In this document: positions 1-29,941 of the stretch, piece by piece
How the letters are laid out: the number at the start of each line of letters is the position of its first letter
Position numbering within the stretch: position 1 is the stretch's first letter
From: a virus
Strand: one strand, 5' to 3'
IMG/VR virus record: IMGVR_UViG_3300047463_000005
Coordinates: 1-29,941 of that record
Length of the DNA stretch: 29,941 bases
Notes under the pieces: model-generated
What the model saw: the letters and a program-made list of their open reading frames with translations, nothing else
What the model was told of the DNA's origin: nothing
The model's database searches: none
Program-made: the position numbers and the translations under genes

Positions 1-3000
1 CCTCTGTTTTTGTGATTTGCTTTTCAAGGTCTTCAATATTCTTGGTAAGAGGCTGTTGCCCCGCTTCAAAAACCGCAAAGATGCCCGAGGAGGGCTTGGA
101 TTCGTCTTGTGGGGTTGAAGGGTCATCCACAACAGCAGGAGCGCCTATAACTCGCCTTACGATGGTCTCTACGTCAGGAGAAGTTATGTTGGGCTTTGAA
201 TCAACGACGCTCTGAACGATTCTTCTGACATCACCATCAGTCAACCCCGGAGGAATAGTGATCCGAGTAACGATGCGTTCAATGTCGGCGTCAGTAATCA
301 CTGGAGAAGTCTGAACAGCACTACCTCCGGGAACTATAGAATCAACGCCCAAGTTCCCAGTGACTGTTGAAGTTCCAGCCACCCCACCGGGAACAGTTGT
401 ATTTCCACTTATTACATCTGAAGATAAACCACCTGTAACCGTTGATGTTCCAGTTAGGGTATCCGCACCACCACTAACAGTTGATGCCCCAGTTGAAGTG
501 TCTGCGCCGCCTGAAACAGTTGAGGTTCCAGTTAGGGTGTCTGTGGCCCCACCGCCGATAACAGTCTGTGCCCCGGTTAACTTATCAGTTGCTACACCAC
601 CACTAACGGTTGAAGTTCCGGTTAAGGTATCTGCACCACCCGTCGAAGTTCCCGCATTGGCTCCTTCACCAGTACCCGCAGTCTGCGTCTGAACGACAGG
701 AGTTCCTCCGGCTGTACTCGTTGCGCTTCCCGTTGCATCGCCTGAAGCAGACTTAGCAGCGTCAGCAGCAGCCTTATCTGCTGCGGCCTTAGCGAGGGCT
801 TTCGCGTCAGCCTCTGCCTTATCAGCAGCCGCTTTGTCTGCCAATGCTTTCGCATCCGCAACAGCTTTAGCGTCAGCAATAGCCTTCGCATCCGCAATAG
901 CTTTATCTTCCGCTGCTTTTGCGTCTGCTATAGCCTTGGCCTCGGCAGCAGCTCTTTCTTCTGCGGCCTTTGCGTCGGCAATCGCTTTAGCATCGGCAAT
1001 GGCTTTAGCATCAGCAGCGGCTTTATCAGCAGCCGCTTTTTCTTCTGCGGCTTTAGCTATTGCCGCCTGCCTATCAGCTTCATCAGCCGCTTCTTTTGCA
1101 GCAGCTTCTGCTTTGGCCTGCGCTTCCCGGTCCCTCGCTAAACGAGCGGCCTCCGCTAGTTCCAACTGACGATTTGCCTCAGCCGCAGATTGGTCGGATG
1201 CTGCCTTCGCATCAGCAATAGCCTTAGCATCCGCAATATCTTTATCTTCTGCCGCCTTGGTGTCAGCAGCCGCTGGTTTTGTTTCTTCCTTAGTCTCTTC
1301 TGCGGGTTTTACCTCAACCGGTTTTACTTCAACTGGTGTTACTTCCGCTGGCTTTACTTCTGTTGGCTTTACTTCTACTGGCTTAACTTCTTCCGGTTTT
1401 ACTTCAACTGGTTTTACGTCAACTGGTTTTGTTTCTGGCGCAGCATCTTGCGGTTTTGTTTCAGGAGCGGAAATAAGTACCGCAGGAACATCGGCAGGTT
1501 TTGTTGCTTCAACAGGCTTGTCGGCAAGTTGCGCTGCATTTCTATCTGCCTCCATGATCTTCGGAAGCAGTTCTTTAGACTCGTCGGGCGTCAGATCAAT
1601 CATGACCTGAGTCTCGTTGTCCATAACCTTTTGACGGCCATCTGAGAAGGCAAACAACGTAAACCCGTTTTTCATGTCATAGGTATTGACTCCTTGATCA
1701 ACTGCAATCAAAGAGAAAACAGGAAGCCCTCCGGTTTGACCAGATCCGGCCCCCATGAAAGATCTGCCACCTGTTTCTGGGGGTGTCGCAGACTCTCCTA
1801 TTGCAACACCTGTCGCTACATCTCCTCCGGTAGCAGGACGAGTCCCTTCTTCTCCGATAGAAACTTTTGAGGCTGAAAGAGTTGCTCTCCAATTAGGATT
1901 TTTGGCCTGTTCTTCTAATAACGTTTCTTCAATGATGTCATCAGAAATTCCAGCCGCCTTCATTCGGTCTACGATATTGTAAAGTCCTTGTAGTTCTGAC
2001 TCCAGCCAAATTTTAGGACCGCTTCCGGGCTGCAAAGCGTACCTAAACCGCTCATAAGGATCTCCTAACGTCGGAGCGGATACATCTGTAACTAAAACAG
2101 TGCCAGCAACCTCTCCTATGCTCTTTTGAACCCCAGAACCCGGATACGCTATCTCTTCCCCCGCAGGCGTTGAAACAACAGGCTCTAGCTTCGTTGGAAC
2201 AGGAGACGGTTCCAAAGGAGCAGGTTCAACGTTTGTCGGGCCAAAAGGATTTTTTATGACAGCTTCAACTGGAGGAAGCCTATCGTATGTTGACAAGACT
2301 GCCCATCTGTCTAGATCTGATTGCGTGAAATCATCTCGATACAGACCCTTAGACTTGGCCCAGTCAATCAGTTCTGTATTCCCTAACAGACGAGGGAAGT
2401 TTTGATACCCCACCGCTTCGGGATCAGACGGAAATGACAGATCACTTCTAACGATTGAAGGCCCAAAATCTCCAAAAGGGGACACTTCCGCAGTTGGTAA
2501 CCTTGGACCCCTTCCCCCAAAACCAAAGTCTGCCGGTTGAGCGGGGGGAGTACCTTCTCCACCAAACTCATCTGCTCCTACAGGCGCTAAAGGAGTTGGT
2601 TGCTTTATTGCAGAACTTAACTCTCGGTTGGTGTTCTTGATTGCAGCATCAATCAATGCTTTATCTAAGGGTTTACCCGTTAGTTGGGACGCAATAAACG
2701 TCCTAGCCAAATCTTTCTGGCCCGGACTTAGATCGACAAATTTCTTACCATCTACGTCTACGCTGTTTGCACCATAGGTAATAGCACCCTGAAGCGTAGC
2801 GTTAGTAAGCTTGTCTGAAAGACTACCCTCAGTATTCAGAGCAGTCGTAATAGAGTCGGCTATTGAAGCTTTTAGCTTTGGGTCTGCAATATCCCCATAA
2901 CCGGGGATCTGGTCGGCAGCAAGATTGAACATACCTCCAGTGGCGGCAGTTCCCATCGCCTTGCCAACATCTTCCCCCATGACTGCTGCACGAGCACCCG

Positions 3001-4099
3001 CAGCACCAATGTTCGCAAGAAAGTTCTGACCAGAACTAGATTCAAATATTCCTGAAGCAGCACTAGCTAATTCCCCCGCTATAACGGCCCCCACTCCTGT
3101 TCCTATGGCAGCTAATGCACCTTGTTTAATATCTCCGGTGAGTGCAGAAGTAAGAACAAACGACCCTAGGCCAGCAGCAACAGACGCTGGAACAGTTACT
3201 CCAGCAGCCCCAGCAATAAAATTCCCGATTGCCAACCCTACACCGGGAATCATCATTGAGGCAATCGCTACAAACGGGGCTATGTCTTTAATATCAAAAT
3301 CTGCTGAAGAGGCTCCTTTACTATAAAAGACTGGCAGTCCTTGGTTGTCGAACTGCATCTTGAACATTGTATTGCCACCACCAGCATAAGATCCGCTAAA
3401 AATTACGGAACCATCTGGATATACCCAGTTTGCGGCATATTGATGTTGATGACCCGGCGTAACTAAAGGCTGGCCGGTATTTTTATTGATAACAATTTTT
3501 GATACTTCACCAATTGGTTCAATTGGGACTAATCCGGGAACAGTATAAGCATCTTCGCCGCTTCCTTCTTGGACGCCTGTATAAAAATATTTTTTACCGT
3601 TCCAATTTATCTCTCGATTGTATAGCCCTAAATATGCTCCACCGCTGTAATCTAAATAATTTTGATGGGCTTGTTTTGACCCGACGCCATAATTGGGTTC
3701 CATCGCCCCTTGTTCTGCCACTCCAATCTGGTCAATGCTCGTAATACCCATATCGGCCAATTGACCGGCCAACCAACGAGCAGTTCCTTCAATACCTCCA
3801 AATGCCCCAATAGCGCCGCCCTGCCAATATTTACTAGTTCCTAAGTTATTAACCTGACCTGTAATCTGACCGGCAATCTTGTCTACCGCCTGCTCTCTTG
3901 TAAGAGTAGGAGGAGGAGGAGGGGGGGGGACGTAAGACCGGGCAACTTCTTCAGTTTGATTATAAGGAACCTCTAATTCGGGCATTTCGGCCAGAAAACC
4001 GGGTGCTCTAGCATCCCCCACAAAACTTGGCGCCCTGAATCCGGCAAGCCCCGCATTCAGTATTTCAATTTCTTCTGGAGTAAGGGATAGCATTTGCAT
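1..4099 (-). CDS. Giant repeat-rich protein, candidate DNA-ejection protein (3' partial)
   Basis: ATG at 4099 overlaps the upstream TGA; the frame has no stop to the left edge, giving at least 1366 residues. Layout: 1-65 N-terminus with seven Pro (58-64); 70-270 mixed (QNYLDYSGGAYLGLYNREIN, GHQHQYAANWVYPDG); 274-345 a long Gly/Ala hydrophobic block (PFVAIASMMIPGVGLAIGNF, ALAAIGTGVGAVIAGELASA); 345-880 mixed, Pro-rich; 884-940 a PEVK-like five-residue repeat (KPVEV); 947-1122 a TolA-like Ala/Lys/Asp/Glu helix (IADAKA repeats); 1147-1250 a Gly/Thr/Ser repeat (GTSTVSGGADTLT); 1263-1325 three helical repeats; then a coiled coil (NIEDLEKQITKTE). Large size, hydrophobic block and location right after the nozzle gene fit a podovirus ejection protein (compare P22 gp16/gp20, T7 gp14-16 by position). 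I see no lysozyme motif in the visible part. Alternatives: tail-tip or adhesin-like protein. Confidence 0.6.
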   Translation of the reverse strand, partial: MQMLSLTPEEIEILNAGLAGFRAPSFVGDARAPGFLAEMPELEVPYNQTEEVARSYVPPPPPPPTLTREQAVDKIAGQITGQVNNLGTSKYWQGGAIGAFGGIEGTARWLAGQLADMGITSIDQIGVAEQGAMEPNYGVGSKQAHQNYLDYSGGAYLGLYNREINWNGKKYFYTGVQEGSGEDAYTVPGLVPIEPIGEVSKIVINKNTGQPLVTPGHQHQYAANWVYPDGSVIFSGSYAGGGNTMFKMQFDNQGLPVFYSKGASSADFDIKDIAPFVAIASMMIPGVGLAIGNFIAGAAGVTVPASVAAGLGSFVLTSALTGDIKQGALAAIGTGVGAVIAGELASAASGIFESSSGQNFLANIGAAGARAAVMGEDVGKAMGTAATGGMFNLAADQIPGYGDIADPKLKASIADSITTALNTEGSLSDKLTNATLQGAITYGANSVDVDGKKFVDLSPGQKDLARTFIASQLTGKPLDKALIDAAIKNTNRELSSAIKQPTPLAPVGADEFGGEGTPPAQPADFGFGGRGPRLPTAEVSPFGDFGPSIVRSDLSFPSDPEAVGYQNFPRLLGNTELIDWAKSKGLYRDDFTQSDLDRWAVLSTYDRLPPVEAVIKNPFGPTNVEPAPLEPSPVPTKLEPVVSTPAGEEIAYPGSGVQKSIGEVAGTVLVTDVSAPTLGDPYERFRYALQPGSGPKIWLESELQGLYNIVDRMKAAGISDDIIEETLLEEQAKNPNWRATLSASKVSIGEEGTRPATGGDVATGVAIGESATPPETGGRSFMGAGSGQTGGLPVFSLIAVDQGVNTYDMKNGFTLFAFSDGRQKVMDNETQVMIDLTPDESKELLPKIMEADRNAAQLADKPVEATKPADVPAVLISAPETKPQDAAPETKPVDVKPVEVKPEEVKPVEVKPTEVKPAEVTPVEVKPVEVKPAEETKEETKPAAADTKAAEDKDIADAKAIADAKAASDQSAAEANRQLELAEAARLARDREAQAKAEAAAKEAADEADRQAAIAKAAEEKAAADKAAADAKAIADAKAIADAKAAEERAAAEAKAIADAKAAEDKAIADAKAIADAKAVADAKALADKAAADKAEADAKALAKAAADKAAADAAKSASGDATGSATSTAGGTPVVQTQTAGTGEGANAGTSTGGADTLTGTSTVSGGVATDKLTGAQTVIGGGATDTLTGTSTVSGGADTSTGASTVSGGADTLTGTSTVTGGLSSDVISGNTTVPGGVAGTSTVTGNLGVDSIVPGGSAVQTSPVITDADIERIVTRITIPPGLTDGDVRRIVQSVVDSKPNITSPDVETIVRRVIGAPAVVDDPSTPQDESKPSSGIFAVFEAGQQPLTKNIEDLEKQITKTE
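340..660 (-). repeat. Degenerate repeat encoding Gly/Thr/Ser units
   Basis: About seven copies of a 13-15 residue unit (GGADTLTGTSTVS) follow the helix in the same gene. Spacing and composition suggest a beta or extended structure. Third-codon differences between copies show it is not a recent expansion. Confidence 0.75.
735..1256 (-). repeat. Degenerate repeat encoding TolA-like Ala/Lys/Asp helix
   Basis: Hexapeptide-like units IADAKA, AADKAA and AAEDKA recur for about 175 residues in the large gene, predicting one very long charged single helix as in TolA domain II. The plus strand in another frame gives an Ala/Ser-rich open frame, which is a shadow. Confidence 0.8.
1300..1432 (-). repeat. 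15-bp tandem repeat encoding PEVK-like tract
   Basis: About nine copies of a 15-bp unit (plus strand about TTTTACTTCAACTGG) encode K-P-x-E-V, with x varying (V, E, T, A). It makes a stiff, charged, Pro-rich linker like TonB or titin PEVK segments. The copies differ at synonymous and position-3 residues. Confidence 0.85.
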
Positions 4100-4353
4100 C
4101 ACACTCTCGGATTCACTGCTGATAACAGGGCAGCAGCCCAGTCAGACCAATCACTGAAGTCATCCGTTTGAGGAATGGCTTCGTTAGCAAACACATCTAT
4201 TGCCTTTAACGCATTACCCCACAACTTCCAGTCTGTCTGTTCTGTAGGTATCTCTAACTGTTGAGCAGCATACTGTTCAACCATAAGAGCAGCCCATGAC
4301 TCAAACGTCTGGTATCTGGGGTCGTAAACTAAAGGTGATTGGGTACTAGGCAT
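4099..4353 (-). CDS. Small acidic helical protein, 84 aa
   Basis: The product MPSTQSPLVYDPRYQTFESW then ALMVEQYAAQQLEIP is acidic with five Trp (DWKLWGNALKAIDVF, FSDWSDWAAALLS). Predicted as three short helices; no Cys or membrane span. It is placed between the nozzle gene (one-base TAATG overlap) and the giant downstream gene (TGATG overlap), a position where related podoviruses keep a small conserved protein of unknown role. It may be a tail-assembly factor or a small ejected protein; I do not recognise a characterised family. Confidence 0.7.
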   Translation of the reverse strand: MPSTQSPLVYDPRYQTFESWAALMVEQYAAQQLEIPTEQTDWKLWGNALKAIDVFANEAIPQTDDFSDWSDWAAALLSAVNPRV

Positions 4354-6584
4354 TAGTATCCTCTTACATCACCAAAGTCTGCGTTTAGAATGACTTTCCC
4401 AACCTGATAATCACCACCGGCTACGTTCGATACAAACTTCAACCTCAACTCTCGACGTTGCTCTTTCATGTCGATCTTGTTCGTGTTCGCATCAAACGTA
4501 TAAGGCCCGGTCGTTGAGTCTTCACTTTGAGCATAGGGACGACCAGTAATGTATAGCTCCATCTCCCCATCCAAGAGGAAATCCGGCTCTACCCTCTCTA
4601 GCCTTACCCACTTGTTCACACCCTCCATAGAGGGCTGAGACGGGCCTCCTGCGACCCATCCTAGTTCGTTTGTCTCAAAGTACGACTCAATCGCCTCTAC
4701 GTTCTGCCCATCTATCGCATCTACCCCAATCTCGTGTTGGTACATCTGGATACGATTCGGAGGCAAAGAGAAGGTCAGAGACACACTTCCCGTCCCCGTA
4801 GCAGCATTCGACATCTCTATGGCTTGAGCGTATATCGCTGTTACAGGTATCTGGAAACCAGAACCCGTTCCACCAAGGTTCGTGTTACTGGCAGATAGAA
4901 CATCTCCTATCTGATACGCAGCACCACGCAGAACTATGGTCACAGCCGTTACTGCGCCACCACTGACGGTGATATTTGCCGTAGCGTTGGCTCCAGCACC
5001 TCCTGTAAGGGGTACGTCTGTATACGCAGCATCTACATAGCCAGAACCGCCTGTAATCGCTCCCAGCGTCTTTATGTTGGAACTGGTGATAGCTACTACC
5101 GTCGTTGATGTGGGGATGTTAGATCCAGAGATAACTTGCCTTAAAGCTACCTGAGTATTGTAGGTATCTAAGAACAAGAACTCAGACCCGTTGACAGTAG
5201 AGAACGTATCAGAGAACACAACAGTCTCGGGTAGCGTCGCCCAAGATGCTGCTACAGGGTACGCAAAGACCTGAGAGAAGTACCCTGCGCTTCGCCTTGC
5301 TCCTAGAGCCTGCCCAGCGTCATACCAAGTCTGCTCACGAATGTTATAGATGATAGCGTCCGTACACTCCGTCGCATTACCACGAGGATAGAACCACCAG
5401 ATCTCCCCAAAACGAGGAACCTTGGTCGCCCATACCTTCTGTCTTTGCTGATAGTTGAGATTGTCAAAGAACCAGTTCTGGTTCATTGCGTTAGGAATCT
5501 CTTTCACAGTTCCGTTATACAGAAGGAACCTGTCTACCCCGCACCAGTAATAGATACCGTCGTACTCAATGACACTTTGAGACGACATGATCGAAGACTG
5601 GCTCGAAATAATGTCGTACCGCCAGAAGGTCGGGACAGCAAAGTTTGGAGACCCCGGTACACCCAGATTAGTAGGGGCATAGGAGACCCGTATAAGGCTA
5701 TCAATGCTCCAAAAGAGTCCCGAAGGTGAGTTAGATCCACCTCGAACTGGAAGCCCTTGTACGATCTTTCCTGTGGCTACGTTTACCGAGTTGGCATCAC
5801 TGGATACCCAGTCATTTGTATTGCCTGCGGAACAGTTCCTTATCAGGCCGTTGTTCCCAAAGACAAACAAGTACGGGTGTAGTGAAACCACTCCACCTGA
5901 GACAGAAACGTTGTTGTTGAAAGTAGCAGTTACCGTTGCAGATGCCGTTGCATTCTGCGACATGGTTACCGTCGTACTGACAACTGAAACAACAGTCGTG
6001 TTTGCAGGAATACCTGCCCCAGTTATCGTTTGCCCCGCTCCAATTAGAGGGTTGGCAACCGCCAACGTCAAGGTAGGACTGAGATTCGTTGTGGTTACAG
6101 AGTCAGTAAACACTCCAACCTGAGACATCGTTGTCCCAGTAATATCCCCAATCAACACAGGAGTGTCTGCGTTTGAATCTATAGCCGAAAGATTCTGTCC
6201 GGGATGGGCAACGATAGCTTGATACCCGTTCCCACCTACGTCATAGATTCCATCGAATTGCCACATATTCAACGGAGATGCCGTAAAGTTTGATAGGGAG
6301 AACTCACCTATCCCGGCACCGACTCCATTGTCATCAATCGTCAGAACTTCCAAGCCGTTGTCATATCCAGAAAAGATCGACGTAAACGAGTTCTGAGCAT
6401 TCACCCAGATTCCTCTGGATGGGCCTAGCATCTGGTCGGAGATAACTCTGTAACCCCGAATCTTACGGGGACGACCTCGTTGAAACCTTACCCAACGTCC
6501 ATCGTTATAGAACGGCTTATCAAAGACCGTTCCATCCCTTTGGATACCGGGTTTGGTATCAAGAGCAAAGACCTTCTGGGTCAT
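4353..6584 (-). CDS. Tail nozzle / hub protein (P22 gp10-like) with nested inserts
   Basis: The 743-residue product starts PGIQRDGTVFDKPFYNDGRW followed by VRFQRGRPRKIRGY, the entry signature of P22 gp10-like and T7 tubular-B-like nozzles, which close the portal tunnel with a propeller. Blades follow: LFVFGNNGLIRNCSAGNTND, LFWSIDSLIRVSYAP, IEYDGIYYWCGVDRFLLYNG, VWATKVPRFGEIWWFYPRGN. Residues 185-222 and 482-605 are two copies of a small beta module; the second is interrupted by a GSGY-type repeat at 503-587. The C-terminal region has QRRELRLKFVSNVAGGDYQV. Length exceeds P22 gp10 (472) because of the inserts. ATGA overlap with the fibre-like gene; one-base overlap with the next. Confidence 0.8.
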   Translation of the reverse strand: MTQKVFALDTKPGIQRDGTVFDKPFYNDGRWVRFQRGRPRKIRGYRVISDQMLGPSRGIWVNAQNSFTSIFSGYDNGLEVLTIDDNGVGAGIGEFSLSNFTASPLNMWQFDGIYDVGGNGYQAIVAHPGQNLSAIDSNADTPVLIGDITGTTMSQVGVFTDSVTTTNLSPTLTLAVANPLIGAGQTITGAGIPANTTVVSVVSTTVTMSQNATASATVTATFNNNVSVSGGVVSLHPYLFVFGNNGLIRNCSAGNTNDWVSSDANSVNVATGKIVQGLPVRGGSNSPSGLFWSIDSLIRVSYAPTNLGVPGSPNFAVPTFWRYDIISSQSSIMSSQSVIEYDGIYYWCGVDRFLLYNGTVKEIPNAMNQNWFFDNLNYQQRQKVWATKVPRFGEIWWFYPRGNATECTDAIIYNIREQTWYDAGQALGARRSAGYFSQVFAYPVAASWATLPETVVFSDTFSTVNGSEFLFLDTYNTQVALRQVISGSNIPTSTTVVAITSSNIKTLGAITGGSGYVDAAYTDVPLTGGAGANATANITVSGGAVTAVTIVLRGAAYQIGDVLSASNTNLGGTGSGFQIPVTAIYAQAIEMSNAATGTGSVSLTFSLPPNRIQMYQHEIGVDAIDGQNVEAIESYFETNELGWVAGGPSQPSMEGVNKWVRLERVEPDFLLDGEMELYITGRPYAQSEDSTTGPYTFDANTNKIDMKEQRRELRLKFVSNVAGGDYQVGKVILNADFGDVRGY
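4770..5141 (-). repeat. Interrupted second copy of a beta module in the nozzle gene
   Basis: Residues 482-502 plus 588-605 repeat the module at residues 185-222: TITGAGIPANTTVVS aligns with VISGSNIPTSTTVVA, and VTMSQNATASATVTATF with IEMSNAATGTGSVSLTF. The DNA between, 4824-5078, encodes an 85-residue insertion (GGSGYVDAAYTDVPLTGGAG, GAAYQIGDVLSASNTNLGG) of a kind common as an independent repeat in phage proteins. This is a domain within a domain. Confidence 0.6.
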
Positions 6585-7822
6585 GTGAACAACCCACCAG
6601 AAATAAGAGTAAAGGTTCCCGTACCCGAAATCGTCAGACCTGTTGCTGTTAAACCAAACCTCTTGGTGCCAAGAATTGAAATTCCAAACTCACCAGAAAT
6701 TGGTTGATAAATGCCAGTGTTGGTCTCGGAAGCAAAGTTCAAAGCTGGCGCTGCGTTCGTCCCATTCGCCAAAGAAACGTTAACCGCACCGGCTGCAATC
6801 GTAGAAGCATTCAACAGGTTTACAGAGTCACACAGAAGAATAACTTGCTGACCCGCAGGTACGGTAGCTACCGAACCACCCGCGACTCCGGTCTGGAACG
6901 TGATCTCGTAGTTTGATACACCACCGTCCGTCTGGTTAGTGATGTAATAAACCTGAATTGTCTCTGGAAGGTTGACAGTGACGTTACCCGTAAGAGTCCC
7001 GGTGTACTTCTGTACCACATTGGACGCCTCACTGGGAGAAAGAGTATAGGTTCCCGTTGTGACCGCTTTCGTTAGTTGGGTGAAGTTAAACTGAGTTGAT
7101 CTACCCAAACCTAACGTAAACCATGCCGCTCCAGAACTTACGATCATCGCGGAGTCGGCAGGCTGCATAATCAACGAGGACGAACCGTTGATGAGGCTCC
7201 CCCCCGAGGGAGAGACCGTCAACGTACCCGTTCCACCGTTGCGTACCAGAAAGAACCAGTCATTCCCAACTGAAGACGCCGAGGGAAGCGTCAGCGTCCC
7301 AGAACCGCCCGTCCAAACGTAAGTAGAGGCTCTGTCTGTGTCTACAGCGGTGTACGAAGACGAGAAGGTGTTAACCGAATACGCTTGGTTAAGGGTCGAA
7401 GCAATCGCCTTCAGACCATAACCCGCTAGGGTTGCAGCATCCGCATTAGATGTCCCAACACCAAAAGCGATCAGCCCCCAAGTGCCTGCGGCAGTTGCGT
7501 TGTCAGTGATGTAGACGTACTTACATTCCCCAGCAGCAATCGTGCTGATTACGTTCCCAGCGTTGTCTGCGAGCGTAAAAGTGGTAGCACCAACGTTCCG
7601 TACTAACGAGTCCTCTCCGACGCTTGCCTGATTCGCAGGAGGCATCCTCAGAGTCAAGCTACCCGCAGTAGCCGTGACATCCATGATCCTCGCTACATAG
7701 TCATCCGTCGCGTTGCCGTTTACAGGCCATGCAAGGGTCGTATTAGCCGATAAAGTGACATCCCGATAGGAGACATCAGTAGGGACAATTACGTCCCCCG
7801 GAAAGACGTTTACAAAGCTCAT
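6581..7822 (-). CDS. Fibre-like protein with three tandem beta modules
   Basis: The 413-residue product has three copies of a roughly 100-residue beta module built around L-x-L/M-P...V-R-N-x-G...G-x-x-I: LTLRMPPANQASVGEDSLVR, LTLPSASSVGNDWFFLVRNG, and VNLPETIQVYYITNQTDGGV. The C-terminal ALNFASETNTGIYQPISGEF is a phrase common near the receptor end of phage fibres and spikes. The first segment MSFVNVFPGDVIVPTDVSYR may be the attachment part. It overlaps both the adaptor and the nozzle gene by ATGA, so it is probably made and assembled with the tail machine, perhaps as a side fibre on the adaptor/nozzle. Confidence 0.7.
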   Translation of the reverse strand: MSFVNVFPGDVIVPTDVSYRDVTLSANTTLAWPVNGNATDDYVARIMDVTATAGSLTLRMPPANQASVGEDSLVRNVGATTFTLADNAGNVISTIAAGECKYVYITDNATAAGTWGLIAFGVGTSNADAATLAGYGLKAIASTLNQAYSVNTFSSSYTAVDTDRASTYVWTGGSGTLTLPSASSVGNDWFFLVRNGGTGTLTVSPSGGSLINGSSSLIMQPADSAMIVSSGAAWFTLGLGRSTQFNFTQLTKAVTTGTYTLSPSEASNVVQKYTGTLTGNVTVNLPETIQVYYITNQTDGGVSNYEITFQTGVAGGSVATVPAGQQVILLCDSVNLLNASTIAAGAVNVSLANGTNAAPALNFASETNTGIYQPISGEFGISILGTKRFGLTATGLTISGTGTFTLISGGLFT

Positions 7823-8448
7823 GAATCCCTCACTACGGCTTGACGGTCACCAATCCGGGCAACGTCTTCGGTCTTTAGAACTTCCATAATGGCTAGATAC
7901 TGCTGCTGCCACATTCCTATACGTTCATCGTTTTTAAGGAACGGCATCGCCTGCAACAGAGAGCCATACAAAAGAGCCTGCGGAGCGTACTGCGTGAACC
8001 AGTTGGTTTGGTTCGACTCATCTAAAGGCTGAATCCGCTCGTAGTACAAGACTTCGTAAGCATAATCATCGTCGGGAGTCGGTGCTATCAACCAATGATC
8101 ATAGTTGTAGTCGCAGTAATACTGAGGCTCTCCCGTTTCCGTAGGATCCGGCCAGAACTCACGGAGGTACTCGTACTTCCTCAGAAGGACAGGCTTCCTC
8201 TCGCCGTTGATAGTGACGTTCATAGAGACAGTCTTTCTCCAGCGAGCAGGCTTTTGAATGACAGGCTGGTCGGACACCATGTTGGATTGCACCACAACAA
8301 GGTTTCCTAAGAACTTGATCTCGGAGGCAATGACTTGTTCTGCCAGTCCGATAAAGGTAGGAATCTTACTGAGCGTAGCTTGGTCGGTACGCTCTAGGTA
8401 ACTCTCTATGTCAGTTACCAAGTTGTTGTAGGTCATTACATAAGACAT
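7819..8448 (-). CDS. Head-tail adaptor (SU10 / P22 gp4-like)
   Basis: I use ATG 8448 (MSYVMTYNNL): GAAGG lies seven bases before it and it overlaps the upstream TGA, while the two GTG codons just upstream have no site. The 209-residue product begins with helix YNNLVTDIESYLERTDQATL and SKIPTFIGLAEQVIASEIKF, then an all-beta core (QPVIQKPARWRKTVSMNVTI, LLRKYEYLREFWPDPTETGE, HWLIAPTPDDDYAYEVLYYE) and C-terminal helices (YAPQALLYGSLLQAMPFLKN). This is the pattern of the adaptor ring that joins portal and tail in SU10-like and P22-like podoviruses. Encoded with the nozzle gene further on, as expected. Confidence 0.8.
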   Translation of the reverse strand: MSYVMTYNNLVTDIESYLERTDQATLSKIPTFIGLAEQVIASEIKFLGNLVVVQSNMVSDQPVIQKPARWRKTVSMNVTINGERKPVLLRKYEYLREFWPDPTETGEPQYYCDYNYDHWLIAPTPDDDYAYEVLYYERIQPLDESNQTNWFTQYAPQALLYGSLLQAMPFLKNDERIGMWQQQYLAIMEVLKTEDVARIGDRQAVVRDS

Positions 8449-8840
8449 CACCACACCTTCTTTTTGATCGACTCGGGTTGCGGGACGTACTGTTGACCTC
8501 GCCGCATCCCCTCACGCTTTGCTCGTGTCGTTGCGGCGTATTCAGAAGCGGTTAGCTTCTCTCGTGCCTGCCGGGGGAGGTATCTCTCTCCCGTAGCTTC
8601 TTTACCTTGCGTAGAGGGCTTTCCAGACCTCGTACCCCAATCCTCTTTGGTCCATTTTGAGAGCGAATTATCCGCTTTCTTCGGACCTTTGTAACCTCCA
8701 CCTGAAGACTTGTACTTCTGGGTGGCTAACTGCGCTTTCCTAGCAGACCACTGTCCCGGACTACCGCCTTTACCTGACGCCTTGACCTGAGAAACGATTC
8801 GTTTCCACTTGGAAGGATCAGACTTAATAGCGGAGGTCAT
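8448..8840 (-). CDS. DUF5872-like basic protein
   Basis: The 130-residue, very basic product has KWKRIVSQVKASGKGGSPGQ (11-30), QWSARKAQLATQKYKSSGGG (30-49), NSLSKWTKEDWGT (58-70) and ERYLPRQAREKLTASEYAAT. These match the family I recall as DUF5872, found in phages and nucleocytoplasmic large DNA viruses, function unknown. It is all charged helices and loops with no Cys. Pairs with the DUF6321-like protein: two small basic families of unknown role in one structural cluster. Basic charge suggests nucleic-acid binding, so it may be packaged with DNA. One-base TGATG overlap with the adaptor gene downstream. Confidence 0.75.
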   Translation of the reverse strand: MTSAIKSDPSKWKRIVSQVKASGKGGSPGQWSARKAQLATQKYKSSGGGYKGPKKADNSLSKWTKEDWGTRSGKPSTQGKEATGERYLPRQAREKLTASEYAATTRAKREGMRRGQQYVPQPESIKKKVW

Positions 8841-9058
8841 TTGTCTGCCTTGTTGTCCAGTTTGTCAAATATCTGCTTACAGATGTCTTTGATCTCGTCT
8901 ATGTCACGATGATAGTCATCCTTCGTCACATAGGTCTTTGGCATCTCTCTAACGTCTGTATCCAGCCTTTCTATGGCTTTCGTGATGTTGTTGAGCACCC
9001 AGCCGCCAAAGAAGGCGGCGATCCCAACAACTACATTGAAGATCGCCTGCGTTTCCAT
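8837..9058 (-). CDS. Short TM plus coiled-coil protein (spanin- or holin-like)
   Basis: The 73-residue product has one N-terminal membrane helix at about 5-23 (AIFNVVVGIAAFFGGWVLN) and a charged helical remainder with a spaced DxxxxPKTYVTKDDYHRDID pattern and a predicted coiled coil (IDEIKDICKQIFDKLDNKAD). The topology (short N-in anchor, periplasmic helix) is that of an i-spanin or of small phage proteins often labelled holin. No outer-membrane lipoprotein partner is recognisable nearby, so the role is open. Overlaps the DUF5872-like gene by ATGA. Confidence 0.7.
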   Translation of the reverse strand: METQAIFNVVVGIAAFFGGWVLNNITKAIERLDTDVREMPKTYVTKDDYHRDIDEIKDICKQIFDKLDNKADK

Positions 9059-9066
9059 CGTCTGTT

Positions 9067-9216
9067 TTATTCCGCTTCTGGCTTGGCCGCATCTTGTGCG
9101 ACCTGCTGAACACCAGCAATCAGGTTAGCTACCTCGACATAGGGACGAGTCCCCATGTATTGAAGGATAGCGTTAACCAATTGAACCGGCATATTGATAG
9201 TTTCTTTGTTTTCCAC
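9067..9216 (-). CDS. Small protein, 49 aa, GTG start
   Basis: This 49-residue frame starts at GTG 9216 with a very good ribosome binding site (GAAGGAG, six bases upstream) and ends at TAA 9067. The product MENKETINMPVQLVNAILQY has an amphipathic helix in its first half and a second helix (VANLIAGVQQVAQDAAK), no Cys and no membrane span. It fills what would otherwise be a 200-base gap between endolysin and the next membrane protein. Function unknown. Strong initiation signal plus exact fit into the gap are the support. Confidence 0.65.
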   Translation of the reverse strand: MENKETINMPVQLVNAILQYMGTRPYVEVANLIAGVQQVAQDAAKPEAE

Positions 9217-9222
9217 AGGATT

Positions 9223-9241
9223 CTCCTTCAGGTTAAGGGAG
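9223..9241 (-). promoter_or_regulatory. Possible Shine-Dalgarno-sequestering hairpin
   Basis: Between the endolysin stop and the next gene, CTCCCTT and AAGGAG on the transcribed strand can pair (six pairs, one bulged C, six-base loop). AAGGAG is the ribosome binding site of the 49-residue gene, so the fold would hide it until a ribosome finishing the endolysin opens it. The stem is weak; this is a suggestion. Confidence 0.3.
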
Positions 9242-9261
9242 TTGATATTTTGCCTTTCTTA

Positions 9262-9801
9262 TTACACCCGAGCAAGGCTTTCAGAGAGCGTGGCAACCTC
9301 GTTTACACGCCTCTCCCAGCCCTTCCCGTATACATCCCATGTCTTTAGAGACTTCATGAACTCTAGTCTAGCTTGGCTGAAGTTCTCAATCAGATCATGC
9401 GGATCAGCACTTTGTATAGCTTGTAAGGTCTTTGGACCTATAACTCCGTCAGGAGTAGCTCCTACGGCCTTCTGGAGCGTTCTGACAGCCCTTCCCGGAC
9501 CTGAGTTGACCCCCATGTCAAACACCATGTAGTCAATCCCAAAAGGAAGATCATCCCCCCGAACGGTGTCCCAATACTGCTTTTTGTATAACGGCTCTAC
9601 GTCAGCTTTGGTCAGTCTTTTCATGTCTTCATGGGTGACTTCATGACCGACGTACTCTTCCCATACGTTTTGCGTTACACCTAGATTCGTAGAACCGGGT
9701 CTGCCATCGGGCATCTTATTGCCCGGATCTCTTTCATCCGACGTAAAACCGCCTTCATGCTCGATCAACTGTTCAAAGGCTCTGGCCCATGTCTCTTTCA
9801 T
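9262..9801 (-). CDS. Endolysin: GH108 muramidase with PG-binding domain
   Basis: The 179-residue product begins FEQLIEHEGGFTSDERDPGN; HEGGF carries the GH108 catalytic Glu at residue 16, followed by DPGN and TNLGVTQNVWEEYVG. These enzymes cut the N-acetylmuramic acid-N-acetylglucosamine bond of peptidoglycan. The second half, YMVFDMGVNSGPGRAVRTLQ, VGATPDGVIGPKTLQAI, matches the peptidoglycan-binding domain that usually accompanies GH108. Size is normal for the family. There is no signal peptide or signal-anchor, so release depends on the holin encoded just upstream. It starts inside an ATG overlap with the holin stop and is followed by a short gap with a possible weak hairpin. Confidence 0.92.
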   Translation of the reverse strand: MKETWARAFEQLIEHEGGFTSDERDPGNKMPDGRPGSTNLGVTQNVWEEYVGHEVTHEDMKRLTKADVEPLYKKQYWDTVRGDDLPFGIDYMVFDMGVNSGPGRAVRTLQKAVGATPDGVIGPKTLQAIQSADPHDLIENFSQARLEFMKSLKTWDVYGKGWERRVNEVATLSESLARV

Positions 9802-10283
9802 TTCTTGGCCTCCAGAACCTCTTGTTTAGCCTTAGACCCCGCTGATGACCCAAAGAAGAAGTTCAGGATCGTAGCCACCACGGTAGCCAAAATGAACCCC
9901 AAAACAGTGTCGGCAAACCTGACGTTCGCCTCTGGGATGTGAACCATCGTGATCAGGAAGATGTAACTCGCAGCAACCAAGGACCAGAAAGTAGCTAGAA
10001 CATAAACAAAGGACTTGCTAACTATGTTCCCGTTTACCAATGCAGCAATCTGCATTTCTCGGGCGTTAGCGGTGTTTTTATTAGCCTGTTCCACCATGAA
10101 CTCTTCATGCTGCATGGCTCGTTCACGAAGGGACTTTATGTCCTCTTGGCTCATGTCTGGCTTTAGTTCCATGCCAGTCTTTTCTTGAACGTAATCCAAT
10201 CCTTTATCTACAACGGCCTGAGCAACCTTCGGGAGATTGTTCTGGATCAGCGTAGAAACGATTCCTGCAACGATGGGAAGCAT
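9798..10283 (-). CDS. Holin (two membrane spans, GTA-holin-like)
   Basis: The 161-residue product has a helical, charged N-terminal half (KTGMELKPDMSQEDIKSLRE) and two clear membrane spans at 92-114 (FVYVLATFWSLVAASYIFLI) and 125-145 (DTVLGFILATVVATILNFFF), then FGSSAGSKAKQE. The ending F-G-S-S-x-G-S-x-x-K is typical of the 3TM/GTA holin family, which permeabilises the inner membrane to release endolysin. Immediately followed by the endolysin gene (four-base overlap), as usual. GAGGGG lies just upstream of the ATG. Only two spans are obvious; a third could lie in the amphipathic N-terminus (LPIVAGIVSTLI). Confidence 0.8.
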   Translation of the reverse strand: MLPIVAGIVSTLIQNNLPKVAQAVVDKGLDYVQEKTGMELKPDMSQEDIKSLRERAMQHEEFMVEQANKNTANAREMQIAALVNGNIVSKSFVYVLATFWSLVAASYIFLITMVHIPEANVRFADTVLGFILATVVATILNFFFGSSAGSKAKQEVLEAKK

Positions 10284-10284
10284 C

Positions 10285-10737
10285 TTATCCCCTCAACTCA
10301 AAAGTCAGGTTCTTGTGCTTGGGGTAAGTCACTACCCGATCCCCTTCGGGGCACTTGTACTTAATTGTGGCTAGAAGCGTGGCTTTTCCCGCCGCCATGT
10401 CGGTCTTTACCGTCAAGGTATAAGTGAAAGTATCTATCTCAGGACTCGCAGGGCCAGAGAACTTCGGGTTTGAAGACACCGCCTCGTGGACCATGCCCCT
10501 CCCATCACGCACCGCTGGAACAAAAGACTCGACCGAACAGTCATCCCGCTTCTTGATTCTTGCTACCGTCACTTCAATCGGTTCCCCGATCTTGGCAGGA
10601 GGGATTTGGAAGTGTTCCGGTGCCCACTCGATGATCGCTTTATCTAACCAACCGACCTTATCTACGAGCGTATACCCACCACCTAAAGCGGCAACACTGG
10701 CAGCAACTGCTCCGATTGTTTTGGATACGTCGATCAC
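10285..10737 (-). CDS. Membrane-anchored periplasmic-type protein, 150 aa
   Basis: GTG start at 10737, chosen because GAGG lies seven bases upstream and the 23-residue frame ends in it (GTGA). Residues 6-24 (KTIGAVAASVAALGGGYTL) form a weak membrane or signal-anchor helix. The rest is soluble and beta-rich, with two Cys (CSVESF; YKCPEGD) that could pair in the periplasm, and strands such as IDTFTYTLTVKTDM. I do not recognise a family. Order (membrane peptide, this protein, holin, endolysin) suggests a lysis accessory or spanin-like role, but it lacks the coiled coil of i-spanins and I see no lipobox. Confidence 0.65.
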   Translation of the reverse strand: MIDVSKTIGAVAASVAALGGGYTLVDKVGWLDKAIIEWAPEHFQIPPAKIGEPIEVTVARIKKRDDCSVESFVPAVRDGRGMVHEAVSSNPKFSGPASPEIDTFTYTLTVKTDMAAGKATLLATIKYKCPEGDRVVTYPKHKNLTFELRG

Positions 10738-10805
10738 TTCGCTACCTCGGCCAGAACGAACATCATGACAACTAGAGCCATCATGAACCAGATTAGGTAC
10801 TTCAT
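10734..10805 (-). CDS. 23-residue single-span membrane peptide
   Basis: A tiny frame starts at ATG 10805 and ends at 10734. The peptide is MKYLIWFMMALVVMMFVLAE then VAK: Lys at both ends around a Met/Val/Leu-rich span of about 17 residues, enough to cross a membrane. It starts at an ATGA overlap with the upstream gene stop (10805-10802) and ends with a GTGA overlap into the next gene (10737-10734), leaving no spare base. That exact double coupling within the lysis cluster supports real translation. There is no independent Shine-Dalgarno, so it depends on coupling. It could regulate or assist the holin; function unknown. Confidence 0.55.
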   Translation of the reverse strand: MKYLIWFMMALVVMMFVLAEVAK

Positions 10806-11305
10806 TTCGGCCACGATGAGATGATGTAAGAAACTATATGGAACAGAATGATCCCCCCTAGACCGATTGTGACCAAAATCAAACCGGCATCTGAGGCGTT
10901 CCTGATTAGCTTCTTTCTCCTCCTCATCTGGTCGTAGATCATCTTTTCCCGCTGTTCCTTGACTCTCCGGCGCATCTGGATGAACTCGATGTACCCCTCT
11001 CTTCCTAGATGCTGTAGTGGCCCATAATGGAACCAGTGGTAGAGAGTCTTCTCCATCTCCTGAATCTTGACCTGTGCAGCGTAAGCATCAAAGGCTTCTA
11101 CGGTCGCGGATTTGGAGAAAGTGAGCTTCTTGAATAGAGGGACTTTCTTATCCTGCCCCATCCATTCCTGAATGTCGGCAACTGCCCCGGCCCATTTGCC
11201 GAGTTGTCCAAAGACGTCCTCGGCTTCTCGACCAATCTCCACCGCTTTCTTGATGCCATTGAAAACAGCCGTTGCGGTGGCAAGAGCAGTAACCGGATCA
11301 ATCAT
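10802..11305 (-). CDS. Membrane-anchored unknown protein of the lysis region
   Basis: The 167-residue product begins MIDPVTALATATAVFNGIKK with an amphipathic helix, then has charged helices (MRRRVKEQREKMIYDQMRRR) and a single C-terminal membrane segment at 140-163 (AGLILVTIGLGGIILFHIVS). The basic cluster just before the membrane segment predicts that the N-terminal bulk stays in the cytoplasm. Close relatives occur in many environmental podoviruses as conserved unknowns. It leads a run of small membrane proteins ending in a holin and endolysin, so a lysis or membrane role is plausible; an ejected virion protein is an alternative. ATGA overlap with the next, 23-residue frame. Confidence 0.7.
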   Translation of the reverse strand: MIDPVTALATATAVFNGIKKAVEIGREAEDVFGQLGKWAGAVADIQEWMGQDKKVPLFKKLTFSKSATVEAFDAYAAQVKIQEMEKTLYHWFHYGPLQHLGREGYIEFIQMRRRVKEQREKMIYDQMRRRKKLIRNASDAGLILVTIGLGGIILFHIVSYIISSWPK

Positions 11306-11621
11306 TCAACCAAGGCAAGGGCGGCTGAATTACAGGTGGACTTTTCTGATTTGCAATCATCTGCGCCAGAGCCGCTTCCGTTGCTGCCTTATCGACCCCG
11401 TTGGCCCAGCACCAGCCAAGCACTTGATCCTGAGTCAGGTCGGCGTAGGGGGTGAAATTGGCAGGGTCTGCGGGAGGCAGAGTGCAGGTGGAGTAGATCG
11501 TAGCGGTGTACGACTCATCCGTTGCGTTGCAGCGCCATCCCACTTGGAGGACAGCCTCAGACGGGTTTGCAGCAGTGGGAGTGGTTTGGAGCCACTCGAC
11601 TAGCCAGACATAAGTGGTCAT
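11298..11621 (-). CDS. Small protein downstream of fibre genes, 107 aa
   Basis: I place the start at ATG 11621 (MTTYVWLVEWLQTTPTAANP) because AAGGAAACTAAA lies correctly before it; the in-frame ATG at 11639 lies inside the fibre gene and has no better site. The product is acidic with three Cys (RCNATDESYTATIYSTC) and conserved-looking WCWANGVDKAATEAALAQ, then a Pro-rich end PPLPWLND. Small proteins of this design are common right after phage fibre genes, where they may assist fibre assembly; I recall a DUF for them (7936) but am not certain. One-base gap from the S74 fibre, eight-base overlap with the next gene. Confidence 0.65.
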   Translation of the reverse strand: MTTYVWLVEWLQTTPTAANPSEAVLQVGWRCNATDESYTATIYSTCTLPPADPANFTPYADLTQDQVLGWCWANGVDKAATEAALAQMIANQKSPPVIQPPLPWLND

Positions 11622-11622
11622 T

Positions 11623-13641
11623 TTAGTTTCCTTGTTCAAGTTGCGCTACGCGAGCGCGGAGGGATTGCAACTCAGCAATAATGTTGGCGATGAACTCGGC
11701 AGACCCGTATTCCATTGCTTGCATGACAGGCTTGCCATCTGCGTCCACGGCATCTTTCTCACCGACAACGCTGCCGGGAGAGACTTCCTGCACTTCGTGC
11801 GCGATGAAACCAACGCCCCGCTTTCCTGATTCTTTCCAAGTCCAAGTCTTTGGCTTGAGTGCATCGATGAACGCGCCGGAATTGGTTAGCGGCAGCAGGT
11901 TATCTTTTAGACGATAGTCGGATGAGGTGTTAAAAGCTGTGTTTGCACCATCGCTTGTTATTGAGCCTCGAACATTGCCCCCGGCGCTATCGGCAAACCT
12001 CATGTGAACACGGGTGCCTGAGTCTGCGTTATTCCATGAAATATACACAGCAGTGTTTGCGCCAGCCGTTACAGACCCGACAAATGCGGGGGCGTCCGTG
12101 GTTGCGCTTTCAGCTAAGACCTTTTCGTCGGCGTCCCATGCCGCTGTCGTTCTCCCGACGTACAAACTCCCACCGCTCGTGAGCCTCATCGCATCCGCCG
12201 GAGCAGACCCCGAGAACTGCACTGCATCCGTACTACCTGCGGTTCCGGCTCCTTTTACTCGGAAGGTGCCGTCGGCAGAAATACGGGCTTTTTCGGTAGT
12301 ATCAGTAAAAAAACAAATTGGGGAGTTTTCTTGATTGTAGATATTTAACGATGTGGTTCCCTTAGTTGCTGCGTTACCTACAAAAATAAGAGACCCGTCG
12401 CCCGGATTGGTACCAGTATCACCGTTAGTTATGTGAACACCGGGGCTTGTTCCTGCCGTGGAATTGCTAATATGCAACGTAACTTGAGTTGCGCCAGCAG
12501 GAGAGTTTGGACTTGTCGTCCCCACCCCCAAATTCGTCCCATCAAACGTCAGCGCACTACCCGTGGTCAGGACTTGGGAGCCGTTGAGGTAGGGCACACC
12601 GTTTTGCGTGCCGCCGGACAGAACCGGATTGGCAGTAATCGACACAACCCCCGTTGAGTCTGCAATCGACATCGCAGCCGTACCATCCTTGGCTTTGATG
12701 TTCGTGACTTCAAGGTTGGTCAGATCAAGCGTGGTGGCGTTTAACGTCCCGTTGACCGTCGTTGTCGTTCCAGTAGCCGCGCCAATCGTGATCGTCGTCG
12801 TAGACCCCGATACCCCACCTGTACCAATGTTGATCGTCTTGGTCGTGGCGTTCTCAGTAGCCCCCGTTCCGATGTTCAGGGTGTGAGCTTTAGTGGACTG
12901 ATCAAGGGTGATATTGCCAGTCTGAGAAGCACCACCTACGGTGAAGGTCCCAGAGGTCTGAGAAGTCCCCAGTGCAATGTTCTGGGTTGTGGCTGAGAAG
13001 GTGACTGCATCAGAAGCCGTCAGGGTCGTAATCGACAGACCCGAACTCCACTGGGGAGCCGTTCCCGTCGAGGTAACAACCTGATTTGCCGTCCCAATTG
13101 CAAGGAAGGTCGTGGCACCCGCCCCAGATTGATACGGAACACTACCCGCTGCACCTCCGGCCAGATTTGTAGCCGTACTGACAGAAATCGCAGAAGGAGC
13201 CGACCACCCCGGAATTGTTCCGTTTGAAGTAAGAATGTAGGTGCTCAACCCAATACCTAGCTTTGCCAGAGTATTAGAACCACTGGCATACAATAAATCC
13301 CCAGTCGTCCACGAACTCTGAGCCGTACCTCCGTATGCTGCACCTAAAGCATTCGTCAGGTTCAGGGCGTTGATCGTCGCAGTCGTGCCGTCGAACGTGA
13401 AGTTCGCAGAACCCGCCAAAGATCCACTGAGGTTATATTGGACTTGAGTAGTTGAGCCGCCAATCGTTCCGGTGGCTTTTGTGGCTATGACCTGAACGAC
13501 ACCCGAATTATCTTTGTAATATAGCTTTCCATCCGTGATGTTAATAGCCAGTTCACCATCAACTAGATTGGTGTTTACCGGCACAGCAGAAAGAGTGGTT
13601 GAATGGTAAAGCTGTATGGGAGTGTAGTTAGTTGCGGCCAT
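11623..13641 (-). CDS. Tail fibre with C-terminal S74 intramolecular chaperone
   Basis: The 672-residue product has an N-terminal fibre module (NLVDGELAINITDGKLYYKD), a long Thr/Gly-rich repeat shaft, and a C-terminal Peptidase S74 domain from about 540: NTSSDYRLKDNL, WTWKESGKRGVGFIAHEVQE, MEYGSAEFIANIIAELQSL, then a coiled coil (LRARVAQLEQ). S74 domains help fibres trimerise and then cut themselves off; the Ser-Lys dyad here would be Ser574 and Lys579 (S-D-Y-R-L-K), with cleavage just before the Ser. This domain is also found in K1F endosialidase and T5 L-shaped fibres. AAGGAAG precedes the ATG at 13641. The gene lies directly after the 767-residue fibre, so the two probably form one fibre complex. 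Confidence 0.9.
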   Translation of the reverse strand: MAATNYTPIQLYHSTTLSAVPVNTNLVDGELAINITDGKLYYKDNSGVVQVIATKATGTIGGSTTQVQYNLSGSLAGSANFTFDGTTATINALNLTNALGAAYGGTAQSSWTTGDLLYASGSNTLAKLGIGLSTYILTSNGTIPGWSAPSAISVSTATNLAGGAAGSVPYQSGAGATTFLAIGTANQVVTSTGTAPQWSSGLSITTLTASDAVTFSATTQNIALGTSQTSGTFTVGGASQTGNITLDQSTKAHTLNIGTGATENATTKTINIGTGGVSGSTTTITIGAATGTTTTVNGTLNATTLDLTNLEVTNIKAKDGTAAMSIADSTGVVSITANPVLSGGTQNGVPYLNGSQVLTTGSALTFDGTNLGVGTTSPNSPAGATQVTLHISNSTAGTSPGVHITNGDTGTNPGDGSLIFVGNAATKGTTSLNIYNQENSPICFFTDTTEKARISADGTFRVKGAGTAGSTDAVQFSGSAPADAMRLTSGGSLYVGRTTAAWDADEKVLAESATTDAPAFVGSVTAGANTAVYISWNNADSGTRVHMRFADSAGGNVRGSITSDGANTAFNTSSDYRLKDNLLPLTNSGAFIDALKPKTWTWKESGKRGVGFIAHEVQEVSPGSVVGEKDAVDADGKPVMQAMEYGSAEFIANIIAELQSLRARVAQLEQGN

Positions 13642-13650
13642 GATTCTTCC

Positions 13651-15954
13651 TTAGAACGTTCCACCGGAAACAACCGCCCACTCTGGGGCATTTGCTCCGG
13701 CTCGTAAAACGTATCCTTGTGTTCCTTTGTTTAGTTTACTCAACGTCGATGCGTCTGAGGCATACAAAATATCACCCGTAGCATATGACGTTTGACCCGT
13801 CCCGCCTGTTATAGCAGTTACTGGTGTCGTTAAACTGAACTGCGTACCACTGAGCGTTAACCCCGTTCCCGCTGAGTAAACCTGAGAAGCAGAGAACTGC
13901 GTAAACGTCAGATTCGTCGTTCCAATGATCAGAGGGTTTGCAGTCGTCAATACATACGACTCCCCTGCCCCTGTATTGCCTTCTTGGACGAAGAAGTAAT
14001 CTCCCTGACCTAATCCGTTTGTACTGTCAGGTTGATACTTGTTGGTGTCCGTTGATCTGGTTAAAACCCAGTTCGTGCCACCCGGATCTGGCGTTCCTAC
14101 CGTCGTAACTGTGTAAACACCGTTCTCGTAAGCGTTGGTCTGGTTATATACCAAAACCCGATTACCGACAGATAGATTGATTCCATCTATTTGAATCGCC
14201 GCTTTCGTTCCTGCATTAGTTAGAGTCGCTCCAACACCTGCGTTCACCGTACCCCCAATAGTCAAACCCGTACCATTCGTAAGGGTCGTGATCTCGGGGC
14301 CGTTGTAACTCAGGGAAAGAGTAACTTGGTTGCTTGCAGGAGCAGAGAACACATAGTACGCAGTGCCTGCTGTAATTCCATTAGCGGTGGAACTAAAGAC
14401 AATCTGATCATTTACGGACAGACCGGGGGAAGAAGAAAAGGTAAGCGTCTTTGCTCCGGTGATGTCTGTAACCGTTACCGCTGTACCTCCGGCGGTATAG
14501 GTGGCATTTAAGGCCGTAGGAGACTCTACCCTTACCGGGGAGTGAATATCTATACCCGTTGATACTGCGTCATCGACATACTGCTTTGTAGCGAGCTGCA
14601 AAGCACTTGTAGGGGCTTGCGTGACTGTGACAGAGGTCAACCCCGCCAGAGCCGCAGAAGTGCTCCCCAAGGACGTTGAGGTGGTTCCTAACGTAATCGA
14701 ACTATTGGCAAGAGAGCTGTTCGGAATGCTTGAAAGAGACAGAGCATTCGAACTACCCAGAGCTACGGAAGCCGATCCAGAAATGCCGCCAGAGTAGGTA
14801 AACGAGATGGAAGAATTCGTCAGGGATGAGTTACCAATGTTTGAAAGCGTGTTAGTGCTTCCAGAGATTGTCTTGTTCGTAAGAATCTGAGAACCAGTCA
14901 GGGTAACAACCGTAGAGTCAATACTGATCGTCTTAGCCGCCGATCCATCAAACGTAGTCCCACTGTTTAACTGAAGCCCCGTACTGACCGTCAGAGCATT
15001 CGTCGTAGTAGCGGTGATCGTTCCAGAACTCCCTAACGCTACCGCCACTCCGTTGTAAGTGACCGACGAGTTAGTAAGTGATGAGTTCGCTATGTTTGAA
15101 AGAGTATTGCTTGCTCCGCTGATCGTTTTGTTTGTAAGAATCTGGGAGCCAGTCAACGTCACTACGGTTGAATCTATCGAGATCGTCCCCGTACTGGTAA
15201 TCGGTCCTCCCGTCAATCCGGTGCCAGTATTTATCAAGGTTACAGCACCGGTAGGAAGATTTGACCACGCCCCGTTTTCGTATACCTCGAAGGCGTTTGT
15301 GTCCGTGTTATACCTCAGCCAACCATCTTGATTGGCAGGACGCTCCGCTGTAGTTCCCTGAGGAATCCTGATTCCGGCGTTTCCCGGTATGACAGGGTTA
15401 TTAGCTATCGCAAAGACCGGATCTGCCAGTGCCGTAGGATTGGTAATCGTGATCTGGTTTGTAGTCCCGTACAACGTCCTAGCATTAACAGAACCCCCTC
15501 CTATTGAAAGGATCCCCGTAGATGCGAGGCTTGCTAAACTCAGAACAGGCCCGGTTAACTCCAATAGAGGGTTTCCTGCTACCCCGTTGCCATTCGTGAT
15601 ACTTAGCCCAGAACCTACCGTGAAAGTTCTGGCCGCTACGGTGTTGGAGTTGGTCTTGGCAATAATGCCCGTCAGAGCCGCTTCTAGGCTCCCAGAAGCC
15701 CCGTTTAGGGTCAGCCGATAGTAAGACTGCGCCCCACCATCATCTAGGCCCAACCCGGTGCTTGTAGAGAGATACCTACTATTAGGAAGCGTCAGTTCTG
15801 AATTGACCGTAATGAAGGTCTGATTCAGAGTCGGAGCGTTAGCGATAGCCCCTGTCGTGGTCTGCCTAGTCTGTCCACCTTGAACAATAGGGACTGACTC
15901 GGTGCCATCTAACGGCAGAGCCTGCGGCAACTGAGTAATCGTTACATTTGGCAT
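13651..15954 (-). CDS. Large tail fibre with internal repeats
   Basis: The 767-residue Gly/Ser/Thr/Asn-rich, beta-dominated product has typical trimeric fibre composition. The N-terminus ITQLPQALPLDGTESVPIVQ matches that of the 183-residue fibre-like protein and is the likely virion-anchoring module. NGAWSNLPTGAVTLINTGTG and SIDSTVVTLTGSQILTNKTI recur; the latter occurs twice, 85 residues apart. LATKQYVDDAVSTGIDIHSP (around 455) is a widespread fibre motif preceding a folded domain. The C-terminal TGGTGQTSYATGDILYAS resembles the repeat at the start of many fibre proteins. No S74 or other chaperone domain is present. ATG at 15954 begins three bases after the zinc-ribbon gene. Confidence 0.8.
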   Translation of the reverse strand: MPNVTITQLPQALPLDGTESVPIVQGGQTRQTTTGAIANAPTLNQTFITVNSELTLPNSRYLSTSTGLGLDDGGAQSYYRLTLNGASGSLEAALTGIIAKTNSNTVAARTFTVGSGLSITNGNGVAGNPLLELTGPVLSLASLASTGILSIGGGSVNARTLYGTTNQITITNPTALADPVFAIANNPVIPGNAGIRIPQGTTAERPANQDGWLRYNTDTNAFEVYENGAWSNLPTGAVTLINTGTGLTGGPITSTGTISIDSTVVTLTGSQILTNKTISGASNTLSNIANSSLTNSSVTYNGVAVALGSSGTITATTTNALTVSTGLQLNSGTTFDGSAAKTISIDSTVVTLTGSQILTNKTISGSTNTLSNIGNSSLTNSSISFTYSGGISGSASVALGSSNALSLSSIPNSSLANSSITLGTTSTSLGSTSAALAGLTSVTVTQAPTSALQLATKQYVDDAVSTGIDIHSPVRVESPTALNATYTAGGTAVTVTDITGAKTLTFSSSPGLSVNDQIVFSSTANGITAGTAYYVFSAPASNQVTLSLSYNGPEITTLTNGTGLTIGGTVNAGVGATLTNAGTKAAIQIDGINLSVGNRVLVYNQTNAYENGVYTVTTVGTPDPGGTNWVLTRSTDTNKYQPDSTNGLGQGDYFFVQEGNTGAGESYVLTTANPLIIGTTNLTFTQFSASQVYSAGTGLTLSGTQFSLTTPVTAITGGTGQTSYATGDILYASDASTLSKLNKGTQGYVLRAGANAPEWAVVSGGTF
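14867..15187 (-). repeat. 85-residue direct repeat in the large fibre
   Basis: SIDSTVVTLTGSQILTNKTI followed by SG...NTLSNI.NSSLTNSS occurs twice with a 255-bp offset (anchor GATCGTC at 15181 and 14926, plus strand). The first 20 residues are identical but the DNA differs mainly at synonymous sites. Confidence 0.8.
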
Positions 15955-15956
15955 GG

Positions 15957-16298
15957 CTACGGCTGCTGGCTGATTCCATCAACGTTACCGTTATCTTCCG
16001 GCATCTGTGTGCTTTCTTGAGTCGAAATCACATACTGACCATCTCCGGTCGTAATGATTTCATTCGGATCGACTGCAACACTTACGTCAGGACGGGGAAA
16101 CCGAATCGTGATCCTCTCCGTCTTTCTTGCAGGAAGCCTATAAGGATCGAACTCATCCGCACACCCCTGATCACATACCTGCAAACCCGGAAAGTTCGGG
16201 TCTGGCCTCATTACTGAATGCGGTCTCTTCATGCGACATTTGTCACAAATTGCAATTGCAATGTCTGAGTTGCCACGGGTGTCTAAGAAGCGTGGCAT
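15957..16298 (-). CDS. Small zinc-ribbon-like protein, 113 aa
   Basis: Cys18-x2-Cys21 (ICDKC) and Cys42-x3-Cys46 (VCDQGC) form a likely four-Cys metal site, with an intervening KRPHSVMRPDPNFPGLQ loop and then DEFDPYRLPARK. The C-terminal third is acidic and looks disordered (ESTQMPEDNGNVDG). Similar small Cys4 proteins occur among tail genes of environmental podoviruses; their role is unknown. Position between the adaptor-like gene and a large fibre suggests a virion assembly factor or small structural part. Zinc binding is inferred from Cys spacing. Confidence 0.65.
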   Translation of the reverse strand: MPRFLDTRGNSDIAIAICDKCRMKRPHSVMRPDPNFPGLQVCDQGCADEFDPYRLPARKTERITIRFPRPDVSVAVDPNEIITTGDGQYVISTQESTQMPEDNGNVDGISQQP

Positions 16299-16300
16299 GG

Positions 16301-17374
16301 CTATTTTGTGTAAACGTGAACGCCGGGTGTCAAATAAATCGGAGATTTGTCGCGCTCTTCATTCTCTGCAAGAACCAAATACTTCTCTGCTTGGCCTTCA
16401 AGATAACTGATGCGATCAGTAGCCACTCCCGGCAGTTCTAGGGCCATCTGGTGGGCTAACAGGGATTGGATAGCCAGATACCACCTTTGAGGGATTTCTA
16501 GCTCGCCAGACAAGGATCCAACGTCCATGATCTGTCTGGAGTACCAAACCGTCATCTGAATGAATGGGTCACTAGGCACCGGCCACAGCGTGATCTCTGC
16601 TTGAGGGATCGTTCTGTTGAACCAATACTGATACGGCTGGTTTGCAGTGAAGTTCTTGTTTGGCAGACTCGTGTAATCATCCCGATTCAACCTCGCCATC
16701 GGGATCTCAGTAGAGTTATTACCGAGATAGAACTCTCGGAGGCTCAAAGTACCCCCTCCAGTCATCCGAATTCGGTAATACTGAACCGTTTGACCGGGTT
16801 CTATGTCGTACCAAAGCCATTGATTGTCTACCCAAACCTCTGCACCGGGGTCATACAGCGTATTCCAAGTGATTCCATCAGCGGAATACTCAAAAATGAC
16901 CGAAAAAGTGCCCGAAACACCCGGCAGAACCCCAATAGAACCAACGTAAACAGGGTTGTCTGTACCGTAATCTACTGCAATGTTGCCGTTTGTAGAGGTC
17001 TGGGTACACAAGGTGTCAATGTTGGAGTCGAAAGCGTTCTCTACGACTCCTCCGGCACTGGTTGTGTAATCTCCAGTGTCATTAGGAGTAGGCCGATTCA
17101 TCTGCCGGTACATGACGTTCAGTACATCATTCCCCCCTACAGGAAGTTTGTAGACGTACTGATCGGCTTTTAGACCGTAAACCTTCTTCTCAATGGCCCA
17201 ATACTGAATGCCAATGTTGATAAGGTTCGACAGGACGTAAAACAGGCTCTCTTTCGCACTAAGAACCTGTTCTGACGTTAGTTCCTCGGCAAGCTTTCCA
17301 CAGCGCCTAGCACCATGGTCAATAAGCTTCTGAGTGTTTATAACGGTTGTGCCAACGGTTCCTGAGTAGGGCAT
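16301..17374 (-). CDS. Adaptor-like tail protein with inserted discoidin-like domain
   Basis: The 357-residue product has a helical N-terminal part (TQKLIDHGARRCGKLAEELT, QVLSAKESLFYVLSNLINIG) and YVYKLPVGGNDVLNVMYR, like podovirus head-tail adaptor/ring proteins. The C-terminal part continues the pattern (ITLWPVPSDPFIQMTVWYSR, PQRWYLAIQSLLAHQMALEL). Between them, residues about 103-220 form an F5/8 type C (discoidin)-like beta-sandwich: AFDSNIDTLCTQ, IAVDYGTDNPVYVGSIGVLP, VIFEYSADGITWNTLYD, QYYRIRMTGGGTLSLREFYL. Discoidin domains bind glycans or lipids. It could be a tail ring with a surface-exposed carbohydrate-binding insertion. A second, plain adaptor is encoded at 7819-8448. The domain call is from characteristic strand motifs. 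Confidence 0.7.
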   Translation of the reverse strand: MPYSGTVGTTVINTQKLIDHGARRCGKLAEELTSEQVLSAKESLFYVLSNLINIGIQYWAIEKKVYGLKADQYVYKLPVGGNDVLNVMYRQMNRPTPNDTGDYTTSAGGVVENAFDSNIDTLCTQTSTNGNIAVDYGTDNPVYVGSIGVLPGVSGTFSVIFEYSADGITWNTLYDPGAEVWVDNQWLWYDIEPGQTVQYYRIRMTGGGTLSLREFYLGNNSTEIPMARLNRDDYTSLPNKNFTANQPYQYWFNRTIPQAEITLWPVPSDPFIQMTVWYSRQIMDVGSLSGELEIPQRWYLAIQSLLAHQMALELPGVATDRISYLEGQAEKYLVLAENEERDKSPIYLTPGVHVYTK

Positions 17375-17377
17375 ATA

Positions 17378-17785
17378 TCACCAAGAAGGGCAGTTCCACC
17401 GTTTCATCGAGGCTCTGGCCCGAGACCCTCTTTCACTGGCCCGAGCAATAGGTTCCATTCTGGCACAGAACGAGTCTCTACGCTTCCCACCTTGCGGTTG
17501 AGGAGCCTTCAGGTTTGATCCGGTTTCCCGGTTGTACTTGGCCCTTCCTTTGGCGGTGAGTCCTGCCCCTTGCGAAACCGGAAGTTTTTCACCGCGCCCA
17601 ACAGCGAGCGAAGGACCGCCATCAGCTTTGTGCTCGGGGAGCTTTCCATATGCCTTACCTTTCACGTTAGATTCAGTGAACTCTTTGGCTACAGAGGGCT
17701 TAATTCCTACCTTCTTCGCAAAGGCAGGATTGTTCTCAGCGGCCTTCATCAACCGAAACTGAGCTTTGGTCTTGGCAGGCATCAT
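17378..17785 (-). CDS. DUF6321-like basic protein
   Basis: The 135-residue product is strongly basic. Its C-terminal half, GAGLTAKGRAKYNRETGSNL (73-92) followed by KRRDSFCARM (101-110) and RARASMKRWNC (122-132), matches the family I recall as DUF6321, found in phages, bacteria and large DNA viruses; no function has been assigned. Two conserved Cys (107, 132) are kept. The N-terminus MPAKTKAQFRLMKAAENN resembles a separate short motif common in phage proteins. KADGG at 53-57 is identical to a pentapeptide in the scaffold-like protein. Net charge suggests nucleic-acid binding, so it may be packaged in the virion. It lies between the short fibre-like gene and the adaptor-like gene. Confidence 0.7.
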   Translation of the reverse strand: MMPAKTKAQFRLMKAAENNPAFAKKVGIKPSVAKEFTESNVKGKAYGKLPEHKADGGPSLAVGRGEKLPVSQGAGLTAKGRAKYNRETGSNLKAPQPQGGKRRDSFCARMEPIARASERGSRARASMKRWNCPSW

Positions 17786-18333
17786 GCAGCCTTCAGAAGA
17801 AGGATCGCAAAGTTTCCGTCACTTACCGTAATCGCGGTTCCAGCCGAATCGCAAGACGCTTGAACGATCAACACATCATTGGCAGCAGCACTTACAAACG
17901 CACTCACTGCAATAAACATGGGGTCCGTAGAGTGCGAATGAGACTTCACTACTGTATTTGCATACGCTGAAGCAGTCGTCTCGTTGTAGCACCGAAACGA
18001 AAACGTCTTGTTGTTTGAGTCTGAGAACGTAATGAAGAACTGAATCAGGTAGTCACCAGCAATGTCAATTCTTACGGAATCACTTGCGGCTTGAGGAGTC
18101 GTCCCGTTAGACAGACCATCTGTCGTAAACGCAGTCAACTTATAGTAAGTGTTTGCGTTCGTCAGGGTCTGAGCTACAGCACCACTAGCAACATAAATCT
18201 CTCCATACGTTGCGGCGGTTACTTGCAGAACTGACGCCTGCACGTTTGCACCACTCTGAACCAGAGGAATAGTCTCCGACCCCGTTAGAGGGGTCGTCGC
18301 TGCGGTCATCGCTGAAATCTTCGTATTAGCCAT
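17782..18333 (-). CDS. Short fibre-like protein with fibre-type N-terminal module
   Basis: The 183-residue product begins KISAMTAATTPLTGSETIPL then VQSG, the same pattern as the N-terminus of the 767-residue fibre encoded downstream (ITQLPQALPLDGTESVPIVQ). The rest (YYKLTAFTTDGLSN, DIAGDYLIQFFITFSDSN, SAFVSAAANDVLIVQASCD, ISDGNFAILLLKA-type ending) reads as a jelly-roll sandwich like the TNF/C1q-type tips of short fibres; that fold is inferred from strand order. It probably trimerises and attaches to the virion through the N-terminal module. One-base overlap with the 74-residue gene and ATGA overlap with the next. Confidence 0.6.
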   Translation of the reverse strand: MANTKISAMTAATTPLTGSETIPLVQSGANVQASVLQVTAATYGEIYVASGAVAQTLTNANTYYKLTAFTTDGLSNGTTPQAASDSVRIDIAGDYLIQFFITFSDSNNKTFSFRCYNETTASAYANTVVKSHSHSTDPMFIAVSAFVSAAANDVLIVQASCDSAGTAITVSDGNFAILLLKAA

Positions 18334-18557
18334 TACGAAATCTCCAAGAGGATGCCGCCAGTGGATTCCATCAAAACATACCCACTATCGTCCTCTAGTT
18401 CAATAAAATAGTCTGTAGGCGTAACACCACCCAACACAATGGTCGTGCTACCACCTACATCTGTACCCCAACCATCACTGACGTTTGTTACAACGCCTAG
18501 TGCCGTACCGGGGTAGGTGTATCCGAAATTCGCAACACTGGCGAATCCGACGCTCAT
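18333..18557 (-). CDS. Small hypothetical protein, 74 aa
   Basis: The product begins MSVGFASVANFGYTYPGTAL and ends YVLMESTGGILLEIS. It is Gly/Thr/Val-rich and beta-like, with a C-terminal stretch of three short strands (DYFIELEDDSGYVLMES). It is tied to both neighbours by ATGA (upstream) and a one-base TAATG overlap (downstream). No family recognised. Sitting between two small beta-rich proteins and before the fibre genes, it probably belongs to the same virion substructure. Confidence 0.6.
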   Translation of the reverse strand: MSVGFASVANFGYTYPGTALGVVTNVSDGWGTDVGGSTTIVLGGVTPTDYFIELEDDSGYVLMESTGGILLEIS

Positions 18558-18859
18558 GCAATACCCGCTTGGATCAGTTTGAGCGTTGCACTGCCAGCAC
18601 CAGAGTTCACCGTCAACCGAATTCCCGTCACAGGGAACGCATAGTTGCCATCAAAGTTTGCAGTCTTTGCAGCTACCGTCGGATGAGGGAACCACGTTGA
18701 GAACGCCACAGCAGGATCGTCAAACGTATGCTCAACCGTATAGTTGACAACACCGCTGACAATCACCCCGAAGCCGATGTTCGTAGGATTGGTGTTGGTG
18801 TTAACGACAACAGGATCCGTTGACCCAGACCCAGTTTGAGAAAGAATCTGTACTTTCAT
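18554..18859 (-). CDS. Small beta-rich virion-type protein, 101 aa
   Basis: First gene after the terminator; ATG at 18859 has AAGGAC upstream. The 101-residue product is beta-rich (MKVQILSQTGSGSTDPVVV, VNYTVEHTFDDPAVAFSTWF, FPVTGIRLTVNSGAGSATLK), with no cysteines and no membrane segment. The small beta-sandwich pattern with a Gly/Ser-rich turn near the C-terminus is common in structural proteins of environmental phages, but I cannot name a family. It overlaps the next gene by ATGA. Probable minor virion protein. Confidence 0.65.
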   Translation of the reverse strand: MKVQILSQTGSGSTDPVVVNTNTNPTNIGFGVIVSGVVNYTVEHTFDDPAVAFSTWFPHPTVAAKTANFDGNYAFPVTGIRLTVNSGAGSATLKLIQAGIA

Positions 18860-18870
18860 GTTAGTCCTTA

Positions 18871-18897
18871 AACAAGACAGGGGCCGAAGCCCCCGTC
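18871..18897 (-). terminator. UUCG-loop intrinsic terminator after the head module
   Basis: Immediately after the KxGG gene stop, the minus strand reads GACGGGGGC-TTCG-GCCCCTGTC: a nine-pair GC-rich stem (one G-U) capped by the very stable cUUCGg tetraloop, followed by TTGTTTAAGG. The T-rich tail is short, so termination may be partial. The next gene starts at 18859 with no room for a promoter after the hairpin, so read-through or a promoter inside the upstream gene must supply the next module. This suggests head genes are made in excess over the fibre and tail genes. Confidence 0.75.
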
Positions 18898-18898
18898 T

Positions 18899-19981
18899 CT
18901 AGCACACCTTGCCGCCGCGCTTCTTTGAGACTGTTACCGATTCTTTTGTCTCGGTCACAGTTTTGGGCTTAGTGAAGTACTCTTTACCCTTTTGGTATAG
19001 CTCTTTCACTATGCCAAGAGGATTCAAAGCATCCTCAACACCTCGTCGCGCTTGTGCAGCAGTAGCTTGAGGGTCTGCAACAGTTAGACGATCCTGCTTG
19101 ATTTGTTCTGCCGTTCGCTGATCTGACGAACCGCCGTCCTTCATCTTGCGACCGTACTTACTGTAGACCTCGTTGCTATAGGCTTTCGCCTGACGCATCG
19201 CAGTTGCATTCTCTGCTTTGTTCGCCTTTAGTAGACGAGCCTCAGCAGGAGTTACCGAGCCACCCTTTTTGAAGGTGCCAGACAACTGGTTGATGCTTAC
19301 AGGCGTAGACGGCTTTTTGCGGCCTTGGGGCATCGCTACAGGGGCACCGCTATCAACAACTCCCCCCGTAGCGTAGTGCTTTTTTGCAGCACCACCCTTT
19401 TTGTAGCCGCCAGCGTTAGATTTGGCAACACCGCCGGTCTTGTAACCACCGGCATTACCCATCTTTACGCCTTCCGTCTTGGCGGGCGAATGGTCAGGCT
19501 TGGCAGTGTGCATCATCGTCTCCCCTTTCTTGGATTCGATAATTCCACCACCCTTAAACCCACCTTGACCGTAAACCACACCACCCGTCTTCAAGCCTTT
19601 ATGAGCTTTACTGGCAGGCATGGACTCATGCTTCTTGAGTTCCTTGGCGGTCTTTGCCATCTTGGTCATCTCAGCCTTGTGAGAGGCTTTCGATTCCCCG
19701 CCCTCTTTCATCATACGACCCGCCATACCCACCGGAGCCGCCGGAGCAGCAGCAGCAGGCATAGCCATCATCGCACGACGACGAGCAGCCATCGACGGAC
19801 GCCTCGGAGCCATAGCAGGAGCCATACCCCCACGCGCAGGCATAGAGGGTTCTGCGGTCATGGTCCCCAGACCCGACATACCACCGGCTTGCATCTTCTT
19901 GACGGTGCCACCTTTCTTCAGTTTGAGTTCAACTGAAGGTTCGGTGGTCATCATCTTAACCATCGGCTTGAACTGGCCCAT
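18899..19981 (-). CDS. Basic KxGG-repeat protein
   Basis: The product has 360 residues, is very basic, of low complexity and probably mostly disordered. The motif K-x-G-G followed by a small or hydrophobic residue recurs: LKKGGTVKKM (21-30), MKEGG (91-95), LKTGGVV (130-136), YKTGGVA (180-186), YKKGGAA (193-199), YATGGVV (203-209), FKKGGSV (237-243), MKDGG (280-284) and KKRGGKVC at the end. Residues 45-90 are Met/Pro/Ala/Arg-rich. Only 240-340 look helical (TPAEARLLKANKAENATAMR). Proteins of this style are known from marine and freshwater phage genomes but I know of no assigned function. It is the last gene before a terminator-like hairpin, in the head module. DNA or RNA binding inside the capsid, or a site for proteolysis or partner binding, are possible readings. 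Confidence 0.75.
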   Translation of the reverse strand: MGQFKPMVKMMTTEPSVELKLKKGGTVKKMQAGGMSGLGTMTAEPSMPARGGMAPAMAPRRPSMAARRRAMMAMPAAAAPAAPVGMAGRMMKEGGESKASHKAEMTKMAKTAKELKKHESMPASKAHKGLKTGGVVYGQGGFKGGGIIESKKGETMMHTAKPDHSPAKTEGVKMGNAGGYKTGGVAKSNAGGYKKGGAAKKHYATGGVVDSGAPVAMPQGRKKPSTPVSINQLSGTFKKGGSVTPAEARLLKANKAENATAMRQAKAYSNEVYSKYGRKMKDGGSSDQRTAEQIKQDRLTVADPQATAAQARRGVEDALNPLGIVKELYQKGKEYFTKPKTVTETKESVTVSKKRGGKVC

Positions 19982-19983
19982 GA

Positions 19984-20676
19984 TTACCGCTCCTTCGCGC
20001 AGAAGATGTAATCAACAGTCATGGTCTTGGCAACGGCTTCGCCATTTTGCAGCGCAAACGAAATCGTCAAATTCGTGGTTGACAGAGGCAGATTGGTCAC
20101 TACAGAAGTGCCGCTCAGAACTCCGTTCACGAAGTACGACATCGCTGAACCATCATAGTAGAAACCCAAGCGGATGAAAGTATCATCTGCCATCGTTGCT
20201 ACCGACGAGTTCGTCGTGCTGGTGCTGGCTTTCGTCAGAACAAGGTTAACCGTAGCGGCACCGTCGTTCTTGATAAAGAAAACACCGTTTGCCACCGCTA
20301 GAGGCGTGGTGTCAGTAACTTGCAGACCCATTACTAGATCTGACTGCGTTGCATCACTGACTTTGAAGCGAGCCTCAAACCACAGTTTCTTTCCAGATGC
20401 AAAGGTAAACGAATTGCCTTTTTTCTGAAGAGCAACCAGATCGTTATCAGCCGCTGTATTAGTAATAAGAAGCAGACCACCGTCGCCATCCGTCAATGCC
20501 TGAGTAGCACCAGCGTCAGTTTCAGTCACCGTCCAATCGCCTGCGACGTAATAGTCGAAGTCTTCCATGTAGGTGTGAAACAACGTCGGAACCGGCATCC
20601 CCAGATCGGCAAACGGCGAATCCTCTCCCACGTTCGTGATACCGTTTGGGTATCGCGTTACGAGCAGATTTGCCAT
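19984..20676 (-). CDS. LamG / concanavalin-like beta-sandwich virion protein
   Basis: This 230-residue protein is predicted to be nearly all beta strand. KKLWFEARFKVSDATQSDLV, GVFFIKNDGAATVNLVL, RLGFYYDGSAMSYFVNGV and LTISFALQNGEAVAKTM follow the strand order of LamG or concanavalin-like sandwiches, where an aromatic FEARF strand is followed by F-Y-Y-D-G and Y-F-V-N-G strands. Such folds bind glycans or decorate capsids. It is encoded directly after the capsid gene, so a head-associated decoration protein is the best guess. The fold is inferred from the strand pattern only. ATG at 20676 has AGGGGA upstream. Confidence 0.6.
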   Translation of the reverse strand: MANLLVTRYPNGITNVGEDSPFADLGMPVPTLFHTYMEDFDYYVAGDWTVTETDAGATQALTDGDGGLLLITNTAADNDLVALQKKGNSFTFASGKKLWFEARFKVSDATQSDLVMGLQVTDTTPLAVANGVFFIKNDGAATVNLVLTKASTSTTNSSVATMADDTFIRLGFYYDGSAMSYFVNGVLSGTSVVTNLPLSTTNLTISFALQNGEAVAKTMTVDYIFCAKER

Positions 20677-20704
20677 TTGATTCCCCTGTTGAACGACTTA
20701 TGGG

Positions 20705-20734
20705 ATGCGGGTCAGCACTGTGCCGACACCGCAT
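20705..20734 (-). promoter_or_regulatory. Strong hairpin downstream of the capsid gene
   Basis: In the 74-base gap after the capsid stop, the plus-strand arms ATGCGG/CCGCAT and GTCAGCA/TGCCGAC form a 13-pair stem (one G-U pair on the transcribed strand, one bulged base) with a 3-base loop. No T-tract follows on the minus strand (CCCATAAG), so it is not a classic intrinsic terminator. It could stabilise or process the capsid mRNA 3' end or cause partial attenuation. The remaining gap holds only the AGGGGA ribosome binding site of the next gene. Confidence 0.6.
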
Positions 20735-20750
20735 ACTTTCCCATTAAACC

Positions 20751-21665
20751 TCAAGCGCCCGGAGTGCCGTACAACGCCCTCGGGTCGGTAAACCCAACGT
20801 CGTAACGCTCGGTCGCCTTGTAGCGCATGGTGTCGGTCTCAAAGTCACCTTCCATGGTTTTCTCCAGACGACGACGCATCAAGAGCTTCATGCCCTCGGG
20901 AGCATCGGTCTGAACCCACCATGCGGTCGGAGAAGTCAGACGCGACAGAACAGCAGCACCTTCGTCGAGCAAGCCAATCGACTTGATCGGGTTGATGTCG
21001 TTGTTCGCGTTACCAGCGCGGAGAACGGACTTCAGGAGAACCTCGGCTTGGAAGACGTTGCCGGGAGCCACAACCAACTGACGGGGCACCAGACGGATCT
21101 TCTTGCCGTTGTTGTCTACCGCTTGACGGATCTGAATCAGCATCTGTTCCAGCGAAGTCTGCGAGAGAACCGCAGCAGTCGTCAGAAGGTTGCTGAACGT
21201 ACCGTTAACGATAGGATGCGAGGCGCTGTTCAGAGCAACACCGTCACCGCCCGGATAGGACGAGTTGAAGGCGCGGTTCAGAACGTTCGCAGAAAGCGTC
21301 TCTTTGGTCTCAATCAGCGACTGAGCCAGATGACGGGCGTAAACCTGACCGATACGGATGTGGTCGCCGTCCTCAACAAGCACTTTCGTCAGAGCGAAGG
21401 CCAGACCATAGACCTTGTAGACGTAACGCTTGAGGAACAGAACTCCACCCTGCTGATAGGTCACCGGAGTGCCATCAGGCAGTTGAGGAGCCGCGCCAAA
21501 ACCGTACAGGACGGGTTCTTCGTGGTAGTTGCGGGGAATACCTTCCTGCTCGCGGAACACTCGGCTCCACTCGTCAGTGCGCTGATCGTAAACACCATCA
21601 AAGCACTCATTCAGGATAGGTTCGACAATTGACCGAAAATCGGTACTACGCATCGGGGCTGCCAT
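20751..21665 (-). CDS. Major capsid protein (HK97-type fold, Mu gpT-like)
   Basis: The 304-residue product has the features of an HK97-fold shell protein. An N-terminal helix region (FRSIVEPILNECFDGVYD) precedes a central spine-helix segment (IETKETLSANVLNRAFNSS), then GGDGVALNSASHPIVNGTFS with the typical D-G-x-x-L-x-S/x-x-HP signature seen in Mu gpT-like heads, then LVVAPGNVFQAEVLLKS and a C-terminal EGMKLLMRRRLEKT with beta strands. Length is typical of a capsid protein without an attached protease. It lies between the probable decoration gene and a beta-rich gene, after portal and scaffold-like genes, as expected. A strong Shine-Dalgarno precedes it and a strong hairpin follows it. No head protease gene is visible in the window. 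Confidence 0.88.
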   Translation of the reverse strand: MAAPMRSTDFRSIVEPILNECFDGVYDQRTDEWSRVFREQEGIPRNYHEEPVLYGFGAAPQLPDGTPVTYQQGGVLFLKRYVYKVYGLAFALTKVLVEDGDHIRIGQVYARHLAQSLIETKETLSANVLNRAFNSSYPGGDGVALNSASHPIVNGTFSNLLTTAAVLSQTSLEQMLIQIRQAVDNNGKKIRLVPRQLVVAPGNVFQAEVLLKSVLRAGNANNDINPIKSIGLLDEGAAVLSRLTSPTAWWVQTDAPEGMKLLMRRRLEKTMEGDFETDTMRYKATERYDVGFTDPRALYGTPGA

Positions 21666-21672
21666 GATCTAG

Positions 21673-21680
21673 CCCTCCTT
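21673..21680 (-). promoter_or_regulatory. Strong Shine-Dalgarno of the capsid gene
   Basis: AAGGAGGG is a near-perfect complement to the 16S rRNA tail and sits seven bases before the capsid ATG at 21665. It overlaps the stop codon of the preceding gene (TAAGGAGGG), so ribosomes ending there can reinitiate. It is one of the strongest ribosome binding sites in the window, as expected for the most abundant virion protein. Confidence 0.8.
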
Positions 21681-22302
21681 ATACGGCAATCGGCGTGTAA
21701 TTCGTGCCGGAGACACGAACTTGGCCGTATTGATGTTGAGCAATCTTGGCGCGAACAATGACGTAATCATCGCCCCAATCGTTGTCAGGATACGGAGCAA
21801 TATCGACAATCCGCATCTGAGCCTCACCGTTAGCACCAACAAGCGTGGTGCTCAGAGTGCATTGGCTCAAACCCGTAGTCGTCGATCCAGCAGTCGTATT
21901 GCTCAGATCAGCCTCGTCACCAACCGAGGTCTGAGCCAGCGTACCGTCAGCCTGAATCTCATAGACGATATTGGGATCGTCGTAGAAATACGCTACGACC
22001 GAACCAACCTGAAAACTTTCGTTAGCAGGCCAATAGTTCGAGACGCGACGACGGCCAGTGGAATCCGTCCACTCGACGCCCGCAAAGGCACCAAGGAACG
22101 CATCACCAGCAGCAGCGACAACAATATAACCGCCGGTGTCCATCTTGACCGGCTGACCTTTAAGAATCGTGGTGGCATAACCAGCGGACACATTGCCGCT
22201 CGTCGATACCGCCTGAATGCCGTTGGCAAGCGCCTGAGCGCGATCCAGACCACTAGGATGGAACGCAGGGCGAAGGCCAAACGGAGCACTAGTAGCAGAC
22301 AT
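21679..22302 (-). CDS. Probable capsid decoration / head structural protein
   Basis: This 207-residue, beta-rich protein starts MSATSAPFGLRPAFHPSGL and has Gly/Ala/Thr-rich strands (GYATTILKGQPVKMDTGGYI, AAAGDAFLGAFAGVEWTD) and a C-terminal QHQYGQVRVSGTNYTPIAV. The pattern of short strands with an early ILKGQPV segment is like small capsid-decorating proteins encoded just before the capsid gene in many phages; this rests on position and style rather than a named family match. CAGGAG seven bases before the ATG is a good ribosome binding site. Its TAA is part of the Shine-Dalgarno sequence of the capsid gene, coupling the two. Confidence 0.6.
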   Translation of the reverse strand: MSATSAPFGLRPAFHPSGLDRAQALANGIQAVSTSGNVSAGYATTILKGQPVKMDTGGYIVVAAAGDAFLGAFAGVEWTDSTGRRRVSNYWPANESFQVGSVVAYFYDDPNIVYEIQADGTLAQTSVGDEADLSNTTAGSTTTGLSQCTLSTTLVGANGEAQMRIVDIAPYPDNDWGDDYVIVRAKIAQHQYGQVRVSGTNYTPIAV

Positions 22303-22319
22303 AGCTAACTCCTGATTGG

Positions 22320-22853
22320 TTACCCCGTAAATACGGGAGTTTTGACTGGTTCATCCAGCATTCCAAAGCCTTCACCCTCAACCTGACCGAGAGACTTTCC
22401 TCGGCTGTCTCGCCCCTGAGCTTGCTCGGCTTGATACCGAACCTTCTCTGCCTCTTCCATGGGAAGATGATGGTGCATGTGCAACATAACGTCCTGATAC
22501 ACATCCATAGGAATTTTGTACAAGACCATTTCGTTGCATGAGACAAAACCAGTGTTCTCGCCAGCTTTTACACGATAGTTTTCGAATCCGGGTAACTCTT
22601 CTGCTTTCACAGGTACATACCCGAGCCGAGCACGTTTATCAATGCTGTCGTATCCATTGGTGGTTGAAAGCCAGCACAAGTGCCATCCCGGAATCTCCGG
22701 GGTCTTTGGAAGTGCTGATTGGGTCCACTCATCGCTCCACATCTTGCGACGTTCCTGCGTGGAATGGAGAGAATCATCTGAACGGGTTACGTCCTCGATT
22801 GCGCGAGTTTCGCGTCCGCCAGCGTGTAGAGACTTCTTTAGGCGTGAATCCAT
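22320..22853 (-). CDS. Conserved phage protein of unknown function, 177 aa
   Basis: ATG at 22853 has a clear ribosome binding site (AAGGAG, eight bases upstream), four bases after the scaffold-like gene ends. The product is soluble, with a basic N-terminus (MDSRLKKSLHAGGRETRAIE), a mixed middle containing IPGWHLCWLSTTN and YDSIDKRARLGYVPV, a His/Met-rich helix (MLHMHHHLPMEEAEKVRYQ) and a Gly-rich tail. Neighbours on both sides are head genes, so a structural or head-assembly role is likely. I do not recognise a characterised family and no catalytic motif stands out. Confidence 0.7.
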   Translation of the reverse strand: MDSRLKKSLHAGGRETRAIEDVTRSDDSLHSTQERRKMWSDEWTQSALPKTPEIPGWHLCWLSTTNGYDSIDKRARLGYVPVKAEELPGFENYRVKAGENTGFVSCNEMVLYKIPMDVYQDVMLHMHHHLPMEEAEKVRYQAEQAQGRDSRGKSLGQVEGEGFGMLDEPVKTPVFTG

Positions 22854-22857
22854 GGTA

Positions 22858-23784
22858 TTAGCTCCTTCGTGCTTCTTGGGCGTATCGTTTAATCATTCGG
22901 GCGCGTTTATCTGGGTCTTCCCAGAATCCTGCGTCCTTCATCGCTCGGACCTGCTCGGGACTCAATACAAACGAGTTCCCTCCTCGCGGTGATGATTCAC
23001 GACCGGATCCAGTAATTACACTTCTGGGCTTCCTCCTTGGTTCGTTATACTCATTGTACCTATGCGGTAATCGTTTCTGCAAGCGATTATCTAGTTCGTC
23101 CCAATACTCCTCGGTATTAGGATCCCAACCCTCCTTATGAAGACGTTGGTCGATAATCTTTGCAATCTGACTATCTTCGTCATTTCCGGCAGGATCGTAC
23201 CAAGAGTTGTTTTCCATCCACTGATTGGCATGACGCATCAGTTGAGGATTCACCGCACCCGTTTCTTGGGTCTGTGTCCTTGCGGCTTGCTCTTTGGCTC
23301 GTTTTAAGGCTTCTACACGACCCCGAGTCTCATACCAAAGCTCTTGAGCTTTAGCCATCTCGGAACCATTAGAACGATTCCCTGCCTCTGTCAGTTTAGC
23401 CATGGCGTACTGAAGACGCAGTTCCTCATCTTCAATCGCCTTATCTAGCCTTGCCAGATCAGAACTGTGCGTCTTTCTCTCGATTACCGATAGACGCTCC
23501 ATCAAGTCCTGATTCTGCCTCTGCAACAACTCCAGACGACGATCTTTCTCTTCGTTCGTCCGTTTGATCAAATCCTTCTTCGCCCTGCGTCTGGCCCGCC
23601 TAGCGGATCGTACAGCCTCGGTATCGTCAGGATGATCTTCGTCTTCTACCTCACCCCCGTCTGCTTTCCCTACAGGGGCTTCATCTTCTTCTTTGAGAAC
23701 CAAATCATCAGGAAGCTCTACAACGGCTGAACCGTCAGTCTCTTCTTTGATGTTCAGATCCTCTTTTACTTTAGGATCGTTCAT
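22858..23784 (-). CDS. Scaffolding-like acidic coiled-coil protein
   Basis: This is a 308-residue, highly charged protein with no hydrophobic core. Residues 1-58 are strongly acidic (LKEEDEAP, VEDEDHPDD), 62-190 form a long charged helix or coiled coil (RRAKKDLIKRTNEEKDRR, RLELLQRQNQDLMERLSVI), and the C-terminus is basic and Arg-rich (RRKPRS, KRYAQEARRS). Charge polarity, coiled coil and position between portal and capsid genes are the usual signature of a capsid scaffolding protein. I see no sequence-level match to a named family. It contains DGSAVVELP (17-25), shared with the portal, and KADGG (40-44), shared with a downstream basic protein. ATGA overlap with the co-chaperonin gene. Confidence 0.65.
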   Translation of the reverse strand: MNDPKVKEDLNIKEETDGSAVVELPDDLVLKEEDEAPVGKADGGEVEDEDHPDDTEAVRSARRARRRAKKDLIKRTNEEKDRRLELLQRQNQDLMERLSVIERKTHSSDLARLDKAIEDEELRLQYAMAKLTEAGNRSNGSEMAKAQELWYETRGRVEALKRAKEQAARTQTQETGAVNPQLMRHANQWMENNSWYDPAGNDEDSQIAKIIDQRLHKEGWDPNTEEYWDELDNRLQKRLPHRYNEYNEPRRKPRSVITGSGRESSPRGGNSFVLSPEQVRAMKDAGFWEDPDKRARMIKRYAQEARRS

Positions 23785-24212
23785 ACGAATGCCTTCATGG
23801 ACAAGGGATCAGTTGTTACCTTTGCGATAACTTCGTGATCGTTAAAAATGGCAAACAACGCAGGTTCTTCGTCGCCCTCTACCGGAACTTCCCACCTATC
23901 CCCGCCCCACTTGGGAACGCGAATATAGTCACCGGAGTCACACCAAGAACCTTCGGGCCAAGCCTGCATCGTGTCCCTGTGCTTGAAAGCCAAAGGACCC
24001 ATAGCAACGACTTTAGCCACCATGTTTTGCCACTTTTCAGACTCCTTTGTCTCTGACACCAGAATCAGTCCTCCTTGAGACTTCTTCTTAGCGCGGCGCA
24101 GTTGAACAAGGATTCGTCCACCAAGGGGAGTAGCACCGGGATCGACACTCGGGAATGCCCAAGCAAGTTCAGCTTCGTTAGAAGCTACCGGCTCATTCAT
24201 CTTCATCGTCAT
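23781..24212 (-). CDS. GroES-like co-chaperonin (Cpn10 family)
   Basis: The 143-residue product resembles the 10 kDa co-chaperonins that cap the GroEL folding chamber. PLGGRILVQLRR (29-40) matches the first conserved strand. KKSQGGLILVSE (43-54) looks like the mobile loop that docks on GroEL, with the characteristic Gly-Gly-hydrophobic triplet. VAKVVAMGP (66-73) and SGDYIRVPKWGG (93-104) match later conserved strands (V.aVG.G and GD.V.). Host GroES is about 95 residues and T4 gp31 is 111; this one has about 25 extra N-terminal residues and a short insertion. Its place between portal and capsid genes suggests it adapts host GroEL for the major capsid protein, as gp31 does for T4 gp23. Three near ATGs (24212, 24206, 24200) leave the exact start open. 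It overlaps the scaffold-like gene by ATGA. Confidence 0.8.
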   Translation of the reverse strand: MTMKMNEPVASNEAELAWAFPSVDPGATPLGGRILVQLRRAKKKSQGGLILVSETKESEKWQNMVAKVVAMGPLAFKHRDTMQAWPEGSWCDSGDYIRVPKWGGDRWEVPVEGDEEPALFAIFNDHEVIAKVTTDPLSMKAFV

Positions 24213-24378
24213 CTCTTAAAAGGTTGTTGAGAATATCAAGGGCGTCTTGTAACCCCTGATACGTTCCGACCATGCGCTGATAAGCCTCCCATGTCTGCGC
24301 GCTTCCTGTCGCAAGGGCCAGAGCAATCTCACTCTGTGAGGCTTTAATGCCGCCGATCAGATCGTTGACCGTCTTCAT
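24193..24378 (-). CDS. Small helical protein, 61 aa
   Basis: This protein starts MKTVNDLIGGIKASQSEIAL and ends in a run of acidic residues (LLRDDDEDE). The whole length reads as two amphipathic helices with no cysteines and no membrane segment. It begins at an ATGA overlap with the 41-residue gene, and its end overlaps the start of the GroES-like gene by about 20 bases, so the three are translationally coupled. I do not recognise a family. The acidic tail and position within the head cluster are consistent with a small assembly cofactor, which is inference only. Confidence 0.7.
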   Translation of the reverse strand: MKTVNDLIGGIKASQSEIALALATGSAQTWEAYQRMVGTYQGLQDALDILNNLLRDDDEDE

Positions 24379-24500
24379 TTCTTGTCTTTTTTCTGCTCTC
24401 CTTTGGGTTGAAGGCTCTGACCGTTAATCGGTGCTCCAGCAGCCAAACGCTTGTGCTGAGGAACCAAAATGCCTTTTTGCTCTTGATCTGAAGTTGCCAT
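24375..24500 (-). CDS. Small hydrophilic protein, 41 aa
   Basis: A 41-residue reading frame starts at ATG 24500, nine bases after the portal stop, and its TGA overlaps the ATG of the next gene (ATGA at 24378-24375). GGAGTAAGTG lies just upstream of the ATG and can serve as ribosome binding site. The product starts MATSDQEQKGILVPQHKR and ends in a Lys-rich tail (KGEQKKDKK); it has no membrane segment or known motif. Tight coupling on both sides and the good ribosome binding site support that it is translated. Function unknown. By position between portal and co-chaperonin it may be a minor head or assembly factor. Confidence 0.65.
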   Translation of the reverse strand: MATSDQEQKGILVPQHKRLAAGAPINGQSLQPKGEQKKDKK

Positions 24501-24509
24501 CACTTACTC

Positions 24510-27032
24510 CTATTGGATTGTGTAATCAATAATTGTTTTATCTTGATCTAGTTTCAACCTAGCAGCGTCTCTTGTCAATCTGGCAGTTTCAATACGCTCC
24601 TTGGTTTCCTGATCTCCAGTAGCTATTGCCATTCTCAACTGGAGTTCCTCCATCTCCATCTGCTGTTTCTGTTGAAGTTCCAGCATCTGAAGTTCGAGTT
24701 TCTGCTGCATCTCCTGACCTTTAAGTTGTAGTTCGGCTTTATCACGTTCCGTCCTACGCTGGGTCTCTGCCATACTGGTCTGGAGAAGCACTTGTCCGTC
24801 AGGCGTCAAATCAGGCTTAGGCTTAAACTGTTGAGCCTGCTGAACCATCTGTTGGATGACCGGCATGATGCCTTTCAAAGTCTGTTCAGCATCCATGTCA
24901 ACGTGCTGAGATGCCGCCCCAAACATCTTGTCTACCGGCCTCGGATCAGTAATTAGCTCGTAATCCTCTAGTTTCTGACCCAAAGATTGATGGATGTAGC
25001 CTTCCATACGGTTCAGATACCACAAGGCTATATGCTGCTTAATGTGCTCCATCGCTTTCGGAAGGAAACTCGGAGCAATCAACGGATTTCCGCCCAATAC
25101 AGGATTCTTTGCATAGTCCAAATGAGCCTGTATGTGCCCCAAATGGTCCTGTTCGGGATAAGCAAAGGCTGACTGACCAATACTCATCGCTACGTTCTCA
25201 TTTGCAGGATCCTGCTTCTGAGGACCGGGCATATCTGTCATCAGTTCGTTGATAGCAGGGACTTTTAACTGCTTCAAGAAGCGTGATATGACGATTCTTC
25301 GATTAAAGAGGTCCGGGTTCTTCTCTGCCATCGACAGAACGGCTTGAGACTGGGCCATTCGTTGAGTTTCAGAGAAGATGTGAGGATCACTGACAGGAAT
25401 AACGTCCGATACTTTTGCAAAGTCTTCCCTCTTGATGTCCAGATCAACCATGTCCTCAGACTTGGACATATCCTCCAAGTACCAACGGTTGATCCTCTGA
25501 AGAATCTTCAGAACCCTTGTCTGGGACTTGTGAAGCCTCGCGTGAATGCTCGAAAAGACCGCCGCTCCCTGCTCGATTAGAGCCTGCGTAGTCCCCACAG
25601 GAGCATTAGAGGTGATGTCTGCGATCTTTTCCTCTGCCGTGGTCACTACACCCTTGGCAGCAGTCGTCAGAAAGCCCATCAACTGGAACAACACCTGACT
25701 CGGAGGATTAAATGGCATCGGCATCGCAATCTTGCGGATGTCATCGACCCCCGGAGCGGCTTCCAACTCGGCTACTTGGGTCACTTCGACCTGTTGAGAC
25801 TGACCCGATAGCTTCGCTCCCTTCAACTTCAGCATCGTCGCTGCGTTGTTGATATGGGCAGAGTCCAGCAAAGCCCTCAAAGAGCCTGTAAGGGCCGCAG
25901 AAAGCCCTCCAATCAGGTGCGGAAGACCAATCGCATACGCACCACGCCAAGGAATGAACTTGAACTCGACGATCCAGTCGAGCTTCGTCATCGTTTCGTC
26001 GCCTTCTTCCCAATTTCGGTACAAACCGACGACTTCCGTCTCCAGTTCGTCGATCATCAGGATGTAAGGGGCCAGTTCTCCCTTGGTATAGGGGTCAGAA
26101 TCAATCTCCAACCATGTGTAAACGTGATAAACACGCCGTACACCGTCTTCGTTGTCGTTTTCTGACTTTCCCTCAATCTTATTCGTAGCTTTTTGAGCCA
26201 AAGTAGGCTCTGGGTCCATCGTTGCACGAATGAAAGACGTATCTCGGTACAGCCCAGACCGGATTCTTTGCTGGTACTCGTAGTTCGAGATGTCGTGAAC
26301 CTCTGTTACCCGCTGTGCCGTATAGAAATTGGTCGCAGCAAAGGGCAAAACTACGTTGTCAATCGGCAAAAACTCCGCACAAGGACGCTTTTGTCTCTCG
26401 TCATACCAAAGTTTCAGGTACTGACTACCCCCCAAAGGCAGTTGAGTCAGCATCTGCTCTACTTCATCTGAGAACTCAGGGATCTGTTCCGTCAACTGCC
26501 AGTTCATGAAGTCCCGTTTACGCTCGGCAACTTCGGTTTTCTCCTTCGTTGCCTCACCCAGAATCTTCGTCCGGGTCGGCCCATCAGGAGGGAACAGCTC
26601 TTTAATGGCTCTGGAGGCGAAATCTACGCATCCCTCAGCCATGATCGGATGCACAACCTTCGAAGCGCCGTTAAACGTAGCCCCTCCGGGGGCATCATTG
26701 CCCAAACCCGTCCTGCGAATCCCTTCTTCGTACTGCTTGTCCCTCTGCTTACGGGCGTCTTTGTCCTTCTCGATGAGTTCGATGTACCTCAGAGCGAAGG
26801 AAGCGATCTCCAGAGAGTCACCAGTGTCGGCAATGTTCTCGTAAAAGTCAGGATTCTCAATCGGGCCTTCAGGAAGCGTGACAACCGCAGACCCATCCGG
26901 CAGTTCTTCAATCTCGGATTCGGACAGATTGATGTCTAGTTCCGGTTCTGCGTCTTGTCGGAGCAGATCACCTTGAGCCAAACCCGGTACGTTCCGACCG
27001 TAGTCTTGTTCGATGGGGAATTCGGTTGCCAT
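24510..27032 (-). CDS. Portal protein (P22-like)
   Basis: This 840-residue protein should form the dodecameric ring at one capsid vertex through which DNA is packaged and released. The core has the conserved podovirus portal stretch FNGASKVVHPIMAEGCVDFA near residues 118-138, followed by KELFPPDGP and LPLGGSQYLKLW. The length is close to P22 gp1 (about 725) with extra sequence at the C-terminus. Residues about 750-840 are a Gln/Glu/Lys-rich continuous helix (METQRR, ELQLKGQEMQQ) that fits the long barrel helix of P22 portals. The N-terminus is acidic and carries DGSAVVTLP (46-54), a motif repeated in the scaffold-like protein. CAGGAAC precedes the ATG at 27032. The gene starts one base after the stop of the PcfJ-like gene and heads the head-assembly cluster. 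Confidence 0.9.
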   Translation of the reverse strand: MATEFPIEQDYGRNVPGLAQGDLLRQDAEPELDINLSESEIEELPDGSAVVTLPEGPIENPDFYENIADTGDSLEIASFALRYIELIEKDKDARKQRDKQYEEGIRRTGLGNDAPGGATFNGASKVVHPIMAEGCVDFASRAIKELFPPDGPTRTKILGEATKEKTEVAERKRDFMNWQLTEQIPEFSDEVEQMLTQLPLGGSQYLKLWYDERQKRPCAEFLPIDNVVLPFAATNFYTAQRVTEVHDISNYEYQQRIRSGLYRDTSFIRATMDPEPTLAQKATNKIEGKSENDNEDGVRRVYHVYTWLEIDSDPYTKGELAPYILMIDELETEVVGLYRNWEEGDETMTKLDWIVEFKFIPWRGAYAIGLPHLIGGLSAALTGSLRALLDSAHINNAATMLKLKGAKLSGQSQQVEVTQVAELEAAPGVDDIRKIAMPMPFNPPSQVLFQLMGFLTTAAKGVVTTAEEKIADITSNAPVGTTQALIEQGAAVFSSIHARLHKSQTRVLKILQRINRWYLEDMSKSEDMVDLDIKREDFAKVSDVIPVSDPHIFSETQRMAQSQAVLSMAEKNPDLFNRRIVISRFLKQLKVPAINELMTDMPGPQKQDPANENVAMSIGQSAFAYPEQDHLGHIQAHLDYAKNPVLGGNPLIAPSFLPKAMEHIKQHIALWYLNRMEGYIHQSLGQKLEDYELITDPRPVDKMFGAASQHVDMDAEQTLKGIMPVIQQMVQQAQQFKPKPDLTPDGQVLLQTSMAETQRRTERDKAELQLKGQEMQQKLELQMLELQQKQQMEMEELQLRMAIATGDQETKERIETARLTRDAARLKLDQDKTIIDYTIQ

Positions 27033-27033
27033 C

Positions 27034-29941
27034 TTAGTTCCTGTTCAGGGCGGCAAGGCCACCGTCCTTTTTTTCGACACGATAGTCTGGCATCGGCGTT
27101 GATTTGAAGTACGGCATTAGCACCCCCTCGCCAGTATCAATCATCTTGAGAATGTATTCGCGCACATTCTTCGGCGTCGGGTTGATACCCATTCCTTGCA
27201 TAGTGTACGCAGCTTGACGCTCAAGAAGATCTAAGGCATCTCCTCTTGGAGACTTTAATCCTGTTAACTCCCCGCCGCCAAACCATCGCCCAGCTTGCGC
27301 CATGCCACCGGGGATTCCTAACTCATTAGCAATGTCCAGCATTCTGCTTTCAGCGGGACCGTATTCGGTTGGACTGAATCCACCCTGCTCGGTAAAGTAC
27401 GGATGATAACGACTACCTTGCGTTTGACCGGCAGACTCGTGAACATCTAGCACCATGCTTTTACCAAAATCGCCTGCTTTTTGAGTTCCATAAGTTGGGA
27501 TTTTGTAGTTCGTGGGAATGTCTGCTTTAAGCAAATCACGCATATTCAAATTGCCCTCAATGACTTGCCTGACCCCTTCTCGATGTACAGGCATCAAAGG
27601 CAAACCAGTTCCGTACTGCTGCTTGAACTTTGCCATTTCTGATTTAACAGTGTTCTCATCTAACGGCAAGCCTCTCGCCGCCATATCTCTCATGAACTGG
27701 CCTACTGCCATTTCGTTCATGATTGAATTGCGAGCACTGGCAGGTGCCGTTTGATACACAAACTGTTCAAACTTCTCCGCTGGGATACCTCTTTCCATCG
27801 CCGCTACTTTTAGTGGATACAAACTTCCGTAAAACGTCTCTCCACCAAGCGGCAACCCTCGTTGTATTTGACCCTTGATCAACTCCCTATTGCGAGGATC
27901 ACTGTAAATCTCATCAATGTACTCTCCACTTGCCCTTGGAGCTTCATACCTTGGGAAACGGGTTTGCGTAACCCCCGGAAATCCTTCTATTGCGTCCTTG
28001 ATTAACGACCGATCAAACGCCTGTAACTCGCCTCTTGGGGGCGTCCACGGCTCCGTTGGTTGTTTCAAAAAATCTTCTGCGCGTTTGATGCGTTTCTCTA
28101 CTTCAGCAGGAACATTCATCATTCGCTTAGTTGCTGGGTCGCTGTACGAAGACCTTTGCAAAGCACCGTATTGCGCCTCAAGTCTTGGTTTCTCTTGCCG
28201 TTCCCACTTTAACTTTGCAATAGCATCCCGCTCTGCCTTTTTTGCCACCTCTTCTATCGACAATTTTGGATTGTCTTTTGCAAACCGCTCTGCTGAACGT
28301 TTGATTGCGTTCTCAATTGCGGCATCGCTAGCTATCACATCAGTATTGTTGTTTTCGGCATCTTTTCGCAATCTTTCAATTGCGCTAGCCGTCGCTTGCT
28401 CAATCGGGCTTGATGTGGTTTTTGTTACTGTACCAACCTCTGTTGCTTTAGCCGCCCTTGCAGCAGCAGGCAATCCCTTCAAAGAGGCTAATCCACCCTT
28501 GGCTTTAGTTATATCTTTCTCGTTATATTCTACATCTGGGATTGGTTTAACACCCGGCAAAACCAAATAACTAGTGCCATGCTCATCTGCCATTTCAACA
28601 GCTTTCTTTCCCAGCAAATTGGCAACTTCTCCTCTAATACGTTGTGCCTCCCAACTTGCTTCTCCTGACGAATCCTCACGAAAGATTCTCATCAATTTAT
28701 CATCATCAACTTTATGCGCCGCATCTTTGATAACAGCTTCAAACGCATCATTTATATCTTCATCTTTTAACCACGGCATAGCTTTCTTCAAAACGCCAGT
28801 AAGTTTCAGGTCGTCCATAGAGTCAAGCATTTGTTGCGAAAGGATTGCTTCTTTTGGCACATCCATCCTATAAACAGACCCATCACCATGACTTGCTGCA
28901 ACCTTACGGTCTTGGCTTGCAAAAATTCCACCAAAAATGTTCCCCGGACTTGTACCGCCCTTTATTTCTTCTAATCCTATGTTGCCCCCATGATAAAGAC
29001 GTTCTTTACCTTTACTATCTTCTGACGGCAACACATCTACAGGTTTAGTGACTTTGGACGCCTTGGCAGCAGCAGGAAGGTTCTTCAGACCCCTCAGAGA
29101 ACCACCTCCGGCCATCTGAACTTCGTTGGCTAGCCTCAAGGCTTGCGTGAATGCCTTGTCTTCAGGCATCCCTTGCTCTGTCAGACGAGATTTGATGGTG
29201 TCGGTGTTAGTTGCCAGACCGCCATCTTTAAAATTCTCACCAACAATGTTTCCATAAGCGTCATATTTTAAACGCTTACCTTGAGGAACAATCGCGTTAT
29301 GCAATGTTTGAATTTGATCTCCAGTAAGCCAATGATGATCAGGCACTGGTAGATTCAATGATTCAATCATTCTTTGTTCATTGTCATTAAACACATCGGT
29401 GTAACGACGCAATCCGGCATTACGGACATCGTTGATTTGTGCCCAGTTTCCACTTTTTACAAAATCCTGAACGAAAGGCAGATAGTCTTCTTTAGGCGCT
29501 CGGTTGCCTTTGCCTTTGATTTGAATAATGGTTGGTTTTTGATCTGCATTCAATTGTTGCAGTTTTTGTTGAATGTACTGATCAACTGCTTTCGGCCCGC
29601 CTTTTTTTAAGGCATCAGTTACACCGCCCGGAAACTGTTCGTACACATCATCTTCTGCATAAATTTTAGCTGGTTTTACCTCAATTGTTACATGAGGTTC
29701 ACCTTTAGCGTCTCGCAACGAGAAGATTTGGCTCTTGCCTTCAAGAACATCAGGACAGTAACTTCCAACGCAATGACCCATCGTCTTACCTTCGTAAGAC
29801 AAAGCCTCTTCGGTTTTCTTGGCGTCGTTCTTGTCGTGCAGTTCTAGCCACTTGTAGCCTTCAGGATAGCTCTTTACAACCGGCAACCCTTCCTGCTGCT
29901 GTAAAGCGGCTCTGGCGGCTTCCTTGGCCTTCTCTTGGTCA
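27034..29941 (-). CDS. PcfJ-like / ADP-ribosyltransferase-like multidomain phage protein (5' partial)
   Basis: The frame is open to the right edge, so the true start lies outside the window; 968 residues are visible. Numbering from an internal TTG at 29886, residues 1-146 match the PcfJ-like family: MGHCVGSYC at 36-44, IFSLRD, HVTIEV and a later IQIKGKGN. The role of PcfJ is not established. Residues about 295-450 (LYHGG, FGGIFAS, SHGDGSVYRMDVP) look like an ADP-ribosyltransferase fold, inferred by motif only. The C-terminal 450 residues are helical, then carry a phage-type region (RGLPLGGETFYGS) of unknown function. Gly-Gly linkers (FKDGGLA, MAGGGSLRG, KAKGGLASLKG, KKDGGLAALN) separate the parts, and two are followed by a near-repeat LPAAAKA/LPAAARA. 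It lies directly upstream of the portal gene, so it may be a late gene product packaged or ejected with DNA. The PcfJ call is firm; the ART call is tentative. Confidence 0.75.
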   Translation of the reverse strand, partial: DQEKAKEAARAALQQQEGLPVVKSYPEGYKWLELHDKNDAKKTEEALSYEGKTMGHCVGSYCPDVLEGKSQIFSLRDAKGEPHVTIEVKPAKIYAEDDVYEQFPGGVTDALKKGGPKAVDQYIQQKLQQLNADQKPTIIQIKGKGNRAPKEDYLPFVQDFVKSGNWAQINDVRNAGLRRYTDVFNDNEQRMIESLNLPVPDHHWLTGDQIQTLHNAIVPQGKRLKYDAYGNIVGENFKDGGLATNTDTIKSRLTEQGMPEDKAFTQALRLANEVQMAGGGSLRGLKNLPAAAKASKVTKPVDVLPSEDSKGKERLYHGGNIGLEEIKGGTSPGNIFGGIFASQDRKVAASHGDGSVYRMDVPKEAILSQQMLDSMDDLKLTGVLKKAMPWLKDEDINDAFEAVIKDAAHKVDDDKLMRIFREDSSGEASWEAQRIRGEVANLLGKKAVEMADEHGTSYLVLPGVKPIPDVEYNEKDITKAKGGLASLKGLPAAARAAKATEVGTVTKTTSSPIEQATASAIERLRKDAENNNTDVIASDAAIENAIKRSAERFAKDNPKLSIEEVAKKAERDAIAKLKWERQEKPRLEAQYGALQRSSYSDPATKRMMNVPAEVEKRIKRAEDFLKQPTEPWTPPRGELQAFDRSLIKDAIEGFPGVTQTRFPRYEAPRASGEYIDEIYSDPRNRELIKGQIQRGLPLGGETFYGSLYPLKVAAMERGIPAEKFEQFVYQTAPASARNSIMNEMAVGQFMRDMAARGLPLDENTVKSEMAKFKQQYGTGLPLMPVHREGVRQVIEGNLNMRDLLKADIPTNYKIPTYGTQKAGDFGKSMVLDVHESAGQTQGSRYHPYFTEQGGFSPTEYGPAESRMLDIANELGIPGGMAQAGRWFGGGELTGLKSPRGDALDLLERQAAYTMQGMGINPTPKNVREYILKMIDTGEGVLMPYFKSTPMPDYRVEKKDGGLAALNRN

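Follow-up and report, generated by a model that had tools for sequence, protein, structure and literature searches.

Few phage genes are as poorly conserved and as sparsely annotated as those for lysis regulators, and small membrane proteins that serve in this capacity are already known. In the Vibrio phage ICP1, TeaA acts as the holin and ArrA as the antiholin, and lysis is inhibited as a result (Hays and Seed 2020, PMC7182436). The arrA gene lies directly upstream of teaA. In phage N4, gp62 is a small, non-essential membrane protein beside the pinholin gp63 that alters the timing of lysis and is itself active on membranes to some degree, and the N4 lysis proteins are poorly conserved across relatives (PMC12642591). 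What is new in the locus described below is a candidate regulator of 23 residues, encoded by a gene that we call m, which is independent of the type of holin and shares its slot with another micropeptide.

The window (i.e., the whole stretch of DNA that was analyzed) comprises one IMG/VR virus record, 29,941 bases long, and the features discussed here are collected in Table 1. H161 is similar over its full length to ICP1 teaA (32.9% identity over 97%, E 3e-18; hhalign 99.7%, E 1e-25). H161 itself has no match to PF11351 (GTA_holin_3TM), and its relative in locus L051 passes the cut-off of that model (37.6 bits vs 24.8); aligned to the Hx137 set of holin-like proteins, which includes relatives of the L050 and L051 proteins, H161 reaches an hhalign value of 96.4%, and the holin type Hp170 aligned to TeaA reaches 4.2%. 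The m peptide has at least one membrane span, predicted from hydrophobicity only, and lies near an endolysin gene; of the two, H161 is, by its sequence, the likelier holin. No N-terminal signal anchor is visible by eye in the window endolysin. The first-pass annotation had placed m in a lysis cluster. That placement holds for the TeaA-type holin homologue and the glycosyl hydrolase 108 (GH108) endolysin, which follow two and three genes downstream; it does not extend to the two overlapped genes, A167 and B150, which are without known function. The AlphaFold model of A167 is of low confidence (mean pLDDT, 56.1), and the predicted structure of B150, possibly a periplasmic late protein, contains a beta-sandwich modeled with confidence and has no PDB match at an E value of 0.001 or better. 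We also considered B150, C134, and A167 (and Hp170) as ArrA-type antiholins and rejected them, given no similarity and hhalign probabilities of at most 0.5%. Two further observations concern the phage more broadly: H161, previously unannotated, shows where the lysis module lies in this group of phages, and a phage-encoded GroES-like co-chaperonin lies in the virion structural region of the window (23781-24212; PHROG 3188, E 6e-10).

Table 1. Features of the window around the micropeptide gene m, and positions of the second micropeptide, m2, in other loci
Feature	Length	Location	Strand	Remarks
Endolysin	179 aa	9262..9801	-	Glycosyl hydrolase 108 plus peptidoglycan-binding domain
H161	161 aa	9798..10283	-	TeaA-type holin homologue
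B150	150 aa	10285..10737	-	Hydrophobic N terminus, then predicted beta-sandwich
GTGA overlap	4 nt	10734..10737	-	TGA of m (10736-10734) and GTG start of B150
Micropeptide gene m	23 aa	10734..10805	-	23 codons plus TGA; translation MKYLIWFMMALVVMMFVLAEVAK
GAGGT	5 nt	10744..10748	-	In the Glu-Val codons of m; Shine-Dalgarno-like site of B150, duplex energy -7.2 kcal/mol vs background mean of -2.15
ATGA overlap	4 nt	10802..10805	-	ATG of m (10805-10803) and TGA of A167; stop-start coupling
A167	167 aa	10802..11305	-	Helical; C-terminal membrane span predicted by eye; PHROG 32327
m2		L115 2462-2551		29 aa
m2		L118 1374-1463
m2		L126 2438-2542
m2		L131 2053-2148
m2		L134 2456-2551
m2		L140 2450-2542
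m2		L147 2927-3004		Shortest; membership uncertain

The first-pass annotation had described m as a frame of 23 residues that starts at an ATGA, stops in a GTGA, and overlaps both neighbors, and retranslation reproduces this description exactly. The peptide has one predicted membrane span, at approximately residues 3 to 20, and the motif Leu-Ala-Glu (LAE) at its C-terminal end. An alternative GTG at 10814 would allow a form of 26 amino acids; because loci L049 to L051 carry a TAA immediately 5' of the ATG, we take the ATG to be the conserved start. Could a frame this short simply be open by chance? With the ends held fixed, the 64-nucleotide interior stays open in 19.6% of 5,000 dinucleotide shuffles, an observation on the side of a chance frame; none of the 5,000 was both open and as hydrophobic as this almost purely hydrophobic peptide, and among the 297 open reading frames of 18 to 45 amino acids in the window, m alone reaches its own hydrophobicity.

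The question is better put to relatives. Scanning viral contigs with A167 gave 62 loci; where the downstream side is present, most of them show a frame homologous to m that follows the same ATGA. Scans with H161 and B150 yielded further loci. A profile search of all small open reading frames, together with neighboring loci from later pattern scans, brought the collection to 164 locus rows, which reduce to 58 distinct neighborhoods of uncultured viral contigs with m relatives of 23 to 24 amino acids (a count that excludes loci L218 to L221 and L268 to L274). The relatives share the features by which we define the family: 22 to 25 residues, one hydrophobic span, and Leu-Ala-Glu three residues before the C terminus. 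Forty-four distinct m DNA sequences were read completely; for the substitution counts, three were dropped first (the L052 type, a type with a deletion of eight codons, and L109), and the remaining 41 were reduced to 24 representatives of less than 90% identity. In these representatives pS is 0.67, with synonymous sites near saturation, pN is 0.32, and pN/pS is 0.48, a value that none of 100 column shuffles matched; the other two forward frames give 0.75 and 2.35. Variation is lowest at the second codon position (0.17) and highest at the third (0.58). The frame of the peptide is under purifying selection.

In the subgroup of loci with the order T113-m-C134 (L109, L110, L153, L155, L255, L262, and L266), an alternative frame could prolong C134, a gene of 134 amino acids, upstream through m. 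Might this N-terminal extension, which has an in-frame ATG, a Shine-Dalgarno-like sequence, and a product beginning with MADDAD, be the real gene and m its shadow? We rejected this candidate, as the substitution test says the opposite. In six distinct sequences (the count omits L109, which has a 12-nucleotide deletion, as well as the duplicates L251 and L255), pN/pS is 0.28 in the m frame, with none of 500 shuffles as low, and 3.69 in the competing extension frame, with 498 of 500 shuffles as low; the differences divide into 65 synonymous and 54 non-synonymous in the m frame versus 9 and 110 in the extension frame. Given 0.28 in the one frame and 3.69 in the other, selection acts on the m frame. 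The first-pass annotation had named conservation of the peptide as a check on the gene, and stops or shifts within the frame as what would count against it. The peptide is indeed kept where synonymous sites are near saturation, and disruptions of the frame are not the rule, the exceptions being the type with the eight-codon in-frame deletion and one deletion or fusion (L052). A chance open frame is refuted by this conservation, by the purifying selection, by the near-saturated synonymous sites in relatives, and by the mobility described below, such that its probability is negligible; on the evidence of these sequences, m is almost certainly a genuine protein-coding gene of the phage.

Searches of Pfam-A, NCBIfam, and PHROG with m returned none at a meaningful E value, the best being 0.084 to a PHROG of 28 positions and of unknown function; models this short are scarce, and this negative is weak evidence of absence. 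A tblastn search of 50,697 phage records with a 24-residue m query found no matching isolate, short low-complexity queries being only weakly searchable, and a profile of m found nothing in the ICP1 region, the best of 610 small open reading frames from five phage regions having an E value of 1.7. Across 84,980 genomes of bacteria and archaea, the DNA pattern of the LAE end occurs in five stretches, none with an m-type peptide. Our search of the published literature found nothing on family m. Fremin et al. reportedly compiled a catalogue of small genes in phage genomes, and this catalogue may contain the family.

The LAE motif is kept strictly: among the 24 representatives, Leu19 is present in 24, Ala20 in 23, and Glu21 in 24. 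The exceptions in the family are Ser for Ala in L185 and, outside the representatives, Gly for Glu in L049 and L050. The Ala-Glu codons are GCG GAG in most members, which creates a strong Shine-Dalgarno-like match for the next gene, and in most members it is within the Ala-Glu-Val/Ile codons that the strongest such match of the next gene lies (mean energy, -7.6 kcal/mol in 45 contexts, vs a background of -2.15). The signal at the start of m itself is weaker (-3.8 in 48 contexts). Is the frame, then, a cis-acting leader only, one that brings ribosomes and a ribosome-binding site to the next gene while the peptide is inert? The position and strength of the match are what such a leader would predict, but L007 and L144 encode Ala-Glu as GCA GAA, leaving the next gene without a Shine-Dalgarno signal (+0.2 kcal/mol), and the residues are still kept. 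Thus, the Shine-Dalgarno signal is ruled out as the sole cause of the motif. Moreover, selection on amino acids extends over the hydrophobic codons along the whole length, the competing-frame subgroup included, and we regard a pure leader as very unlikely. The strict conservation of LAE suggests, at the level of sequence, a specific contact as opposed to bulk membrane activity.

Where does m reside? The recognized flanks in the 58 neighborhoods are A167/H161 in 24, T113/C134 in 6, B150/H161 in 5, A167/B150 (the arrangement of the window) in 4, C134/H161 in 3, and A167/Hx137 in 3, followed by smaller classes, and the rest run into contig ends or have no recognized neighbor. m follows at least three different genes and precedes several, within the stretch that leads to the holin and endolysin; on these gene orders, m is a mobile cassette. 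The next recognized gene is H161, Hp170, Hx137, or B150/C134 in 56 of the 58, i.e., everywhere that one was seen, and in all 58, as far as the contigs show, m lies between a tail gene or A167 and a holin or endolysin; these neighborhood counts are biased toward such settings because the collections were fetched by neighbor proteins. When 2.9 million viral contigs were scanned with a DNA pattern, the scan returned 50 stretches, 46 of them on contigs that were already in the collection, as judged by contig name, and 4 on new contigs where m stands beside tail, C134, or holin genes, and it showed no other location. These results bear on the idea that m binds a protein of the host inner membrane (for superinfection exclusion or in a respiratory or secretory complex), with the lysis region being merely a late, well-expressed place. 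Small membrane proteins devoted to exclusion are common among phages, and that no tested phage protein constantly accompanies m is as this idea would have it. However, all 58 neighborhoods belong to the lysis stretch, and the pattern scan agrees despite the bias of the neighbor searches; we consider a host target improbable.

The 5' overlap of four nucleotides occurs in 45 of the 58 distinct neighborhoods, and the remaining 5' junctions are longer overlaps (5 or 13 nucleotides), TAATG, a start-choice artefact (L017), or contig ends. At the 3' end, 48 contexts were examined and the next start was found in 45; it overlaps m in 44 of these, by one nucleotide in 27 and by four in 17, and lies 31 nucleotides beyond m in the one other context. 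Overlap with its neighbors at the ends, within the holin-endolysin region, is a property of the family, and conservation of both overlaps, which the first-pass annotation had also put forward as a check, is borne out. In 30 whole virus records, m was found as one copy in 15 and was absent from 15. L266, found later, has two different copies flanking C134 on the minus strand (ends 4767 and 5242 of the reverse complement).

Could m instead be the membrane partner of A167, which has a C-terminal membrane span of its own? The two genes are coupled by four nucleotides, and m is present in 39 of 44 distinct A167 3' neighborhoods; the five without m are L002, L003, L036, L053, and L058, and in the L002 type m is cleanly absent, such that the ATGA starts the following gene instead. 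Yet B150 or C134 can separate m from A167, and a search of 29 whole records that bear m found no A167 in 12, several of the 12 being short contigs. We deem a dedicated A167 partner quite improbable. In the same 29 records, several of them short, A167 accompanies m in 17 and F73 in 6, and none of the phage proteins tested is a constant companion.

Several loci depart from the common form. An in-frame loss of eight codons within the membrane span, in L017 (3940-3999; L076 is the same contig), L025, and L079, leaves peptides of 16 to 19 amino acids. In L052 (3436-4410; L094 is the same contig), a deletion appears by eye to fuse the region of the A167 C-terminal span, the last part of m, and the holin gene in frame, with the greater part of m lost. 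In L112 (529-1005), B150 is reduced to a hydrophobic N-terminal stub of 24 residues that ends in the ATGA of m and is effectively another micro membrane frame. In L167 (2896-3001) and L251, C134 has an apparent internal deletion and the upstream m is intact.

In total, we posit that m spans the inner membrane once and serves as an accessory to holin-driven lysis, a functional reading to which we give a probability of roughly 0.45. In this model, ribosomes that finish the upstream gene would restart on the overlapping ATG of m, and the ribosome-binding site for the following gene would lie within the last codons of m; given such a layout, m would be made together with its neighbors. The peptide would span the membrane as a single helix, its conserved Leu-Ala-Glu lying at the membrane edge on the C-terminal side, and would pack there together with, or close to, the TeaA-type or another holin, thereby shifting the timing or the efficiency of hole formation. 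It would behave as an exchangeable plug-in and not as a part fitted to one holin. Consistent with this model, m lies before the holin and endolysin, H161 is a homologue of TeaA, whose holin function has been tested, and a second selected single-span micropeptide, m2, occupies the same slot in clusters that lack m. Counting against a lysis accessory, m has no invariant phage partner, its slot is sometimes empty, the eight-codon deletion in the span is tolerated (in three contigs), and the Shine-Dalgarno-like signal before m is weak.

The holin beside m is H161 in 38 of the 58 neighborhoods, Hp170 in 14, and Hx137 in 3, with none visible in 3, and the endolysins are of the GH108 types E2 (34) and E179 (6) or are phage lysozymes (14). 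The first-pass annotation had proposed a tiny regulator or partner of the holin. A conserved coding gene with recurrent overlaps near a true holin homologue supports this proposal in part, any regulation or binding of the holin by m being putative; the varied holins and endolysins disfavor a lock-and-key partner specific to one holin. The same variety also fits a peptide that acts alone in the membrane. The type I toxin peptides (Ibs, TisB) resemble m in size and extreme hydrophobicity, and one can imagine m as such a peptide or as a tiny holin, whose late, high-level depolarization would help to trigger any holin. An almost purely hydrophobic sequence that is kept while holin, endolysin, and neighbors are exchanged is what would be expected in the absence of a phage partner. 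The near-invariant Leu-Ala-Glu at the C terminus, suggestive of a specific contact, speaks against autonomous action, and we judge it unlikely.

What of holin clusters that lack m? A hydrophobicity scan of 50 distinct clusters of this kind found a recurring peptide of 25 to 31 amino acids, m2 (e.g., MNEDDKDVAALGFIVAVVGFTVVLLIAIL), in 7 distinct neighborhoods (13 rows), directly upstream of B150 or C134, and in none of the m-bearing loci. m2 lacks the LAE motif, has no visible similarity to m, and mostly carries an acidic N terminus before its span. Like m, it has one predicted span, sits in the same slot, overlaps end to start in most cases, and is under purifying selection (pN/pS of 0.31 in six sequences, with none of 200 shuffles as low); its profile E values are circular because the seeds were drawn from the same scan. 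We speculate, with the odds leaning against it, that the late region reserves a slot for single-span micropeptides, non-homologous but exchangeable, such as m and m2, joined to changing neighbors by ATGA and GTGA, that modulate lysis whatever the holin and endolysin.

That m persists while its neighbors, holin, and endolysin are exchanged, and that it has a non-homologous stand-in, implies that the smallest frames of the late region can be selected genes. Judging from the junctions, an array of genes joined by four-nucleotide overlaps may be shuffled gene by gene without loss of translational coupling. What is the minimum of protein needed to tune membrane lysis? As a compact, clonable peptide, m offers a means of asking this question.

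How, then, does m compare with the systems already described? Unlike the type I toxin peptides, it resides in an operon-like phage array with four-nucleotide overlaps and has a conserved LAE motif. Relative to ICP1, the difference is in the proteins, as ArrA has 151 amino acids and A167, B150, and C134 are without similarity to it, whereas the order of genes is alike: a membrane antiholin gene precedes teaA, and small membrane-protein genes precede H161. In N4, gp62 has 109 residues and two spans and works alongside a SAR endolysin, in contrast to the 23 residues and one span of m; nonetheless, in N4 as here, a gene for a small membrane protein stands close to the holin, in a lysis region that varies among relatives.

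Follow-up and report, generated by a model that had tools for sequence, protein, structure and literature searches.

Phage polyvalent proteins are a published class in which unrelated domains share a single chain encoded in a late, virion-gene setting (Iyer et al. 2017, PMC5512222). Metallopeptidase domains in these proteins have been proposed to release the other domains, and for P1 DarA and DdrB processing precedes packaging (PMC5512222, PMC12810830). A second, separately described group is the AcrIF11 family of ADP-ribosyltransferases (ARTs). The D115A substitution in AcrIF11 abolishes CRISPR inhibition (PMC12421852). AcrIF11 and its described relatives have been treated as small stand-alone proteins. 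Here, we analyse a viral contig of 29,941 nucleotides (the window; IMG/VR record IMGVR_UViG_3300047463_000005) in which an AcrIF11-family domain is predicted within a large multidomain protein. The features are collected in Table 1.

Table 1. Features of the window discussed in the text (minus sign, complementary strand; residue numbers refer to the visible polyvalent chain).
Feature	Position	Strand	Details
Polyvalent protein gene	27034..29941	-	968+ aa; 5′ end lost at contig end
PcfJ-like domain, best-matching stretch	29665..29820	-	residues 41-92; PF14284, E 1.6e-9
GG element 1, KDGGLA	29212..29229	-	residues 238-243; also in homologue L009
GG element 2, AGGGSLRGLKNLPAAAKA	29059..29112	-	residues 277-294
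AcrIF11-family ADP-ribosyltransferase domain	28537..29004	-	residues about 313-468
ART domain key residues			H317, F336/F340, H351, D452, E453
GG element 3, KGGLASLKGLPAAARA	28453..28500	-	residues 481-496; homologous to element 2
All-helical C-terminal module, conserved	27070..28395	-	residues 516-957
C-terminal GG element, KKDGGLA	27052..27072	-	residues 957-963
Portal protein gene (context)	24510..27032	-	phrog_1216, E 1.6e-18
KxGG-repeat basic protein, starts MGQFKPMVKM	18899..19981	-	15 GG pairs, 9 as KxGG; after capsid gene

Gene organization and genomic context

The polyvalent gene lies immediately upstream of the portal gene, whose ATG is one base past its stop codon. Its ORF is open at the 5′ end because the record stops at 29941 bases, and the visible 968 residues are therefore part of the protein only; the original prediction gave neither the strand nor this truncation. 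From N- to C-terminus, the visible modules are a PcfJ domain, the ART domain, and a helical C-terminal module of ∼450 residues, set apart from one another by Gly-Gly (GG) elements. The homologue L009, which is 83% identical to the window protein over their shared part, has about 420 extra N-terminal residues that comprise an Ala/Gly-rich leader and then the start of the PcfJ-like module.

The PcfJ-like character of the N-terminus, first proposed from the sequence alone, is borne out by a PF14284 match of 38.1 bits against a gathering cut-off of 25. When L009 3379-5394 is compared with the window PcfJ module, one internal stretch is unrelated sequence (KIYAEDDVYEQFPGG... versus GPMTQREAKEQ... 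in the window), while the rest is 83% identical. Swapping therefore occurs inside the module too. The C-terminal module is 58–78% identical across 51 relatives and its predicted model (pLDDT 78) is all-helical. It has no match in the PDB by sequence; a fold search of the PDB returned a best solved match of Z 5.4 to its first 83 residues, which is not meaningful, and BFVD gave weak matches only, to uncharacterised phage proteins. We also used this module to look for the host via prophages, and a scan of bacterial genomes found no relative. Other proteins with the same C-terminal module carry ART-PolyVal (PF18760), LPD23, GNAT, and PcfJ modules; PF18838 is among the families they carry.

The capsid protein of the window shares 90% identity with its counterpart in an uncultured Manatee Spring phage and 78% with those in Caulobacter phages RW and GB2A. 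The slot held by the polyvalent gene varies among related phages. In RW, a tRNA is all that separates the annotated terminase from the next large gene. DSL-LC04 encodes a PcfJ-like protein, and MW202545 (L142, 7791-10463) encodes a GP88-domain protein that otherwise differs but carries the same GG elements (KAKGGQVHK and KAEGGNVQ). We therefore regard the slot as an accessory locus of variable content. Between the portal and capsid genes, the window encodes a GroES-type co-chaperonin (phrog_3188; 23781-24212, minus strand), which is also present in the related phages that we read. At the other contig end, an ORF that runs off the record (2-4102, minus strand; 1367+ residues) contains long Ala/Asp/Lys-rich (ADAKAIADAKA) and GTSTVSGGADTLTG-like repeats.

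The window protein combines several disparate domains in one chain (PcfJ, an AcrIF11-type ART, and the helical C-terminal module) and its gene sits directly ahead of the portal gene, the late or virion-gene setting of polyvalent proteins. Through its homologues it also shares domains with catalogued polyvalent proteins (PF18760, PF18838; LPD38, InPase, LPD23). On these sequence features, we assign it to the known polyvalent class. The modular effector envisaged in the original prediction thus corresponds to a published class, encoded beside head genes and built from domains common to its relatives.

The ART module resembles AcrIF11

The segment containing LYHGG, GGIFAS, and SHGD was initially described as ART-like. 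The proteins of solved structure nearest to it by sequence are two AcrIF11 structures (PDB 6KYF and 8DWQ), with a profile match to 6KYF at E 8.2e-27. An AlphaFold model (pLDDT 90), for which window and viral-contig sequences were the sole input, has an ART fold; its superposition on 6KYF, the top fold match, gives Z 17.6 over 135 residues. The next match is AcrIF11Pae2 (Z 9.1), followed by a cyanophage A4 pre-ejectosome protein at Z 7.3, which is too low to stand alone. The fold matches also include classical ARTs such as diphtheria toxin. Pfam ART-PolyVal (PF18760) does not match the module at E up to 1. Sequence and model together identify the module as a close structural relative of AcrIF11. 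The polyvalent class was already known; the ART of the window protein is placed here more precisely than in the original prediction.

The catalytic H-F-H-D set of AcrIF11 is present in the window ART, and a DEHG loop is common to both. By alignment, with the 6KYF numbering corrected for the tag, D452-E453 corresponds to D115-E116 of AcrIF11. Across 43 ART sequences, F336, G338, F340, W430, Q433, D452, and E453 are invariant and H317 is kept in 39; position 351 is histidine in 37 and tyrosine in five, the latter including several embedded relatives. The active site is intact-looking and the module is a predicted enzyme. Two of the checks proposed at the outset, structure prediction and catalytic residues among homologues, came out in favour of an ART. 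The small stand-alone gene product typical of the AcrIF11 family is not what we find here, as the domain is embedded in a chain of at least 968 residues.

A scan of viral contigs for the ART family returned 49 loci, most of them stand-alone ORFs of about 150–200 residues. Twelve sequences, including that of the window, are embedded in chains of 267 to 3270 residues, and the largest of these carry LPD38, InPase, LPD23, or helicase domains, as polyvalent proteins typically do. Embedded copies lie near a portal gene in contigs L097, L101, and L129 and near a terminase gene in L093, L096, and L129; other structural genes are also found near embedded copies. The L096 ART is also bracketed by two homologous GG elements, GGEVSMDAMRVAVWGKPDHKQFGG and GGSVTNDAMRVALWNKPDHKQFGG, which differ in sequence from those of the window; this is an independent repeat of the GG-flanked arrangement. 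In a tree of the family, the stand-alone and embedded labels change twice, versus 10.6 times for shuffled labels. Both stand-alone groups are placed among embedded ones, at moderate supports and where long branches meet. With that reservation about long branches, the embedded relatives may give AcrIF11 an evolutionary setting.

Gly-Gly elements mark module boundaries

All four GG linkers named in the original prediction lie where it placed them. Its observation that the second and third repeat each other and flank the ART likewise holds: they align with a score of 59, compared with a mean of 19.7 for 889 random pairs of 45-residue segments from the same protein, three of which reached 59. Among 62 distinct proteins sharing the C-terminal module, homology breakpoints form clusters, and GG junction motifs lie no more than 8 residues from these at 2 to 4 times the expected frequency; the z values are inflated by related proteins.

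A GG pair stands at the C-terminal module's end in all 35 unique complete homologues, usually in the setting [KR][KA][EK]GG[EA]V. The pair is kept whether the chain stops 9–35 residues further on or continues for another 113–702, and residues from about +4 onward are not conserved. Four relatives (L016, L021, L022, and L055) encode the effector part and the C-terminal module as separate genes. The first gene ends in GGLAAIKRRK or GGLAAITRRK, and the second has MARGGAAKQ immediately ahead of the C-terminal module. In the fused relative L015, the joint GGLAHFDRGGAAKKEVKEW contains both tags in tandem. Given tags on both sides of the split and in tandem at this joint, the GG doublets look like an end tag and a start tag brought together by fusion.

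GG motifs occur at 2.59 per 1000 residues in these proteins versus 0.73 in other contig ORFs. The main other carrier is the basic KxGG-repeat protein, a link that is one of association only. A loose version of the pattern is found at 38 of 543 chain ends and in 314 of 8080 random internal segments. These counts argue that GG does not tag the C-termini of gene products in general, and therefore confine the signal to certain proteins. Homologues of the KxGG-repeat protein occur in many relatives. The window and MW202545 each encode both it and a polyvalent protein, and the region of RW that we read showed neither. A strict partnership of the two is contradicted by DSL-LC04, where the region read encodes a PcfJ protein with GG but nothing rich in KxGG. 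Separately, a scaffold-like protein of the window (22858-23784, minus strand), so labelled from its position and coiled-coil look with no family match, holds the same GG element, KADGGEVEDEDHPDD, which is not kept in all homologues.

Proposed function and alternative explanations

We consider it probable that the window encodes a virion-delivered polyvalent effector with an AcrIF11-family ART, assembled from GG-tagged modules. The location of its gene and the published class together suggest that the protein is made with the head proteins, probably enters the capsid, and is ejected along with the DNA. The ART would then modify a host protein by ADP-ribosylation as infection begins, ahead of phage gene expression; such early action in the host would follow from published work on the class. 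A CRISPR effector (e.g., Cas8f) is the obvious candidate target, though the target may be another protein and homology to AcrIF11 does not by itself establish CRISPR in that role. The protein appears to have been built by joining separate modules, each with its own GG element, and these elements probably signal docking, packaging, or processing instead of serving as plain linkers.

A different possibility, put forward in the original prediction and in outline by Iyer et al. (2017), is that the GG elements are cut sites at which a protease would release the ART and other modules. The processing of DarA and DdrB and the release proposed for metallopeptidase domains of the class are both precedents. 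Moreover, some relatives encode their modules as separate genes split at a GG junction, so free modules are tolerated. However, HExxH is absent from L009 and from the visible 968 residues of the window protein, whose own N-terminus is missing. Among 48 longer homologues, an HExx(x)H string occurs in eight, about three of them in a typical peptidase context. We recognised no head protease among the window proteins searched, and GG is retained even at the ends of chains, with nothing beyond to be freed. Release by cutting is, in our assessment, doubtful; the GG element is no less likely to signal packaging or docking than to be a cut site, and less likely to be a plain linker.

The elements might instead be functionless, flexible linkers left at domain joints, with the protein acting as one chain. 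Gly-rich joints between domains are common, and other dipeptides of a joint-like kind, AA and KA among them, are likewise enriched at the breakpoints. Plain linkers would not be expected to show a fixed-setting GG that is invariant at 35 of 35 module ends, even near the chain end, nor a motif concentrated in the polyvalent and KxGG-repeat proteins, and we regard this explanation as quite improbable. Recombination sites acting at the DNA level, with the peptide irrelevant, would account for modules that swap at GG places and for the 21 of 25 bases shared by window linkers 2 and 3 over one stretch, but when junction copies in one protein are compared, their codons agree in 14 of 38 cases, near the codon-usage expectation and no more than it would predict, and we consider this idea very improbable.

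With no codon-level conservation at the junctions, the peptide is therefore the conserved thing. Its sequence pattern marks the GG elements as a conserved peptide signature, not random linkers, and a peptide under selection as a docking, packaging, or processing signal is the most likely role suggested by this conservation. A bolder extension of the virion-delivered effector is that capsids are loaded through a dedicated GG peptide tag shared by the polyvalent modules and the KxGG-repeat protein, so that an AcrIF11-type enzyme is injected ready-made and CRISPR is inactivated before expression begins; we think this unlikely in its full form. An AcrIF11-family module in proteins that, on the class model, are injected nonetheless suggests pre-loaded counter-defence. 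The GG element may also offer a short sequence handle on the packaging or processing of such effectors.

Comparison with known systems

AcrIF11 (PDB 6KYF, 8DWQ; PMC12421852) is the closest relative of the ART module, sharing sequence homology, the ART fold, the H-F-H-D set, and the DEHG loop. It is a small stand-alone protein, whereas the window ART is one module of a large protein beside a portal gene. The AcrIF11 family is characterised by ADP-ribosylation of Csy1 and a block of type I-F CRISPR; for the window ART, Csy1/Cas8f is a candidate substrate. A text search limited to open-licence papers found none linking AcrIF11 with polyvalent proteins, which does not prove novelty.

Like the phage polyvalent proteins of Iyer et al. 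(2017, PMC5512222), the window protein joins unrelated modules in one chain in a late head-gene setting, and its relatives carry ART-PolyVal, LPD23, LPD38, and InPase domains. It differs in that its ART is of the AcrIF11 type rather than ART-PolyVal, and in that no metallopeptidase motif was seen in the visible chain; an in-chain metallopeptidase is frequent, not universal, in the class. Neither PcfJ nor linkers turned up in a text search of that paper.

A large internal virion protein of cyanophage A4 (the pre-ejectosome protein; PDB 9K3A chain B) likewise has an ART-like fold, at residues 1418-1604. Its likeness to the window ART amounts to 16% identity and the Z score below the safe level, with no profile sequence match. 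T4 Alt and P1 DarA and DdrB are packaged in the head and delivered with the DNA, as we infer for the window protein. DarA is cut by a protease, and none like it was recognised among the window proteins searched. T4 Alt is an ART, as is the window module, but with an R-S-E active site (PMC5512222) in place of the AcrIF11-type set.
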